Source: Actinomycetota bacterium (GTDB taxonomy: Bacteria > Actinomycetota > Thermoleophilia > RBG-16-64-13). From it: a DNA stretch of 64,000 bases. The translations under genes and the position numbers were made by a program. The notes beneath the pieces were generated by a model. It was not told the origin of the DNA. It searched no databases and saw only the letters and a program-made list of their open reading frames with translations. Shown here in pieces: positions 1 through 64,000 of this stretch; position 1 is the stretch's first letter; the number at the start of each line of letters is the position of its first letter. Where the stretch lies: contig JADQBG010000016.1 of NCBI GenBank assembly GCA_016278725.1, forward strand, positions 1-64,000. The letters are read 5' to 3'.

Positions 1-83
1 GTGGGGAGGGGTGTTATCTGATCGAGGCAATGAGCTTGGCATCTCTCGCTTGTTGATTGGCGAAAGGTCACGTCCGGGGCCCG

Positions 84-92
84 ATTGTAGCA
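84..92 (-). promoter_or_regulatory. Possible extended -10 promoter reading off the left edge
   Basis: Read on the minus strand the bases are TGCTACAAT, an extended -10 (TGn + TACAAT) of the kind seen elsewhere in this window. It would drive a transcript leaving the window to the left. No clear -35 is visible. Nothing else is recognised in bases 1-115. A GTG at 71 on the minus strand opens a frame to the edge, but it is too short to judge. Confidence 0.25.
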
Positions 93-115
93 TTCCATAG
101 GGCGGGAATGGTTCT

Positions 116-1207
116 CTACGCAGCTTCCTCCCCGGGTTTTGCCTCGGCCGGGTGGGGACCTACCGGTTGACCGAGCATCTCCGCCAGGAAGCGGGTCTCT
201 TCGTAGCGCTCCAGGTAGAGCCTTTTCAGCATGATCGTCATGGGGACGGAGAGGAGCGCCCCCAACGGGCCGAGCAACCATCCCCAGAGGATTAGCGACA
301 GGAACACCACCAGGGTGGAAAGACCGAGGCCCCTGCCCATGTAGCGGGGGGCCACCACGTTGTCGATCGCGGTGTTGATGATCAGGTTGACCACGATCAG
401 GACGACCGCCCGTTGCCAGCCGAACTCGAGCAGGGTGACCGCCGCCGGCGGGACCAGGGAGAGCAGGTAGCCGATGTTCGGGATGAAGCTGAAGAGAAAG
501 AAGAGCAGACCCCAGAGCAGGGCGAAATCCGTGCCCAGGAATACGTAGAGCAGGGTGATGGGCACGGCGGCGAGGGCGCTGATCCAGCCCTTGATGAACA
601 GGTAAGAGCGGATGTCTTTGCCGAATTCCGCGGCGGCCTCGGGGAAATTGCTGTCTTCCGGGAAGGCCACCCGCAGTCTCTGGGGAAAGCTGGTTGCGTC
701 GGCGAGCATGAAGGCGATGATGAGGAGCATGAGTAGCACGGAGGTCATCGAGTCGAGCACGGCCCCCGCAAATGTCTGGACCAGGCCGATGATCCGGGAG
801 GGCTGCAGCAGTTCGTCCATCTGGATTCCGGACACTTCGAGTCCCCAGGCCTCCAACTGCCCCACGATGTCCCCGGCGAGGGCCGCCAGGCTGTTCTCGT
901 AGGTGGCAAGGTTTTCGTCCAGTCCGGTTAGTGAGCCCACGATTACGGCCACGAAGACGAGGGCCACAACGAGGATCAGCCCCAGTACCGCGAGCAGCGA
1001 CAGCCAAACCGGCCAGCCGTGCCTCACCAAGAAATGCATGATGGGACTGAAGCCGATGCTGACAAACAGCGCGAGCAACAACGAGTTGAGGATGTCCGAA
1101 GCCGCCCGCATCCCGAGCAGCACCAGCACGGCGGCGGCCGCGACCAGGATGACGCGGGCGGCCGGTGACCATTGGCCGGTCTGCACGGATGCCGGGGGTT
1201 GATTCAT
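116..1207 (-). CDS. AI-2E family (PerM/UPF0118) transporter
   Basis: A 363-residue polytopic membrane protein. Hydrophobic segments lie near residues 18-35, 38-60 and 68-92. A soluble stretch of about 60 residues follows, then another membrane segment near 150-170 and a cluster of helices from about 205 to 330. This is the layout of the AI-2E transporter/PerM family (family length about 340-380). The conserved region FSFIPNIGYLLSLVPPAAV and the later PRYMGRGLGLSTLVVFLSL match the family core. Members export or import small molecules, and some act as Na+/H+ antiporters, so the substrate here cannot be predicted. The gene starts 19 nt after gcvPB on the same strand and may be the last gene of that operon. 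The charged, proline-rich C-terminus is probably cytoplasmic. Confidence 0.85.
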   Translation of the reverse strand: MNQPPASVQTGQWSPAARVILVAAAAVLVLLGMRAASDILNSLLLALFVSIGFSPIMHFLVRHGWPVWLSLLAVLGLILVVALVFVAVIVGSLTGLDENLATYENSLAALAGDIVGQLEAWGLEVSGIQMDELLQPSRIIGLVQTFAGAVLDSMTSVLLMLLIIAFMLADATSFPQRLRVAFPEDSNFPEAAAEFGKDIRSYLFIKGWISALAAVPITLLYVFLGTDFALLWGLLFFLFSFIPNIGYLLSLVPPAAVTLLEFGWQRAVVLIVVNLIINTAIDNVVAPRYMGRGLGLSTLVVFLSLILWGWLLGPLGALLSVPMTIMLKRLYLERYEETRFLAEMLGQPVGPHPAEAKPGEEAA

Positions 1208-1226
1208 CGGTGAGCCGGTCGTCTCC

Positions 1227-2786
1227 TCAGCCGTTCACGGGGTCTTCCGGCACCCAGCGCAGTACCGGCCGCCTGGCCGCGAGAACCTCGTCCGGACGGC
1301 GCACGGGGGTGGTATGGGGCGCGGTCCGCACCAACTCGGGATCCTCCCGGCTTTCCCGGTCGATTTGGCGCATGACTTCGACGAAGGCGTCCAGAGTTTC
1401 CCGGTTCTCGGTCTCGGTGGGCTCGATCATCAGGGCCTCCGGGACGATCAGCGGGAAGTAGATGCTTGGGGCGTGCATGCCGGAGTCCAGAATGCGCTTG
1501 GCCACGTCGCGGGCGTTCACGCCGTAGCTTTTCTGTCTGCCGGCCGAGGCCACGAACTCATGCATGGACATACGGTCGCACGGGATTTCGTAGGTGTCCC
1601 TCAGCCGGGCGCGCAGGTAGTTGGCGTTCAGCACGGCGTCTTCGGTGGCCTGCTGCAGGCCGTCGCCCCCCATGGAGATGATGTAGGCGAGGGCCCGGAT
1701 GAGGACGCCCACGTTCCCATAGAACCCGCGCACCCGGCCGATGCTCTTCGGCCGCTCTTGCTCGAAATAGAACTCGGGGGAGCGATAGGTATCCGCGGAG
1801 CCCTCGAGGTCCGCCGCACCCCCGGTGCCCGCAGAGTCCGGCCTTCTGGCCACCAGAGGCGCCGGCAGATAGGGCTCGAGGGTCTCGCCCACGGCGACCG
1901 GACCCGCCCCGGGCCCGCCGCCGCCGTGCGGGGTGGAGAAGGTCTTGTGCAGATTGACGTGCACCACGTCCATGCCCATCTCGCCCGGCTTGGCTTTGCC
2001 CAGGATGGCGTTCAGGTTGGCGCCGTCGTAGTAGATCAGTGCGCCGGCTTCGTGGGTCAGCCGCGAGATCTCGAGGATATCCTCCTCGAAGAGGCCCAGG
2101 GTGTTGGGATTGGTCAGCATGAGCGCGCTCACCTGGTGACGGCTCAAGGTTTCCTTCAGAGAACCGAGGTCGATGAGCCCCTGCGCCGAGCTCGGCATCT
2201 CGACCACCTTGTAACCGGCCATGCTGGCCGTCGCCAGGTTGGTGCCGTGGGCCGAATCCGGCACGATCACGGTATCCCGGTGACCCTCGCCCCGGTCGCG
2301 CTGCCAGGCGCGGATCATGAGAATGCCGACGAGTTCCCCGTGGGCTCCCGCGGCGGGTTGCAGGCTGGCCCGGCGCATGCCGGTGAGCTCGAGCAACTGC
2401 TGCTCGAGCTCCCACATGGCCTGGAGCGTGCCCTGAACGTCCTCAACGGCCTGATAAGGGTGGAGCTCGGCGAAGCCGGGAAGGCCGGTGAGCTCGTCGT
2501 TGACCTTGGGGTTGTACTTCATCGTGCACGAACCCAGGGGGTAGAAGCCGGTGTCCACCGCGTGATTCAGCTGAGAGAGCTTGGTGTAGTGGCGGACCAC
2601 TTCCGGTTCCGCCAACTCCGGCAGCCGGGGAGGTTCGTCCCGCATTTCCACTTCGCCGAGCAGGCCGGCGATTGACCCGGGCCGGTCCTCGGGCCCGCCC
2701 GGCGTCGGCACTCCGGCTGCGGGCAGGTCGAAGCCCCGGCGGCCGGGGCGGCTACGGGCGAAGATGGGAGGTTGCATCTCAAGCAT
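1227..2786 (-). CDS. gcvPB: Glycine dehydrogenase (decarboxylating) subunit 2, P-protein
   Basis: The C-terminal half of the two-subunit glycine cleavage P-protein, 519 residues. It is the PLP-binding subunit that decarboxylates glycine and passes the aminomethyl group to lipoyl-GcvH. The PLP lysine lies in VNLHKTFSTPHGGGGPGAGP. Upstream are the conserved PAAGAHGE and DSAHGTN segments, and TNPNTLG precedes the YYDGANLNA aspartate loop. The ATG at 2786 overlaps the end of gcvPA by 8 nt, so the two subunits are translationally coupled. The subunit is inactive alone and needs GcvPA, encoded just upstream. Confidence 0.97.
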   Translation of the reverse strand: MLEMQPPIFARSRPGRRGFDLPAAGVPTPGGPEDRPGSIAGLLGEVEMRDEPPRLPELAEPEVVRHYTKLSQLNHAVDTGFYPLGSCTMKYNPKVNDELTGLPGFAELHPYQAVEDVQGTLQAMWELEQQLLELTGMRRASLQPAAGAHGELVGILMIRAWQRDRGEGHRDTVIVPDSAHGTNLATASMAGYKVVEMPSSAQGLIDLGSLKETLSRHQVSALMLTNPNTLGLFEEDILEISRLTHEAGALIYYDGANLNAILGKAKPGEMGMDVVHVNLHKTFSTPHGGGGPGAGPVAVGETLEPYLPAPLVARRPDSAGTGGAADLEGSADTYRSPEFYFEQERPKSIGRVRGFYGNVGVLIRALAYIISMGGDGLQQATEDAVLNANYLRARLRDTYEIPCDRMSMHEFVASAGRQKSYGVNARDVAKRILDSGMHAPSIYFPLIVPEALMIEPTETENRETLDAFVEVMRQIDRESREDPELVRTAPHTTPVRRPDEVLAARRPVLRWVPEDPVNG

Positions 2787-4176
2787 CCGGGGCCTCCTCT
2801 GCGGCGGGATCGGGGGCCGTCTCTCCGGCGAGGACCGCCCGAGCCGCCGTCAGGTAACGCCCGATGTCCTCCGGCGAGTTCATCTCCGTCACCGCCACCA
2901 GGATCCGGTCGCCGCCCCTGTGTCCGTTGCCGCCCGAGAAGCGCGCGAGCTCGACCCCCGGGTCGACGCCCCGCGCCCGCATGGCCTGGGAGAACTCAGC
3001 GGCGGGCAGGGGCAGCCGCAGGGCGAACTCGTTGAAGAAGGGGCCCGCGAATACCGGCTCGATCCCCGGCATTTCGAGCAGTTTCTCAAAGAGGTAGTGG
3101 GCGCGGCGCACGCAGATCTCTCCCAGCTCGGCAAGCCCCCTTGGCCCCAGCAGGGCCAGATGGATGGTCGCCGCCAAGGCGTTCAGGGCCTGATTCGAGC
3201 AGATGTTGGAGGTCGCCCGCGAACGGCGGATGTGCTGCTCGCGCGCCTGCAGGGTCAGGGCGTAAGCGGTCTTCCCGTCGGCGTCTATGGTCTGGCCCAC
3301 GAGTCGCCCCGGCAGCTGCCGGACCAGATCCTGGCGGCATACCAGGTAGCCGGCCGAGGCTCCCCCGAAGGCGCGGGCGTTGCCGAAGGGTTGGACGTCC
3401 CCGACCGCCACGTCGGCGCCGACCTGCGCCGACGGGGCCAGCAGCCCCAACGTGACCGGGTACTGAGACACCACCAAGAGAGCGCCGGCGTCGTGGGCGG
3501 CCTCGGCCAGAGGCCGCAGATCCTCGATCACCCCGTAGAAATTGGGCTGGCGCACCAGCAGAGCGCCCACCCCTTCCAGCTCGGAAGCCGTCGGCACCAG
3601 GGTTCGCCCGGAGTCCTCATCCAGGTCCAGGGTGGAAACCTCGAAGCCCGGCCCCGAGGCATAGGTCGCGACCACCTGCCGCTCTTCCGGATGGAGCCCC
3701 GCCGAAGCCAGGATGCGCTCCCGGTGATTGTGGCGCAACGCGAGAAAGGCGGCTTCGGCCAGAGCGCTTGGCCCGTCGTACATGGAAGCGTTGGCCGCCC
3801 CCAGCCCGGTCAGTTCGCAGAGCGCCGTCTGAAACTCGAAGATGTGCTGCAGGGTGCCCTGAGCCACCTCCGCCTGATAGGGCGTGTACGCCGTGGCGAA
3901 CTCGGCCCGCGAGGTCAGCGACCGTACCGCTGCCGGCACGAAGTGGTTGTAGGAGCCCGCGCCGAGAAACGAAGCGCCGCCATAGATTCGGTTCCGGGCC
4001 GCAAGCGCTTCCAGGTGCTGCCGCGTCTCGAGCTCGCCGAGGCCCGCGGGCAGGTCGAGGCCGGTCGCGCGCAGGGCCTCCGGAATGGGGGAGAAGAGGG
4101 CGTCGACCGATTCGACCCCGATGACGTCGAGCATCGCCTGCCGGTCCGCCTGCGTATGCGATAGATAGCGCATCAC
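2779..4176 (-). CDS. gcvPA: Glycine dehydrogenase (decarboxylating) subunit 1, P-protein
   Basis: The N-terminal-type subunit of the split P-protein, 465 residues, close to the family norm of about 450. It has a fold-type I aminotransferase shape but lacks the PLP lysine, as expected for GcvPA. Typical segments are the TAYTPYQAEVAQGTLQ region with FEFQTALCELTGL, then NASMYDGPSALAEAA, and SNICSNQALNALAA near the C-terminal third. It begins with ATG inside the gcvT stop (ATGA, 4-nt overlap). Together with gcvT and gcvPB it provides the P and T parts of the glycine cleavage system. Neither gcvH nor lpd is in the window. Confidence 0.97.
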   Translation of the reverse strand: MMRYLSHTQADRQAMLDVIGVESVDALFSPIPEALRATGLDLPAGLGELETRQHLEALAARNRIYGGASFLGAGSYNHFVPAAVRSLTSRAEFATAYTPYQAEVAQGTLQHIFEFQTALCELTGLGAANASMYDGPSALAEAAFLALRHNHRERILASAGLHPEERQVVATYASGPGFEVSTLDLDEDSGRTLVPTASELEGVGALLVRQPNFYGVIEDLRPLAEAAHDAGALLVVSQYPVTLGLLAPSAQVGADVAVGDVQPFGNARAFGGASAGYLVCRQDLVRQLPGRLVGQTIDADGKTAYALTLQAREQHIRRSRATSNICSNQALNALAATIHLALLGPRGLAELGEICVRRAHYLFEKLLEMPGIEPVFAGPFFNEFALRLPLPAAEFSQAMRARGVDPGVELARFSGGNGHRGGDRILVAVTEMNSPEDIGRYLTAARAVLAGETAPDPAAEEAPDA

Positions 4177-5318
4177 GCGGGAGTCGAGTCCGGAACCGCG
4201 GGTGGGGTCTTCCCTCGCTTGTAGAAGGGGGGCTTGACCACTTGGGCCGCGACCGTGCGGTTCCTGAGCTGGAACGTGACTTTCTTTCCGGCCGCGGCGT
4301 ACTCGGGAGTCACGAAACCCAGCGCGATCGGCTTCCCCAACATGGGGCTGATGGAGCCGGAGCTGACCCGACCGATCGGGCGGCCCTCGTCCAGGATGGT
4401 GGTTCCGGTGCGGGGAATTCCGCGCCCCTCCCCGACTAGACCCACGAGCAGACGTTCGGGCCGGCGGTCCCTGAGCTCGAGCAGCGCCTCTCGGCCGACG
4501 AAGTCGTGGCCTTCCAGATCGAGCAGCTTCTCCATGCCCAGTTCAAAGGGGGTGGTGCTCGGGGTCATGTCCTGGCCGTTGAGGAGAAGCCCGGCTTCCA
4601 GGCGCAGAGTGTCTCGGGCCCCCAGACCCACCGGAGCCAGTCCGTCCGCGCTGCCCTCGGCCAGCAGCGTCCGCCAGAGTTCGACGGCATCGGCGTTGTC
4701 GGTCAGGATCTCGACTCCCCGCTCGCCGGTGTACCCGGTGCGCATGACGGTGGCCTCGACGTCGGTCACCTCACCGCTGGCGAAGGTGAAGGGCGGCAGG
4801 GAGTCCACGTCGATCTCGGTCAGGCGCTGCAATAACCCGAGCGCCAGGGGGCCCTGAAGCGCGAAGAGCGAGGCGAACATGGTGAGGTCGTCCAGTTGGG
4901 CGTCTTCGTTCAGGTGTTCGTCCACCCAGTCTCGGTCCTCTTCGGCGCGGGCCGCGTTCACGATCAACAGAAAACCGTCCTCGCGGCGGTAGACGATGAT
5001 GTCGTCCAGCACTCCGCCGGAAGGGGTCAGCAGCATGGTGTAGCGGGCCTGTCCGGGCTCCAGGCCATCGATGGCCGTGGGGACCAAACCCTGCACGCTG
5101 CGCAAGGCGCCCGTGCCGCGCACCAGCAGCTTGCCCATGTGGGACACGTCGAAGAGGCCCATGCGCGACCTGACCAACATGTGTTCCTCGATGATGGACC
5201 CGTAGGACAGGGGCATCCGCCACCCCGCGAACTCGATCATCCGGGCTCCCAGACGCTCGTGCTCGGCCTCCAGGGCCAAGTGTTGCTCCGGTGAGGCTCG
5301 GTAGGCGTCTTCCGCCAC
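4173..5318 (-). CDS. gcvT: Glycine cleavage T-protein (aminomethyltransferase)
   Basis: A folate-dependent aminomethyltransferase of 381 residues (family about 365). It releases ammonia from aminomethyl-GcvH and makes 5,10-methylene-THF. The sequence shows the N-terminal GcvT domain (FAGWRMPLSYGSIIEEH, then GLFDVSHMGKLLVRG), the folate-site MRTGYTGERGVEI region, LRLEAGLLLNGQDM, and the C-terminal barrel ending with VTPEYAAAGKKV. The start is GTG at 5318, with GGAAGGAG 7 nt upstream. It is the first gene of the gcvT-gcvPA-gcvPB operon. The 184 bp before it is highly structured and is listed separately. Confidence 0.97.
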   Translation of the reverse strand: MAEDAYRASPEQHLALEAEHERLGARMIEFAGWRMPLSYGSIIEEHMLVRSRMGLFDVSHMGKLLVRGTGALRSVQGLVPTAIDGLEPGQARYTMLLTPSGGVLDDIIVYRREDGFLLIVNAARAEEDRDWVDEHLNEDAQLDDLTMFASLFALQGPLALGLLQRLTEIDVDSLPPFTFASGEVTDVEATVMRTGYTGERGVEILTDNADAVELWRTLLAEGSADGLAPVGLGARDTLRLEAGLLLNGQDMTPSTTPFELGMEKLLDLEGHDFVGREALLELRDRRPERLLVGLVGEGRGIPRTGTTILDEGRPIGRVSSGSISPMLGKPIALGFVTPEYAAAGKKVTFQLRNRTVAAQVVKPPFYKRGKTPPAVPDSTPA

Positions 5319-5339
5319 TGCTGCTCCTTCCTTCGGTAG

Positions 5340-5419
5340 TCCGCGGCAATTCCGTGTACCTACCCGCGGAACCCAGCGGGCTACGCCCGGCCGGACCGCG
5401 AAGTCCGCCGGATCTTCGC
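5340..5419 (-). promoter_or_regulatory. Structured leader candidate upstream of gcvT
   Basis: The gap between gcvT and the divergent gene at 5503 holds several inverted repeats: TCCGCGG (5340-5346) with CCGCGGA (5364-5370); CGGGC-GTA-GCCCG read on the minus strand; and GCGAAG (5398-5403) with CTTCGC (5414-5419). Together they could fold into a compact leader in the gcv mRNA. I could not match it to a glycine or tetrahydrofolate riboswitch. A segment looks superficially like a T-box bulge but has an extra base. It may also simply be GC-rich promoter DNA. Confidence 0.25.
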
Positions 5420-5502
5420 TCGCACCTCACAGTTCGGCAACAACTTCGGCGGATGCTGAGACTGCCGGAGCGAGCAATCGCAAATCTAGAACGGAGGAAC
5501 GG

Positions 5503-6084
5503 ATGAGACGCATGGTAGGTCAGGTACGGCTGATCGGCCTTCTGGCCGCGGTGCTCACCTTTGGCCTGGTGGCCGCGGCGTGGGCGGCGACGACCGAGGA
5601 GGGCACGAGCGGCGACATGCAAACGACGACGCTCGACGAGAACCAGGGCGAAGAATTCACCCCAGGTGAGGGCGGCGGCTTCATGATGGGTGAGGACCGC
5701 GGCGGCCGCGGCCTTGGCGGGATGCACGGCGGGATGGGCGGCGAGATGGGGCGCGGTATGTTCGGCCCGATGATGGACGATCCCGCTCTGCGCGAGCAGA
5801 TGGAGCAACAGATGGAGGAACGCCGCGCTCTGGTCGAGGAGCGCCGGGACGCCTTCCACGATCAGCTGCGGGCAGAGATGAACGCAGAGGACCAGGCCAA
5901 GTTCGACGAATTGCTGGGCCAACTGGAAGAGCAGCGCGCGGCGCTCGACCAAGCCCGCGAGGCCATGAGGGAAACCGGCTCGCAGATTCGGGATCTGGTC
6001 GAACCATACCTGCCGGTTGACGGGGAATCCGCCGCCGGGCAGGACGGTGGGACTTCCCCATCGGGCTCGGACGCCGGCGTCTAA
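5503..6084 (+). CDS. Secreted Gly/Met-rich, charged helical protein of unknown function
   Basis: 193 residues starting with a clear Sec signal peptide: basic MRRMVGQVR, a hydrophobic core to about residue 26, and a likely cut after AAAWAA. Residues 50-90 are rich in Gly and Met (GGMHGGMGGEMGRGMF). Residues 95-165 form a long charged amphipathic helix rich in Glu, Gln, Arg and Ala. The shape recalls small Spy/CpxP-like periplasmic or metal-resistance proteins, but no family signature is certain. The ATG has GGAGG 5 nt upstream. It precedes a two-component system and is separated from it by a terminator, so it may be a target or an independent cell-envelope stress protein. The function is not assigned. 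Confidence 0.7.
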   Translation: MRRMVGQVRLIGLLAAVLTFGLVAAAWAATTEEGTSGDMQTTTLDENQGEEFTPGEGGGFMMGEDRGGRGLGGMHGGMGGEMGRGMFGPMMDDPALREQMEQQMEERRALVEERRDAFHDQLRAEMNAEDQAKFDELLGQLEEQRAALDQAREAMRETGSQIRDLVEPYLPVDGESAAGQDGGTSPSGSDAGV

Positions 6085-6111
6085 CCGTCGAGCGAGGTCG
6101 AGGACCGGAAA

Positions 6112-6153
6112 AGCCGGAGGAGGGCGGCCGCAGGGCCCCCTCCTCGCGGCTTT
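6112..6153 (+). terminator. Intrinsic terminator after the secreted protein gene
   Basis: A strong hairpin: AGCCG plus GAGGAGGG on the left pairs with CCCTCCTC plus CGGCT on the right, with one bulged G and a 13-nt loop. It is followed by TTT. It ends the upstream transcript just before the promoter of the response-regulator gene. Confidence 0.65.
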
Positions 6154-6158
6154 GCCGC

Positions 6159-6164
6159 TATAGT
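6159..6164 (+). promoter_or_regulatory. -10 box (TATAGT) of the two-component operon
   Basis: TATAGT follows the terminator hairpin directly. A start site about 8 nt downstream would leave a leader of about 20 nt carrying GGGAGGTG before the ATG at 6193. No good -35 is seen because that position falls within the hairpin. Confidence 0.4.
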
Positions 6165-6192
6165 GCAAAGGGTTAACTCGAGGGAGGTGACG

Positions 6193-6978
6193 ATGCCAAC
6201 AGCGGGAGAGCAGGCGCGGATTCTCGTGGTCGAGGACGACCCCTCCATCCTGGAGCTGCTCGAGTTGTACCTCAGCGGTCAGGGCTACCTCGTGGACACG
6301 GAGAGCTCCGGGTCTAAGGCGGCCGAAAGGGTGAGAGAAGGACGGCCCGACCTGCTGGTCCTGGACTTGATGCTGCCCGAGCAGTCCGGGTTCGACGTGC
6401 TCAAGCAGGTGCGCGCATTCTCGCAGGTGCCGGTCATCATCCTGACGGCGAGGGACGCCGAGCACGACAAGATCCTGGGACTCGAACTCGGGGCCGACGA
6501 TTACATGACCAAGCCTTTCAGCCCGGGCGAGCTCGTGGCCCGCGCCCGGGCCGTCCTGCGGCGCGCCTCCTCGGGGGAGAGCGGCTCCTTGCAGGCGGGC
6601 GACGTCGAACTGTTGCCCGAGGAACGCGTGGTCCGGGTGGGGGAGCGCTCACTGGATCTCACTCCCAAGGAGTTCGAGCTCCTGCGATATCTGCTCTACA
6701 ACCGGGGTATCGCCCTCAGCCGGGAACGGTTGCTGGAGGAGGTCTGGGGCTACACCTTCTACGGCGACGCGCGCACGGTCGACGCCCACATCCGGCAGCT
6801 GCGCAAGAAGCTCGAGGACTGGAGTCCTCTGATCCAGACGGTGTGGGGCGTGGGCTACAAGCTGGACCCGAATCAACGCCCGGCGGCCGAGGCCGAGCAA
6901 TCCGAGGGAGCGACCGGCGCCGAGCGGCCGGACGATGCGCCCGGCGGGACCTCGCCCGGCGGGACGCCGCCAGACTAG
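6193..6978 (+). CDS. OmpR/PhoB-family response regulator
   Basis: 261 residues from ATG 6193, which has GGGAGGTG at good spacing. A GTG start at 6163 would lie inside or next to the -10 box and is less likely. The receiver domain spans about residues 8-120: acidic pocket VVEDD, phospho-acceptor Asp in LLVLDLMLPEQSG, the Thr in IILTARD, and the Lys in DYMTKPFSPGEL. The winged-helix DNA-binding domain is at about 130-225, with LTPKEFELLRYL and the recognition segment DARTVDAHIRQLRKKL. A disordered tail of about 35 residues is rich in Gly, Pro and Glu. Its stop codon overlaps the histidine kinase GTG, so the pair is translationally coupled. The signal is unknown. Confidence 0.95.
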   Translation: MPTAGEQARILVVEDDPSILELLELYLSGQGYLVDTESSGSKAAERVREGRPDLLVLDLMLPEQSGFDVLKQVRAFSQVPVIILTARDAEHDKILGLELGADDYMTKPFSPGELVARARAVLRRASSGESGSLQAGDVELLPEERVVRVGERSLDLTPKEFELLRYLLYNRGIALSRERLLEEVWGYTFYGDARTVDAHIRQLRKKLEDWSPLIQTVWGVGYKLDPNQRPAAEAEQSEGATGAERPDDAPGGTSPGGTPPD

Positions 6979-8477
6979 TGAGCGCGCTCAGCCGCATTCC
7001 CGGCTCGATCTCGCGGCGCGTGATCCTCTCCGTGGTCGGGGTCGCCGTGGTCACTTTGCTCGCGGTGGGCCTGCTCTTCTACGGGTTTCTGGGCCGCTAC
7101 GTGGTCGAGCGGCAGAAGGACGAGCTGCTCTCCCAGGTGGAGGTGGTCGCGGAGCAGGTCGCGGGCATCGGTGAGGCCTTCCCCACGATGGGGATGATGC
7201 GGAGCCCCCGCGGCCTTGCCACCCTGCTCAGGGTCGACCTCCAGGCGCTGCCGGCGGGGGCGGGCATCATGGTTTTCGAAGGCGGCGAGGTGATCGCGGC
7301 GGCGGGGCCGCCCTGGGTGCAGGCGGTCTCCCCGGAAGGCCTTTACCAGGAGGCGGCGGAACTGGTTTCCGAGGGGGAACCCGGCGTCGCGGACCTCCCG
7401 GCGCCGGGTGAAGGGCAGCGCCTGATCGTTGCCGCCGCAGAGATGCCGCAACCGGCGCCTTCCACACCTTTTCAAGAAGCGCTGATCGCCATCGGCCTGC
7501 CCACCGAGGAGGCCGTCGCCGACCGCTGGGGCCTCTTTCGCGTGCTGCTGCTTTCCGGAGTCATCGCCCTGGGCATCGCCGTGGCCGTGGGCCTGGGTCT
7601 GGGGGCGTGGCTGAACCGCCCGCTTCGCCGGCTGGCCGCGGCCTCTCGGGGCATGGCCTCGGGTTCTTACACCGAACCAATCGAAGGCGATTACGCGGGG
7701 GAGTTCTACGATCTGGCCTCGAGCATGGAGACCATGCGCCGCGAGGTGAGGCGCAGCGAGACCTCTTTGCGCGCCTTCGTGGCCTCGGCCGCCCATGAGT
7801 TACGGACGCCCCTTACCTCCATCTCCGGCTTCAGTCAGGCGCTGCTCGACGGTACCGCGGCCGACGCCGTTTCGCGGCAACGCTCGGCGGCCGCCATCTA
7901 CCGGGAGGCGGGCCGGCTACGGCGATTGGTCGACGCGTTGCTGACCCTCTCCCGCTACGACTCGCGGGAGTTCACTCCTCGTCTGGTGCCGGTCGACGTT
8001 TTCGACCTGGTCACCGAGGAAGTAGAACTGCTGCAGGCGGCAGGCCTCGCCGAGGCCGGGTTTGTCGACACGAAAAGAGAAGGCGACACGGTGGTCACCA
8101 GCGATCGGGACATGCTGCGGCAGGTGATCGCCAATCTCCTGAAGAATGCGGTCACCTACGGCGGGGGCGAACCGGTGCTGGTCGAGATCGAGGGCCGCCC
8201 GGAGACGCTCGTGCTGACCGTGAGCAATGGCGGAGAGCCGCTGCGGCCGGAAGACCGCGAGCGCGTGTTCGAGAGGTTCTACCGGGGCGATGCCTCTCGC
8301 GGTTCGGAAGGCTTTGGCCTGGGCCTGCCCCTGGTCAAGGAAATCGTCGAAGTCTTGGGCGGCACCGTCGAGGCCGGGGGTGAGGGGCAGAGGACCATCT
8401 TCAGGGTGAGGCTCCCCCGGTCGCCCCTGGTCGCAGCTCGGTCCCCCGCCGAGGGCGCAGCTGCGAACGGTGCGTAG
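6978..8477 (+). CDS. Sensor histidine kinase (HAMP, HisKA, HATPase)
   Basis: The GTG start sits in TAGTG at the end of the response regulator and gives 499 residues. TM1 is at about residues 14-36, followed by an extracytoplasmic sensor of about 150 residues. TM2 is at about 188-210 and is followed by a HAMP linker (NRPLRRLAAASRGMASG). The HisKA domain carries the phosphorylated His in SAAHELRTPLTSISGF (about 274). The ATPase domain has the N-box LLKNAV and the G-box region GFGLGLPLVKEIV. An upstream in-frame GTG at 6843 would add 45 residues overlapping the regulator gene and is rejected. The sensor region has no recognised PAS or Cache signature. It partners the regulator encoded just upstream. 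Confidence 0.95.
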   Translation: MSALSRIPGSISRRVILSVVGVAVVTLLAVGLLFYGFLGRYVVERQKDELLSQVEVVAEQVAGIGEAFPTMGMMRSPRGLATLLRVDLQALPAGAGIMVFEGGEVIAAAGPPWVQAVSPEGLYQEAAELVSEGEPGVADLPAPGEGQRLIVAAAEMPQPAPSTPFQEALIAIGLPTEEAVADRWGLFRVLLLSGVIALGIAVAVGLGLGAWLNRPLRRLAAASRGMASGSYTEPIEGDYAGEFYDLASSMETMRREVRRSETSLRAFVASAAHELRTPLTSISGFSQALLDGTAADAVSRQRSAAAIYREAGRLRRLVDALLTLSRYDSREFTPRLVPVDVFDLVTEEVELLQAAGLAEAGFVDTKREGDTVVTSDRDMLRQVIANLLKNAVTYGGGEPVLVEIEGRPETLVLTVSNGGEPLRPEDRERVFERFYRGDASRGSEGFGLGLPLVKEIVEVLGGTVEAGGEGQRTIFRVRLPRSPLVAARSPAEGAAANGA

Positions 8478-8499
8478 GGCGGCCGGGAGTCCGGCCGCC
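8478..8499 (+). terminator. Hairpin directly after the histidine kinase gene
   Basis: A perfect 9-bp stem GGCGGCCGG / CCGGCCGCC with a 4-nt loop begins at the base after the TAG stop. There is no T-run, so it could be a factor-dependent terminator or a 3'-end stabiliser. Confidence 0.4.
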
Positions 8500-8578
8500 G
8501 CGGGGGTTGCCGGAGGGCTAGGACGTTTGCCCTGCCAAGAAGTGGGAATGGCCACATTGTCGTCGATTGGAGTGCCCC

Positions 8579-9970
8579 ATGCGCATTACCCTCTTGGAGC
8601 CCGCGCCGCCGGGCTTTCACGTCTATAGCTTCATCAAGCAGGTGAGGCTGGGACTGCCGCTGCTTGGAGCCATGCTCCGCTCGGCCGGGCACGACGTGCG
8701 CGTCTACGTGGAAGGTCTGGGCCGGGTGGACTGGGACCGCGTAGCCTGCTCGGATCTGGTGGGTATTTCGACCACCACCTCTACGGCGATGAAGGCCTAC
8801 CGTTACGCCGGGGCCCTCCGCGCGAAAGGGGTCCCCGTGGTGATGGGGGGGCCGCATGTGACCTTCCTCGCCGAGGAAGCCCTGGAGTTTGCGGACTACG
8901 TGGTCCGGGGCGAGGGCGAGGTCCCCCTGATGCAGTTGGTGGCTCACCTCGAGGGAGAGGGGCGCCTTGAAGACATTCAGGGGATCTCCTATGTCGACGA
9001 AGCCGGAGAAGCCCGGCACAATCCGGCACCGGCGGAGCGCCCCCAATTGGACGACATCCCCCTGCCCGACCTGCGCTTGGTCGAGCATCACGAGCGCATC
9101 TCCCCGACGCCGTTCCTCACCTCCCGCGGTTGTCCCTTTGACTGCGATTTTTGCTCGGTGATCGAGATGTTTGGCCGGCGCGTCCGCTCGATCGCGCCGG
9201 AGCGCATCATCCAGGCCATGAAGGAAGCCCAACCCACCGGCATCTTCTTCTACGACGACAACTTCATCTTCAACAAGAAACGGGCCAAGCGCCTGCTGGC
9301 GCTCATGATGCGCGAAGGGGTGAATGTTCCGTTCTCCGCCCAAATCCGCGTGGATTCGATCCACCGCAATGGGCGCACCGACCACGAGATGCTGCACCTG
9401 CTGCGTGAGGCCGGCTGCTACCTGGTCTACCTGGGCCTCGAGTCGGTGAACCCGGAGACCCTGCGCGACTTCAACAAGCAGCAGACGGTGGAAGACATCG
9501 CCGGGGGCCTGCAGGCGCTCGCCGACTACGGCATCAAGACCCACGGCATGTTCGTCTTCGGATCGGACAGCGACACGCTCGAGACCATCGAAGAGACCGT
9601 CGATTTCACCCTCGAACACCCGGTGGGCTCGGCACAGTTCCTGCTGCTGACCCCGCTGCCCGGCACCCGGCAGTTCGCGCGGTTGGAACGGGAAGGGCGG
9701 CTCTTCACCCGCAACTGGAGTCTCTATGACGGGCACCACGTGGTCTTCTGGCCCAAGCACATGTCGCCGGAGGAGCTTCAGGCTGCGACGCTCGAAGCGC
9801 ATCGGCGCTTCTACAGCCCATCGCGGATCCCTCATAACCTGAAGCACCGGCTGGAGGGGTTCTTGATCTCCCGCGGCTGGGAGCGCGTCCCCCAGAACAT
9901 GGCCTACCTCAAGGAACTCAGGGTTTTCACGCGGGACACGCCCCTGCCTCCCTCGATGCGCACGGTCTGA
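8579..9970 (+). CDS. B12-binding domain radical SAM protein
   Basis: 463 residues from ATG 8579 (GGAG six nt upstream); a TTG four codons earlier is less likely. The N-terminal cobalamin-binding-type Rossmann domain spans about residues 1-150: VGISTTTSTAMKAYRYAGAL, MGGPHVTFLAEEAL and VRGEGEVPLMQL. The radical SAM domain carries the 4Fe-4S motif CPFDCDFC (about 185-192) after LTSRG. Later come FYDDNFIFNKK, LGLESVNPETL and LLTPLPGTR, typical of the B12-radical SAM (MiaB/Elp3-like) barrel. Such enzymes do methylations and other radical chemistry, including lipid and cofactor modification, so the substrate cannot be read from the sequence. It stands alone between the two-component genes and parA. 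Confidence 0.85.
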   Translation: MRITLLEPAPPGFHVYSFIKQVRLGLPLLGAMLRSAGHDVRVYVEGLGRVDWDRVACSDLVGISTTTSTAMKAYRYAGALRAKGVPVVMGGPHVTFLAEEALEFADYVVRGEGEVPLMQLVAHLEGEGRLEDIQGISYVDEAGEARHNPAPAERPQLDDIPLPDLRLVEHHERISPTPFLTSRGCPFDCDFCSVIEMFGRRVRSIAPERIIQAMKEAQPTGIFFYDDNFIFNKKRAKRLLALMMREGVNVPFSAQIRVDSIHRNGRTDHEMLHLLREAGCYLVYLGLESVNPETLRDFNKQQTVEDIAGGLQALADYGIKTHGMFVFGSDSDTLETIEETVDFTLEHPVGSAQFLLLTPLPGTRQFARLEREGRLFTRNWSLYDGHHVVFWPKHMSPEELQAATLEAHRRFYSPSRIPHNLKHRLEGFLISRGWERVPQNMAYLKELRVFTRDTPLPPSMRTV

Positions 9971-9992
9971 CTTAGTCAGATGCGCACGGTCT
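9955..9992 (+). repeat. 14-bp direct repeat spanning the radical SAM stop codon
   Basis: GATGCGCACGGTCT occurs at 9955-9968 and again at 9979-9992, 24 bp apart. The second copy repeats the last codons of the gene and is also followed by a stop (TGA in the first copy, TAG in the second). This looks like a recent local duplication. Confidence 0.7.
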
Positions 9993-10138
9993 AGCCTTCG
10001 TTCGTCGCCTACGGTCCGCCCTTCGGGGCCGGTGGTCAACCGCGACCGTGTAAACTGGCGGCAGGAATACCTCCTGGCCTGGCGAAGAAGCGAACAGCCG
10101 GCGCCGCCGGCCGTCTCGTTTGGTCCAGCGAGAGTCCG

Positions 10139-10144
10139 TATAAT
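10139..10144 (+). promoter_or_regulatory. -10 box (TATAAT) upstream of parA-ftsZ
   Basis: A consensus TATAAT lies 34 bp before the TTG start of parA. The region 16-18 bp upstream (CTCGTTT) is a poor -35. A start near 10152 leaves a leader of about 26 nt containing GGGGAGGAG. A second weak candidate, TGTAAACT, lies at 10049-10056. Confidence 0.5.
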
Positions 10145-10177
10145 TGACATGCCTTACTTGTCGGGGAGGAGAGGCAC

Positions 10178-10936
10178 TTGGCCCGGGTGATAGCCCTTGC
10201 GAACCAGAAGGGAGGCGTGGCCAAGACCACGTCCACTCTGAACCTTGGGGTCGCGCTCGGAGAGCTCGACTACCGGGTACTTGCCGTCGACTTGGACCCT
10301 CAGGGTAATCTGACCATGAGTCAGGGTCTGAACCCCGACGAGATCAACCCCAGCATGTTCAACGTCCTGGTGCAGGGCGTGGATATCGAGAATGTGATCT
10401 ACGAGCGCGAACTGCACATCGCCGCCGCCAACATCGACCTGGCCGGTGGAGACATCGCTCTGGCTTCGGTCATAGGGCGCGAGCGCGCTCTGAGCAAGGC
10501 CCTCTTTCGCGTGCGCGACCGCTACGACTTCATCCTGATCGACACCCCGCCTTCGCTCGGGTTGTTGACCATCAATGCGCTGACCGCCTCGGACGCAGTC
10601 ATCGTCCCGGTGCAGTGCGAGTATCTCTCGCTGCGGGGTTTGGCCCAGCTGGAACGCACCCTGGAGTTGGTGCGGGAGAATCTGAATCCCGACGTCCACA
10701 TCGCCGGCATCCTGCCCACCATGTACGACGGCCGCACGATTCACGCCCGCGAAGCGGTGGAGCTGCTCAAGAACACTTTTGGCAATCTCGTCTACAACAC
10801 CGTGGTACGCAAGACGATCAAGTTCGCCGAGGCACCGGTTCAGGGTTCCTCCGTCCTGCGCTACGCTCCCTCGAGCGAAGCCGCCGACAGTTATCGAGCC
10901 CTCGCCAGAGAGGTCATCAATGAAGAAGAAGTCTAG
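10178..10936 (+). CDS. parA: ParA/Soj-family P-loop ATPase
   Basis: 252 residues, TTG start with GGGGAGGAG about 7 nt upstream. The deviant Walker A is KGGVAKTT (residues 11-18), with the signature first lysine. Walker A' is VLAVDLDPQGNLT, and Walker B is FILIDTPPSLGLLT. The C-terminal part (RYAPSSEAADSYRALAREV) is typical of chromosomal-type ParA. Such ATPases dimerise on ATP, bind DNA non-specifically and are triggered by a partner with a short basic N-terminal peptide. No parB is adjacent. Instead the 3' end overlaps ftsZ by 17 nt, so the next product may be the partner or a co-regulated target. It may act in chromosome segregation or division-site placement. Confidence 0.93.
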   Translation: MARVIALANQKGGVAKTTSTLNLGVALGELDYRVLAVDLDPQGNLTMSQGLNPDEINPSMFNVLVQGVDIENVIYERELHIAAANIDLAGGDIALASVIGRERALSKALFRVRDRYDFILIDTPPSLGLLTINALTASDAVIVPVQCEYLSLRGLAQLERTLELVRENLNPDVHIAGILPTMYDGRTIHAREAVELLKNTFGNLVYNTVVRKTIKFAEAPVQGSSVLRYAPSSEAADSYRALAREVINEEEV

Positions 10937-12446
10937 TCTGAAGAACAGCGGGCTCGCCGACCTGTTTCGCGGGGGCGGCGAACGCGAAGAAGCCCGGCCG
11001 CGCGTAGCCGCCGAGGACGAATCCGGGGAAGGCGGTCCGCAGGCCGAAGGCTCCGGCACGACCGCCAAACCGCCAGAGGCCCGGTCCCGGGAGCGCCGCC
11101 TGTTCCAACCCTCCCGCAGCTTCCCCGCGGTCATACGCGTGGTGGGCGTCGGTGGCGGAGGCACCAACGCCGTCAACCGGATGCTGGAAGCCGGTTTGGA
11201 GGGCGTCGAATTCATCGCAGTGAACACCGACGCCCAGGCCCTGCAGATGTCCGAGGCCGACCATAAGCTGAGGATCGGCCGCGATCTCACCAGGGGACTC
11301 GGCGGCGGTTCCGATCCGGCCATCGGAAGGGACTCGGCCCTCACCGCCTACGACGATCTGAAGTCCCTGGTCAAGGGCAGCGATATGGTCTTCATCACCG
11401 CGGGAGAAGGAGGCGGCACGGGCACGGGCGCCGCCCCGGTGATCGCCGAAATCGCCCGCAGCGTGGGCGCCCTGACGATTGGCGTGGTGTCCAAACCCTT
11501 CGCCTTCGAAGGCCGGCGACGCCAGCAGCAGGCCGAGGAAGGCATCCGCGAGCTTCGCGAGAAGGCGGACACGGTGATCGTGGTGCCCAACGACCGCCTG
11601 CTCGAGGTGGTCGAGCGGGGCACCACCATGATCGAAGCCCTCCGGGTGGCGGACGACGTCCTTCGCCAGGGCGTGCAGGGCATCTGCGACCTGGTGATCG
11701 TCCCCGGCCTGATCAACCTGGACCTGGCGGACGTGCGCACCATCATGACCGGCGCGGGCACCGCCCATATGGGCATCGGCGTGGCCCGCGGCGAGCAGCG
11801 CGCCGAAAAGGCGGCCGACATGGCGGTCAACTCCTCGCTGCTCGAGACCTCGATCGAAGGGGCGCGGGGCATCCTGCTGAACATCAGCGGCGGTTCCGAC
11901 CTCTCGCTATTCGAGGCCAACGAAGTTGCCGAGATCGTGAATCGGGCGGCCGATCCCGAGGCGAACATCATCTTCGGTGCGGTGGTCGACGAGAGCCTGG
12001 GCGATCAACTCAAGGTCACCGTCGTGGCGGCGGGTTTCGAAGGTAAGCCCCGTCCGAGCCTCAGGCACGACACCGGTGCGGCCGCGGAGGGCGAGCTCCC
12101 GGAGGCCGGCGGGCCCGGCGAGACCGGCGAAGAGGGAGACAGCGGGAGCGGGACGGACGAGATCCCCGAACTGGAACTGCCGGCCTGGACCACGGTGCGC
12201 GAGTCCGAACCTGAGGCTGAAACCCTCCGCGCTCCCGCCGGCGCCGACAAGCCCGGCCGGGCTCCCGGCCGAGAAGATGCTGCTCCCGGACCGGACCCTG
12301 ACCGCACGCGGGTGATGCAGCCGGGCACCGAGGCCGAAGCGCCGGCGGCGCCCGAGAAGTCTCGGCCCTCCGGCTCCGAACAGAGTGGGCGCGAGGGGGA
12401 GGAGGACCTGGACATACCCTCCTTCCTGCGGCGCCAAGAAGACTGA
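10920..12446 (+). CDS. ftsZ: Cell division GTPase FtsZ with long N-terminal extension
   Basis: 508 residues from ATG 10920, with AGAGAGG upstream and a 17-nt overlap with parA. The tubulin-like core starts near residue 71 (IRVVGVGGGGTNAVNRM). It contains the GTP signature AGEGGGTGTGAAP, the T7 loop NLDLADVRTIM, and the C-terminal domain ending PEANIIFGAVVDESLGD. A disordered linker of about 125 residues leads to DLDIPSFLRRQED, a canonical FtsZ C-terminal peptide for SepF/FtsA-type partners. The odd part is residues 1-70. FtsZ usually has about 10 residues there. Here a basic MKKKSSLKNSGLADLFRGG head precedes an acidic, Gly/Pro-rich spacer. The head resembles the ParA-stimulating N-terminus of ParB/Spo0J proteins. 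No other division genes are adjacent. Confidence 0.95.
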   Translation: MKKKSSLKNSGLADLFRGGGEREEARPRVAAEDESGEGGPQAEGSGTTAKPPEARSRERRLFQPSRSFPAVIRVVGVGGGGTNAVNRMLEAGLEGVEFIAVNTDAQALQMSEADHKLRIGRDLTRGLGGGSDPAIGRDSALTAYDDLKSLVKGSDMVFITAGEGGGTGTGAAPVIAEIARSVGALTIGVVSKPFAFEGRRRQQQAEEGIRELREKADTVIVVPNDRLLEVVERGTTMIEALRVADDVLRQGVQGICDLVIVPGLINLDLADVRTIMTGAGTAHMGIGVARGEQRAEKAADMAVNSSLLETSIEGARGILLNISGGSDLSLFEANEVAEIVNRAADPEANIIFGAVVDESLGDQLKVTVVAAGFEGKPRPSLRHDTGAAAEGELPEAGGPGETGEEGDSGSGTDEIPELELPAWTTVRESEPEAETLRAPAGADKPGRAPGREDAAPGPDPDRTRVMQPGTEAEAPAAPEKSRPSGSEQSGREGEEDLDIPSFLRRQED

Positions 12447-12450
12447 GCGG

Positions 12451-13352
<902 letters not shown>

Positions 13353-13356
<4 letters not shown>

Positions 13357-14198
13357 GAGGCGGCGGCGGCCTTCTCCTTCTTCGACTTGCCCTGCTCTTC
13401 GCCCGACTTCTTGCCCTCTCGCTGCGTCCGCCGTTTCTTCGCGGCCTCGACGCTCGCCTTGAGCGCGTCCATCAGATCGATGGCCGGCGCGGGCTGCTCG
13501 GCCTTGGGCGCTTCGATCGTCTCGCCGGCGGCCTTCTGTTCGATGACGGTCATCAGGGCTTCGCGGTACTCATCCTTGAATTCCTGGGGATTCCATTCCT
13601 CGGTCAGGTTGTCGATCAGACTCACGGCCATCTGCCGCTCCTGATCGCGGATCTTGACGTCGGCGCGCAGTTCTTCCCGGGGAAACTCCCGGATCTCGTC
13701 GGGCCAGTGCATGGTCTCCAGCACCAGCGCTTCGCCCATGGGCCGGATCAGAGCGAGGTGCTCCTTCTCCCGCAGGGTGATCTTCGCCACCGCCGCCCGG
13801 TCGGTCTCCTCCAGCACCTGGCGGAGCAGATGGTAGGGCTTTGCCCCCACCTCTTCGGGCGCCAGGTAGTAAGTGCGCTCGTAGTAGATTGGGTCGACCT
13901 CTTCGTTCTTGACGAAGGCCGCGATGTCCACCGCGCGGCTGGAGGTGATCTCGACGGCCTCCAGGTCCTCGTCGGTCAGGGGCACGTGCCGGCCCTTCTC
14001 GATCTCGTAGCCCTTGATGATGTCCTCGAACGGCACTTCCTGGCCGCAGGTCTGGCAGACTCGGTGGTAGCGAATCCGCCCCATATCCTCGTCGTGCAGC
14101 TGATGAAAGCCGAGGCTCTGGTCCGACGTCCCCGTGTACATCCGCACCGGGATGGACACCAACCCGAATTGGATGGCTCCCTTCCACATGGTCTTCAT
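13353..14198 (-). CDS. ku: Non-homologous end joining protein Ku
   Basis: 281 residues, the usual bacterial Ku size. The start MKTMWKGAIQFGLVSIPVRM is diagnostic. The zinc-site remnant CQTCG, YYERTYYLAP and MVLETMHWPDEIR-type core segments follow. The C-terminal 40 residues are Lys/Glu/Ala-rich, the basic tail that supports DNA binding and threading in bacterial Ku. It forms a homodimeric ring on double-strand ends and recruits LigD, which is not in the window. The ATG has AAAGGAGG upstream. It converges with the amidase gene (4-nt overlap). Confidence 0.97.
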
Positions 14199-14254
14199 GT
14201 TCTCGCGCCTCCTTTAACGGTTCTTGTCCCCGGGGAATAGGCTCTCTACACGGG

Positions 14255-14263
14255 TGGTAGGAT
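14255..14263 (+). promoter_or_regulatory. Extended -10 promoter upstream of the 85-residue protein gene
   Basis: TGGTAGGAT fits the TGn-TAnnnT extended -10 form. The predicted transcript would begin near 14271, leaving a leader of about 65 nt. Next to it GGATGGC (14260-14266) can pair with GCCATCC (14275-14281). Confidence 0.4.
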
Positions 14264-14335
14264 GGCAGCGAGCAGCCATCCGGCAGCCGAGAGCCACCCG
14301 GCCGTGAGCGCGGCCTCGAGCCCGAAGGGAGTCCG

Positions 14336-14593
14336 ATGCGGCACGAGGATTTGAAGATTTCGAACCTGGAAACCCCGGAACAGGTCGAAGAGGTCAAGAA
14401 CATCATCTGCGGGATCACCGGCGCCCGCTTCGTCGAAGCCGATTTGGACGCGCAGGTAGTCGAGTTCGATATGTTCCAGGACTTCGACAACCTCGATCTG
14501 ACCGCCATTCAGTGCACCTTGCGCGAGCACGGGTACGAGGCGGGCGATGTCGTCGAAGGTCAGACCTGCCGCGTCCGCTTCCGCGAGCCCTAA
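14336..14593 (+). CDS. Small protein with a possible HMA/ferredoxin-like fold
   Basis: 85 residues, ATG with GAAGGGAG upstream. The pattern DLKISNLETPEQVEEVKNII, then a strand (VVEFDMF) and a second helix-strand pair, looks like a beta-alpha-beta-beta-alpha-beta heavy-metal-associated (HMA) module. The metal-binding CxxC is missing. A single Cys occurs in each helix region (IICG, IQCT). I cannot assign a function; a degenerate HMA or ACT-like binding domain is the best structural guess. Its stop region overlaps the convergent GNAT gene by 4 nt. Confidence 0.65.
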   Translation: MRHEDLKISNLETPEQVEEVKNIICGITGARFVEADLDAQVVEFDMFQDFDNLDLTAIQCTLREHGYEAGDVVEGQTCRVRFREP

Positions 14594-15081
14594 CCCTCTG
14601 GGGTCAGATCGCGTTCGAAGTAGAGGGACGCCTTTTCGCTGAGGCCCAGAGAGCGATAAAAGGCGTGAGCGGGCAGATTCCAGGATTCCGCCGAGAGGAA
14701 GAGCAGGGTGGCGCCCTTGGCCCGGGCGGTTCGTTCCGCTTCCTCGAGCAGCAGTCGGCCGTATCCGCGCCCGCGGTAGGGTGCGGACACCACCACGTCC
14801 TGGAGCTCGCACACTCGGGAGGCGCGCCAGGTGCTCCAGCTGAGGATGAGGGCGCACATGGCCGCGATTACCCCTTCGATTTCGAGGAGGAGGAAGGAGT
14901 GCCCCGGTTGCTCAAGGATTTCCCGGATCACCGACTCGAGTTCGCCCTGCGGAGGAGGCTCGACTCCGTGTTCGCGCATGATCTCCGCGAGGAGCGTGCC
15001 GACCCCGAGGACGTCGCCGCCGCCGGCTTCGCGGGTCCTCAGGGGTTGCCCTCGGGTGTCTTCGTTACAGGCCACGCTCAC
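14590..15081 (-). CDS. GNAT family N-acetyltransferase
   Basis: 163 residues, GTG start at 15081 with a weak ribosome site. The acetyl-CoA loop is VVVSAPYRGRGYGRLLLEEA (R-x-x-G-x-G form), preceded by a beta strand (CELQDVVV) and followed by GATLLFLSAESWNLPAHAFY and YRSLGL, the usual GNAT C-terminal half. The substrate is unknown. The cell encodes a GlmU lacking a normal acetyltransferase site (see glmU), but nothing here links this GNAT to amino-sugar acetylation. Confidence 0.85.
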   Translation of the reverse strand: MSVACNEDTRGQPLRTREAGGGDVLGVGTLLAEIMREHGVEPPPQGELESVIREILEQPGHSFLLLEIEGVIAAMCALILSWSTWRASRVCELQDVVVSAPYRGRGYGRLLLEEAERTARAKGATLLFLSAESWNLPAHAFYRSLGLSEKASLYFERDLTPEG

Positions 15082-15113
15082 GAATCTAGCAGAACCCCAA
15101 AGCGAGGGAAGCC

Positions 15114-16034
15114 GTGCTCGAGCCCGAATTGAACCCCCCGGGAGCCGGCGCGGGCGGATTGCTCTATCTGAACGGGCGCTTACTCCGGCCGGAGGAGGGC
15201 TGCATCGCCGTCGAGGATCGCGGCTTTCTTTTCGGCGACGGCGTCTACGAAGCGCTCAAGATTCTCAACGGCCGCTGCCTCTGGCTGGACGAGCATCTCG
15301 AGAGGCTGGGAGAGAGCTGCCGGGCAATCGGTCTCGAGTTTCCCTGGGGCGAGCATCCCCTGGCCGAAATCCTGCCCCGGCTGGCGGAGGAATCGGGGAT
15401 CCAGGCCGGCCTGCTCTACCTCCAGGTGACCCGAGGGGTCTCTCCCCGCGACTTCGACTACGCTCCCGGCCTCGAGCCCACGGTGATGGCCTTGATCCGC
15501 CCTTTGGCCTTCCCGGACGAGTCCACCTTCCAGCGGGGCATCTCGCTCCACCCCTGGGAGGACTTTCGCTGGGCCCGCTGTGACATCAAGTCGCTCAACC
15601 TGCTTCCCGCCGTACTCGGGAAGCGCGCCGCCCGGGAGCAGGGCTGTGACGAGGTGCTCTGGGTGGCCGCCGACGGGACCGTGCGGGAAGGGGGTTCCTC
15701 CAACGCCTTTGCGGTAATCGGCGGAGTGTTGCGGACCCATCCGGCGGACAACTTCATTCTCAACGGCATCACCCGCCGGTCGCTGCTGCGGCTGGCCGGA
15801 GAGCTGGAACTGCCGCACGAGGTGCGGGCGTTCACCTTGGGTGAGCTCGAAGGAGCAGAGGAAGCCTTCGTGGCTTCGACCACCCGCGACGTGATGCCGG
15901 TAAACTCGGTGGGCGGGCGGCCTGTCGCCGACGGGCGGCCGGGACCCGTCTCCCTGCAGCTGGTCAACCGGTTGCGCGACGAGGCCGCCTTGCAGGCCGG
16001 CCTGGACTCGCCCCAGCCCTTTTCCCGCCGCTAG
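15114..16034 (+). CDS. Class IV PLP aminotransferase (D-amino acid transaminase-like)
   Basis: 306 residues, GTG start with GAGGGAAG upstream. Fold-type IV features: VEDRGFLFGDGVYEALKI at the N-terminus, WLDEHLERL, LYLQVTRGVSPRDF (typical of D-amino acid aminotransferases), the catalytic Lys in CDIKSLNLLPAVLGK, VREGGSSNAF, and the phosphate loop in NGITRRSLL and ASTTRDVMPV. The VTRGVSPRDF signature favours D-alanine:2-oxoglutarate activity, supplying D-Glu/D-Ala for peptidoglycan. Branched-chain or aminodeoxychorismate-lyase roles remain possible. It is divergent from the GNAT gene. Confidence 0.85.
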   Translation: MLEPELNPPGAGAGGLLYLNGRLLRPEEGCIAVEDRGFLFGDGVYEALKILNGRCLWLDEHLERLGESCRAIGLEFPWGEHPLAEILPRLAEESGIQAGLLYLQVTRGVSPRDFDYAPGLEPTVMALIRPLAFPDESTFQRGISLHPWEDFRWARCDIKSLNLLPAVLGKRAAREQGCDEVLWVAADGTVREGGSSNAFAVIGGVLRTHPADNFILNGITRRSLLRLAGELELPHEVRAFTLGELEGAEEAFVASTTRDVMPVNSVGGRPVADGRPGPVSLQLVNRLRDEAALQAGLDSPQPFSRR

Positions 16035-16047
16035 CGGCTTCGCCCTT

Positions 16048-16086
16048 GCCCGGGAGCGGGGCGTTTTCCCCGTGACCCGGGCCTTT
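16048..16086 (+). terminator. Terminator after the class IV aminotransferase gene
   Basis: A two-tier hairpin: GCCCGGG (16048-16054) pairs with CCCGGGC (16076-16082), and inside it CGGGG (16057-16061) pairs with CCCCG (16068-16072) around a CGTTTT loop. CTTTC follows. It separates the aminotransferase from the sigma-factor gene. Confidence 0.55.
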
Positions 16087-16179
16087 CGCCGGCCCCCTTT
16101 CCGCTGCTCCGCCATCCGGCCCCGCTCCTCGGACTTGACCGGTTTTTGAGGATTACGCCTAGAGGAATGTGGTTAAGTT

Positions 16180-17118
16180 ATGGGCAATTCCAACCGGAGA
16201 ACGGGAGCCAAGGTGCGAGGCGACAGCGAAGCAGGTCCCTCAGGTACGGCCAACTCATCCGCCGGGCGCGGATCGAGGGCTTCCGACGCTTTTCGCGACG
16301 GTTCTTTCGACCTCTATCTCCAAGCCATCGGCCGGGTCGCCCTGCTCACCGCAGAGGATGAAGTCGAGTTGGCCAAGCGGATCGAGGCCGGCGATGAGGA
16401 GGCCCGGTGCCGGATGATCGAGGCCAACCTTCGCCTGGTGGTCTCCATTGCCAAGCGCTACGTGGGGCGGGGCCTGAGCTTCTCCGATCTGGTGCAGGAG
16501 GGGAACTTCGGCCTGATGCGGGCCACCCAGAAGTTCGACTATCGCCGGGGCAACAAGTTCTCCACCTATGCCACCTGGTGGATCCGGCAGTCTGTCACTC
16601 GGGCGTTGGCGGACAAGTCGCGGACGGTGCGGCTGCCGGTGCATATCGTGGAAAGGCTGCATTCCCTTCGCCGCGCCACCAACGGCCTGCGTCAGGACCT
16701 GGGCCGCGAACCGAACCCCGAGGAAGTCGCTATGGCCATGGGCACCACCGTCCGGGAACTGGAGCAACTGGCCAAACTCTCCGAGTCACCACTTTCTCTC
16801 GACGCCTCCACCGATCCCGAAGACGAGACCAACCGGTTGATCGCCGCCGTGACGGACGATCGTCAGCCCTCGCCTTTCGATACGGTATGCGACCGCCTGC
16901 AGGTGCGTTCGCTTTTCCTGGCCATGGCCGAACTGCCCGAGCGGGAGCGTTTGGTGCTGGTGCGCCGCTACGGATTGGACGACGAGGAACCGGCCACGCT
17001 CGGAGAGATCGGGGAAGAGCTAGAGATCAGCCGCGAGCGGGTGAGGCAGTTGGAGGCTAAGGCGCTCGAGCGGCTGCGGTATCACGGGATCATCCGCCGG
17101 CTGAAGGAACCGGCCTAA
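16180..17118 (+). CDS. RNA polymerase sigma factor, RpoD/SigA-type (group 1 or 2)
   Basis: 312 residues. After a disordered head of about 45 residues come region 1.2 ([20 protein letters not shown]), region 2 with [17 protein letters not shown] and [17 protein letters not shown] (core binding and -10 recognition), region 3 ([13 protein letters not shown]), and region 4 with the -35 helix [17 protein letters not shown]. It lacks the long acidic region 1.1 of many primary sigmas, so it may be the housekeeping factor or a group 2 paralogue. Two starts are possible: ATG 16180 with a weak site, or GTG 16213 with GGGAG five nt upstream. A TTGACC at 16135-16140 may be its -35. Confidence 0.93.
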
Positions 17119-17161
17119 CCCGCCTCTTCCCAACCCGCCTCTTCCCAACCCGCCTCGTCCC
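17117..17161 (+). repeat. 3 x 15-bp tandem repeat at the sigma-factor stop codon
   Basis: AACCCGCCTCTTCCC is repeated three times (third copy with one change). The first unit starts within the TAA stop of the sigma-factor gene. The array fills the gap to the convergent endonuclease IV gene and is too short and spacer-less for CRISPR. Confidence 0.8.
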
Positions 17162-17164
17162 GGT

Positions 17165-18034
17165 TTAGCTCTCCCGCATCCGCTTGGCCCGTTCCACATT
17201 TGCCAGGTCCGGACCGTGGCCCTCGAGTCCCGGGATCTCCATCACGAAGGGCACGTCTTCTAGAGAGGGATGGCGCAGCAGTCGGCCGATGCCTTCATAG
17301 CCGATGTAGCCGTCGCCCAGGTTCGCGTGTTGGTCCCGCCCCGCTCCCAGTTCGAACAGCGAATCATTCAGGTGAAAGACGCCGAGCCTCTCCAGTCCGA
17401 CCTCGGTCTCGACTCTTTCCAGGAGCTCCTCCAGACCGGCCTCCTGGTGGATCGGGTAGCCTGCGGCGAAGAGATGGGCCGAATCCAGGCAGATTCCCGT
17501 ACTCTCGCCCAATTCTCTCACCAGGATCCCCAGTTCCTCGATCGTTCTGCCGAGAGAGTTGGGCGCACCCGCGCTGGATTCCAGCAGCAAAGGAGGGAGT
17601 GGGTCGGCCGCCTGCTCCGCGGCGAGCGCGCGCGCAGTCTCCACCGCGGCCAACGTGCGCTCGAGGCCAATGTCGAAGCAGGTCCCCTTGTGCGAGCCGA
17701 CGTGGGTGACCACCCCTCGGGCGCCGGTGCGCGCCCCGAAGAGAAGCGCGTGGGCCAGGGCCTCCACCGATTTGCCGTGCACCAAATCGTCGGGCGAGGC
17801 CAGGTTGATCAGATAGATGCTGTGAATGAAGAGGGGAATTTCGCCGGACCGTAGGCTCTGGCGGAAGCTGTCAATCTGGGCGTCGCTGTAACGGTAAGGC
17901 TGCCAGCGGCGCGGGCTCGTGGGGAATATCTGCGCTGCTTCCGCGCCGATCTCGATCGCGCGGACGGTGACCATCTCCAGGCCCCCGCCGGTTCGCAGAT
18001 GCGCGCCTATCAGTGGTCTGAGTTCCGCGGTCAT
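17165..18034 (-). CDS. nfo: Endonuclease IV (AP endonuclease family 2)
   Basis: 289 residues from ATG 18034 (AAAGG 6 nt upstream); a GTG at 18058 would add eight residues. The zinc ligands of the TIM barrel are recognisable: IGAHLRTGGG, VTHVGSHKG, LLLESSAGAPNSLG, CLDSAHLFAAGY, FHLNDS, RDQHANLGDGYIG and FVMEIPG. It cleaves DNA 5' to abasic sites in base-excision repair. It ends against the convergent sigma-factor gene across a tandem repeat. Together with Ku, DinB and Mfd it makes four repair functions scattered through the window. Confidence 0.94.
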   Translation of the reverse strand: MTAELRPLIGAHLRTGGGLEMVTVRAIEIGAEAAQIFPTSPRRWQPYRYSDAQIDSFRQSLRSGEIPLFIHSIYLINLASPDDLVHGKSVEALAHALLFGARTGARGVVTHVGSHKGTCFDIGLERTLAAVETARALAAEQAADPLPPLLLESSAGAPNSLGRTIEELGILVRELGESTGICLDSAHLFAAGYPIHQEAGLEELLERVETEVGLERLGVFHLNDSLFELGAGRDQHANLGDGYIGYEGIGRLLRHPSLEDVPFVMEIPGLEGHGPDLANVERAKRMRES

Positions 18035-18122
18035 ACTCGCCTTTCGACTCTCGCTCACCGCTATCTTGCCTGCCGGGGCGCCCGCCTTGCCCGCATTCGC
18101 TTTGATTGCGGCCCTCGCCGGT

Positions 18123-18128
18123 TAGAAT
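18123..18128 (+). promoter_or_regulatory. -10 box (TAGAAT) of the rhomboid operon, leaderless type
   Basis: TAGAAT ends 7 nt before the GTG at 18136, so transcription should start at or next to that codon. An ATG at 18127 overlaps the box itself and would not be transcribed. The same 7-nt gap occurs at rsmI and metG. Confidence 0.6.
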
Positions 18129-18135
18129 GGGCCTC

Positions 18136-18834
18136 GTGATCCCGCTCTACGACACGATACCTTCCCGCCGCTTTCCCTACGTGACCTACGTGCTCATCGC
18201 CTTGAACGTTCTGGTTTTCCTGTACCAGATAGGACTGGGACCGCTCGAGGCGCACGCGATCATCGGCCGTTGGGGCTTCACTCCTGCCGAAATCACAGCT
18301 TCCCTCAGCGGTTCTGGCTTCGATCCGCGGGTGATGCTCACGCTGTTCACCGCCATCTTCATCCACGGGGGCCTGATTCACATCGGAGGCAACATGCTCT
18401 ACCTCCACATCTTTGGAAACAACGTCGAGGATGCGATGGGCAGCGCGCGGTTCATCGTCTTCTACATACTCATCGGCGTGGCCGCCAACCTGGCCCAGGT
18501 GGTGGTGGCGCCCGGCTCTGGGGTTCCCGGGGTGGGGGCGAGTGGAGCCATCGCCGGCGTGCTGGGCGCATACGTGCTGCTCTATCCCCGAGCCGGAGTG
18601 GTCACGCTCATCCCGGTGTTCTTCTTCCCGATCTTCGTCACCATCCCCGCACTGGTCATCCTGGGGTTCTGGTTCGTCATTCAGCTCTTTCAGGGCTCGG
18701 TCACCCTGGTCTCGGGCACGGCGGGAGCGGGAGGCGTGGCCTTCTGGGTGCACGCCGCCGGTTTTACCCTGGGGGCGGTCTTGATCACCTTTTTCCGCAA
18801 GAAGGAACTGACGGCCGGACGAAGCTGGCTATAG
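18136..18834 (+). CDS. Rhomboid family intramembrane serine protease
   Basis: 232 residues from GTG 18136, chosen because the -10 box fits a leaderless mRNA and because homologues begin MIPLYD/RD-N-P. The six-helix rhomboid core is visible: FPYVTYVLIALNVLVFLYQ, the HGGLIHIGGNMLYLHIFGNNVED region (His-Asn of the oxyanion site), the catalytic Ser in GVGASGAIAGVLGAY, and the partner His in WVHAAGFTLG. It cleaves membrane proteins within or near their transmembrane helix; the substrate is unknown. It is the first gene of a run with the 77-residue protein, the glycosyltransferase, pgi and dinB. Confidence 0.93.
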   Translation: MIPLYDTIPSRRFPYVTYVLIALNVLVFLYQIGLGPLEAHAIIGRWGFTPAEITASLSGSGFDPRVMLTLFTAIFIHGGLIHIGGNMLYLHIFGNNVEDAMGSARFIVFYILIGVAANLAQVVVAPGSGVPGVGASGAIAGVLGAYVLLYPRAGVVTLIPVFFFPIFVTIPALVILGFWFVIQLFQGSVTLVSGTAGAGGVAFWVHAAGFTLGAVLITFFRKKELTAGRSWL

Positions 18835-18846
18835 AAGGAGGAGCAG

Positions 18847-19080
18847 ATGGCGGAAGACAGCCGCGAACGGGAGGAGCTCAGCTTCTTGGTCGGGAACTCC
18901 TGCAGCCGCACGATCAACCTGTTGATGAATCCCTCCGGCGCAGGCCGGGAACTTCGCGAGGAATTGGCGTTTCTCAGTGAGAAGGCGGCCCGCCTGGCCG
19001 AGCTGATCGCCAGGGAGCAGGAAGCCGAAGAACCGGCAGGGGAAGCGGCGGAGCAGGCGGCCGGGGAAGAGCCCGGGTAG
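18847..19080 (+). CDS. Small acidic coiled-coil protein of unknown function
   Basis: 77 residues, ATG with GAAGGAGGAG upstream. Residues 1-60 are predicted helical, with two heptad-like stretches (ELREELAFLSEKAARLAELI). The C-terminal 20 residues are Glu/Ala/Gly-rich. There is no membrane segment or signal peptide. It contains the unusual short core NSCSRTINLLMNPSGAGREL. It lies between the rhomboid and glycosyltransferase genes, and its stop overlaps the next start (TAGTG). I do not recognise the family. Confidence 0.6.
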   Translation: MAEDSREREELSFLVGNSCSRTINLLMNPSGAGRELREELAFLSEKAARLAELIAREQEAEEPAGEAAEQAAGEEPG

Positions 19081-20291
19081 TGACTCCCCGCCTCAACGTC
19101 CCGCCCTGGCTCGAACCGCCGCCTCCCGGGCTGCAGGTCTGGGCGGTCGAGCCATATTTCGGCGGGTCGCACCGTCAGTTTCTGGAAGGCTGGCAGGCTG
19201 TGGGCCAGCACCAAGTGCAGCTGCACACCCTGCCCGGCCGGCACTGGAAGTGGCGGATGCACGGGGGCGCCCTGAGGCTGGCCGAGGAGGCTGAGCGCCG
19301 CCTGGGTCAAGGAGAGTTGCCGCCGCAGGTGGTCTTTGCCTCGGGCATGCTGGACGTACCCACCTATCTGATGCTGGCCCCCCCGGAACTCCTCCGGGCC
19401 CCCTGCCTGCTCTACATGCACGAGAACCAGCTGACCTATCCGCTCCCTCCCGGGGTGGAACGCGATCTGACCTACGGGGTGCGGCAACTCGCCGGCGCCG
19501 CGGCCGCGGAGCGCCTGCTCTTCAACAGCGAATTTCACCGCAAGGAGTTCCTAGAAGCCTGTTCCGCCCTGCTCGACGAGGTCCCTGACGAGCCGCCCCG
19601 AGCCATCGTGGACGCGGTCGCGGCGAAGGCTAAGGTCTTGCCGTTGGGACTGGATCTGCGCCGCTTCGACCGGGCTCGGCCGGCGAGGGCCGAGGGTGGC
19701 AAGCTGCCGCCGCTGATCCTCTGGAATCAACGCTGGGAGTACGACAAGGCGCCGGGCGACTTCTTTCGGGCCCTCTATGCTCTGCAGGAGCTCGAGGTGG
19801 ATTTTCGCGTCGCCGTGGCGGGGCCCAATCGCGGTCTTCCCACCCGCGAGTTCGTCGAGGCGCGCGAACGCCTGGGCCCGCGGGTGGTGCATTGGGGCAT
19901 GGCCCAGAGTTTCGCCGAGTACGCCGAGCTCCTGTGGAGCGCCGACCTGGTGGTGTCCACCGCCCTGCACGAGTTCTTCGGGGCCGCCGTTTGCGAGGCC
20001 ATCTACTGCGGCTGCCGTCCGCTGCTCCCCGACCGCTTGAGCTATCCCGAGCTGATTCCCCCCGAGGTCCACGGCGAGGTGCTTTACGGAGAGGGCGGGC
20101 TGGTGCCGCTACTCGAGCGGGCGCTGCGGGAAGGCCGGCCCTGGAGCGAGGACTGGCAGCGCACCTGGGTCTCCCGCTATGACTGGGGGGTAATGGCTCC
20201 GCGCTACGACGGCGAAGTGTGGAGCGCTTGGGAAGAGGGCACACGGAGGGCGGGGTTCGGGAGTTGGTGGAACCGATTGCGGGAGGCCTAG
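19080..20291 (+). CDS. GTDC1/DUF3524-type glycosyltransferase, tRNA-queuosine mannosyltransferase-like
   Basis: 403 residues, GTG start within TAGTG. The N-terminus VEPYFGGSHRQFLEGW followed by LPGRHWKWRMHGGAL is the DUF3524 signature. MHENQLTYPLPPGVERDLTYG and NSEFHRKEFLEA belong to the same family. The C-terminal GT4-like half has LILWNQRWEYDKAPGDFF and VVSTALHEFFGAAVCEAIYCG. The animal member GTDC1 was identified as QTMAN, which mannosylates queuosine in tRNA-Asp. Bacterial members are less studied. Here it is co-transcribed with pgi rather than with queuosine genes, so mannosyl transfer to tRNA-Q is an inference from family only. Confidence 0.85.
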   Translation: MTPRLNVPPWLEPPPPGLQVWAVEPYFGGSHRQFLEGWQAVGQHQVQLHTLPGRHWKWRMHGGALRLAEEAERRLGQGELPPQVVFASGMLDVPTYLMLAPPELLRAPCLLYMHENQLTYPLPPGVERDLTYGVRQLAGAAAAERLLFNSEFHRKEFLEACSALLDEVPDEPPRAIVDAVAAKAKVLPLGLDLRRFDRARPARAEGGKLPPLILWNQRWEYDKAPGDFFRALYALQELEVDFRVAVAGPNRGLPTREFVEARERLGPRVVHWGMAQSFAEYAELLWSADLVVSTALHEFFGAAVCEAIYCGCRPLLPDRLSYPELIPPEVHGEVLYGEGGLVPLLERALREGRPWSEDWQRTWVSRYDWGVMAPRYDGEVWSAWEEGTRRAGFGSWWNRLREA

Positions 20292-21701
20292 ATGGAGTCA
20301 CTGGTGCTGGACTACACCCTGGCGATGGACGACGCCCTGGGGGAGAAGCAGGGCGTTTCGCGCTACATCTTGGAAGCTCTGCGCATCCCTCTGCAGGACG
20401 CCCGCGATCATCTGCTCGCGCGGCGCCGCGAGGGCACCCTCGCCTGGACCGAGCTCCCGCGCAAGGACGTCCGCGGAGTCTTGGAGTACGCGGAGCGGGT
20501 GCAGGGACGTTTCGAGAACCTGGTGGTTCTGGGAATCGGGGGTTCCGCCCTCGGTACGACCGCATTGGCCACCGCGTTGCTCCACCCCTACCACAACCTG
20601 CTGCCCGCGTCGGGCCGGGCCCAGCGGCCCCGCCTGTTCGTGCTGGACAACGTCGATCCCGATCAGACCCAGGACCTCTTCAGCCATCTGGACGTGCGCA
20701 AGACTCTGGTCAACGTGGTCAGCAAGTCGGGCACCACGGCCGAGACCATGGCCGCCTACCTGATCATGCGCGATCTTCTCGAAGACCAGGTGGGCCGGGG
20801 AAGGCTGGCCGAGCACCTGGTGTTCACCACGGATCCCGAAGGCGGGGTGCTGCGCAAGATCGGCCGAGCCGAAGGTATCCAGATGTTCGACATCCCCGCG
20901 GGTGTGGGCGGCCGCTTCTCGGTGCTCAGCCCCGTGGGCCTGCTGCCCGCCGCCCTCGTGGGCATCGACGTCGAGCGGCTGCTCGCGGGCGCCCGCTTCA
21001 TGGATGAGTGGATCACCGAGACCGATCTGGTATACAACCCCGCCTATGTCTACGCCGCGCTTCAGTTTCTCGAGCACACGCGCTACCACCGCGACATAGC
21101 GGTGATGATGCCGTACTCGGCGCGCCTTCGCGACGTGGCCGACTGGTTCCGCCAGCTCTGGGCGGAGAGTCTGGGCAAGGCGGTCGACCGGCGGGGGAGA
21201 ACCGTCCATGCGGGCACCACCCCGGTGAAGGCCCTGGGAGCGACCGACCAGCATTCCCAAGTCCAACTGTACGCCGAAGGTCCGGACGACAAGTTCTTCA
21301 CCTTCATCAAGGTGGGTGAGTTCGGCTACGATCTGACGATCCCGGACGCTCATCCCGGTGCGGAGGAGCTCAGCTACCTCGCCGGCCAATCCATGGGCGG
21401 CCTGCTGAACGCCGAACAGAGGGCGACCGCCTGGGCGCTGGCCCGCCGCGGACGTCCCTCGGTGACCATCGAGTTGCCCCGCGTCGACGAAGCCGGCCTG
21501 GGTCAGCTGCTCTATCTGTTCGAGGCGGCGACGGCGGTGATGGGCGAGCTCTACGACATCGACGCTTTCGATCAGCCGGGAGTGGAGCTGGGCAAGCAGG
21601 CCACCTACGCGCTGATGGGCAGGCCCGGCTTCGAAGAGCTGGCCACGGAAATCCGCGCCGAGGTGCCCGAGAGGACGCCGTACCGCATCGAACGGAAGTG
21701 A
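20292..21701 (+). CDS. pgi: Glucose-6-phosphate isomerase
   Basis: 469 residues, starting at the base after the preceding stop. The sugar-phosphate (SIS) domains show LGIGGSALGTTALATALL, VVSKSGTTAETMA (phosphate-binding SGTT), the IPAGVGGRFSVLSPVGLLPAAL block and the C-terminal TDQHSQVQLYAEGP with the active-site His. It is shorter than the E. coli enzyme (about 550) but normal for the compact PGI of Gram-positive and thermophilic bacteria. It interconverts glucose-6-P and fructose-6-P. Confidence 0.96.
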   Translation: MESLVLDYTLAMDDALGEKQGVSRYILEALRIPLQDARDHLLARRREGTLAWTELPRKDVRGVLEYAERVQGRFENLVVLGIGGSALGTTALATALLHPYHNLLPASGRAQRPRLFVLDNVDPDQTQDLFSHLDVRKTLVNVVSKSGTTAETMAAYLIMRDLLEDQVGRGRLAEHLVFTTDPEGGVLRKIGRAEGIQMFDIPAGVGGRFSVLSPVGLLPAALVGIDVERLLAGARFMDEWITETDLVYNPAYVYAALQFLEHTRYHRDIAVMMPYSARLRDVADWFRQLWAESLGKAVDRRGRTVHAGTTPVKALGATDQHSQVQLYAEGPDDKFFTFIKVGEFGYDLTIPDAHPGAEELSYLAGQSMGGLLNAEQRATAWALARRGRPSVTIELPRVDEAGLGQLLYLFEAATAVMGELYDIDAFDQPGVELGKQATYALMGRPGFEELATEIRAEVPERTPYRIERK

Positions 21702-21730
21702 CGGGGGCTTGCCTCCGGGCGGTCGTGATG

Positions 21731-21743
21731 CGAACATATGTTC
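21731..21743 (+). promoter_or_regulatory. SOS box (LexA operator) on the dinB start codon
   Basis: CGAACATATGTTC contains the perfect palindrome GAAC-ATAT-GTTC, matching the CGAACnnnnGTTC LexA site of Gram-positive bacteria. The first possible dinB ATG (21738) lies inside it, and the second (21744) follows it directly. LexA bound here would block initiation or elongation into dinB. Confidence 0.75.
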
Positions 21744-23000
21744 ATGAATGGAGCGACTGAGCGACCCGATCGCTCCCCGGAGAAACTGAGCGGCGGACGC
21801 CGCGCGATCGCCCACCTCGATCTGGACGCGTTCTTTGCCAGCGTCGAGGAGCGGCTCGATCCCAGCCTGGAGGGCAAGCCGGTAATCGTGGGAGGCGGGG
21901 AGCGCGGAGTGGTCTCCACCGCCAACTACATCGCGCGCCGTTACGGCGTCCACTCGGCGATGCCCATGCGCACGGCCCGGCGGCTCTGTCCGCACGCCGT
22001 CTACGTCCGGGGCAGCTACTCCGTCTACAAGGAGTACTCCTCGCGCCTGATGACCTTGCTCGGCGAGTACTCTCCGCTGGTGGAGCAGGTCAGCCTGGAC
22101 GAGGCCTATGTCGACCTGACCGGGACCGAACGCCTCTTCGGTCCGGTGGTGGCGACGGCCCGGGAGATCCAGCGCCGCGTCGACGAGGAGTTGTCGCTAA
22201 GCATCTCGGTCGGCCTCGCCGCCAACAAGCTCGTGGCCAAGGTGGCCTCGGACTTCGAGAAGCCGCGCGGCTTCACCGTGGTCCGGCCCGGAGAAGAGGC
22301 CGCGTTTCTCGCACCGCTCCCGGTGGAGCGTCTTCCCGGGGTTGGCCCGGTGCTCCTGGGGCGCTTGCGCGACCGGGGGGTCGCGACCGTTGGCGATCTG
22401 GCCCAGGTGCCCTTCGAGCTCATGCGCTTGAGCTTCGGGGAGGCCGGCGAGGTCCTGGCCCACCGGGCGCGTGGAATCGACCCGCGCGGCGTGACTCCGC
22501 GAGAAACGGTTAAGTCCATCTCCCGGGAAACCACCTTCCAGGAGGACGTGACCGACACCGAACTGCTCGAATCGTCTTTGCTCGAACTGGCCGAAGACGT
22601 CTGCCGCCGGTTGCGCCGCCGCCGTCTGCAGGCGCGAACCGTTACCGTGAAGATCCGCTACTCCGACTTCGCCACGCACACGCGCTCCCATACGCTCGCC
22701 AAGCCCGCGGACGTGGACGAGATCTTCTTCCGCGAGGTGCTGGCTCTCTTCCGCAAGGGCCGCACGCGGCGCTACCGTATCCGTCTGGTCGGGGTGGGGG
22801 TCAGCAATCTGGTGCCGCGGTGCTGGCAGGACGATCTCTTCGACCAGGAGTTGCCGCTGCTGCGTGAACTCGGCCTCAAGCTCGATCTGATTCGGGAGAA
22901 GTACGGGCGAAACGCCATCCGCCGGGGGGCGGCGGAGAGTTCTTCGTCCCCGCCCGGCTCGGGTGGGGCACCTTCCGGCGACGGGTCATCTTCCGGCTGA
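21738..23000 (+). CDS. dinB: DNA polymerase IV (Y-family translesion polymerase)
   Basis: 420 residues. Y-family palm motifs: HLDLDAFFASVE (first metal Asp), YIARRYGVHSAMPMRTA, and SLDEAYVDLTGT (catalytic Asp-Glu). The thumb helix-hairpin-helix includes VERLPGVGPVLLGRLRDRGV and the little finger ISRETTFQEDV. The tail is Ser/Gly-rich and carries no clear beta-clamp motif. No ribosome-binding site precedes either ATG 21738 or ATG 21744, and both touch the SOS box, so the true start is unsure. pgi ends 36 nt upstream. dinB may be read from an SOS promoter of its own or through from pgi. Confidence 0.94.
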   Translation: MFMNGATERPDRSPEKLSGGRRAIAHLDLDAFFASVEERLDPSLEGKPVIVGGGERGVVSTANYIARRYGVHSAMPMRTARRLCPHAVYVRGSYSVYKEYSSRLMTLLGEYSPLVEQVSLDEAYVDLTGTERLFGPVVATAREIQRRVDEELSLSISVGLAANKLVAKVASDFEKPRGFTVVRPGEEAAFLAPLPVERLPGVGPVLLGRLRDRGVATVGDLAQVPFELMRLSFGEAGEVLAHRARGIDPRGVTPRETVKSISRETTFQEDVTDTELLESSLLELAEDVCRRLRRRRLQARTVTVKIRYSDFATHTRSHTLAKPADVDEIFFREVLALFRKGRTRRYRIRLVGVGVSNLVPRCWQDDLFDQELPLLRELGLKLDLIREKYGRNAIRRGAAESSSSPPGSGGAPSGDGSSSG

Positions 23001-23017
23001 GGGGCACCTTCCGGCGA
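22965..23017 (+). repeat. 17-bp direct repeat flanking the dinB stop codon
   Basis: GGGGCACCTTCCGGCGA occurs at 22965-22981 and 23001-23017, with the dinB TGA between them. A related partial copy (ATCTTCCGGCTGA) lies in the middle. Confidence 0.7.
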
Positions 23018-23032
23018 AAGGAAGGTCTCGCG

Positions 23033-23794
23033 CTAGGGGAGCTGCGCCCGACTGCCGAACACCCGGATCTCGGAGAGCGCCAGGTCTTCCCACGTGCTTC
23101 CCGGGTACACGGATTGCGCGGTGATCAATAGCCACTCCGTTTCCTTGGGGGGCAGCGGTACATCCTGGAAACCCTCACGGTCCTCCAACTCGACGGTTTG
23201 GCTGGTACCGTCCGAGTACTTGACGGTCATCTGTTCGATACGCCCGTTCCCGGTGAAGCGCTCCTCGTCCCGCTGATAGCCGTTCGCCACTTCAAGCCGA
23301 GCCGGAATGATCGGGGTCTCGAATTGCAGCCTGACCCACTCGCCCTCGCCAAGCCCCTCGGCGTCCTCGTTCCACGCCGTGGCCGGATCGCCATCGATGA
23401 GGTTGTCCGGGCCGTAGGTGCGTTCCTCGGACGGCTCGATGTAGGACGAGGCTCGAACGTCCGCCACCGGCAACTCGACCACTTCGCGCAGGGAGGTGGT
23501 GGTCGAGGGCTCGGTGGTGGTGGAGCCGGCGTTCCCGGTGGCCTCCTCGTCTTCGGAGCCCGCCACGGCGTCGCTGGTTGCGGAACTTTCCGGATTCGAC
23601 CCCACCTGTTCGGGGTTCTCTTCGGAGAGCACGCTCATGGTGAGTATTAGGACAAAAGCGGTGGCCGAGACAAGGGCGAGCAGCAGCCCCAGGGGTATCA
23701 GGGGACTGCGCCGGGATTTCTTCTGCGGACGGCTCCGGGCGGAGCGTTGCTCCCGGCGCCGTTCTCTCGATTCCGGATCCCACTCGTTCATCAT
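23033..23794 (-). CDS. Membrane-anchored protein with NADase-type glycan-binding (discoidin-like) domain
   Basis: 253 residues. A basic cytoplasmic head (residues 1-30, many Arg/Lys) precedes one transmembrane helix at about 31-54. A Ser/Thr/Glu-rich linker follows (about 55-105). A C-terminal beta-sandwich begins ASSYIEPSEERTYGPDNLID and continues with GDPATAWNEDAEGLGEGEWV and the closing LALSEIRVFG, the pattern of the NADase-type glycan-binding or F5/8-like domain. It is probably exposed on the cell surface and may bind cell-wall glycans. No enzyme domain is attached. It is divergent from the class II aldolase gene. Confidence 0.75.
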   Translation of the reverse strand: MMNEWDPESRERRREQRSARSRPQKKSRRSPLIPLGLLLALVSATAFVLILTMSVLSEENPEQVGSNPESSATSDAVAGSEDEEATGNAGSTTTEPSTTTSLREVVELPVADVRASSYIEPSEERTYGPDNLIDGDPATAWNEDAEGLGEGEWVRLQFETPIIPARLEVANGYQRDEERFTGNGRIEQMTVKYSDGTSQTVELEDREGFQDVPLPPKETEWLLITAQSVYPGSTWEDLALSEIRVFGSRAQLP

Positions 23795-23864
23795 CGGTCC
23801 CTCAGGTCCTTGTTCATAAAGCTGCTATTCGCGGATGACGCGGTCCGTCCTGCCCGAGCTGCTT

Positions 23865-23873
23865 TGTTAGAAT
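23865..23873 (+). promoter_or_regulatory. Extended -10 promoter of the class II aldolase gene
   Basis: TGTTAGAAT matches TGn-TAGAAT exactly, as at metG. The predicted start at about 23881 gives a 25-nt leader that contains GGAGG at 23894-23898. Confidence 0.6.
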
Positions 23874-23905
23874 CGGGAAAGTTCCCCTCGACCGGAGGCC
23901 CAGCG

Positions 23906-24598
23906 ATCTTCGAGGACTTTGCCCAAATAGGAGGCGACTGCTTCCGATCCGGCCTCATCAGCTCGCATGCCGGCAATATCTCCCTGCGCTCGGGGGATTC
24001 TCTCATCATCACCCGGCACGGTGCCATGCTGGGAAGGTTATGTCCAGAGGATTTGGTGGAGGTGCTCCTGGACGAGGAGCAGGACGCGAGCGGGGCATCC
24101 TGCGAACTCCCCACTCACCGCGCGGTTTACGCCCGGACGCCGGCCCGGACCATCCTCCACACGCACCCCCCGCATGGGATCGTGCTTTCACTGCTCGGAT
24201 CTCGAATCGTGCCCCTCGACGCGGAGGGCTGCCACCTGGTGGGCGAGGTGCCCGTGGTGAGCGCCGCTTCTGCGGTCGGGTCGCTGGAGATGGCCGACTT
24301 GATCGCCGAGGCTCTGCAGGATTATCGCCTGTGCATGCTCCGCGGTCACGGCCTCTTCGTCCGCGGAGAAACCCTGGAGGAGGCCTTCTGTCTGACCACC
24401 GCGTTCGAGGCGTCGGCCAGAGTGAGTTATCTCGCGCGGCTCGCCGGTATCTCCGTTCATTCCGGCGAGTGCGCCGCTGGCCCGCCGCGGCCCTCAGACG
24501 AGCGTTTGCCGCGGCCCTCAGAGGATCGTTTGCCGCGGCCCCCCGCCGACGGCTCGCCGGCCGCCGCCGCCCCGCATAACCCGGAAACCCCCGCCTAG
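23906..24598 (+). CDS. Class II aldolase/adducin family protein, probable ATC start
   Basis: About 230 residues when started at ATC 23906. The frame is open further upstream, but no ATG, GTG or TTG occurs in frame between the predicted transcription start and the conserved domain. GGAGG sits 7 nt before the ATC, and the domain begins right there ([20 protein letters not shown]). Family features: [21 protein letters not shown] (zinc/phosphate region), [24 protein letters not shown] (zinc His pair), and [19 protein letters not shown] (third zinc His). The family includes fuculose/rhamnulose-phosphate aldolases and methylthioribulose-phosphate dehydratase; the substrate is not clear. The C-terminal tail holds an imperfect Pro-Arg repeat (LPRPSEDR type). 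Confidence 0.85.
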
Positions 24599-24618
24599 AG
24601 CCATCGGAAAGGAATCTC

Positions 24619-25704
24619 GTGCCCGAGCTTCATGATCCCGTCGACCTTCGCAGCGATACCGTGACCCAGCCCACCCCGGAGATGCGCCGGGCGATGGCTC
24701 AAGCGGAGGTGGGTGACGACGTCTACCGGGAGGACCCCACCATCAACCGGCTGGAGGAGCGCGTCGCCGCCCTCCTGGGGATGGAGGCGGCGCTGTTCGT
24801 GCCCTCGGGCGTCATGGGCAATCAGATATGTCTGCGCAATCTCACGCGGCCGGGCGACGAGGTCCTCGTCCACGAATGGGGGCATGTCCTCAATTTCGAG
24901 GGCGGCTCGGCGGCGGCCCTTTCCGGGATCCAACTGAATCCCCTGCCGGGGATCAACGGCATTCTGTCGGCCGAAGACGTGCGCGCTGCGATCCGCCCTC
25001 CGGACGAGCACTTCGCCAAGGTGGCGGCGGTCGCTCTGGAAAACACCCACAACCGGGCCGGCGGCACGATCTGGCCGCTCGAGGCTCAGGACGCGGTCGT
25101 GGCCGCGGCCCGAGAACATGGGTTGGCGGTGCACCTGGACGGCGCTCGGCTGTGGAACGCCCATGTGGCTACGGGCGTCCCGCTCGATCGTTACACCCGA
25201 GGCGTCGATACCGTTTCGGTATGCTTTTCCAAAGGTCTCGGCGCCCCAGTAGGATCGGTGATCGCCGGTTCTCGGGAATTTATCGCGGCGGCGCGACGCA
25301 CGCGCAAGCGTTACGGCGGGGCCATGCGCCAGGTGGGCGTCCTGGGGGCCGCCTGTCTGTATGCCCTGGACCATCAGCTCGAACGCCTTGCCGAGGACCA
25401 CGAGAATGCCCGCCTGCTTGCGGAGAGGCTGGCCTCGGTGGACGGCGTGGTGATCCCTCATCCCGTCGAGACCAACATCGTCATGGCCGAAGTGGGCGGG
25501 CTGGGGGTGACCGGCGCCGAGGTGGTCGAAGTGCTGGCCGGCCGGGGCGTGCTCGCCGGGACCATGGCCGCTCAGACCGTTCGCTTCGTCACCCATCTGG
25601 GGGTGGAGCGGCCGGAGGCGGAGCGGGCCGGCGGACTGATCGCCGAGACGCTGACGGAAATGGTCGAAGCGGCGGCGGGCCGGCAAGCGGCCCGCCGCAG
25701 GTAA
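24619..25704 (+). CDS. ltaE: Low-specificity threonine aldolase family enzyme
   Basis: 361 residues, GTG start with GAAAGGA upstream. It is a fold-type I PLP enzyme: the N-terminus [19 protein letters not shown] and [20 protein letters not shown] are hallmark threonine-aldolase segments. [45 protein letters not shown] and the PLP lysine in [15 protein letters not shown] follow. It cleaves L-threonine or L-allo-threonine to glycine and acetaldehyde. A link to the glycine cleavage operon at the left edge is plausible metabolically, but they are far apart. Next in the run is a Nudix gene. Confidence 0.93.
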
Positions 25705-25720
25705 GAAGGGGCCGGGCCGT

Positions 25721-26299
25721 GTGCCCAGAGCGGTCTTGACCGCCGCGGCCCGCGATCCGCGGGGAGTCTATCCCCGCCTGGCCGTGGTGGCTCTGCTTCG
25801 GGACCGCCGGGGCCGCTGGCTTCTGGTGCGCACCTGCCACGATCCTTCGCGCTGGGCGCCGGTGGGAGGGCGGGTCGAGTCCGGAGAGACCCTGGCGGGG
25901 GCGCTTCGCCGCGAACTCCAGGAGGAGGTTGGTCTCGAGGCCTGTATCCTTGCTCCCTGTTACGCTGCGCTGGTCAATCACAAGAGCGAGGCCACCCTGG
26001 CCGTGAGCCTGGCGGCGAGCCTGGCCGCAACGACGCTCAGCGATGCGATCGTGGAGGGGTTGGCGGTGGGGGAGAAAACGCCGGGGGACGAGCGTGTGTC
26101 CAAGGGGCTCGATGGAGAGGTGCTCGATGGAGAGGTGCTCGATGTGGCCTGGTTCACCCGCGAGGAGTGGGTGGAACTCGCGCGCCGGGGAAGGACGCCG
26201 TGGCGCGCAGCCGACGTCCTCCGCGGGACTCTGCTGGCGGACACACTCATTGACTCACCGGCGGCCGCGCAGGACCTTACGGGTGAAGGTGGCGGCTAG
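25721..26299 (+). CDS. Nudix hydrolase
   Basis: 192 residues, GTG start. The complete Nudix box is GGRVESGETLAGALRRELQEEVGL (quoted here in two parts: GGRVESGETLAGAL and RRELQEEVGL), with the catalytic Glu residues present. A variable stretch at about 110-135 contains a tandem duplication of five codons (LDGEVLDGEVLD), made by a 15-bp DNA repeat. The substrate cannot be predicted. It is part of the same-direction cluster with the aldolase and the HD protein. Confidence 0.88.
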   Translation: MPRAVLTAAARDPRGVYPRLAVVALLRDRRGRWLLVRTCHDPSRWAPVGGRVESGETLAGALRRELQEEVGLEACILAPCYAALVNHKSEATLAVSLAASLAATTLSDAIVEGLAVGEKTPGDERVSKGLDGEVLDGEVLDVAWFTREEWVELARRGRTPWRAADVLRGTLLADTLIDSPAAAQDLTGEGGG

Positions 26300-26318
26300 A
26301 TAGTACGAGGAGGCAGCC

Positions 26319-26873
26319 GTGGAACGGACACGCGCCCTTGAACTGGTTAGAGAGAACGTATCCCAGGAGAACCTGGTCCGGCACATGCTGGCTACCGAGG
26401 CGATCATGAAGGCGCTCGCCGTTCGGCTAAACGCCGACCCGGAGCGCTGGGGCCTGGCCGGCCTGGTGCACGATCTGGACGTCGAAGAGACCACGGGGCG
26501 GCCGGAGGTCCACGGCAGGGAAACGGTCTCCCGCCTGCGGGCCGCCGGACTCGGCGACGAGGAGGTGCTCGGCGCGGTCGCCTCGCACAACCCCGCCAAC
26601 GGCACCGTCATCGAGAGCGACATGGGCCGCGCTCTGTTCGCCGCCGATCCGCTGACCGGGCTCATCACGGCGGCCGCCCTCATCCACCCCGAGAAAAAGC
26701 TCGAACTGGTCAAGCTCAAAAGCCTCAAGAAACGGTACAAGGAGCCCGCCTTTGCCCGCGGGGCCCGCCGCGAGGACATCGCCACCATCGAGCAGCTGGG
26801 ACTAGGTCTCGAGGAATTCCTCCAACTGGGCCTGGACGCGATGCAGGCCGTGAGCGGGGATCTGGGGTTATAG
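26319..26873 (+). CDS. HD/HDIG domain phosphohydrolase
   Basis: 184 residues, GTG start with GAGGAGG upstream. The HD motif is LAGLVHDLDVEET (His-Asp). Further metal-ligand candidates are an upstream His in VRHMLATE, HGRETV, and VASHNPANG. LITAAALIHPEKKL matches the HDIG subfamily of small uncharacterised hydrolases. A nucleotide or phosphoester substrate is likely, but the identity is unknown. Confidence 0.85.
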   Translation: MERTRALELVRENVSQENLVRHMLATEAIMKALAVRLNADPERWGLAGLVHDLDVEETTGRPEVHGRETVSRLRAAGLGDEEVLGAVASHNPANGTVIESDMGRALFAADPLTGLITAAALIHPEKKLELVKLKSLKKRYKEPAFARGARREDIATIEQLGLGLEEFLQLGLDAMQAVSGDLGL

Positions 26874-26899
26874 CGGTGCCGCGGGGGTAAGCCAAAGCC

Positions 26900-27820
26900 A
26901 TGGAAACGTCGAACACCGACCTCACCACTCCCGCCGCCTGCGACCTCGTCGGGCAAGAGCCGGACCCGGCGAGGCTCGCCCGGTTGCGCCGCGAAACCGA
27001 GCCGCTGGAGCGCTTCCGCGAGAAGCTCCGGGGCGTCCGGATCTGGGATATGCACGCCCACGTCGGGCGCGATCATGACGGCAGCGTGCTCGATCCGGCT
27101 GAACTGGTGGCACGCATGGATATGCTCGGCGTCGAGAAGACCGTGGTCTTCCCTATGGATGATCCCCGGCAGGGGGAGTGCTTCACCCACCCGAACGACG
27201 TGGTCTGGGAGGCCTACCGGGCCTATCCGGAGCGGATCATCCCCTTCTTCCGGCTGAACCCCAACTACTCCTCGCGCGATGAGTATGAGTATCGCCTGGA
27301 TCAGGGTTTTCAAGGGATCAAGCTCCATCCCCGTTCGCAGAGCTTCAGCATCTCTCAGCCCGAGGCCATGCGAATATATGGCTGGGCCGAGCGCGACGGC
27401 ATCCCCGTCCTGGTCCACACGGGCAGGGGCATCGAAAACGTGGTTCGCGACATCCGCCACGTCGCCGATCAGCACCCGGCGCTGCGCCTGGTGCTCGGAC
27501 ACTCCGCCGCATACGAGCTGAAGGAATGCTGCGCCAGGTGCGAGAGTTGCGACTGGTTGCTGTTCGATACCTCGAGCCTGGGCAAGGAGCGGCTGCGGTC
27601 GCTTCTGCAGATCGCCGATCCGCACAAGATCGTCTACGGCTCGGATGTGCCTTTCGACCCGCAAGCCGAGGATCTGCTCCATCTCCTGGAGCTGGCAGAA
27701 GAGCTGGAGATCCCCCAGAAAGAGCTCGAACTCATCCTGGGAGGCAATCTGCGGCGCTGGATGGAAGAGGGTCCGGTTTGCCGTTACAGCTGCCCGCTCG
27801 ACTTTGCTCAGGGGGCCTGA
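26900..27820 (+). CDS. Amidohydrolase-2 family metal-dependent hydrolase
   Basis: 306 residues. The TIM-barrel metal sites appear as IWDMHAHVGR (HxH near residue 52), FQGIKLHPRSQ, IPVLVHTGRG, VLGHSAA and the catalytic Asp in IVYGSDVPFDP. A Cys-rich loop (CCARCESCDW, about 213-222) and a second pair near the C-terminus (VCRYSC) are unusual for the family and could bind an extra metal. GGGGGTAAG lies upstream of the ATG. It sits between the HD protein and a DUF3786 protein, so the three may act together in an unknown pathway. Confidence 0.85.
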   Translation: METSNTDLTTPAACDLVGQEPDPARLARLRRETEPLERFREKLRGVRIWDMHAHVGRDHDGSVLDPAELVARMDMLGVEKTVVFPMDDPRQGECFTHPNDVVWEAYRAYPERIIPFFRLNPNYSSRDEYEYRLDQGFQGIKLHPRSQSFSISQPEAMRIYGWAERDGIPVLVHTGRGIENVVRDIRHVADQHPALRLVLGHSAAYELKECCARCESCDWLLFDTSSLGKERLRSLLQIADPHKIVYGSDVPFDPQAEDLLHLLELAEELEIPQKELELILGGNLRRWMEEGPVCRYSCPLDFAQGA

Positions 27821-27828
27821 GGGGGCCG

Positions 27829-28491
27829 GTGACTCCCCTGTCGTCGCGGCCGGACCGCTACGCTCCCATAGTCGCCGAGGCTCGGCGGCAGGTACTGGCC
27901 TTGTCGCTCGAGCAGGTGTGCGCCGCTTCCGGTGCCCGCCTGGCCTCGGCGTCGGCAGTCCGCGCGCAACCGTCCCCGGCCGGCGCCGCCGCCGCCCTCC
28001 ACCTGCCGGTGCTCGACCGGGAGCTGCGGATGCAGCTGCCCGAGGGGGAACTTGCGTGGCCGGACGGAACCGCTCCGGGCACCGATTATGCTCTGGTGAG
28101 CCTGCACTACCTGGCCCGCGCCGCCGGCCCCCTGGCACCGGAATCCCTGGTGCGCTACGGCGGTCTTCCCGGCGCGGCGGCATACGCCGGCGCCTTTGAG
28201 GCGCGCGCGGAACAGCCTCTGGCCGCACTCCTCGACCAGGAGTCCGCGCGCCTCACGGAGACGGCGGACGCGCTCGGCACCCGAAGGGTCGACGGCCTCT
28301 GGGGGTTCCGGTTCTTTCCCTATCTGCCGCTCGTGGTGAGACTGGCCCCCGCAGAAGGCCCGCTGCCGTCCGCCTGCGTCATCCTCTTTCCCCGCCGCGC
28401 GGGATATCTCCATCACGTCGAGGACCTGGCGGTGGTAGGGCAGCTGCTGGCCGGGCGCCTGCTCGAACTCACGGCAGCTGGATTTCACTGA
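27829..28491 (+). CDS. DUF3786 domain protein
   Basis: 220 residues from GTG 27829, nine nt after the amidohydrolase stop. The sequence follows the DUF3786 pattern: LRMQLPEGELAWPDG, then YALVSLHYLARAAGPLAPES, LVRYGGLPGAAAYAGAFEAR, a FRFFPYLPLVVRLAP strand, and a C-terminal YLHHVEDLAVVGQLLAG. DUF3786 proteins are found mostly in anaerobes and are sometimes near corrinoid or methyltransferase genes; the function is not established. Low-complexity Ala-rich stretches near residues 35-60 are typical of the high-GC host. Confidence 0.7.
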   Translation: MTPLSSRPDRYAPIVAEARRQVLALSLEQVCAASGARLASASAVRAQPSPAGAAAALHLPVLDRELRMQLPEGELAWPDGTAPGTDYALVSLHYLARAAGPLAPESLVRYGGLPGAAAYAGAFEARAEQPLAALLDQESARLTETADALGTRRVDGLWGFRFFPYLPLVVRLAPAEGPLPSACVILFPRRAGYLHHVEDLAVVGQLLAGRLLELTAAGFH

Positions 28492-28511
28492 ACGAAGGCC
28501 GCTTCATCCTC

Positions 28512-28517
28512 TATACT
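28512..28517 (+). promoter_or_regulatory. -10 box (TATACT) of the small membrane protein gene
   Basis: TATACT is followed by about 30 nt carrying GAGGAGG before GTG 28550. A TTG at 28526 lies close to the leaderless position but has no other support. Confidence 0.4.
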
Positions 28518-28549
28518 CGAGCGCGTTGGACCCCGGACGAGGAGGCGCG

Positions 28550-28807
28550 GTGTTCCGCCTGCTGTATCTGTACTTGGAGGAGCCCGCCTCCTGGATGGCC
28601 TACCTGCAGTTCTCGGTCGTCGTCGGGCTGATGGCCCTGGCCTATTTGCACACCATCCGGCGCCGGATGAGCTTCATGCCCTTGTTCGGCGTGATGCTCG
28701 CCATCTTCTTTCTGGATTTCTTCGCGTACCTGCCCTTCCTGGCCTACTTGTTGATCCGCGACCGGCGGCGCGGCCTCGTGGCGTCGGAATCCGCGAATCG
28801 CCTCTAG
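28550..28807 (+). CDS. Small two-helix membrane protein of unknown function
   Basis: 85 residues from GTG 28550 with GAGGAGG upstream. Two hydrophobic helices are clear, at about residues 14-34 and 43-68, with a short basic loop (HTIRRRMS) between them and a basic tail (IRDRRRG). By the positive-inside rule both ends and the loop conflict somewhat, so the topology is uncertain. No family is recognised. Confidence 0.6.
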   Translation: MFRLLYLYLEEPASWMAYLQFSVVVGLMALAYLHTIRRRMSFMPLFGVMLAIFFLDFFAYLPFLAYLLIRDRRRGLVASESANRL

Positions 28808-28843
28808 CCCCATGCGGGGGCCGGGCACTCAGGCCGGTGGGCC

Positions 28844-29476
28844 ATGATGACCCGGGAACAGATTCCTTTGGTCGAATCCCGGCTGGGGAAACCGAGGGTT
28901 CTCGCGCTTCACGCCGAACTGAATCCCTACGAGATGCGCCTGGTTTCGGGCTCGCTGCGCAAGCAACGCACTCATGACGTCACCCTGTTCATCATGCACG
29001 AGGGCAGAGTGGCGGTCATACGCAAGCCCCAGTTCGCTGCCGGCCTTTACCGCGCCCCCAGCGGCGGCGTCGAACCCGGCGAGAGCTTCGAGGACGGCGC
29101 CCGGCGGGAGGCCATGGAGGAGACCGGCCTGGCCGTCTGCTTGGAGCGCTATTTGGTTCGCGTGGAGGCTACCTTCGCTCCCCCGGACGGTTGGCCGATT
29201 GACGACCTGCCGGCGGGACTTTTCGAACCATATGATGGGAATATTCGTTGGTGGACGCATATAATTGCAGCCAGAGTCGTGGGAGAGCCGGTGCTCAGAC
29301 CCCAGGACACCAGGGAGATCGCCGAAGCCAGGTGGATGACCCTGGACGAGTTGCAGGGTCCGGTGCGTGAGCGCTTGCTTGCAAGCGGCCGCGCTCTGTT
29401 CGCCTATCGCGTGGCTCTGACCGACGCGACCGTGGCTGCGCTCGGCGAAGGATATGCGAGGGGAGTTTGCGCTTGA
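28844..29476 (+). CDS. Nudix hydrolase
   Basis: 210 residues. Nudix box SGGVEPGESFEDGARREAME plus ETGL, with all catalytic acids. The N-terminal 45 residues form an extra domain (LALHAELNPYEMRLVSGSLRKQRTHDVT), unlike the other Nudix protein in this window. A hydrophilic insertion with EPYDGNIRWWTHI precedes the last strand. ADP-ribose or nucleotide-sugar hydrolysis is possible, but the specificity is unknown. Its stop overlaps the start of the L,D-transpeptidase gene. Confidence 0.87.
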   Translation: MMTREQIPLVESRLGKPRVLALHAELNPYEMRLVSGSLRKQRTHDVTLFIMHEGRVAVIRKPQFAAGLYRAPSGGVEPGESFEDGARREAMEETGLAVCLERYLVRVEATFAPPDGWPIDDLPAGLFEPYDGNIRWWTHIIAARVVGEPVLRPQDTREIAEARWMTLDELQGPVRERLLASGRALFAYRVALTDATVAALGEGYARGVCA

Positions 29477-31047
29477 ACCTGAACCTCGGGAAGAGACTGA
29501 GATTTCGGAGTGAAGCCGGTCAACCGACCGGCCTGGTGTGGACGCTCATCGGCGTGGTCCTTCTCCTGGGTGGCGTCTCCCTCTTTCTCCTGGGTCAATA
29601 CCTGACCGCCCCGTCGCTGGCGGGCATAACTCCCGAACCTTCCGCTGCCGTCAACGATTCCGAGGTCACCTTTCGCATCAAAGCCCCGCACCTGCGGGCC
29701 GGGCCCGACGAGATCCTGGTGGTGCTCGACAACGAACCGGTCCCGGCGGGTGAGCTCTCTCTGGCTGACGGCCTGATTCTCTTCTCCCGCTCGCTCGCGG
29801 ACGGGGAGCATCGGGTTTTGGTCAAGGTGGAGTCGCGCAATCTCTTCGCCCGCCTGCTCGAGCTCTCCAGCACGGTCAAGGTCGACACCGTCCCGCCCGA
29901 GGTGCAACTGGTCGGCCGCGAGTCAGGCGGTTCCGCGACCTCGCCCGAGTCTCTGCGTTTTGCGGTCAGCGAGCCGGCCAAGGGCACTCTGCGCCTCAAC
30001 GGCGTGGTCAGCGACCTGGTGTTGGACGGCGGCGAACTGGTGGCACAGCCGAAGCTGGTCGAGGGCCACTACACCGCGGTGGTCGAGGTGCAGGACGAGG
30101 CGGGGAACGCCGCCGGGGGGGAGTGGCGTTTTTGGGTGGATCTAACCGCTCCCGTGCTGAAGATGCCCGAGTTGCCGGAGGGCGCCTGGGACGAGAGCGA
30201 ACTCTCGCTGCCGGTGAAGGTCGAGGACAATCATCCGGAATCGGTCAAGGTCGAAGCCAAGCTGAACGGCCAACCGATAGCGGTGACTCCAGCGGTCGTC
30301 GAGGCGGCTTCTGGAGGCAAGGGCTCGGCGGCCTATGAACTGGTGGCCGAGGACTTGGCCGAAGGCCTGCACCAACTCGAAGTGCTGGTGGTCGATCGCG
30401 GCGGCAACGAGGCGAGCTATCGGGGCAACCTGCTCGTGGACTCTTCCGCCAGTCTGGGCAGCAGGCCCATGATCGAGGGAGCCCGGGGCGCGGACGTCAA
30501 GCTGTTGCAGAATCTGCTCGCGCGCAGGGGGACCTACAAAGGCGAAAACACCGGCGTACTGGACGAGACCACCATGGCTGCCGTCGTCGCCTACAAGGAA
30601 AAGCGGGGTTTGGGGAGCGAACCCATCCTCGAACCCGAAACCGCCACAACGCTGCTCGGCCGGATCGTGATCGACATCTCGGCGCGCACCCTGGTGCTCT
30701 ACGACGACGACCAGGTGTTGAGGAGCTACCGCGTGGCCGTGGGTCAGCCACGGTACCCGACGCCGACCGGTAACTTCCGCATCATCAACAAGGCCAAGAA
30801 CCCGACCTGGTCGCCGCCGCCCTCTCCCTGGGCGGACGGGCTGGAACCGGTTCCTCCCGGCCCGGACAACCCGCTGGGGACCCGCTGGATGGGACTCTCG
30901 GCCCGGCACGTGGGCATTCACGGCACCTACGCTTCGGGTTCCATCGGGACCGCCGCCTCGCACGGCTGTATCCGCATGCACATCTCCGACGTGGAGGCCC
31001 TTTTCGACCTGGTCTACGTGGGTACGCCGGTTTCGATCGTGCCCTAG
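29473..31047 (+). CDS. L,D-transpeptidase with Ig-like and peptidoglycan-binding domains
   Basis: 524 residues from TTG 29473 (GAGGGGAG 7 nt upstream, TTGA overlap with the Nudix gene). One membrane anchor lies at about residues 19-40. Residues 50-320 hold beta-rich Ig-like repeats, in which [13 protein letters not shown] and [13 protein letters not shown] mark two related units. A PG_binding_1-like helical domain follows (about 335-395, [20 protein letters not shown]). The C-terminal YkuD domain has [10 protein letters not shown] and the catalytic Cys in [12 protein letters not shown]. It forms 3-3 cross-links in peptidoglycan outside the membrane. A proline-rich insert precedes the active site ([10 protein letters not shown]). 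Confidence 0.93.
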
Positions 31048-31070
31048 GGGCGCTGCCCGGGGCAGCGCCC
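31048..31070 (+). terminator. Hairpin after the L,D-transpeptidase gene
   Basis: GGGCGCTGCCC and GGGCAGCGCCC form an inverted repeat starting one base after the stop codon. It has no T-run, so termination is only inferred from position. Confidence 0.45.
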
Positions 31071-31193
31071 GGGCCCCCGTGCCCGGATGGCAAGCCCAGT
31101 CCGCCCGCGGTCCACCGCCCGCCCCCGCACCCGCCTCCCGTGACCACGCGCGACCGGTTCCCTCGCACCGCTTGCGCTTCTGACGCCTTCTTA

Positions 31194-31225
31194 TATACTC
31201 GGTATGTATGTATCCGGTGAGTATA
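31194..31225 (+). promoter_or_regulatory. PadR-type operator and promoter
   Basis: TATACTC (31194-31200) and GAGTATA (31219-31225) are inverted arms around GTATGTATGTATCC, which contains the ATGT/ATAC-rich core common in PadR operators. The left arm doubles as a TATACT -10 box, with TTGCGC 16 bp upstream as -35. This layout suits autorepression of the padR-ABC operon. Confidence 0.55.
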
Positions 31226-31278
31226 AGAACGATCGGGGGGCGCGGCGGCGCGACCGAGGTCGCTGCGGGGCGGTTGCC

Positions 31279-31839
31279 GTGTCGGTGAAGCACGCTTTCC
31301 TGGGCTTGTTGGCCGAGGGGCCCCTGCATGGCTACGAACTCAAACTGAGTTTCGAGGAGCGACTGCTCCCGAGTTCGCCGCTCAACTATGGCCAGGTCTA
31401 CGGCTCCCTCGAGCGGCTGGAACGCGACGGCCTGGTGGAGCACGAGGTGATCGTGCAGGAGGAGCGCCCCGACAAGAAGGTCTACCGCATAACCGCGGCG
31501 GGCTTGGGCGAGTTGGACCGGTGGTTGCGGAACCCCTCGGTGCCGGCGCTTGACCTGCGCAACGAGACGTTCCTCAAGCTGGCGGTGGCGCGGCGGCTGG
31601 GAGACATCGACACGGCGGAGGTGTTGGCTTCGGAGAGGCGCGGGAGCCTGCGGCGGCTCCGGGAAGTGACCGAGGCACGCCGGCAGGCGGGGGCCGAAGG
31701 CAAAGGGGTTCAGCTGCTGTTGCTGCTTGACCTGGCCGCCTTTCGGCTGGAGGCGTTTCTCAAGTGGCTCGAGCGGTGCGAAGAGCTCTTCGATCAGGAG
31801 GCGACAACGAATGGCAACGGTAACGCAGAGGATGCCTGA
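31279..31839 (+). CDS. PadR family transcriptional regulator
   Basis: 186 residues from GTG 31279; an ATG at 31204 would add 25 residues encoded inside the operator. The winged helix spans about 1-80: [36 protein letters not shown] and [19 protein letters not shown]-terminal helical dimerisation domain (about 95-175) is of the Vir/YqjI-like longer type. PadR repressors usually sense small hydrophobic ligands and control exporters, which fits the two ABC genes that follow. The end overlaps the ATPase gene by 29 nt. Confidence 0.9.
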
Positions 31840-32593
31840 GACCACAGACGGGGGCACCGCAGCGGTGGTCGTTAAGGGTGTGCGTAAGGTCTTCGGAACG
31901 GGCGAGACCGCGGTGGAGGCGCTGAGAGGCGTCGACATCGTGGTGCCGAAAGGCGAGTTCCTCGCGGTGATGGGTCCTTCGGGGTCCGGCAAGAGCACCC
32001 TGCTCCATCTGGTGGGGGGATTGGACCGGCCGACCGAAGGGACCATTGAGGTTGGCGGTCAGGATCTGGCCTCGCTCTCCGACGATGAACTCACGCTCTT
32101 GCGCCGTCGCCGGATCGGTTTCGTCTTCCAGTTCTTCAACCTGCTCCCCATCCTGTCCGCGGCCGAGAACGTGGCCCTGCCTCTGATGGTCGACGGCGTC
32201 CGCGAGAAGCAGGCTTTCGAGCGGGCGGCGGCCTCCCTGGAGCGGGTGGGCATCGCCGGGCGCAGCGCGCACCGGCCGACGGAGCTCTCCGGAGGGGAAC
32301 AGCAAAGAGTCGCCATCGCCCGGGCGCTGGTGGCCGAGCCGGTGTTGATCCTGGCCGACGAACCCACGGGCAATCTGGACAGCGCCGCCGGGGAGCAGGT
32401 GCTGGACCTGCTGCGAAACGTCGTGGACGAGGGCGCACAGACCGTGCTGATGGTCACCCACGATCCCCGGGGGGCCGCTACTGCCGACCGCATGATCATG
32501 CTGAAGGACGGCCGGGTGGCCGAAGACCACGAGTTGGGACGGGCAGCCTCCTTGGCGGAGGTGCTCTCGCATCTGGAGGAACTGGAGGGATGA
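31811..32593 (+). CDS. ABC transporter ATP-binding protein (LolD/MacB type)
   Basis: 260 residues from ATG 31811 with AGGAGG nine nt upstream. Walker [11 protein letters not shown]-loop [12 protein letters not shown], signature [15 protein letters not shown], Walker [10 protein letters not shown] and the H-loop VTHD are all intact. MacB/LolD-type features include the [14 protein letters not shown] segment and [10 protein letters not shown]. It pairs with the FtsX-type permease encoded next (4-nt overlap). It probably powers export or envelope remodelling under PadR control. Confidence 0.95.
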
Positions 32594-35136
32594 ATCTCTG
32601 GTCTTACAGCTACCGAGAACTCAGACGCAGACCGGGAAGGACGCTGCTCACCCTGGCGGGCATCGCTTTGGGGGTGGCGGCCATCGTGGCGGTGTCGCTC
32701 GTGACCACGGCGACCAAGTCGGCCTATCGGGAGATGTTCGCGGCCGTGTCGGGCGAAGCCGAGCTCGAGGTGGTGGCGCAGGGCACCGGCGGTCTGGATA
32801 CTTCCCTCGACGGGCGATTGGCGGCGGTCGAGGGGGTCGAAGCGGTGGTGCCGGTGGTGCAGTCGCCCAGCGCCCTGGTTACCGGCCTGGGGCGGACGGT
32901 GGTGGTGGTTCTGGGGGTGGACCCGGAGCGCGATCTGGCCGCGCGCCACTACGAGGTGACCGCGGGCGAGTCCTTCTTCGAGACGGCGAACCCACCGAAA
33001 TCCCCGGAGCCGGCGGGGACGGTTCCCGTGATCTTGGAGGAGAGCTTTGCGCGCTCGCAGGGTCTGGAGCCGGGGGACGGAGCCAGGTTGATAACCCCGC
33101 AGGGAACCGCGGACGTCAAGGTGGTGGCCCTGGTCGACGCGGCGGGTACGGCTGCCTTCAACGGCGGCGCTGTCGTCTTCATGCCCCTCCCGCGGGCGCA
33201 GGAGCTCTTCAGCCTGGGGGAGCGGGTCAACTCGCTGCCTTTGGTGCTTGAAGAGGGAGCCTCCCTCAGCCGGGTCGAAGACGCGGTTTCCGCCGTGCTC
33301 CCGGCGGGCACCGCGGTGCGCAGCCCCGAAGCGCGGGGAGCGGTGGCGGAAGACAGCATGCTCTCCACCGAGCAGGGGCTCAACAGCCTGAGTGCCCTTG
33401 CGATCGTCGCCGCGGTCTTCATCGTGGTCAACGCCTTCTTCATGTCGCTCACCGAGCGAAACCGGGATCTCGCGGTGCTCCGCACCCTGGGAGTGACCCG
33501 GCGCCAGTTGGTGCGCCTGGTCCTTCGCGAAGCCGCGGTCTTGGGGAGTGTGGGCACCGTTCTCGGCCTGCTCGGCGGAATCGGCGGGGCCTACGTGCTC
33601 ATGTTGGGAGTCGAGCAGCTCTTGGGTGTCCAACTGGGTGGATTCGCCCTGTCCGCGGGGCCGTTGCTCGGCGCTGCCGCGCTTGGCCTGGGCTCGTCCT
33701 TGCTTTCTGCCTACCTGCCGGCGAGGTGGGCGGCGCGCGTGCCGCCGCTCGAGGGACTGAGCGGTGAAGCCCGCGAGGACCGGGGGAGCCGCCGCCGCTG
33801 GCCCTCCTACTTGGGCGCCGTCTTCCTCGTGCTGGTGCTGGCGATTCTTGCCGGCCTTCGCGCCCACGCGCTCGACGAAGACGTCACTGCACTGGCCATG
33901 GTTCTGCTGCTGGTCGGTTTGGTCCTTCTGATTCCCCCGGCGCTCGGCCCCCTGACCTGGCTGGCCGCGCGTCTGCTGGGACCGTTCCTGGGAACCGAGG
34001 GGCGGATAGCCTTCCGCCAGCTGAACCGGCACCCGACCCGCACCGCCCTGACCGTGGGCGTGCTCTTCGTCGCGGTGACCATCGGCATCGGCATGGGCAG
34101 CGCCCTGGTCAACAACATTGAGGATACCGGGGACTGGTACGAGCGCACCATCGTCGGCGACTACTTCGTGCGGGGAGCGCTTCCGGAGATCGGCACCAAT
34201 CTGACCGCGACCATGTCTCCCGAGGTGGGTGAGGAGATCGCCGCCATGGAGGGAGTGCGCGCGGTGGACGCCATCCGCTTCCTGCCCGGGACCATCGAGG
34301 GTGAATCGGTGGTCATCCTGGCGCGGAGCTTCGAACTTCCGGATTCGCTCCCGCTCGATCTGGAAGAGGGTGAAAGCGGAGAAGTGCTCGAGGGCCTGCG
34401 CGGGGGAGGTATCGTGCTGGGTACGGCACTCGCCGGACGCCTCGGTCTGGACGTCGGCGACCAGGTCACGGTGGCCACGGCGCAGGGCCCCGGGGAACTC
34501 ACCGTCGTGGGAACCGCCACCGAGTACACCGCCGGAGGTTCGGCAGCGTATGTCTCCTGGGCCACGGGTGAGCGGCTCTTCGGCTTGGACGGCTCCGACG
34601 TCTATCTGGTCCATGCCGAGGAAGGGGCTCTGGCGGCGGTCGGTGGGCAACTGGAGGAGTTCACCCAAGAAAAGGGATTGCTCCTGCAGTCCTTCGCCGA
34701 GTTTCGCGCCTTCCTCGATGAAATGGTGGCCGGAGTGATGGCCTTCCTCTGGGTCCTGCTGGCGGCGGTCTTCGTGATTGCCTCTCTGGGCATCGTCAAT
34801 ACCCTCAGCATGAGCGTGCTCGAGCAGACCCGCGAGCTCGGGCTTCTGCGGGCAGTTGCCCTGACCCGCAGACAGGTGCGAAAGACGGTGCTCTCGCAGG
34901 CATTGGCGATCGCCTTGGTCAGCCTGGTGCCGGGCGCCGTGGTGGGCGTAGCCGTGGCCATCCTGCTCAACATCGCCACCGGCGCGGTCATCGGCCAACC
35001 GGTGGACCTGAGCGTGAACCCGATCGTGGTGATCGCCGCTCTGGTCGTGGGCTTTGTCGTGGCGGTCCTGAGCGCCTCCCTCCCGGCGCGCCGGGCAGCT
35101 CGGCTGCAGATCGTAAAGGCGCTGCAGTACGAGTAA
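32590..35136 (+). CDS. FtsX/MacB-like ABC permease, duplicated form
   Basis: 848 residues. The N-terminal helix is RPGRTLLTLAGIALGVAAIVAVSL, followed by a MacB-type periplasmic domain (about 45-265). Three FtsX helices span about 270-395 and contain SLTERNRDLAVLRTLGVTRRQLVRL. A second half has its own helices, extracellular domain (about 500-700) and final three helices with SVLEQTRELGLLRAVALTRRQVRKT. The doubled FtsX core means a single chain can serve as both permease halves. Such systems export lipoproteins, peptides or lipids, or act as mechanotransmitters; the cargo is unknown. Confidence 0.93.
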   Translation: MNLWSYSYRELRRRPGRTLLTLAGIALGVAAIVAVSLVTTATKSAYREMFAAVSGEAELEVVAQGTGGLDTSLDGRLAAVEGVEAVVPVVQSPSALVTGLGRTVVVVLGVDPERDLAARHYEVTAGESFFETANPPKSPEPAGTVPVILEESFARSQGLEPGDGARLITPQGTADVKVVALVDAAGTAAFNGGAVVFMPLPRAQELFSLGERVNSLPLVLEEGASLSRVEDAVSAVLPAGTAVRSPEARGAVAEDSMLSTEQGLNSLSALAIVAAVFIVVNAFFMSLTERNRDLAVLRTLGVTRRQLVRLVLREAAVLGSVGTVLGLLGGIGGAYVLMLGVEQLLGVQLGGFALSAGPLLGAAALGLGSSLLSAYLPARWAARVPPLEGLSGEAREDRGSRRRWPSYLGAVFLVLVLAILAGLRAHALDEDVTALAMVLLLVGLVLLIPPALGPLTWLAARLLGPFLGTEGRIAFRQLNRHPTRTALTVGVLFVAVTIGIGMGSALVNNIEDTGDWYERTIVGDYFVRGALPEIGTNLTATMSPEVGEEIAAMEGVRAVDAIRFLPGTIEGESVVILARSFELPDSLPLDLEEGESGEVLEGLRGGGIVLGTALAGRLGLDVGDQVTVATAQGPGELTVVGTATEYTAGGSAAYVSWATGERLFGLDGSDVYLVHAEEGALAAVGGQLEEFTQEKGLLLQSFAEFRAFLDEMVAGVMAFLWVLLAAVFVIASLGIVNTLSMSVLEQTRELGLLRAVALTRRQVRKTVLSQALAIALVSLVPGAVVGVAVAILLNIATGAVIGQPVDLSVNPIVVIAALVVGFVVAVLSASLPARRAARLQIVKALQYE

Positions 35137-35240
35137 GGGCCGCTCTTGGAGGCGTGCCGGCCCCGCAGCGAGCGGGCGTCCGGCCGTTTCCGGGTGTGAT
35201 CCTGGGTAACTGGAACCCAACAGAGCTCAAAGGAGGCGGC

Positions 35241-36284
35241 GTGGCGCTCATGCTGGGTATCGACATCGGCGGGACCAAGGTGGCTGTGGGCAGCGTGACC
35301 AAGGACGGCACCGTCCAGGGCGAGATCATGGAGTTCCCCAGCCCCGAGGGGGGTCCTGAGGAGTTCGTCGAGGCGCTGCTCGAGCAGTTGCGCGAGGCGC
35401 GGTCGCGGATCGAGGACGATGTCCTGGGCGTGGGTGTCGGCTGCGCAGGGACCATCGACTGGCGCGAACGCAGGGTGATCGAATCTCCCAACCTGCCGCT
35501 GGAGGACGAGCCGTTGGGGGAGCGGATCGCCAAGGCGCTCACGCTGCCGGTGGTTCTGGACAACGACGCCAACACGGCCACGCTGGCCGAGGTCCGGGTG
35601 GGGGCGGCGAAGGGGAAGTCGCATGTCGTCATGCTCACCCTGGGAACCGGAGTGGGCGGCGGCATCGTGCTCGACGGCAGCCTCTACCGGGGCGCGACCG
35701 GCAGCGCCGGTGAACTGGGACACACCATCGTCAAAGGCAACGGCGGTCTCTGCCTCTGCGGCAGGCGGGGGTGCCTGGAGCAGTACGCCTCCGGCTCGGC
35801 TCTCGAGCGTTACGCCCGGCAAATCGTGGATCAGGGCCGCCTGACGGGCGCGGCTATGGTCGAAGCCGCAGGAGAGGCGCAAGGCGCAGCGGATACCGCG
35901 GCAGACCCGCCCGAAGACTACGCCAAGCGGCTCAGAGAACTGGCGGCCGCGGACGACCTCAACGGCAAAAGCGTGGGTGAGTTGGCCCTCGACGGAGACG
36001 CGGCCGCGCTCGACGCGGTGGCCGAGGTCGCCGCCTGGCTGGGGGCCGGCCTCGCCAATCTGGCCAACATCTTCAATCCGGACATGATCGTGATTGGCGG
36101 CGGTCTCAGCAGCCTGGGGGATCTCCTGCTGGAGCCCGCCCGCGAGCTGATGGAGGCTTACGCCATCCGGCCCAACGGCACGGTCGCCCAGGTGGCCGCG
36201 GCGCAACTGGGTAACGAGGCCGGCGTGGTGGGAGCGGCGCTCGTCGCCTGGGAAGTGCTCGAGGACGTCACGTTGCCGGTTTGA
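35241..36284 (+). CDS. ROK family glucokinase-like kinase
   Basis: 347 residues, GTG start with AAAGGAGG upstream. ATP site LGIDIGGTKVAVGSV; catalytic region VVLDNDANTATLAE; LTLGTGVGGGIVLDG; ROK zinc motif CLCGRRGCLEQYASG; and a C-terminal MIVIGGGLSS. The combination with an HTIVKGNGG-type His zinc ligand fits glucokinase/N-acetylmannosamine kinase members, most likely glucokinase (glcK). There is no HTH domain, so it is an enzyme rather than a ROK repressor. An insertion of about 45 residues (about 210-255, Ala/Glu-rich) is longer than usual. Confidence 0.88.
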   Translation: MALMLGIDIGGTKVAVGSVTKDGTVQGEIMEFPSPEGGPEEFVEALLEQLREARSRIEDDVLGVGVGCAGTIDWRERRVIESPNLPLEDEPLGERIAKALTLPVVLDNDANTATLAEVRVGAAKGKSHVVMLTLGTGVGGGIVLDGSLYRGATGSAGELGHTIVKGNGGLCLCGRRGCLEQYASGSALERYARQIVDQGRLTGAAMVEAAGEAQGAADTAADPPEDYAKRLRELAAADDLNGKSVGELALDGDAAALDAVAEVAAWLGAGLANLANIFNPDMIVIGGGLSSLGDLLLEPARELMEAYAIRPNGTVAQVAAAQLGNEAGVVGAALVAWEVLEDVTLPV

Positions 36285-36309
36285 CCGCCCGTCGGCGGGA
36301 ACTTCAGGC

Positions 36310-36315
36310 TATAGT
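36310..36315 (+). promoter_or_regulatory. -10 box (TATAGT) of rsmI, leaderless type
   Basis: TATAGT ends exactly 7 nt before the GTG at 36323, matching the rhomboid and metG genes. No Shine-Dalgarno sequence is present between them. Confidence 0.55.
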
Positions 36316-36322
36316 CCGAGGC

Positions 36323-37186
36323 GTGCTCTACGTTTGCCCCACTCCGATCGGCAACCTGGCCGACATCACCCTTCGGGTCCTCGAGACACTGCGCGCGGTG
36401 GATCTCGTCGCCTGCGAGGACACCCGCCGCACGGGGAAGTTGTTGGCCCATTACGGGATAGAAGCCCGCATGCTCAGTTTCTTCGAGCACAACGAGTTGC
36501 GCCGTCTCGAGCAGATCCTGGGGGAACTAGAAGTCGGGGCCGCGGTGGCCCTGGTTTCGGATGCCGGCATGCCCGGCCTGTCCGATCCGGGCTACACCCT
36601 GGTGCGGGCGGCCCTCGATCGAGGGCTGGCGGTAACCGTCCTGCCGGGCGCGTCGGCCATAACCACCGCGCTGGTCGCCTCCGGTCTTCCCAGCGATCGC
36701 TTCACCTTCATCGGTTACCTCCCCCGCACCGCCGGACGGCTCACGGCCTTTGTCGAGGAGGCGGGCACCGCGGGCGGGACGCTCGTCGCTTTTGAATCGC
36801 CGCGTAGACTCCGCCGCACACTGGCCGCTCTGGCCGAACGCTGGCCCAACCGGGAATTGGCCGTGGCGCGGGAGCTCACCAAGCTGCACGAGGAGTTGCT
36901 TCGGGGCTCGGCGGGGCAGCTGCTCGAGTTGCTCGCCGGCCGCGAAGAGGTGCGGGGGGAGATCGTCTTGCTGTTGGCTCCCGAGGAGGAGTCCGGCGCC
37001 GGTGGCGTGGAGGAGCGTGAGGTGCGGACGGCCCTGGCCGCCATGTTGGACGGGGGGATGGGAGTCAAGGAGGCCTCCCGTTTGGTTGCCTCTCTCACCC
37101 AGATGTCTGCCCGGGAAGCTTATCGCCTGGCGGTGGCAGTTCGCGAGAAGCCCGCGCGCCGGATGGATCAGGAAAATCAGGATTGA
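36323..37186 (+). CDS. rsmI: 16S rRNA (cytidine1402-2'-O)-methyltransferase
   Basis: 287 residues from GTG 36323, which places the protein start at MLYVCPTPIGNLADIT, the standard family N-terminus. SAM-dependent tetrapyrrole-methylase fold: LVACEDTRRTGKLLAHYGI, SFFEHNE, LVSDAGMPGLSDPGY, LPGASAITTALVASGLPSDRFTF (in two parts LPGASAITTAL and VASGLPSDRF), and FESPRRLRRTL. It methylates C1402 in the ribosomal decoding centre. The mRNA is probably leaderless. Confidence 0.95.
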   Translation: MLYVCPTPIGNLADITLRVLETLRAVDLVACEDTRRTGKLLAHYGIEARMLSFFEHNELRRLEQILGELEVGAAVALVSDAGMPGLSDPGYTLVRAALDRGLAVTVLPGASAITTALVASGLPSDRFTFIGYLPRTAGRLTAFVEEAGTAGGTLVAFESPRRLRRTLAALAERWPNRELAVARELTKLHEELLRGSAGQLLELLAGREEVRGEIVLLLAPEEESGAGGVEEREVRTALAAMLDGGMGVKEASRLVASLTQMSAREAYRLAVAVREKPARRMDQENQD

Positions 37187-37283
37187 ATAACCCCGACTTG
37201 GCGCAATAATGCTGTGCGATGAGTGACCGCCGGACCGGCTTCGCCGCGTTTCCGGCCAAGACTGGAAAGCGAGCGAGGTGGCG

Positions 37284-37721
37284 ATGCGTCGTTACGGGAA
37301 GTACCTCATCTACGCGGCCCTGGTGGCCCTGGTCCTATTCGTCGGGATCCAGTTCTTGCCCTGGGGGCCGGACCGGAACAACCCGGAGGTAACCAGCACT
37401 CCGCAATGGACCGATCCCGCGGCGCAGGAACTCGTCGAGTCGGCCTGCTACGACTGCCACAGCAACGAGACCAACTGGCCCTGGTACTCTCGCATCGCTC
37501 CGACCTCATGGCTGCTTGGCCGGGACGTCACGGAAGGCCGTACGCACCTGAACTTCTCCGAGTTCGACCGCTTCAAAGACGGCATGAAGGAGGAGACCAT
37601 CGAGTCGGTCCAGGAGGGCGAGATGCCTCCCTTCACCTACAAGACCATGCATATTAGCGCCTGGCTCGATGACCAGGAGAAGCAGATCATGGTCGACGAA
37701 TTCGAGCGAATCTTCGAGTAG
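37284..37721 (+). CDS. Membrane-anchored heme-binding domain protein (c-type CxxCH)
   Basis: 145 residues from ATG 37284 (GAGG seven nt upstream). A signal or anchor helix lies at about residues 7-25. The CYDCHS motif (about residue 56) is a c-type heme site. It is followed by NETNWPWYSRIAPTSWLLGRDV, the hallmark of the small heme-binding domain family (Haem_bd), and by the C-terminal EMPPFTYKTMH, which would give the distal ligand. It is probably an extracytoplasmic electron carrier or sensor. No cytochrome maturation or oxidase genes are adjacent. Confidence 0.85.
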   Translation: MRRYGKYLIYAALVALVLFVGIQFLPWGPDRNNPEVTSTPQWTDPAAQELVESACYDCHSNETNWPWYSRIAPTSWLLGRDVTEGRTHLNFSEFDRFKDGMKEETIESVQEGEMPPFTYKTMHISAWLDDQEKQIMVDEFERIFE

Positions 37722-37729
37722 CTAACTGG

Positions 37730-37761
37730 GGCGGGGGACGAGTTCGGGCTCTTCCCCCGCC
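37730..37761 (+). terminator. Hairpin after the heme-binding protein gene
   Basis: GGCGGGGG (37730-37737) pairs with CCCCCGCC (37754-37761). Inside, GAG and CTC can extend the pairing around TTCGGG. It has no T-run. The stretch from here to metG (about 400 bp) holds only the minus-strand small ORF and the metG promoter. Confidence 0.4.
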
Positions 37762-37885
37762 AGGCTCCAGTAGGTCCTTTCTTGCCGCAGGAGGCGGCCC
37801 CAAGGCGGGGTGCGCCTCACCGAGAGGGGAAGCTCGCCCTCTCGCTGGATCCGCGGGGAGCTGGCCAGGTCGATTTGCCCTGGGC

Positions 37886-38098
37886 TCAGTCCCGCTCCAC
37901 GTCCAAATCCAGGTCCTGATCGGGAAAGAAGCGGTCCCCGAATTCGCGTATCGACCACTGCGCGGACACCGGTTTGCCGTACTCTTGTTTCAGCTCGTTG
38001 TAACCGCTTATCTCGGCGCAGGGGATGCCGGTCTCGTTGACGAAGGTTTCCACTTTGATGCTTCGCCAGCCGGGGAACTCCCCCCGCTCCTCGAGCAT
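37886..38098 (-). CDS. Possible small acidic protein antisense to the metG promoter region
   Basis: 70 residues from ATG 38098. Its composition is protein-like rather than shadow-like: it has mixed aromatic, acidic and Ile/Val residues (IKVETFVNETGIPCAEISGY, then EYGKPVSAQWSIREFGDRFF) and an acidic end (DQDLDLDVERD). No Shine-Dalgarno sequence precedes the ATG; a GTG at the VETF position is another start. No family is recognised. It fills most of the 413-bp gap between the heme-protein gene and metG. Its start lies 21 nt from the metG -10 box, so the two would be divergent. Confidence 0.45.
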   Translation of the reverse strand: MLEERGEFPGWRSIKVETFVNETGIPCAEISGYNELKQEYGKPVSAQWSIREFGDRFFPDQDLDLDVERD

Positions 38099-38118
38099 GC
38101 CGAGGAGCGGGCCGCTTC

Positions 38119-38127
38119 TGTTAGAAT
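38119..38127 (+). promoter_or_regulatory. Extended -10 promoter of metG, leaderless type
   Basis: TGTTAGAAT, identical to the class II aldolase promoter core. The metG ATG follows after 7 nt (38128-38134), the position expected for the first transcribed base. Confidence 0.6.
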
Positions 38128-38134
38128 CCCGCGC

Positions 38135-39688
38135 ATGGCCAACTTCTACGTCACCACACCCATTTACTATGTCAACGACGTGCCGCATATCGGGCACGCG
38201 TACACCACCGCCGCGGCCGATGTGGTGGCCCGGTACCACCGCCAACTGGGGGACGAGGTCTTCTTCCTGACCGGCACCGACGAGCACGGTAACAAGGTGG
38301 CTCAGGCGGCGGAGAGGCGCGGAGTCTCGCCGCAGCAGCACGTCGACGAGATGGTGGGTAAGTTCAAGGGTGTCGCCGAGAAGATCGACGCCACCAACGA
38401 CTTCTTCATCCGCACGACCGACCTCGAGCATGAGCGCTTCGTGCAGCAGTTCGTGCAGCGCTGTTACGACAACGGCGATATTTTCCGCCACAGCTATGAG
38501 GGCCTCTACTGTCCGGCCTGCGAGGCCTACTACACCGAAGAACAACTGGTGGGCGGCCTCTGCCCGGATCACGGTATCCGGCCGGAACACATGGCCGAGG
38601 AGAACTGGTTCTTCCGTCTCTCGGCCTACCAAGAGCGGCTGGCCGCGCATTACCGGGAGCATCCCGACTTCGTGCGGCCGCGCCACCGTTACAACGAGGC
38701 GCTCAGTTTCATCGAACAGGGGCTCGAGGACATCTCCATCAGCCGCTCGGCCCTCAAGTGGGGCGTCACCGTGCCTTGGGACGAGTCCCAGGTGATCTAT
38801 GTCTGGGTGGACGCGCTGATCAACTATCTGAGCGCGCTCCACTACGCTCCGGACCCGGCTGCCGGCGCCGCCGGTGGACCGGGGAAGACACTTTTCGAGC
38901 GGTTCTGGCCGGCCACCTACCACCTGATGGCCCAGGACATCCTCAAGTTCCACGGGGTGATCTGGCCCGCTCTGTTGATGAGCGCCGGCTACGAGTTGCC
39001 CGAGCATCTCTTCATCCACGGCTACCTCAAGCTGGGCGGGGAGAAGATCTCGAAGACCCGGGGCAACGTGATGGACCCTTTCCCGCTGATCGAACAGTAC
39101 GGCGCCGACCCCTTTCGCTACTACTGCCTGCGGGAGGTGAGCTTCGGTTCCGATGGCGTGGTCAGCGAGGAATCCTTCAAAAACCGCTACAACACGGAAC
39201 TGGCGAACGATCTGGGGAATCTGCTGAGCCGCACCACTTCCATGATCGCCAAGTACCGGGAGGGCCTGATCCCCGGCCGCCCGAGTGGATCGGCGGGGAG
39301 TTCTCCCCTCGCGGCCGAGGCGGAGCAGATCGTCGGCAACGTGCGCGCCAAGCTGGACCAGATGGATCTGACCGGGGCGCTCGAGACAATTTGGGAACTG
39401 GTGCGCCGGCTGAACCGCTACGTGGAGGAGTGCGCTCCCTGGAAGCAGGCCAAGGCCCAGGATTCCGAGGGACTGGACGCGACTCTGCGCGACCTGACCG
39501 AGGGGTTGCGGTTGCTGGCGGTGCTCCTGCATCCATTCATGCCCGCGACCGCCGACGAGATCCTGCGGCGGCTGGGCCTCGAACCCGGACCGGAGACTTA
39601 CTCTTGGGCGAACACCACTTGGGGAGGGCTCCCCGATGGACTCCGGGTGGTCGCCGGGGCTCCGCTCTTTCCCCGCATCGAGGAGTAG
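38135..39688 (+). CDS. metG: Methionyl-tRNA synthetase
   Basis: 517 residues from ATG 38135, giving the normal N-terminus MANFYVTTPIYYVNDVPHIG. Class I signatures are HIGHAYTT and KISKTRGN (KMSKS variant). The zinc-knuckle region is CPACEAYYTEEQLVGGLCPD. The anticodon-binding helical domain covers the last 150 residues. There is no C-terminal tRNA-binding (EMAP-like) domain, as in other short actinobacterial MetG. It heads a run of housekeeping genes (tatD, rsmA, lipoprotein, ispE), and the upstream promoter predicts a leaderless mRNA. Confidence 0.97.
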   Translation: MANFYVTTPIYYVNDVPHIGHAYTTAAADVVARYHRQLGDEVFFLTGTDEHGNKVAQAAERRGVSPQQHVDEMVGKFKGVAEKIDATNDFFIRTTDLEHERFVQQFVQRCYDNGDIFRHSYEGLYCPACEAYYTEEQLVGGLCPDHGIRPEHMAEENWFFRLSAYQERLAAHYREHPDFVRPRHRYNEALSFIEQGLEDISISRSALKWGVTVPWDESQVIYVWVDALINYLSALHYAPDPAAGAAGGPGKTLFERFWPATYHLMAQDILKFHGVIWPALLMSAGYELPEHLFIHGYLKLGGEKISKTRGNVMDPFPLIEQYGADPFRYYCLREVSFGSDGVVSEESFKNRYNTELANDLGNLLSRTTSMIAKYREGLIPGRPSGSAGSSPLAAEAEQIVGNVRAKLDQMDLTGALETIWELVRRLNRYVEECAPWKQAKAQDSEGLDATLRDLTEGLRLLAVLLHPFMPATADEILRRLGLEPGPETYSWANTTWGGLPDGLRVVAGAPLFPRIEE

Positions 39689-40472
39689 CCGGGCGACGTT
39701 TGTCGATACCCACACCCACCTCGATCATGTCGAGGAGGCCGCCGCGGAACTCGTCGAGCACGCCCGGCAGGCCGGGGTCTCTTTGATCATCCAATCGGGT
39801 ACCGACCTGGAATCCTCGCGGGCTGCGGTGGCCCTCGCCCAGCGCTTTCCCGAGGTCTTTGCGACCGTCGGCATTCACCCGCACGACTCCGCGGCGGCCT
39901 CGGAGCGGGACCTGGAGGGTCTGCGGGAGCTGGCCCGGGATCCCAAGGTGCTTGCCCTGGGGGAGACCGGCCTCGACTTCTACCGCGACTACGCCCCTCA
40001 CGGCGAACAGGAGCGGGTGTTCCGGGGGCAGCTTGAGTTGGCCGGGGAACTCGAACTCCCTCTGGTGGTTCACACCCGGGCGGCCGACCAGGCCAGTCTC
40101 GGGCTGTTGGCGGAAATGGCCGAGGGCCGCAACGTGGTCCTCCACTGCTTCTCCATGCCGGGTGCGCTCGCCGAGGTGGTGGAGCGGGGCTACTACGTGA
40201 GCTTCGCCGGAAACGTCACCTACAAGAACGCGGGCGATCTGCAGGAAGCGGCGCGGCTGGTGCCCGAGGAGCTCATGCTGGTGGAGACCGACGCTCCTTA
40301 CCTCTCGCCCGAGCCCCGGCGGGGCCGGCCGAACGAACCGGCATCCATCGTTCACACCTACCGCTTCTTGGCGGAGTTACGGGGCCTCTGCCCGGAGGCG
40401 CTCGGGGCGAAGGTCCGGGCCAACGCTCTGCGTGCCTTCCCCCGCCTCGGCGCATTCCTCCGCGCCCGATGA
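39636..40472 (+). CDS. tatD: TatD family metal-dependent DNase
   Basis: 278 residues. ATG 39636 lies inside metG (53-nt overlap) and has GGGGAGGG seven nt upstream; no later start codon precedes the first metal motif. Metal ligands: VDTHTHLDH, ALGETGLDFYRDYAP, LVVHTRAAD, VLHCFSMPG and ETDAPYLSPEPRRG. TatD enzymes are 3'-5' exonucleases/AP-type nucleases that also edit D-aminoacyl-tRNA in some species. Placement after metG and before rsmA is conserved in actinobacteria and Firmicutes. Confidence 0.94.
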   Translation: MDSGWSPGLRSFPASRSSRATFVDTHTHLDHVEEAAAELVEHARQAGVSLIIQSGTDLESSRAAVALAQRFPEVFATVGIHPHDSAAASERDLEGLRELARDPKVLALGETGLDFYRDYAPHGEQERVFRGQLELAGELELPLVVHTRAADQASLGLLAEMAEGRNVVLHCFSMPGALAEVVERGYYVSFAGNVTYKNAGDLQEAARLVPEELMLVETDAPYLSPEPRRGRPNEPASIVHTYRFLAELRGLCPEALGAKVRANALRAFPRLGAFLRAR

Positions 40473-41374
40473 GCCCGGACGAGGGCGAGCCCGGCGGACT
40501 CCCCGGCGGACCGCCCGGCGGAGTCCCCGGCGGACCCCGGCAGATTTCGCTCGCCCGGCTGCGCGAGTTTGGAGTAGTCCCCAAACGCAGTCTGGGCCAG
40601 AACTTCTTGGTCGACGACAACATCCTGGGGCTGATCCTCGACCGGCTGGGGCCCACGCCGGCGGACGTGGTGCTCGAGGTGGGTGCCGGTCTGGGGGTGC
40701 TCACCCGCGCGCTGGCGCGGGCCGCCGGGCATGTGCACGCTTTCGAGATAGACCGCTCCCTGGAGCCGGCCCTGCGCTCGACGCTGGGGGAGGAGTCCAA
40801 CGTCAGCCTCCACTTCGCGGATGTGCTCGACGCGGATCTGGGTGCGCTGGACCCGGCTCCCACCCTCTGCGGCAGCAACCTGCCCTACTCGCCGGCGGCA
40901 CCCTTCCTGGCCGAAGCCGCCTGGAGGCTGCCCGGTATCCGCCGTTACACGGTGATGCTGCAGCGCGAGGTGGCCGACCGGCTGATGGCGCATCCCGGAA
41001 CCAAGAGCTACAGCGGGATCTCCGCCTGGATCCAGCTTCACTTCGATGTGGTCGATCATCGTCCGCTCTCGCGCGCGATCTTCTATCCCCGGCCCAACGT
41101 CGATTCCAGCCTGCTTACCCTGGAGCGCGCGGTCAAGGACGAGTCCGTGACCCAGCACCCGGCCCGGCTGCGCCGGGTGATCGACGCCGCCTTTCAGCAG
41201 CGGCGAAAGTCGCTGGTCAACTCGGTCTCTTCCAGTCTGGGCATCGAGAAGGCCGCGGTGATCGGGGCCCTGGCGGCTGCGGGATTCGATCCGAAAGCGC
41301 GGGCGGAGGAGCTTCCGCCGATGGAATTTGTTAAGCTGAGCGGCGCATTAACGGGATTGATGGAGATGCCATGA
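40469..41374 (+). CDS. rsmA: 16S rRNA dimethyladenosine transferase (RsmA/KsgA)
   Basis: 301 residues, ATGA overlap with tatD. The SAM-binding region is SLGQNFLVDDNIL, EVGAGLGVLTRALA and FEIDRSLEP. The catalytic motif is GSNLPYSPAAPFL (NLPY). YPRPNVDSSLLTL and RRKSLVNSV follow in the C-terminal domain. It dimethylates A1518 and A1519 of 16S rRNA. An N-terminal head of about 22 residues is a low-complexity Gly-Pro repeat (PGGPPGGVPGG) produced by CCCGGCGGA DNA repeats and is absent from most homologues. Confidence 0.95.
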   Translation: MSPDEGEPGGLPGGPPGGVPGGPRQISLARLREFGVVPKRSLGQNFLVDDNILGLILDRLGPTPADVVLEVGAGLGVLTRALARAAGHVHAFEIDRSLEPALRSTLGEESNVSLHFADVLDADLGALDPAPTLCGSNLPYSPAAPFLAEAAWRLPGIRRYTVMLQREVADRLMAHPGTKSYSGISAWIQLHFDVVDHRPLSRAIFYPRPNVDSSLLTLERAVKDESVTQHPARLRRVIDAAFQQRRKSLVNSVSSSLGIEKAAVIGALAAAGFDPKARAEELPPMEFVKLSGALTGLMEMP

Positions 41375-41898
41375 TCGATCTAGAAAGACCGCATGCATCG
41401 AAAAACCCAGTGCCCGCCGAGACCCGCTTTCTTCGCCGCGCGGCCGCCCCGCTTGGCTCCGCCGTCCTGCTCGCGGCTTTCTTGCTCCTGGCATTCGGCG
41501 CGCTCGTCGGATGCGGGTCCGCCCAGCATCCCGAGTCCACGCTGTCCGACCTGGGCGACGTCGTGGGCGTCCAGCGACAGGACGAGATCGACTTCGAGAC
41601 CTTGATGGACGACTACACCACCGAGGATTATGCGCAGAACACCGAGGCCGAGTTGGTGAATTATCAGCTTTTTCTTGCGGCCAAGGCCTCTGATATCTCG
41701 CTGAATCAGGCGGACCCGCCCGATCTGGTCGAGACCACCGTGGAGGAGTCCGGGGACGAGGCGACCGTCACCTTCGACTTTCAGCGCCGGGAGGGCCTTT
41801 TCGCGGTGGCCGACATCTCCACCATAGTCATCCAACTGGTGGATACGGGAGCCGAGGAGCATCCCTGGCGCATCCGTTCTATCGATCTGGAACGGTAG
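41371..41898 (+). CDS. Predicted lipoprotein of unknown function
   Basis: 175 residues, ATGA overlap with rsmA. A long cytoplasmic head (about 25 residues) precedes a hydrophobic stretch and a lipobox GALVGC (Cys about residue 48). The mature part is acidic, with a DEIDFETLMDDYTTEDYAQN segment and a final beta-rich domain (VTFDFQRREGLFAVADISTI). In Mycobacterium the rsmA neighbour is a cell-wall protein (RpfB), but this protein shows no resuscitation-factor domain. Its role is unknown. Confidence 0.7.
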   Translation: MIDLERPHASKNPVPAETRFLRRAAAPLGSAVLLAAFLLLAFGALVGCGSAQHPESTLSDLGDVVGVQRQDEIDFETLMDDYTTEDYAQNTEAELVNYQLFLAAKASDISLNQADPPDLVETTVEESGDEATVTFDFQRREGLFAVADISTIVIQLVDTGAEEHPWRIRSIDLER

Positions 41899-41900
41899 CT

Positions 41901-42842
41901 TTGACGGCGCCCCTGAGGGTCAGAGCGCCGGGCAAAGTGAACCTCACTCTGCTCGTGGGTCCCCCGCGGGGAGACGGCTATCACGAACTCCTGACGGTTT
42001 TTGCCCCCGTCGGGCTCTACGACGAACTGATATTCGAGATTGAGGCCGCGCCGCTGGAAGAAGGCCAATCCTCGGAGCCGGCGAAAGTGACCTGCCCCGG
42101 AGTGCCCTCCGAGGGCAACCTGGTGGGCTCGGCGCTCGGCGCCTTGGCCTCGGCCTCGGGTTGGCAACTGCGCGGGTCGGTAACGGTGCGGAAGCATCTG
42201 CCCGTGGCCGCCGGCATGGGCGGCGGCAGCTCGGATGCCGCCGCGGCGCTCAAAGTGGGCGCCGAATTGATCGAGGCGGCCGGCGGGCCTGCATTCTCCA
42301 GCGAAGAACTTCGGCGGCTGGCCCGGGAACTGGGGGCGGACGTGCCCTTCTTTCTGGATCCGCGCCCCTGCCTGGCTCGCGGTGTCGGTGAGCTGATGGA
42401 GAACCTCCGCCTGCCGCCCCTGCCGCTGGTGCTGACCTTTCCCGACGCCGCACTCTCCACCGCCGAGGTCTACCGTACCTTCGACGGGGTCGCCGCTGAG
42501 GAGTCAGGGGCGGCCTTCGCCGGCCGGGCTCTGCGGAGCGAGACCGCTTGGCGGTCCATCTCGCGGGCGTGGGAGTCCGAGGAACTCATCCTGCCCGAGC
42601 TATGCGCACAGGTGGCCGGCCTGCTCTTCAACGATCTGGAGCAGGCCTCTTTCCATTTGCTGCCCGAGCTCCTCGAGGCGAAGGTCGGACTCGAGCGCCG
42701 GGGAGTGCTGGGGGCGCTCGTCAGCGGGTCGGGTCCCACGGTCTTTGGCCTCTGCGTTTCCGAGGTCGAAGCCGAGACCATCGCCCAAGAACTCGAGCGG
42801 GACGAGGTGCACGCCACCCAGGTGAGCACCCTGGCCGGCTGA
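41901..42842 (+). CDS. ispE: 4-diphosphocytidyl-2-C-methyl-D-erythritol kinase
   Basis: 313 residues, TTG start two nt after the lipoprotein stop. GHMP kinase features: N-terminal VRAPGKVNLTLLVGPPRGDG, glycine-rich ATP loop LPVAAGMGGGSSDAAAAL, the catalytic Asp in LGADVPFFLDPRPCLARG, and the C-terminal GALVSGSGPTVFGL. It catalyses the ATP-dependent step of the MEP isoprenoid pathway. Short CGGCTGAACC-type repeats lie at and after its stop codon. Confidence 0.95.
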   Translation: MTAPLRVRAPGKVNLTLLVGPPRGDGYHELLTVFAPVGLYDELIFEIEAAPLEEGQSSEPAKVTCPGVPSEGNLVGSALGALASASGWQLRGSVTVRKHLPVAAGMGGGSSDAAAALKVGAELIEAAGGPAFSSEELRRLARELGADVPFFLDPRPCLARGVGELMENLRLPPLPLVLTFPDAALSTAEVYRTFDGVAAEESGAAFAGRALRSETAWRSISRAWESEELILPELCAQVAGLLFNDLEQASFHLLPELLEAKVGLERRGVLGALVSGSGPTVFGLCVSEVEAETIAQELERDEVHATQVSTLAG

Positions 42843-42929
42843 ACCCTCGGCCGCGCCGAACCTACCGGCCAGCTGAACCTGCCGGCCGGTCAACCGCCCG
42901 CCCGGCTGAACCTCGCGCCCGGAGGTCTC

Positions 42930-42958
42930 TTGACGCTCCCTCTGGCTGTACCTATACT
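42930..42958 (+). promoter_or_regulatory. Strong sigma-70-type promoter of tRNA-Gln (and glmU)
   Basis: TTGACG (42930-42935), a 17-bp spacer and TATACT (42953-42958) form the best two-box promoter in the window. Transcription should start near 42965, about 20 nt before the mature tRNA. Confidence 0.8.
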
Positions 42959-42984
42959 TACCCGTCGCTGTCGAGCGCTTGCTT

Positions 42985-43056
42985 TGGGGCGTAGCCAAGT
43001 GGAAAGGCAACGGGTTTTGGTCCCGTGATTCCCAGGTTCGAATCCTGGCGCCCCAG
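42985..43056 (+). tRNA. tRNA-Gln (anticodon TTG)
   Basis: A 72-nt cloverleaf: acceptor TGGGGCG pairs with CGCCCCA, the D-arm is within TAGCCAAGTGGAAAGGCAA, the anticodon stem ACGGG/CCCGT encloses TTTTGGT (anticodon TTG), and the T-arm has GGTTCGAATCC. The discriminator base is G, as expected for glutamine. CCA is not encoded. glmU begins 24 nt downstream on the same strand, so the tRNA is probably cut out of a longer transcript. Confidence 0.95.
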
Positions 43057-43080
43057 CTTCATTCCTTTCCGAGAACGCGC

Positions 43081-44337
43081 ATGATCGAGGGCCGAAAACA
43101 GGTGACGTCTTCCATACCGACCGCAGTCGTTTTGGCCGCGGGGCTGGGTACCCGGATGAAGTCGCGAACCCCCAAGGTTCTCCACGAGGTCTGCGGCGTC
43201 CCGCTCCTGTCTCATATCCTGGAGGCCGTGGGCGCGCTACAGCCGGAGCGCCTGGTGGTGGTTCTGGGGCCCGGCCACGAACGGGTGGAGCCGCATCTGC
43301 CCGAGTCCGCCCGCGTGGCCCTGCAGCTCGAGCCCCGGGGGACCGGCGACGCCGTGCTCAAGGCTTCCGGTGAGATCCTCGACGGCCCTATGTTGGTGCT
43401 GCCCGGGGATACCCCTCTCATCACGGCGGAGGTGTTGGACGCACTGGTCGCCCATCACCGCGCTTCCGAGGCCTCCGCTACCCTCCTCACCATGATCCTC
43501 GACGATCCCAGCGGCTACGGCCGGATCATTCGGGACGATGCCGGCGACGTGACGGCGATTGTCGAGCACCGCGACGCCGACGCAGAGCAGCGCCGCATCA
43601 AAGAGGTCAACGCGGGCATGTACGTGCTTCCCGGCCGCAGAACCCTGGAGCTTCTTCGCGGGGTCGGGGACCAGAACGATCAGGGCGAGGTCTACCTGAC
43701 CGACGTGATCGCCGCCCTCCGGGCTGAGGGCCTGCGGGTGAGCGCGCTGCCGGTGGCCGACCCCACGGTGACCCTCGGCGTGAATTCGCGGGTGGAGCTC
43801 GCCGAGGCGCAGGGCCTGATGCGCGCCCGCATCCTCGAGGGCTGGATGCGTGAGGGGGTCACCATCGAAGACCCGGCCTCGACCTTCATCGACGCCCGGG
43901 TGCGGCTGAGTGCCGACGTCCGCATCCTTCCCTTCAGCTCCTTGCGGGGAGAAACCGCAGTCGGTCGGGGCAGTGAAATTGGGCCGGGCAGCAGCCTGAC
44001 CGACACGCTGGTGGGAGAGGGTGCGCGGGTGATCCAGTCCCACACCGAGCGCGCGCGGATAGGCGACCGGGCGCTCGTCGGCCCCTTCAGTTACCTGAGC
44101 CCGAAGGCCCCACTCGAGGATGCGGACGAGACCGGCGCTTTCGTCCAGATCGAGAACGGCACGGCGGTCGCCCCCTTCAGTCGCGGGGATGGGGTTACGA
44201 TCGGGGCCGGTTCGGTCATTACCCAAGATGTAGCCGAGGGGAAGCCGGGTAGCTCCCGAACGCGACAGGAGAGCATCCCGGGATACACGGCACGAGCGGC
44301 CGAACCAAACGGGGAGGATGGCCAGGATGGAACCTAG
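43081..44337 (+). CDS. glmU: GlmU uridyltransferase with internally deleted acetyltransferase domain
   Basis: 418 residues (typical GlmU about 450-460). The N-terminal uridyltransferase is complete: VVLAAGLGTRMKSRTPKVLH, LEPRGTGDAVLKA, LPGDTPLI and EVNAGMYVLPG. The left-handed beta-helix then starts normally (GSEIGPGSSLTDTLVG) but jumps from ETGAFVQIENG straight to AVAPFSRGDGVTIGAGSVIT. The segment that in E. coli carries AGHLTYLGD, NIGAGTITCNYDG and the following Lys is missing (about 50-60 residues). It therefore lacks the catalytic His, the Tyr/Asn and the acetyl-CoA-site residues. UDP-GlcNAc synthesis could still occur from GlcNAc-1-P made elsewhere. ATG 43081 is assumed; GTG 43102 is an alternative. 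Confidence 0.92.
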   Translation: MIEGRKQVTSSIPTAVVLAAGLGTRMKSRTPKVLHEVCGVPLLSHILEAVGALQPERLVVVLGPGHERVEPHLPESARVALQLEPRGTGDAVLKASGEILDGPMLVLPGDTPLITAEVLDALVAHHRASEASATLLTMILDDPSGYGRIIRDDAGDVTAIVEHRDADAEQRRIKEVNAGMYVLPGRRTLELLRGVGDQNDQGEVYLTDVIAALRAEGLRVSALPVADPTVTLGVNSRVELAEAQGLMRARILEGWMREGVTIEDPASTFIDARVRLSADVRILPFSSLRGETAVGRGSEIGPGSSLTDTLVGEGARVIQSHTERARIGDRALVGPFSYLSPKAPLEDADETGAFVQIENGTAVAPFSRGDGVTIGAGSVITQDVAEGKPGSSRTRQESIPGYTARAAEPNGEDGQDGT

Positions 44338-45346
44338 GCAGGACGTTATGTTCGACTGGGATGTCCAGGCATCCCGCCGCCGGTACCCGGAGCGCACGCT
44401 GATGGTCTTTACCGGTCGCGCGAACCCTGAACTCGGCGAGCGGATAGCGGAGAAACTTCACCTCCCTCTGGGCAAGGTCATGCTCAAGACCTTTGCCGAC
44501 GGGGAGATCTACTGCAAATACGAGCAAAGCGTCCGCGGGGCCGACGTCTTCCTCGTGCAGCCCACTTCGCGCCCGGTCAACGAGAACCTGATGGAACTGC
44601 TCATCATGATTCAGGCAGCCAAGCTGGCCTCGGCCTACCGGGTGGTGGCGGTGGTGCCCTGGTACGGCTACTCGCGGCAGGACAAGAAGAGCCGGCCGCG
44701 CGAGCCCATCACCGGGCGCCTGGTGGCCGACCTGCTCGAGGCTTCGGGCGTGGACCGGGTCCTGACCATGGATCTGCATGCCGGTCAGCTTCAGGGCTTC
44801 TTCCAGATCCCGGTTGACCACATGACCGCCATTCCCATGCTGGCCGACTACTTCAAGTTCAAGGAACTGGACCAGGAACTGGTCGTGGTATCGCCCGACG
44901 CCGGCGGCGTGAAGATGGCCAAGCGTTTCGCCGACCGTTTGGGAGCGTCGATTGCCGTGCTCACCAAGTTGCGGCCGGAGCACAACGTCGCCCGGGTGAT
45001 GCATTTGATCGGCGACGTGCAGGGCAAGACCGCGATCATGGTGGACGACATCATCGACACCGCCGGCACGCTCTGCAACGGCGCCCAGGCGATCATGGAC
45101 GCGGGCGCCACCCAGGTCTTCGCGGCGGCCACTCATCCGGTGCTTTCCGACCCGGCGTACGATCGTATTGCGGGCTCCGTTATCGAAGAACTGGTGGTCA
45201 CCGACACCATCCCGCTGCGCGCCGACGTCAATCGTGAGAAGATCGTCGTGCTGTCCACGGCGGGCATTCTCGCCGACACCATTCAGAACGTGTTCGCGGA
45301 CGAATCCGTGAGTGCTTTGTTCCAGGGAGAAAATCAACTCTTCTAG
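44327..45346 (+). CDS. prs: Ribose-phosphate pyrophosphokinase
   Basis: 339 residues from ATG 44327, nine nt after GGGGAGG; ATG 44318 abuts the ribosome site and is less likely. Overlaps glmU slightly. Key motifs: FTGRANPELGERIAEKLHLP, FADGEIYCKYEQSVRGADVF, YGYSRQDKKSRPREPITGRL (flexible loop), VLTMDLHAGQLQGFF, VVSPDAGGVKMAKRFAD, and the PRPP loop IMVDDIIDTAGTL. It makes PRPP for nucleotide, His and Trp synthesis. The neighbour order glmU-prs-rplY-pth is conserved in actinobacteria. Confidence 0.97.
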   Translation: MEPRQDVMFDWDVQASRRRYPERTLMVFTGRANPELGERIAEKLHLPLGKVMLKTFADGEIYCKYEQSVRGADVFLVQPTSRPVNENLMELLIMIQAAKLASAYRVVAVVPWYGYSRQDKKSRPREPITGRLVADLLEASGVDRVLTMDLHAGQLQGFFQIPVDHMTAIPMLADYFKFKELDQELVVVSPDAGGVKMAKRFADRLGASIAVLTKLRPEHNVARVMHLIGDVQGKTAIMVDDIIDTAGTLCNGAQAIMDAGATQVFAAATHPVLSDPAYDRIAGSVIEELVVTDTIPLRADVNREKIVVLSTAGILADTIQNVFADESVSALFQGENQLF

Positions 45347-45382
45347 CCGGCCGTAAGGCTTGACCAAATCGGGAGGACAATC

Positions 45383-46045
45383 GTGGAGACGATGACGCTT
45401 GGAGTGACTCGACGGGAGACGCGCGGCAAAGGCACCAATCGGCGCCTGCGCAATGCGGGCGCGGTCCCGGCCGTGCTTTATGGCCGCGGGTCGGAGGCCA
45501 CGCCCCTGACGATAGACGTGCGGGAACTGCGCGGGGCGGTCGGGGGAGGCCATCACGCCGTCCTGCAGTTGGCGTTTGCCGACGAGGGGCCCGAGGCGGA
45601 GCCCGTCTACGCGGTGGTCAAGGAGATCCAGACCAATCCCACCCGCCATCAGATCCTCCACCTGGACCTGGTGCGGGTCGACCTGAACGTGGCCATCGAA
45701 TCGCCCGTGGGGATCGAATTGATCGGCGAGTCCGCCGGAGTAGACGAAGGCGGCGTGCTCGACCAGACCCTGCGTGAGGTCATGGTGCGGGCGCTCCCAC
45801 GGGAAATCCCCGAGAGCCTGCAGCTCGACGTAACCAACCTGGGCATCGGGCACACGGTCACCGTCGCCGACATTCAGGTTCCCGAGGGGATCGAGATCCT
45901 GGACGACCCGGAGACCACCGTCGCCTCCGTTCTGCACCCGGCCGCGCTCGAGGAGGAACTCGAGGAAGCCGGTCTGCCGGAAGGCTTCGAGCCCGAGGTC
46001 ACCGAAGAGGGCGCCGAGCAGGCCGAGAGCGGCGAGGAAGCCTAG
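45383..46045 (+). CDS. rplY: 50S ribosomal protein L25, CTC type
   Basis: 220 residues, GTG start with GGGAGG upstream. The L25 domain (about 1-95) has RRETRGKGTNRRLRNAG, VPAVLYGRG and QTNPTRHQILHLDLVRVD. The TL5/CTC C-terminal domain (about 100-195) follows with PVGIELIGESAGVDEGGVLD and LPREIPESLQLDVTNLGIG. An acidic tail (GAEQAESGEEA) ends it. It binds the 5S rRNA loop E. Confidence 0.96.
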   Translation: METMTLGVTRRETRGKGTNRRLRNAGAVPAVLYGRGSEATPLTIDVRELRGAVGGGHHAVLQLAFADEGPEAEPVYAVVKEIQTNPTRHQILHLDLVRVDLNVAIESPVGIELIGESAGVDEGGVLDQTLREVMVRALPREIPESLQLDVTNLGIGHTVTVADIQVPEGIEILDDPETTVASVLHPAALEEELEEAGLPEGFEPEVTEEGAEQAESGEEA

Positions 46046-46135
46046 AGGGACGGCCGCGGATGATGGAGGCGTCTCACGGATTCCCTGCTCGACCGGCTCG
46101 CCTTCTGGCGGCAGACCTCGCGAGGAGGCGAAACC

Positions 46136-46693
46136 GTGCATCTCATTGCTGCGCTGGGGAATCCCGGGCCAAAGCACGAACGACAGCGCCATAACGTCGG
46201 CTTCATGGTCGGCGAGGAGCTGCGCCGCCGCTTTGGTTGGGGTCCCTTCCGGGACAAGTTCCAGGGCCTCATGGGAGAGGGACCGGTTGGCGGCGGCAAA
46301 GTCGTGGTCCTGCTGCCCATGACCTTCATGAACCGATCCGGGGATTCGGTCGGCCGGGCCGCGGACTATTTCGGCGTGCCGGTGGAACGGCTGCTGGTGG
46401 TGCACGACGAAGTGGAGCTCCCCTTCGGAGAGGCCCGACTCAAAGAAGGCGGCGGACTGGGCGGCCACAACGGCCTGCGCAGCATCGAACAGGCAGTCGG
46501 CTCCCGTGACTTTCACCGCCTCCGCGTCGGCGTGGGCCGCCCCGAAGAACCCGGCCGTTCGCTGGCCGGCTACGTGCTCAGCCCTTTCGACGAACCCGAG
46601 GATGAGGTTCTCGCTCTGATTCGCGGTGCGGCCGACCTGGCCGAGGAATGGCTGGCGTCGGCCTTGGCCGCCCCAGAGGCCCCGCGGGCGTAG
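46136..46693 (+). CDS. pth: Peptidyl-tRNA hydrolase
   Basis: 185 residues, GTG start with GAGGAGG upstream. Active-site residues are all present: Asn in LGNPG, His in RQRHNVGFM, Asp in VVHDEVELPFG and Asn in GGHNGLRSIEQ. PMTFMNRSG and RLRVGVGRPEE complete the family pattern. It releases peptidyl-tRNAs that drop off ribosomes. A 90-nt gap with no clear promoter separates it from rplY. Confidence 0.96.
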   Translation: MHLIAALGNPGPKHERQRHNVGFMVGEELRRRFGWGPFRDKFQGLMGEGPVGGGKVVVLLPMTFMNRSGDSVGRAADYFGVPVERLLVVHDEVELPFGEARLKEGGGLGGHNGLRSIEQAVGSRDFHRLRVGVGRPEEPGRSLAGYVLSPFDEPEDEVLALIRGAADLAEEWLASALAAPEAPRA

Positions 46694-46697
46694 GCTG

Positions 46698-49600
46698 ATG
46701 GCGCGTCTGGTCGACTTCCTGGGCGAAGTACCCGGGTTCAGGGCCTTTCTCGAGGCGGCCGCCGGCTCTCCGGGAAGGCTGTTGGCTCCCAGCTTCGCCC
46801 ATCCGGTGCTCACCGCGGGCGTGTTGGCGTCGCCTCCCTGGGAGAGCGGCGGCGTCCTGGTGGTCGCCGCCAACCCCGATGCGGCGGAGGACCTCGCGCG
46901 AGAACTGAAGCTCTTCCTGCCCGCGCGGCGGATCTTCCATCTTCCCCCGCGCGGTATCTGGTATGGCCCGGAAGGGGAGGTGCCCCCGCGGGTGGCGGGC
47001 CGGCGCGCCCGCGCGATCGAAGGCCTTGCCTCCGGGGCCGTGGTCGTGGTGGAGCCGGGCACCCTGATGGAAGCGGTGCTGGTGGAGCGCCGCAAAGCGC
47101 TACGCTTCGCGGTGGGGGCCGAACTTCCCTTCGACGAGCTCACCTCGGCGCTGGTCGACCTCGGTTACGAGCGGGTCGATCAGGTGGAAGACCCGGGCGA
47201 ATTCTCGGTGCGGGGCGGGATTCTCGATCTCTTTCCGTCCACCGAAGCCGACCCCGTGCGCGTGGAGTTCTGGGGGGACGAGGTGGAGAGTCTGCGCGCC
47301 TTCTCCGCGTACACGCAGCGCTCGCTGGAAACCCGGGAAGCGGTGACCCTCTACCCGGCGGCGGAGGACCACGAAGCGCCCTATGTCGGCGTGCTCGAGC
47401 TGTTGCCGGAGGACGCCCGCGTGATCCGGGTCGACCCGGGGCGGGCCGTGGGCCGCATCGAGCAGTTCGGGGCCGACTTGGGCGACGTCTTTCAGGACCA
47501 CGTGGACGAGGAGCGCTACCTGGAATGGGAGAAGGTGGCGGCCAAGCTGGAAGCCTTCGTCTCGCTCACGCTGGAACGGGGCACGCCGCGGGAAGACGAC
47601 GAGCCGGGAGTCCCCGAGGCAGAGCCAGCCGACGCCGCCGCCGAACCGTCCGCGGCCGCGGCCTCATCCGCGGCGCCCGCAGAGCCCGTGACCGCGCCCG
47701 CAGAGGGCGGGTCCGCCGGTGGTGGAGTGGTTTCTCTGGAAGTGTCGGCGCGGAGCGGGGAGCTTTCGGCCACCAATCTCCCCGAGGCCGAGCGGGAACT
47801 GGAGCGGTTGTCCAAAGACGGTTACCGGGTGGTGGTCGCCTTCACCCAGCGCGCCGAAGCCGAGCGCGCCGGCTATATCCTGACCCGGGTCGGCGGACGC
47901 ACCGCCGGCCCGAGCGAGATTCCCCCTGATCCCGGACTGACCTTCCTGAACGCCGCGCACCAGCGGCCCTTCCTGCTTCCGGGGGCCCGGCTGGCCCTGG
48001 TGACGGAGGGACAGATATTTCCCCGCCGCCGCAAAGCCGCCAAGGAGCGGCGGCTGGTCATCGGCGCCGAACTGTCGAGCTTTCGCGACCTGCGCAAGAG
48101 CGATTACGTGGTGCACGAGGACCACGGGGTGGGGCGCTTCGACGGCATCTCCACCAAGACCGTATCCGGGGTCACCCGCGACTACCTGGACCTCGCCTTC
48201 AAAGGCGGGGACATGCTCTACATTCCCCACGACCAGATCGAGAAGGTCAGCCGCTACGTGGGCGCGGGCGGGGGCGAGCCCTCGCTGTCCAAGCTGGGGG
48301 GCCGCGCCTGGGACCAGGTAAAGAGCCGCGCGCGCAAGGCCGTGCGCGAGATGGCCGGGGAGTTGCTGCAGCTCTACGCCCAGCGCCAGACCGTCACCGG
48401 CCACGCCTTCACCGAGGACGGGGAGTGGCAGCGCCGCTTCGAAATGAGCTTTCCCTATCAGGAGACGGCCGATCAGCAGCGCGCCATCGATGCGGTCAAA
48501 GACGATCTGGAAGCTCCCCGGCCCATGGACCGGCTGATCTGCGGGGACGTGGGCTACGGCAAGACCGAGGTCGCCCTACGCGGCGCCTTCAAGGTGGTGA
48601 TGGACGGCAAGCAGGTGATGGTTCTCGTGCCCACCACGATTCTCGCGCAGCAGCATTACGGCACCTTCCGGGAGCGCTTCGCCCAGTTCCCGGTCACGGT
48701 GGAGATGATCTCCCGCTTTCGCTCGCCCAAGGATCAGAAGCGCATCATCAAGGATTTCGCCGAGGGGCGGGTCGACGTGCTGATCGGCACGCACCGCCTG
48801 CTCAGCCAGGACGTGAAGCCCAAGGATCTGGGACTGGTGATCCTCGACGAGGAGCAGCGCTTCGGGGTTTCGCAGAAGGAGCTGCTTCGCCGGCTGAAGC
48901 TCAAGGTGGACGTGCTCACCATGTCGGCCACGCCCATTCCCCGAACCCTGCAGATGTCGCTGGCCGGGGTGCGCGACGTCTCGGTGATCGAGACTCCTCC
49001 TCGGGACCGCCATCCCATCCAGACCTACGTGGGCTTCTACGACGAGGGTATGGTCAAGCGCGCCATCGAGCGCGAGATCGACCGCGGCGGTCAGGTCTTC
49101 TACCTGCACAACCGGGTGGAGACCATCGACGGCGCCGCCTTGCGGCTGCGGGAACTGCTTCCCCACTCCCGCTTCGGCGTGGCCCACGGGCAGATGGGCG
49201 AACATGAGCTGGAAACCGTGATGACCGCCTTTCTGCGCGGCGACTACGACGTGCTGGTCACCACCACCATCATCGAGAGCGGTCTGGACATCCCGAACGC
49301 CAACACTCTGGTGGTCGAACGGGCCGATCTGCTCGGGTTGGCCCAGCTCTACCAACTGCGCGGCCGCATCGGCCGCTCGAGCCGGGTGGCGCACGCCTTT
49401 CTCTTCCACCCCGACGAAGCCGCGCTCACGGAAGAGGCCATGGCGCGTCTGGCGACCCTGGCCGACTACACCGAACTCGGCGCCGGCTTCAAGATCGCCA
49501 TGCGAGACCTGGAGATACGCGGCGCCGGAAACCTGCTGGGCGACGAGCAGTCGGGGCACATCGCCGCGGTCGGCTTCGAGATGTACCTCTCCATGCTGAA

Positions 49601-50099
49601 TGAGACCGTCGAAGCGCTGCAGGGCCGGGAGCCCGCAGAAGAGAAGATTCCCCGGGTGGACGTGGGCGTCAGCGCCTACGTGCCCCGGGAGTACATTGGC
49701 TACGAGGCCGCCCGGGTGGATCTGCACCGCCGCATCGCCGCCGCCGAGAGCGGCGCAGAACTGCAATCGCTGCGTGAGGAACTGGCCGACCGTTTTGGAG
49801 AGGTCCCGGAACCCGTCGACAATCTGATCTTCCTGGGCGAGGTGCGCACGGCCCTGCAGGAGCTAAAGGCCGACTCCCTTTCGGTGCGGCAGCAGAAGTT
49901 GACCGTCACCGGATTGCGCTTGCCTTCGGGAAGCCGGGAGGCTCTGGGCAAGGTGGACCGCAGGTACGTTTACGCGCCCGCGACCGGCGTGCTTTCCTTC
50001 GGTCTCCGAGGCGAAAAAACCCCGCTCCGGCAGGTGGTCGACCAAATCCTCGGTGATATACTCTCGCTCTGCTCCGAACGAGTTCAGGGCGCGGCTTGA
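46698..50099 (+). CDS. mfd: Transcription-repair coupling factor Mfd
   Basis: 1133 residues from ATG 46698, five nt after pth. Order: UvrB-like domains ([20 protein letters not shown]), a variable Ala/Glu-rich insert (about 295-340), and the RNA-polymerase-interaction domain ([16 protein letters not shown]). The RecG-like SF2 helicase core then has Walker [33 protein letters not shown] box [35 protein letters not shown] and [11 protein letters not shown]. The C-terminal TRCF domain follows. It removes stalled RNA polymerase and recruits UvrA. Confidence 0.97.
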
Positions 50100-50142
50100 G
50101 CGCCATTCCACAGTTAAGTAAGGAACCCGAGGAAGGGGATTC

Positions 50143-51279
50143 ATGAAGTTTGACGTCTTTAGGAAGCTGCTGGTGGCGGCGGGCATCCTGGTGCTTGCCC
50201 TGCTGGCCTTCGGCTGCGGCGGTGAAGAACTCTCGAGCGACCTGGCCGCCAAGGTGGGCGAGACGGAGATCACCGTGGACCAGTTGGATACCCGGGTCGC
50301 CGAGATCCAGTCCCAGCTGGGCGAACAGGTCCCGACCGAGGAGCAAGATCCCGAGGGCTTCGAGACCTTCCGCCAGCAGGTGCTCGACTACCTGATCACC
50401 GTGGAGCTCGTGAATCAGAAGGCTGCTGAAGCCGGCCTCACGGTCTCCGACGAAGAGGTCGACGCCCAGGTGGAGCAGATCAAGAGCATGTTTGGCGGCG
50501 ACGAGACCAAGTTCGAAGAGGCCATCGCCGAGCAGAAGCTCACCGTGGCAGAACTGCGGGACAACCTCCGCGAGCAGGAACTGATCAAGAAGATGATCGA
50601 AGAGGCCACCAAGGACGTCTCGGTCTCGCAAGAAGAGGTCAAGGCCAGTTACGAGGAGAGGAAGGAGTCGCTGCAGGTCGGTGAGACCCGCAAGACGCGT
50701 CACATCCTTTTCTCACCGGGCAGCTTGGCGGAAGAGCCTGGCGCTAAGGTGACCGAAGCCGAGTGGCAGGCTGCGCTGGAAGAGGCACAGCAGGTTCGCG
50801 AAGAGATCATGGGCGGCGCCGACTTCGCCGAGATGGCCAAGCAGCACTCCGACGATCCTGGGTCCAAGGAAGAGGGCGGAGATCTGGGCAACGTCCAGCG
50901 GGGCACCATGGTGCCGGAGTTCGATGATGCCGTCTTCAGTCTGGAAGAGGGCGCCATCTCCGAACCGGTCAAGACTCAGTTCGGTTACCACCTGATTCAG
51001 GTGCAGGAGATCAATCCCGAGCGGACGCCCAGCCTGGAAGAAGTCCAGGAGGCGCTGAAGGCGGAACTCGAGGACGAAGCCAAGCGCGTTGCCTGGGAAG
51101 ATTGGCTCAAGAACACCCGCGAAGAACTGAACGTGGTCGTTCAGGAAGGGTTGGAGTACGTGACCACCACGACCGAGGCCGCCGATGCAACCGGCGCCAC
51201 CGACGAGGGCGCGACGAGCGACTCCACCGAGCCCACGACTGAGGCGACCGCCGGGGAGACCACCGAGACCACTGGGTAG
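50143..51279 (+). CDS. PrsA/SurA-like parvulin foldase lipoprotein
   Basis: 378 residues, ATG with GGAAGGGG upstream. Signal peptide with lipobox LLAFGCGG (Cys about residue 25). A SurA_N-type helical chaperone region spans about 35-180. The parvulin PPIase domain (about 185-310) begins TRHILFSPGS and has HSDDPGSKEEGGDLGNVQRG and FGYHLIQVQEI. The C-terminus is a Thr/Glu/Ala-rich tail of about 40 residues. It is anchored outside the membrane and helps exported proteins fold. In mycobacteria the equivalent slot near mazG-eno holds other lipoproteins (LpqU), so the position is conserved but not the gene. Confidence 0.92.
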   Translation: MKFDVFRKLLVAAGILVLALLAFGCGGEELSSDLAAKVGETEITVDQLDTRVAEIQSQLGEQVPTEEQDPEGFETFRQQVLDYLITVELVNQKAAEAGLTVSDEEVDAQVEQIKSMFGGDETKFEEAIAEQKLTVAELRDNLREQELIKKMIEEATKDVSVSQEEVKASYEERKESLQVGETRKTRHILFSPGSLAEEPGAKVTEAEWQAALEEAQQVREEIMGGADFAEMAKQHSDDPGSKEEGGDLGNVQRGTMVPEFDDAVFSLEEGAISEPVKTQFGYHLIQVQEINPERTPSLEEVQEALKAELEDEAKRVAWEDWLKNTREELNVVVQEGLEYVTTTTEAADATGATDEGATSDSTEPTTEATAGETTETTG

Positions 51280-51323
51280 CGGCGCGACGATATTCCTCGG
51301 GCAACCGGGGCAAGAGCGGCAAA

Positions 51324-51357
51324 CGTGAGGGCGGGCGACCGCCCTCACGCCGTTTTA
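51324..51357 (+). terminator. Intrinsic terminator after the foldase gene
   Basis: An 11-bp perfect stem CGTGAGGGCGG / CCGCCCTCACG with a GCGA tetraloop, followed by CCGTTTTAT. Confidence 0.8.
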
Positions 51358-51427
51358 TGGGTGGGGCGGCCCATCGGGCGCCTGAGGCCCCTTGCGGACA
51401 AGTTCGGACAAGTCATTGGAGGTGGCG

Positions 51428-53556
<2,129 letters not shown>

Positions 53557-53610
53557 TTTGACCGGACCGCTATTGCAGGAGATTCCACGCCGAACCGGAA
53601 TTTGTTCTCG

Positions 53611-54021
53611 ATGAAGAACTCATCTGTCAATATGGATGCGCCCACGAAGCGCCACGGCCGGGGCCGTCGCCGTCTGGCCTACGTCATCGGTTTCCTGGTG
53701 ATGATCCCCCTCGGCTTCTTCGTGAACGCCGGGCCTTATCAGGATTACCAGCAGGTGCGCGAGCAGCTGCGGGCGGAAGAAGAAGAGGTGGCTCTGCTCG
53801 AGAGCGAGAACGCCACCTATGTGGGCGAGATCGAGCGCCTGCAGAAGGACAGTTACGTCGAGGCCCTGGCCAGGCGGGAACTGACCTACTCCCGTCCAGG
53901 AGAAGACGTCTTCATCGTCAAGAACCTCCCAGACAGCCGGGTCGAGACGGCGGAGAGATCGGCCGAGGACACGGGCGGCCCCTTGGAATCCATGGTGCGC
54001 TCGCTCGAAGGCCTGTTCTAG
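53611..54021 (+). CDS. FtsB/DivIC-like septum formation initiator protein
   Basis: 136 residues from ATG 53611; TTG 53602 and ATG 53632 are alternatives and none has a strong ribosome site. A short basic cytoplasmic head (RHGRGRRR) precedes one transmembrane helix (LAYVIGFLVMIPLGFFV). The extracellular coiled coil (YQQVREQLRAEEEEVALLES) leads into the DivIC signature ALARRELTYSRPGEDVFIV. It is part of the FtsQ-FtsL-FtsB divisome subcomplex. Its position between eno and the DUF501/ppx gene is the actinobacterial arrangement. Confidence 0.9.
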   Translation: MKNSSVNMDAPTKRHGRGRRRLAYVIGFLVMIPLGFFVNAGPYQDYQQVREQLRAEEEEVALLESENATYVGEIERLQKDSYVEALARRELTYSRPGEDVFIVKNLPDSRVETAERSAEDTGGPLESMVRSLEGLF

Positions 54022-54082
54022 GCACCAATCTGTCGGGGGAGTCGAGCTGGCGCGGGAAACCCCAACCGAGTCTCAGCATAGG

Positions 54083-55654
54083 GTGCTTCGCGGACAACTG
54101 GGCAGACCCGCGCGCGCGGTGGCCGGCATTCCCGTTACCTGCCCTTATGGCTTCCCGGCTGTAGTCGAGACCTATCCCTACCTCCCGGACGGCACTCCTT
54201 TTCCCACGCTCTTCTACCTCACCTGCCCGTCCGCCGTGGAAGCGGCGGGAATCGCCGAGAGCCGGGGGGGAATGGCCGAACTCCGGCGGCGGATTGCAGA
54301 GGACTCCGCGCTCGCCGACGCTCTCAATACCCTCGAGCGGGAGTACCGTGGGCGGCGTCTTCGTCTGGCCGAGAGTCAGGCGGCCGCGCGGACTCCACCG
54401 CGGGAAGACCGCATCGATTCCGGAGCGGTGCTCGAAGCCGGCATCGGCGGACCGACCCCGCCGGATCGGGTGAGTTGCCTGCACGCCCTGATCGCCGCGC
54501 TACTGGTGCTTGGAGGTCCGGACGGTGCTGTCGCCGGCCGGGACCCCGAGACTCCAGACAACCTGGTTCCGGTTGTCAAGCAGTGGGGGACGCTGCTCGA
54601 GCAGTTCGAACCGCTCTGGTGCCTGGACGTTCGCTGCGCCCACTTCCTGCCCGACCGGGACCGGCGGGCCATCATCGACGTGGGCACCAACTCGGTGCGC
54701 CTCCTGGTGGCGGAGATGGGGCCCTCGGATCGCACCGGTGATTCAAAACCCGGCGATCCCCCTGACCTACGGCTGACGTATCGGGTGCTGGCCCGCGACG
54801 CCTTGGTGACCCGCCTGGGCGAAGGGTTGGTTCCCGGAATGGCTCTTGGGGTGGAGCCCGCGGAGCGCACCAGGGCGGCGGCGGGCCACTATGTGCAGCG
54901 GGCCCGCACGCTGGGAGCGCAGACCGTCACCCTGATCGCCACCAGCGCCGCCCGTGAGGCCGTTGACGGCCGCGATTTCGTCGAGCGGATCGGCCACGAG
55001 TTCGGGGTATCCACTGAGGTCGTGAGCGGGGAGCAGGAAGCCCGGCTCACCTTTCTGGGGGCCGGCGACGCATGGGGGGACGCTGCGCTCATCGATCCGG
55101 GCGGGGGCAGCACCGAAGTCATCTGGCGCGGGGCGGACGGTCTGCTGAGCGCGCGGAGCGCCGCGGCCGGGGCAGTACGGATGACCGAGGGTTACCTTCA
55201 CTCAGATCCGCCGACCGAGAGCGAGCGCGCCGCCGCCCGCGGCGCCGCGCTCGAGGCCTTTGACCGGGCTTTCGCCGATACGCCGGCGCCCCCTAGGTCC
55301 GAGACTCTCGTCGGCGTCGCCGGCACGGTAACCACGCTCGCCTGCCTGGCCCTTGACCTGACGGTCTACGACCCCGAGCAGGTACATGGATCGATCCTCA
55401 CCCGCACCCAGATCGCCGAACTCGTCGAGCGGTTGGCGGCCTTGCCCGAGCCGGAACGCGCGGCCCTACCCTGCATTCAGCCTGGCCGCGCCGGCGTGAT
55501 AGTCGGCGGGGGAGAGGTGCTGCTGGCGGCCATGGACTTCCTGGGCGCCGAGCGGCTCAGAGTCTCGGAGCGCGATCTGCTGGACGGAGCCCTTCTGGCG
55601 GAGGCGGACAGGGCGGGGCGTGGCGGTGACGCGGGTTTTGAGGCTCGCTGGTAG
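54083..55654 (+). CDS. Fused DUF501 and Ppx/GppA exopolyphosphatase-like protein
   Basis: 523 residues. Residues 1-170 are a DUF501 domain: QLGRPARAVAGIPVTCPYGF, LPDGTPFPTLFYLTCPSAVEA and CLHALIAALLVLG. From about 192 on it is a Ppx/GppA phosphatase: AIIDVGTNSVRLLVAEMG, LIATSAAREAVDG, VVSGEQEARLTF, ALIDPGGGSTEVIW, GVAGTVTTLACLAL and VIVGGGEVLLAAM. In mycobacteria these are two adjacent genes (Rv1025 and ppx2), so here they are joined in one frame. The GTG 54083 start has no ribosome site; a CTG at 54047 with GGGGGAG upstream could add 12 residues. It probably acts on polyphosphate or pppGpp. Confidence 0.9.
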   Translation: MLRGQLGRPARAVAGIPVTCPYGFPAVVETYPYLPDGTPFPTLFYLTCPSAVEAAGIAESRGGMAELRRRIAEDSALADALNTLEREYRGRRLRLAESQAAARTPPREDRIDSGAVLEAGIGGPTPPDRVSCLHALIAALLVLGGPDGAVAGRDPETPDNLVPVVKQWGTLLEQFEPLWCLDVRCAHFLPDRDRRAIIDVGTNSVRLLVAEMGPSDRTGDSKPGDPPDLRLTYRVLARDALVTRLGEGLVPGMALGVEPAERTRAAAGHYVQRARTLGAQTVTLIATSAAREAVDGRDFVERIGHEFGVSTEVVSGEQEARLTFLGAGDAWGDAALIDPGGGSTEVIWRGADGLLSARSAAAGAVRMTEGYLHSDPPTESERAAARGAALEAFDRAFADTPAPPRSETLVGVAGTVTTLACLALDLTVYDPEQVHGSILTRTQIAELVERLAALPEPERAALPCIQPGRAGVIVGGGEVLLAAMDFLGAERLRVSERDLLDGALLAEADRAGRGGDAGFEARW

Positions 55655-55657
55655 AAT
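55649..55657 (+). promoter_or_regulatory. Extended -10 promoter for tRNA-Leu
   Basis: TGGTAGAAT matches TGn-TAGAAT. The stop codon of the upstream gene (TAG at 55652-55654) is part of the -10 box. The tRNA would have a 5' leader of about 60 nt. Confidence 0.55.
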
Positions 55658-55726
55658 CGCTGCTGGCCCACCGGGCGCTCAGCCTCCGGGCGCGCGACGC
55701 TAGGCGGTCGTCGGGGTGGCCCTCCT

Positions 55727-55807
55727 GCCGGAGTGGCGGAATGGCAGACGCAACGGTCTTAAACACCGTAGGGGAAACCCGTCCGGGTTCAAGTCCCGGC
55801 TCCGGCA
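55727..55807 (+). tRNA. tRNA-Leu (anticodon TAA), integration site
   Basis: An 81-nt tRNA with a long variable arm: acceptor GCCGGAG pairs with CTCCGGC, discriminator A. The anticodon stem ACGGT/ACCGT encloses CTTAAAC (anticodon TAA). The variable arm is GGGGAAACCCG-like, and the T-arm has GGGTTCAAGTCCC. CCA is not encoded. The 3' half lies next to a tyrosine integrase and is the likely attachment site; the gene itself remains intact. Confidence 0.95.
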
Positions 55808-55868
55808 TTATCAGGTTTTGCAGGTAATTCTTGCCAAACTGGGGACCTAGCAAAGTCTCTAGGTTCCC

Positions 55869-55906
55869 GAATTGCCGCCCAGCTGCCGCCCTCCTCTGAA
55901 TTGCCG
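55869..55906 (+). repeat. 9-bp direct repeats, possible integrase arm sites
   Basis: GAATTGCCG occurs at 55869-55877 and 55898-55906, with related TGCCG and TGCCA words between and after. They sit between the tRNA end and the int stop codon, where arm-type binding sites of tyrosine recombinases usually lie. Confidence 0.4.
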
Positions 55907-57082
55907 TCATTTACTGCCACCCGCGGGCACGTTGTAAGCGGTGTCCAGGTGCGCGGCTGCCTGCTGGTCAGCGCCGGGTAGAAGATGTCCATATAGGTCA
56001 GCAGTGATCGCTATGGTGGAATGGCCGGCCCGGGCGGAGACCACCTTAAGCGGAACCCCTCGGAGCAGCAGGTGGGTGACGTGTCCATGTCTTAGATCGT
56101 GGAAGCGAACCAGGGGGAGGTTGTGCTTCCGAATCATGGCGGAGAACGCGCTGGTCAGCGTGGAAGGCCGCCAAGGGCTCCCGTCCTGCGAAGGCAGGAC
56201 CAGGTTGTTGTCCTGATAGCCGGCCCCCAGCATCAGGCGCTGCTCGTTCTGCGCCTTGCGGTGCTCCTTCAACGCTTTGACCACGAACGCGGGCAGGCAT
56301 ACGGTGCGCCGACTCTCGCGGCTCTTGGGTTCTTTGAAGCTGAGACCTTCCCGCGTCTCAGACAGTGAACGCTTGACCGTTGCTTCCCCGGTCTCGAGGT
56401 TGACGTCCGCCCAGCGAAGCGCCAAGAGCTCGCCACGCCGGAGACCGGTGCCGATGGCGAGCAGCACAGGCATGTGGAGCGGGGTTCCCACCACGGTGTC
56501 GAGCAGTTGCGCCGTCTCATTCTCGGTCAGTACCTTCAGGTTGCCGCCGCGCTCCACCTTGGGCGGTGTCACGGCGTCCGTCGGGTTCACGGCGAGCATG
56601 CGCATCTTGACCGCTTCTCCCAAGGCCTCCCGGAGAACGCGGTGGATGTGTAGAACGGTCCGAGGCGACAACCCGGTCGGTTCCCCGTCGGCGCTGGGCT
56701 GCTTAAGGCGGCCGCGGTCGAGACGGTCTGAGTAGAACGTCTGAATATCTATCGGCCGCAGCTTGTCGAGCTGGATCTCTCCGAGGCAGGGCTCGAGGTG
56801 TAGGCGCACGATGTCCCGATAGCCCTGGAGGGAACGCGGGGAGACCTGGTGACGAGCATGGTCCTCAAGCCAACGTTGCAGGAACTCGCCCAACGTCATC
56901 TTCGCCGGCGGGACATAGACCCCGAGATCCCGGGCGCGGGATAGGCGGGTGTGTTCCTGCTCCGCTTGACGCTTGGTTCCGCGGAAGCTGTGAAAGCTGC
57001 GGACCCGCTTCCCGGTCGATGGATCGACGCCAAGATTGACGCAGATCTCCCAGTAGTTTTGACCGCGTTTGCGGATGCTCAC
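55907..57082 (-). CDS. int: Tyrosine recombinase (phage-type integrase)
   Basis: 391 residues from GTG 57082, with AAGGGGGG upstream. An N-terminal AP2-like/arm-binding region (SIRKRGQNYWEICVNLG) precedes the core-binding SAM-like domain (MTLGEFLQRWLEDHARHQVS). The catalytic domain has Arg in TGLRRGELLALRW, Lys in KEPKSRESRRTV, His-x-x-Arg in RFHDLRHGHVTHLL, the second His in RAGHSTIAI, and the nucleophile Tyr in TADLYGHLLPG. All catalytic residues are present, so it should be active. The gene points away from the element toward tRNA-Leu and overlaps the upstream zinc-finger gene by 4 nt. Confidence 0.95.
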   Translation of the reverse strand: MSIRKRGQNYWEICVNLGVDPSTGKRVRSFHSFRGTKRQAEQEHTRLSRARDLGVYVPPAKMTLGEFLQRWLEDHARHQVSPRSLQGYRDIVRLHLEPCLGEIQLDKLRPIDIQTFYSDRLDRGRLKQPSADGEPTGLSPRTVLHIHRVLREALGEAVKMRMLAVNPTDAVTPPKVERGGNLKVLTENETAQLLDTVVGTPLHMPVLLAIGTGLRRGELLALRWADVNLETGEATVKRSLSETREGLSFKEPKSRESRRTVCLPAFVVKALKEHRKAQNEQRLMLGAGYQDNNLVLPSQDGSPWRPSTLTSAFSAMIRKHNLPLVRFHDLRHGHVTHLLLRGVPLKVVSARAGHSTIAITADLYGHLLPGADQQAAAHLDTAYNVPAGGSK

Positions 57083-58197
57083 TTTGCCCCCCTTGGTTTG
57101 ATCCACTTGCGGACCTGCTCCACGTCTCGGTCCATTCTGCCGGCGATCTCTTCGACGCTCAGACCTTCCTTTGCGTACCTGGTCGCCTGTGACCTGTTCT
57201 TGCGGTACTCCTGCTGCGCTTTTGCTCGGGCGCACTCAGGTGAGCAGTAGAGAACATTCTTCATTCGATGCTGACCGAACTGCGCGCCGCCTCGTTGCCT
57301 AACAAACGGACGGCCGCACTTCTCGCACTTGTGGTAGGTGGCCTCTTCTGCGATGTGGTTAGCCAACTGAAGGCATAGGGCGCTGTAAAGGCTTATCGCG
57401 GGAGATTCTTCGAGTGTTTCTGTTTCCTCGTTCTCGATGGTTTTATAGATGACAGGGTGAGCATGGAAACTACGGAGCCCAGCCGCTAAGAACTTATTAA
57501 GGAAAGCGTACAGGTCAGCGGGTTCCTTGGGCGGGGTCACTTTTAGTTGGAAGAACTCGTCCACCTGCCTCGCTTTCTCCATGTCGCCATCCTCTAACCA
57601 AGGGCGGGAATAGGCCCATGCTAAGAGCTCGTGCTCTTTCTCTTCGCTGGGCCAAGGGTGTATCTGCAATTCCGGCCACAAAGCGTTTTCCCACGAGGAA
57701 GCAACGTCGTCAAAAGTAAGCAGTCCGCGATGGTAATGCCAAACCCGCGCCAAATCGCGAACTAATCCAATGCGAAATGCAACTTCCTCAACCGACACGA
57801 GAACAGGGCGAGGTTGTATCTCTTCTAGGTGCCGCTGAAAGTACGGTTGGGTTTTCGCAAAAAAACGGCGGAACAGGCGCTCTTCAGACTTTCTATGCCA
57901 CGATTTCAGTCCTGATCCTGGTAACTCGTTCAGCGGCAGGTGGGGTGTCAGCCGCCCATACCTTTCAGTGAACGCGGCGAGCTCGCCAACATCCTCGACG
58001 TTCAATTCTTGAAGCTCGCGTAAGTAGAGCTCTTCGGGTGGGACCGCGGACTTCTGTGGATCAGTCGGAGCGAATAGAAGGAAGGGACCGCCCTCTTCGC
58101 CTGCGCCATCCAGAATCTCGACTTTGCCCGCCGAAGGCACCGGCGGAACCGGTATCTGTGTACCTGGCCAGACCGTAACATGAAATCGTGTATTCAT
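57079..58197 (-). CDS. Zinc-finger and HTH protein of the element, possible regulator
   Basis: 372 residues from ATG 58197 (GGAAGG upstream); upstream frame is not coding-like. Residues 1-290 are an uncharacterised helical region (ELQELNVEDVGELAAFTERY, IGLVRDLARVWHYHRG). A treble-clef-like zinc finger follows, with CEKCGRPF and CSPEC about 30 residues apart, resembling CGNR/FCS-type fingers. The last 45 residues form an HTH: RYAKEGLSVEEIAGRMDRDV. It is co-transcribed with int and divergent from xis-primase, the position of the master repressor in phage satellites, but no repressor family is recognised. Base composition is lower in GC than neighbours. Confidence 0.7.
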   Translation of the reverse strand: MNTRFHVTVWPGTQIPVPPVPSAGKVEILDGAGEEGGPFLLFAPTDPQKSAVPPEELYLRELQELNVEDVGELAAFTERYGRLTPHLPLNELPGSGLKSWHRKSEERLFRRFFAKTQPYFQRHLEEIQPRPVLVSVEEVAFRIGLVRDLARVWHYHRGLLTFDDVASSWENALWPELQIHPWPSEEKEHELLAWAYSRPWLEDGDMEKARQVDEFFQLKVTPPKEPADLYAFLNKFLAAGLRSFHAHPVIYKTIENEETETLEESPAISLYSALCLQLANHIAEEATYHKCEKCGRPFVRQRGGAQFGQHRMKNVLYCSPECARAKAQQEYRKNRSQATRYAKEGLSVEEIAGRMDRDVEQVRKWIKPRGAK

Positions 58198-58246
58198 TCT
58201 GTTTGCCTTCCGTCCGGCTCGACCTGTATTGTGGCGCGTAGTGGGT

Positions 58247-58257
58247 TGTGCTGCACA
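58247..58257 (+). promoter_or_regulatory. Palindrome in the divergent control region of the element
   Basis: TGTGCTGCACA is a perfect 11-nt palindrome flanked by GGTT and AACC at slightly unequal distances. It lies in the 101-bp gap between the zinc-finger/int operon and the xis/primase operon and is a reasonable operator for the element's switch. Confidence 0.4.
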
Positions 58258-58298
58258 GAACCTATCACTAGTGCGCTTCAGGCGCAAGGAGGCCCCGC

Positions 58299-58502
58299 AT
58301 GGACGCAAGGCAAGGCCAACGCATCGAGGAGATGCCCGACATGCTGACGGTCGATGAGGTGGCCGCCTGGTTAGGCTGCTCAGTCGGCACGGTTCGCCGC
58401 ATGATCCACGCCGGCACGCTCGCCCGGGTGAAGGTGGGACGCCTGGACCGAGTGCCGAAGAAGGAGCTCGTAAGAGTGCGGGACGGCGGCCTGGATGGGT
58501 GA
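58299..58502 (+). CDS. xis: Excisionase-type HTH protein
   Basis: 67 residues, ATG with AAGGAGG upstream. The winged HTH of the MerR/excisionase superfamily is clear: MLTVDEVAAWLGCSVGTVRR, then MIHAGTLARVKVGRLDRVPK. Such proteins guide the integrase toward excision or regulate early genes. It is the first gene of the rightward operon and overlaps the primase start by 8 nt. Confidence 0.85.
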   Translation: MDARQGQRIEEMPDMLTVDEVAAWLGCSVGTVRRMIHAGTLARVKVGRLDRVPKKELVRVRDGGLDG

Positions 58503-61185
58503 AGGGAAGCGGCAGGGCGCCCGCGCCAACGAGCGCCCCACAGAAGCCGCCAAGGAAGGAATACAAGCCAAGCCTATCCCACCGGGAGCGGGACCTCAAG
58601 AGACTATAGAGACCGCCCTACGGCTGCTCCATGCGCCCGGAAACGTGTTCGAGATCCGCATACCCCACGCGCCCGGAGCAGGGACGGTTGCCGGGTACTT
58701 CGACGATCCGGCAGCAGCAGCCCGGGAGGTTATGGTCTGGAACGGTAAGGCTGCCGGTGTATACGTCACGCTGAACCCGGTGGCGCCTGCCCTGCTCAGC
58801 CGAGCATCCAACCGCCTGAAGTCCTACGCCAAGGAGACAACCTCCGACGCCGATGTCCTGCGCCGGCGTTGGCTGCTGGTAGACATCGACCCGATCCGCC
58901 CTGCCGGTGTCAGCGCATCAGATGACGAACTAAAGGCCGCGGGCGCCGTGGTCCGAAAGGTGCAGGCATATCTAAAGGAAGCCGGATGGCCGGCGTCCCT
59001 GGTAGCCGCGAGCGGCAACGGTGGCCACCTGCTCTACCGCATCGACCTACCGAACGACACCGAAAGCCTCGGGCTCGTGAAGCGTGTGCTCGCAGGCTTG
59101 GATGCCCGCTTCAGCACCACCAAGGTGCACGTCGATACTTCGGTGCATAACGCGGCCCGTATCGCCAAAGTACCCGGAACCCTGGCCGCGAAGGGTGATA
59201 GTACCAAGGAGCGCCCGCATCGCCACTCACGCCTCCTAGAGGCCCCAGAGCAGCCCGAGCCGGTGCCCGTGGCCCTACTCGAGAAGATGGCCGCTCAAGC
59301 GCCTGAACGGACCGCAGGCACGAACGGGACCCGCTCAGCGTTTGATCTGGACGCGTTCATCGACAGCAACCTCGACGTGCAACGTGCAAAGCAGCAGCCG
59401 GACCGCACGATCCATATTCTTCGCGTCTGCCCCTTCAACTCGGAGCACGACCGCGGGGAAGCCTACGTCGGGACGATGAAAGACGGCGGGATCTTCGCCG
59501 GCTGTCACCACAACTCATGCACCTGGACGTGGCGGGACCTGCGGGAACGTTTTGAACCTCCGCCGGCGTCTAGCACTTCCGACCGGTCAGTCCGAATCGC
59601 TGACCACGACCAGACATCAGACTGGGACGACCCGCTTCCCCTCGACCATTGTGGTCGGCTGCCTGTGTTCCCGGTGAACGTGCTCCCGCCGGATTTTGTG
59701 GGTTTTGTGAAGGAGATCGCGGAATCTCGGCAGGTCCCGGTGGATATGCCCGCCGTCGCCGTGCTCGCTGCCTTGGCTGCTGCTGCCGCCGGCCGCTACC
59801 GGGTGGAACTCCCTTCCCACAGTGAGCCCTGCAACCTCTATACGGTCTGCGCCCTGCCGCCCGGGCTCAGGAAGAGCCAAACACTCGAGGATGTAGCCGC
59901 GCCCCTGCATGAGGCCGAGCGCCGGCTGGTCGAGTCGATGCAGTACCACGTGGATCGTGATCGGGCGGAGAGGGAAGTGACCGAGGCCCGGGCGAAGCAG
60001 TTGCAGACCAGAGCCGCCAAGACTGACGATCCACAAGAGCGCCAACTCCTTCAGGCAGAGCTAACCGAACTGCACGCGGCTGCCGGCGATCCGGTGGCGC
60101 TTCCCCGGCTCACCTTCGACGATGCCACCCCCGAGCGTGTGGCCCAGCTGCTCGCAGAGAATAGCGGCAGGCTCGCCATGTTCAGCGCCGAAGGCGGCAT
60201 CGTCGGCATGATGGCCGGCAGGTACACCGAGAAGGGTGGACCCAACCTAGACGTGTACCTGAAGTCCCACGCGGGAGATCCGCTCCGGGTGGACCGGGCA
60301 TCAGGGCGAACGGTGAATATGACAGCCCCGGCGCTGACCCTCTGCCTCTTGGTGCAACCCGAGGTGCTGCGGGAACTCGCCCAGGTCAGAGGTGGCCGCG
60401 GTCGCGGTCTGCTCGGTCGCTTCCTCTACAGCCTACCCGAGCCCAACCTGGGAACCCGGATGTATCGGCCCCGGGGGATAGACCCGGCCATCGAGGCCCG
60501 CTACCACGAGAGGATGCTCCACCTCTTCGCCGCCCAGCCTGACGGCGATGTCCGTGGTCTGGAACTCCGCGGAGAGGCGCTTAAGGTGTGGGCGGCCTTC
60601 CATGACCGCATCGAGCGACGGCTGACACCGGACGGTGATCTTCGCCCGATGGCCGACTGGGCGGCCAAGATCGCGGGCGCTGCTGCGCGGATGGCCGGGA
60701 GCTTCCACGTGGCCAAGCATCCCCAGCCGGAGACGGTACCCATCGACGCCGAGACGGTGGCGGCAGCGGTGACGATTGCCGACTACTTCGTCGCCCACGC
60801 CGGCGCTGCCTTCGGGGAGATGGCCGACTCGCCCGACATGGCCCTCGCCCGACGCGTGTTTGCTTGGATCGAGCGCCGGGAGTATCCCCGTGAATTCTCG
60901 CTCCGGGACCTGCATCAGCACATCAGGACCGAGACGCCTGACGAACTCCTGCCGGCGCTTCACCTCCTCGAGGATCGCTCCATCGTCCGGCAGGTGAAGG
61001 TGGAACCCAGCCGAACCGGCCGGCGACCCGGCCCTCACTTTTTCGTAAATCCCAAGCTGGAAAACGGTTCACAAAATTCACAAAAGGGATCGGAAACAGC
61101 CGAAGAGACGAGTTTTGTGAGTTTTGTGAATGATTCCGGGCTTCCTGAAAACGAAAAAGCGATCAGGAAGGCGGTGAGGCTGTGA
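58495..61185 (+). CDS. AEP primase/DUF3987 replication protein of the element
   Basis: 896 residues. The archaeo-eukaryotic primase domain spans about 35-260: the metal Asp pair in LLVDIDPIRP, ASGNGGHLLYRIDLP, and VHVDTSVHNAARIAKVPGT. A zinc-binding segment (about 315-350) has CPFNSEH and CHHNSC. The DUF3987 helicase-like region (about 400-800) has CALPPGLRKSQTLEDVAAP where a Walker A is expected. The GxxGxGK loop is altered, so ATPase activity is doubtful or divergent. Near the end GFVKEI and SFVND-like words arise from GTTTTGTGA DNA repeats. It probably starts replication of the excised element. Confidence 0.85.
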   Translation: MGEGKRQGARANERPTEAAKEGIQAKPIPPGAGPQETIETALRLLHAPGNVFEIRIPHAPGAGTVAGYFDDPAAAAREVMVWNGKAAGVYVTLNPVAPALLSRASNRLKSYAKETTSDADVLRRRWLLVDIDPIRPAGVSASDDELKAAGAVVRKVQAYLKEAGWPASLVAASGNGGHLLYRIDLPNDTESLGLVKRVLAGLDARFSTTKVHVDTSVHNAARIAKVPGTLAAKGDSTKERPHRHSRLLEAPEQPEPVPVALLEKMAAQAPERTAGTNGTRSAFDLDAFIDSNLDVQRAKQQPDRTIHILRVCPFNSEHDRGEAYVGTMKDGGIFAGCHHNSCTWTWRDLRERFEPPPASSTSDRSVRIADHDQTSDWDDPLPLDHCGRLPVFPVNVLPPDFVGFVKEIAESRQVPVDMPAVAVLAALAAAAAGRYRVELPSHSEPCNLYTVCALPPGLRKSQTLEDVAAPLHEAERRLVESMQYHVDRDRAEREVTEARAKQLQTRAAKTDDPQERQLLQAELTELHAAAGDPVALPRLTFDDATPERVAQLLAENSGRLAMFSAEGGIVGMMAGRYTEKGGPNLDVYLKSHAGDPLRVDRASGRTVNMTAPALTLCLLVQPEVLRELAQVRGGRGRGLLGRFLYSLPEPNLGTRMYRPRGIDPAIEARYHERMLHLFAAQPDGDVRGLELRGEALKVWAAFHDRIERRLTPDGDLRPMADWAAKIAGAAARMAGSFHVAKHPQPETVPIDAETVAAAVTIADYFVAHAGAAFGEMADSPDMALARRVFAWIERREYPREFSLRDLHQHIRTETPDELLPALHLLEDRSIVRQVKVEPSRTGRRPGPHFFVNPKLENGSQNSQKGSETAEETSFVSFVNDSGLPENEKAIRKAVRL

Positions 61186-61562
61186 ACCAAGTGCGCCGCA
61201 TCATGGACGCGTTGACCGCATCCCTGGTGCGTGTGGAGCTCGACGGGGAGCAGCTGGTCCTGGACCCGCTCTTCCCCGAAGAGCATCCGATGGACGCGGC
61301 CCTGGTCGAGCAGGTGCGCGAACACAAGGACATCGTCGTGGCGCGGCTGCGCTGGGAGGAAGAAGCCGACCGGCTCCTGCTGGAAGCCTCCCACCGGCTC
61401 GCCGCGGTCTACCCCGGATGCCCGCTCGAGTGTGACGTGTGGCAACCCCACGAGGATGCTCTTCAGGCTGCCTACCACGACGGTGATCTGGGCGCACTTA
61501 CCCGGGCGCTTGCTGCCCGGGAGGTGTTCGCCCGTAAAGCCTTCAGGAAGGGAGCAGCGTGA
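61182..61562 (+). CDS. Element protein with TubC-N-like docking domain
   Basis: 126 residues, GTGA overlap with the primase. Residues 10-55 (VRVELDGEQLVLDPLFPEEH and ALVEQVREHKDIVVARL) follow the short beta-beta-alpha TubC N-terminal docking pattern, often found in small proteins next to phage-type primases. The second half is helical (ALTRALAAREVFARKAF). A role as a primase partner is inferred from position and pattern only. Confidence 0.6.
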   Translation: MNQVRRIMDALTASLVRVELDGEQLVLDPLFPEEHPMDAALVEQVREHKDIVVARLRWEEEADRLLLEASHRLAAVYPGCPLECDVWQPHEDALQAAYHDGDLGALTRALAAREVFARKAFRKGAA

Positions 61563-61681
61563 AGCCTACTCCCTGCAAAGCCTGCGTAGCTTGCGCCCTG
61601 GACTGTAAGCAGATGCTGCCGACTGAGGTTGTGTTCTGCGGCAAGTATGACCCTCTCGCCCAGAAAGAGAGCGGCAAGTGA
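61559..61681 (+). CDS. 40-residue Cys-rich protein
   Basis: A short GTG-started gene linked by GTGA overlaps to both neighbours. It has six Cys: CKACVACALDC near the start and a late FCGKYD. The spacing CxxCxxCxxxC could bind zinc or an iron-sulfur cluster. The double overlap and ordered Cys pattern support a real gene despite its size. Similar mini-proteins are common in actinophage early operons. Confidence 0.6.
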   Translation: MKPTPCKACVACALDCKQMLPTEVVFCGKYDPLAQKESGK

Positions 61682-61917
61682 AAACTACCTTCGAGGTTAA
61701 GCCGGTCACGCTGGAACACAAAAAAGCCTGGGCCTACTACGTCCGCACGGACAAAGGCCGGCTAGTCGCCTTTGCCATAGTCAACACCCGCGCCGAGGCT
61801 GAACAGGCGGGTCAGAAGTCTCACTCTCACGCCCAATTAAAGGGAGGTTTCACCGATGACGTAACCCGTCCCGTAAGAGGTTGGAAGAAGATGCACCAAA
61901 CATCCGAAAGGAACTAA
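61678..61917 (+). CDS. Small element protein of unknown function
   Basis: 79 residues, GTGA overlap. The fold looks like two beta strands and a helix (AWAYYVRTDKGRLVAFAIVN, TRAEAEQAGQKSHSH). The C-terminal part is basic (RPVRGWKKMHQ). No family is recognised. It fits the operon by direction and spacing. Confidence 0.55.
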   Translation: MKTTFEVKPVTLEHKKAWAYYVRTDKGRLVAFAIVNTRAEAEQAGQKSHSHAQLKGGFTDDVTRPVRGWKKMHQTSERN

Positions 61918-61925
61918 CGAACAAA

Positions 61926-62282
61926 ATGGCTATTACATTCAAAGAAGCGAGTCTACTCGCCCACCAATACGGTCTTACCCTGACCGATGCGAAAAGCCTA
62001 ATCTCCGCCGCGACCTTCGAAGAGGCACAGTCAATAGCGAAGATCTGGAGTGAGCCCCGGCAACGATCTCGCGCCGAACTGAAAACCATGACCCCGACCG
62101 AGATCTTGGCGGCGCGAGACCGCGGCGAACTCTCGGAACTGCTCGGCCAGAAGAAACCCACCAAGGCCCCGGCTGAGTCTGGGCAGCTCACCCGGGAGGA
62201 TCTGGCTTCCATGTCGCCCGAGCAGGTGCTCGAGGCCCGGGACCGCGGCGATCTGAACCATCTGCTGAAGGGCGGCAACTAA
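61926..62282 (+). CDS. Element protein with duplicated phage-type 'SPEE-x-ARDRG-x-L-x-LL' motif
   Basis: 118 residues from ATG 61926 (AAAGGA about 13 nt upstream; TTG 61881 is an alternative). The N-terminal 50 residues are helical (EASLLAHQYGLTLTDAKSLI). Two tandem copies of a 27-residue unit follow: RAELKTMTPTEILAARDRGE-LSELL and REDLASMSPEQVLEARDRGD-LNHLL. Single copies of this motif are common at the C-terminus of actinophage head or scaffold-type proteins. A doubled version in an early operon is unusual. The stop overlaps the next start (TAATG). Confidence 0.65.
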   Translation: MAITFKEASLLAHQYGLTLTDAKSLISAATFEEAQSIAKIWSEPRQRSRAELKTMTPTEILAARDRGELSELLGQKKPTKAPAESGQLTREDLASMSPEQVLEARDRGDLNHLLKGGN

Positions 62283-63118
62283 TGACCACCAAGACGAGCG
62301 AAACCCTAGCCAAGATAGCCGGCCTCGATCTGAGCTCCCACCACTTCCGCGAACTCTCCGCGTGGCTGGCGGCCGCGAAGGCCTGCGGCTTTGAACTCCC
62401 GGGCGATGCGCTCGAGCCGCTGACGCAGGTCATCCACCTGGACCGCGAGCAGCAGAAGGCCACCAAGCCGGCCCCGCCCGAGATCGGCCCCGCCCTGCGC
62501 CTGCTCTCCGGGCGCACGGCGGAGGAAGTGTTCGCAGAAGATGACGCGCACACGGCCGCGGTAGCCTTCGAGTCTCGCCGCTCCCAACTCCTAAGCGCAG
62601 CACAGAACGCGCTGCAGACGACCATAGCCTAAAGCCTCGCCCCGCATCGCGCCAAGCTGATCGCGGGCCCGCTGCGGGCCGCCGTGGCCGAGACGCTGAA
62701 AGACGCTCGGAAGGTTGCCCGGAAGTTGGAGGCCTACGCGCCCAGCTACAGCGCCGCGCTCCTGGCTGAAGGGAGCGAGCGGGAGCTCAACCTCTGGAGA
62801 TCGTCGCGGGAACTGCAAAGCCGCTTCGACACTTTGCGGGATGCTTACCTGCTCTCAGTCAGCGCCGAACTGGAAGCGGGCATGAGGCCGCAAAGAGCCG
62901 GCGGATACTTCGCCTGGTCTAACCCCGACGCGGTACATCCTGCCGAGCTTAGGCTAGGCCAGAACGCCGAGGTGCTCGCGGTGGCAACGGCGCCGAGCGG
63001 TTACGAATTAAGGACGGCGGCGGAAGTCCTCGCCTTGATAGACGAGATGCAATCGACACTCCCACCAAGCGCGCCCGCCAACGCGCGGACCATCGTGCGA
63101 ATGGGAGTCTGCCAGTGA
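62282..63118 (+). pseudogene. Element gene split by an in-frame TAA (62630-62632)
   Basis: Two open pieces (62282-62632 and from GTG 62684 to 63118) share one frame and are separated by a single TAA. The 17 codons between stop and GTG read as coding sequence (SLAPHRAKLIAGPLRAAV) and continue into the second helix-rich part (AETLKDARKVARKLEAYAP). The whole would be about 278 residues, mostly coiled-coil, like many actinophage early proteins of unknown function. A nonsense mutation, a sequencing error, or stop-codon readthrough could explain it. If the stop is real and final, the second piece could still be made from GTG 62684. Confidence 0.6.
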
Positions 63119-63273
63119 CAGACCGCCGACCACGGCGAGCGGAAAGGGGGAGCGGCGACCGAGCCGCCCCCCCGAGGTGGGGGGTGACCCCAAAGCTCTT
63201 TCGCCCATGCGCGGGATGCATAGCACTTCCCTATGTGCGTCCCGGCATTACCCTCGATTTTACAAGGAGATAA
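63115..63273 (+). CDS. Possible 52-residue element protein
   Basis: GTG start in a GTGA overlap with the preceding frame, ending 3 nt before terS. It is basic, with an Arg-rich head (MTDRRPRRAERGSGDRA) and a CAGC pair (LFRPCAGCIALPYVRPG) that could be a zinc knuckle. Overlap and full use of the gap favour a real gene, but no homology is recognised. Confidence 0.4.
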   Translation: MTDRRPRRAERGSGDRAAPPRWGVTPKLFRPCAGCIALPYVRPGITLDFTRR

Positions 63274-63276
63274 ACC

Positions 63277-63663
63277 ATGTCTGACAGGCAGATACCCCGG
63301 GCGCCGGCCCACCTCCGTACTCGAGGGCGCCGATTGTGGCGTTCAATCGTGGAGGGATTCGACCTAACGCAGGCAGAGCAGGACCTACTGCTCGAGGCTT
63401 GTAGGACGCTGGACATCGTGGAAAGCCTGGAGGTTGCGCTTCGGGACCAACCCGCGTTGGTGACAGGTAGCCGTGGTCAGCCCGTCGCGCATCCGTTGGG
63501 CTCAGAACTCCGATCTGAGCGGCAACTGCTCGCCAAACTGATCGCGCAGTTGGGACTCCCCGACGCCGATGCTGAAGGCGGCGAATGGGACGGCCTAAGC
63601 GCAAGCCAACGCGCCCGCAAAGCCGCCTTCAGCCGGTGGCAGCATCGTGGTGGTGTGAAGTGA
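63277..63663 (+). CDS. terS: P27-family phage terminase small subunit
   Basis: 128 residues, ATG with AAGGAG upstream. The P27 pattern is clear: APAHLRTRGRRLWRSIVEGF, LTQAEQDLLLEACRTLD, and VTGSRGQPVAHPLGSELRSE followed by LLAKLIAQLGLPD. Small terminases bind phage DNA and hand it to the large subunit for packaging. In phage satellites a lone terS redirects helper packaging to the satellite genome. No large terminase follows in the last 330 bp. Confidence 0.88.
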   Translation: MSDRQIPRAPAHLRTRGRRLWRSIVEGFDLTQAEQDLLLEACRTLDIVESLEVALRDQPALVTGSRGQPVAHPLGSELRSERQLLAKLIAQLGLPDADAEGGEWDGLSASQRARKAAFSRWQHRGGVK

Positions 63664-63992
63664 AAAGACGGCCAACCCCAGACCCGCCCGACCCCCGGGA
63701 ACGTATGCACGAGCTCACCGAGATCCTGACCGAGAAGTCGGCCGCGGGCGAAGACGTGAGCAACAACCCGCTCCTCGCTGAACTCGAGCAGCATAGCCCG
63801 GTTATGGCTGATCGCCTTCGCCGTGGGCTATCGCCCTACAGCGACCCCTTCTGCCCTGGCGAGACCACAGCGGATCACGTTATCCGCCTAATGGAAGAGC
63901 GCCTGGACCCCCACCCACACCTCGAACACCTCATTGAAAAGGCCGAAGCCGACCTGGACGCGGCGAAGGAAGGCAACCCCGACAACTGCTAA
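63660..63992 (+). CDS. Small helical element protein after terS
   Basis: 110 residues, GTGA overlap with terS. It is acidic and mostly helical (MHELTEILTEKSAAGEDVSN, LEHLIEKAEADLDAAK), with a Pro-rich head. No domain is recognised. Position suggests a packaging or regulatory accessory protein. The remaining eight bases of the window hold nothing. Confidence 0.6.
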   Translation: MKRRPTPDPPDPRERMHELTEILTEKSAAGEDVSNNPLLAELEQHSPVMADRLRRGLSPYSDPFCPGETTADHVIRLMEERLDPHPHLEHLIEKAEADLDAAKEGNPDNC

Positions 63993-64000
63993 CCCTGATT

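Follow-up and report, generated by a model that had tools for sequence, protein, structure and literature searches.

Phage-inducible chromosomal islands (PICIs) carry int and a repressor gene in one direction and xis, a primase or rep gene, small genes and an optional terS in the other (PMC6092414). They hold no phage structural or lytic genes, occupy a specific att site that is not used by prophages, and are typically ~15 kb long; induction, interference and packaging are phage-dependent, with the Stl or Rpr master repressor being lifted by a helper protein (PMC6092414). In SaPI1, the 72-aa protein CpmB forms a dimer, and its C-terminal helix-and-hook is common to the scaffold of 80alpha. CpmB binds the capsid protein in place of the scaffold, with one dimer spanning two capsomers and constraining their angle (PMC5644958). 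Satellites have also been reported (PMC10690885) or suspected (PMC10023795) in Actinomycetota. The Streptomyces satellites MulchRoom and MiniFlayer encode terminase, portal, capsid and scaffold proteins but lack a primase (PMC10690885), and candidate PICIs were previously reported in Mycobacterium (PMC10654092), so an Actinomycetota satellite is not new by itself.

The element described here lies at the end of the window, i.e. the whole stretch of 64,000 bases analysed, which forms the first part of a contig of 86,083 bp. The sequence-only reading had described an intact tRNA-Leu followed by an integrase and a zinc-finger/HTH gene that point leftward, and by xis, a primase with DUF3987, overlapping mini-genes and a P27 small terminase that point rightward; the tRNA-Leu (taa) was found whole, and all of these genes were recovered by family matches and open reading frames, as follows.

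55726..55808, plus strand: tRNA-Leu (taa), intact, the integration site; its last 50 bp (55758–55807) are attL
55872..55891, plus strand: TTGCCGCCCAGCTGCCGCCC, putative integrase arm-type site, with a partner at contig 64648–64667 near attR
55907..57082, minus strand: int, tyrosine recombinase; its GTG start overlaps the end of the zinc-finger gene
57079..58197, minus strand: CGNR-type zinc-finger/HTH protein of 372 aa, whose position makes it a candidate regulator
58299..58502, plus strand: xis, excisionase-like HTH_17 protein, 67 aa (HTH_17 2.8e-11)
58495..61185, plus strand: primase–helicase fusion, 896 aa, with a primase-type N-terminus and a DUF3987 helicase
61182..61562, plus strand: small ORF, 126 aa, no family
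61559..61681, plus strand: 40-aa Cys-rich ORF for which the coding evidence is weak
61678..61917, plus strand: small ORF, 79 aa, no family
61926..62282, plus strand: candidate scaffold mimic, 118 aa, with N-terminal helices and two tandem phage scaffold C-terminal motifs (residues 49–76 and 86–117)
62282..62632, plus strand: small ORF, 116 aa, no family
62684..63118, plus strand: small ORF of 144 aa with an uncertain start, no family
63277..63663, plus strand: terS, encoding a 128-aa terminase small subunit of P27 type; no terL follows
63660..63992, plus strand: small ORF after terS, 110 aa, no family; the element runs on to contig 64870

Following the contig past 64 kb, as had been proposed, revealed the second copy of the tRNA-Leu 3′ end: the 50 bp of attL recur with zero mismatches at contig 64821–64870 (attR). 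The copy begins 821 bp beyond the window end, the window stops 870 bp short of the element end, and the attL–attR spacing gives a total length of 9,063 bp, at which the perfect repeat indicates that the element is complete. Just inside either end sit the copies of an inner 20-bp repeat (TTGCCGCCCAGYTGCCGCCC, at 55872 and contig 64648), for which the shuffle expectation is 0.00. No further copies with up to two mismatches were found elsewhere in L002 and the window, and the repeat resembles what would be an integrase arm-type site. A 17-bp repeat around terS (63204 and contig 64150) was considered as a packaging site and rejected, since its three window matches are no more than chance would give.

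The integrase is identified by PF00589 (1.5e-23) and PHROG 1 (4e-76), and its gene overlaps the zinc-finger/HTH gene by four bases; the latter is divergent from xis. The zinc-finger protein scores under the Pfam cut-offs, and its near-full-length Streptomyces plasmid homologues (29–31% identity), one of them carrying a CGNR zinc-finger annotation, show that the family is not satellite-specific. Its Cys residues are kept in relatives, no integrase is listed beside the plasmid homologue in the two regions viewed, and the AlphaFold model (pLDDT 41) was too poor for a structure search. No Stl/Rpr-type family match was obtained at the repressor position, which this protein occupies; from gene position, it may be a repressor of a non-Stl type. 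The helicase part of the primase–helicase matches DUF3987 (4e-97). TerS matches PHROG 1496 (2e-21) and the P27 family TIGR01558 (1.4e-7), the scores for TIGR01558 and PF05119 both lying under the curated cut-offs. The rightward small ORFs mostly overlap one another, and several match no family; no lysis gene was recognised among the family matches of the element, nor was any conjugation or mobilisation gene. For defence genes, PADLOC gave one weak, unconvincing match only.

Neither tblastn with actinophage proteins nor family searches recognised TerL, portal, capsid or tail genes in the element. The same tblastn detected TerL next to terS in a pair of prophages that served as positive controls (L112 and L113), and did not detect it in the window element or in six related loci (G228, G122, G010, G129, G018 and G231; see below). 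Of the capsid, portal and terminase set that capsid-forming PICIs (cfPICIs) own (PMC10690885), the element has terS only. Following the virion gene check, which had been proposed for about 30 kb, to the contig end, 22 kb past the window, gave no terL, portal, capsid or tail genes, and the satellite reading stands unrefuted. Downstream of attR are chromosomal genes, by sequence reading a methyltransferase and apparent tetrahydromethanopterin-type genes. The sequence-only reading had named a compact prophage as the main alternative; an ordinary prophage is rejected here, the element finishing at 64,870 with no recognisable virion genes.

The gene order matches that of PICIs, with the zinc-finger/HTH gene as putative repressor in the repressor slot, as does the lack of recognised virion genes; the att pair lies at tRNA-Leu. 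In contrast to PICIs, the element is 9,063 bp rather than ~15 kb, has a zinc-finger gene instead of Stl/Rpr, and showed no sequence kinship to described PICIs in the searches made. We use the label "PICI-like satellite" because the element is small, no Stl/Rpr-type repressor was recognised, and its phage-dependent induction, interference and packaging are predictions.

The gene at 61926–62282 had not been mentioned in the sequence-only reading. Its 118-aa product matches PHROG 2592, "head scaffolding protein", over two stretches. Most of the tblastn matches of this protein carry a scaffolding-protein annotation, with a best phage E-value of 3e-3, so the case leans on profile work. In five annotated phages, the match is the extreme C-terminus of the scaffold, whose gene lies immediately upstream of the capsid gene (one of the five scaffold genes is annotated just as hypothetical), and the alignment of the second motif copy with phage scaffold tails gives z-scores of 10.8–15.9 against shuffles. 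Thermobifida phage P318, the Streptomyces phages Success and Dubu and the Mycobacterium phage phiGD20-1 are among those with this motif at the scaffold end. A scaffold-tail profile made solely from 14 IMG/VR phage sequences detects the motif twice in the 118-aa protein, at residues 86–117 (51.8 bits) and 49–76 (28.0 bits), and once, at the C-terminus, in all 19 full-length phage scaffolds, 14 of which had gone into the profile. When the ORFs of 15 elements were compared, strong scores came from the window element and G228 only. The 75-aa counterpart in G228 has the second copy at 62.6 bits and a marginal first copy at 12.0 bits, equal to the best of 1,000 shuffles. Scanning with the motif returned only phage scaffolds from IMG/VR, one of them clipped by a contig end, and only the G228 record from the genome contigs. 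A scaffold mimic of another type, suspected by eye in a 111-aa ORF of G129, found no support.

The AlphaFold model of the 118-aa protein, made from 16 sequences, has a mean pLDDT of 84.5 and shows N-terminal helices (residues 5–54), hook one (57–72), a linker of lower confidence, and hook two (90–114). Fold searches with this model gave no significant match, and comparing solved structures with the scaffold, primase, zinc-finger and TerS queries gave no useful match. The C-terminal homology to the capsid-binding end of a phage scaffold that characterises CpmB-type proteins is present, and by analogy with 80alpha the motif would bind the capsid protein. Like SaPI1 CpmB and SaPIpT1028 Rcm (PMC5644958, PMC12409344), the window protein is a short helical protein with a phage scaffold C-terminal region. 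Unlike CpmB, it comes from another scaffold family (no relation to the RIIK motif is claimed) and carries two motifs per chain, compared to one per dimer subunit in CpmB. Unlike in SaPI1, no gene for a CpmA-like partner was recognised in the element. Convergence with SaPI1 CpmB is, by this analogy, the best reading of the scaffold mimicry. In the open-access literature searched, we found no description of a scaffold mimic with two hooks, nor of mimicry like that of CpmB in Actinomycetota.

Among described Actinomycetota elements, the window element resembles the Mycobacterium candidate PICIs and the 11-kb M. aichiense elements JSForest1 and Alyssa1 in being small, and its TerS is 43% identical to that of JSForest1 and 36% to that of Alyssa1. 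A capsid gene defines those elements or is present in them, whereas the window element has the putative scaffold mimic and no capsid gene. Compared with the Actinomycetota satellites MulchRoom and MiniFlayer, its gene content is reversed except for terS.

Searching related genomes, as the sequence-only reading had suggested, found elements of similar size in other tRNA genes and the left block order repeated in G040. There, near tRNA-Cys, the int–zinc-finger–xis–primase block recurs (identity to the window of 47% for int, 57% for the zinc-finger protein, 75% for xis and 81% for the primase) and the right half differs, which suggests modular exchange and an alternative integration site. In G010, from the same genus, the 3′ end of a related int comes after the same tRNA-Leu, with the same inner repeat, and beyond this the sequences diverge; judged from this sequence, the locus is a decayed relative. 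The TerS search matched 8 of 299 genomes of the same class, and a profile that combined six of these TerS, made partly from genomes it was searched against, matched 15 of 399, the window genome included. Small terS elements with att pairs are found in G228 (8,331 bp, tRNA-Leu), G129 (10,580 bp, tRNA-Arg) and G018 (9,492 bp, tRNA-Gly). Element ends are uncertain in G010 (15-bp repeat) and G231 (74% repeat), and G122 is on an 8.1-kb contig. G018 and G231 have their own capsid gene, with TerL undetected, and the 8.3-kb satellite of G228, distant but from the same class, also pairs the scaffold tail with terS. Scanned against IMG/VR, none of TerS, the zinc-finger pair and the primase found relatives. 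An element in the host genome, L031, carries a related primase; it was rejected as a sister satellite, as neither a terS homologue nor an att repeat was found.

Neither PF03354 (TerL-ATPase) nor PF04860 (portal) has a match in the host genome, which is 99.65% complete; thus no resident helper prophage was detected. The nearest phage TerS is that of Mendokysei, whose scaffold tail does not match the motif, and the TerS of P318, phiGD20-1, xhp1 and Dubu do not match the window TerS. As the closest relatives of TerS and of the scaffold tail are in different phages, the true helper is probably unsampled.

The gene order, the second att copy and the lack of recognisable virion genes support the earlier suggestion of an actinobacterial satellite. 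With no recognised virion genes of its own, yet a packaging adaptor and a small protein that copies the scaffold tip twice, the element probably steals and remodels helper capsids. Our main reading, which we consider likely, is that it is a complete, probably mobile PICI-like satellite whose own TerS redirects helper packaging and whose scaffold mimic remodels or blocks procapsids. A helper phage would relieve repression at the divergent promoter between the zinc-finger gene and xis (58198–58298), after which the element would be excised by Int and Xis and replicated by the primase–helicase. The satellite TerS would then bring the helper large terminase to satellite DNA. The 118-aa protein may sit in the scaffold-binding site of the helper capsid protein, competing with the helper scaffold, and its two hooks per chain may link neighbouring capsomers like the SaPI1 CpmB dimer, leading to smaller shells. 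A further reading is more tentative, and we place it a little short of an even chance: that TerS-type satellites of this little-studied actinobacterial class independently evolved a single-chain, double-hook, CpmB-like piracy together with a non-Stl zinc-finger regulator, the double hook being a covalent counterpart of the capsomer-straddling CpmB dimer.

The 118-aa protein could instead be a dominant-negative scaffold fragment of a PICI-like satellite that poisons procapsids with their size unchanged, the satellite DNA being packaged in normal heads, possibly as multimers. The protein consists of a capsid-binding-type motif and little besides, and small capsids of SaPI1 require both CpmA and CpmB (PMC6893505), with no CpmA-like gene recognised here, which would fit such poisoning. 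The two-copy layout, which is hinted at in G228 too (the first copy being marginal there), favours a role in the spacing of capsid subunits over simple blocking; we regard poisoning as unlikely and, by analogy, favour capsid-size redirection over it.

TerS and scaffold tails are phage genes, and G010 has a decayed int remnant, consistent with a decayed prophage whose virion genes were deleted, leaving terS and the scaffold-like ORF. Against this, the att repeats are perfect, the genes are open and tightly overlapping, the tandem duplication is limited to the scaffold tail, the scaffold tail and terS are paired again in a small element that is only distantly related, and there are several intact elements of 8–10.6 kb, so that we consider decay very unlikely. 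Least probable to us is a non-viral integrative element, i.e. a plasmid-like or mobilisable island that acquired terS: the zinc-finger family on Streptomyces plasmids and the related primase of L031 agree with it, whereas the lack of any recognised conjugation or mobilisation gene does not, and the placing of terS and the scaffold mimic in one operon, with both also in G228, points to virion piracy.

If the main reading is true, a short scaffold-tail ORF together with terS and without terL would be a search handle for satellites that capsid-based searches miss, and the scaffold motif would point to the kind of helper phage to seek. The double hook would be a natural single-chain form of a mechanism so far described as a dimer, and capsid takeover via a copied scaffold tip would have arisen separately in Actinomycetota.

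The terS of the window element and the open reading frame that follows it lie between two copies of a 17-bp near-repeat, CCCATGCGCGGGRTGCA, at 63204-63220 and contig positions 64150-64166. This repeat could be a packaging site but does not exceed the chance level.

In the closest relative, from genome G040 (L030:1807-10483), the segment to the right of the primase is swapped for another recombinase-like gene, an ATPase and a gene pair resembling type III restriction-modification. The host's own genome carries another integrase element on contig C6 (L031:6861-14899). It encodes an integrase, a zinc-finger protein, a ParB/DNA-methylase fusion and a primase that shares 42% identity with its counterpart in the window element; neither a terS homologue nor an end repeat was found.

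In the same-genus genome G010, a related integrase survives as its 3′ end just after the same tRNA-Leu, with an ECF-sigma-like gene next in line (L119; contig 49, about 135,900); this locus is a decayed copy of an element of this kind. A second, unrelated terS element of G010 (L051:14373 to L052:4769) adjoins tRNA-Thr and encodes a serine integrase, a D5-type primase, a sigma-factor-like protein and TerS, with an end repeat of only 15 bp found. Genome G129 holds a 10.6-kb terS element at tRNA-Arg, in which the 111-aa ORF upstream of terS (L057:4884-5219) and a 778-aa protein (L057:6858-9194) matched no known family.

Finally, two small integrase elements from genomes of the same class, in G231 (L053:6743-13964) and G018 (L058:5057-14593), each carry terS and their own major capsid gene, and terL was not detected in either. 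Such elements may represent a stage midway from TerS-only satellites to capsid-forming satellites.
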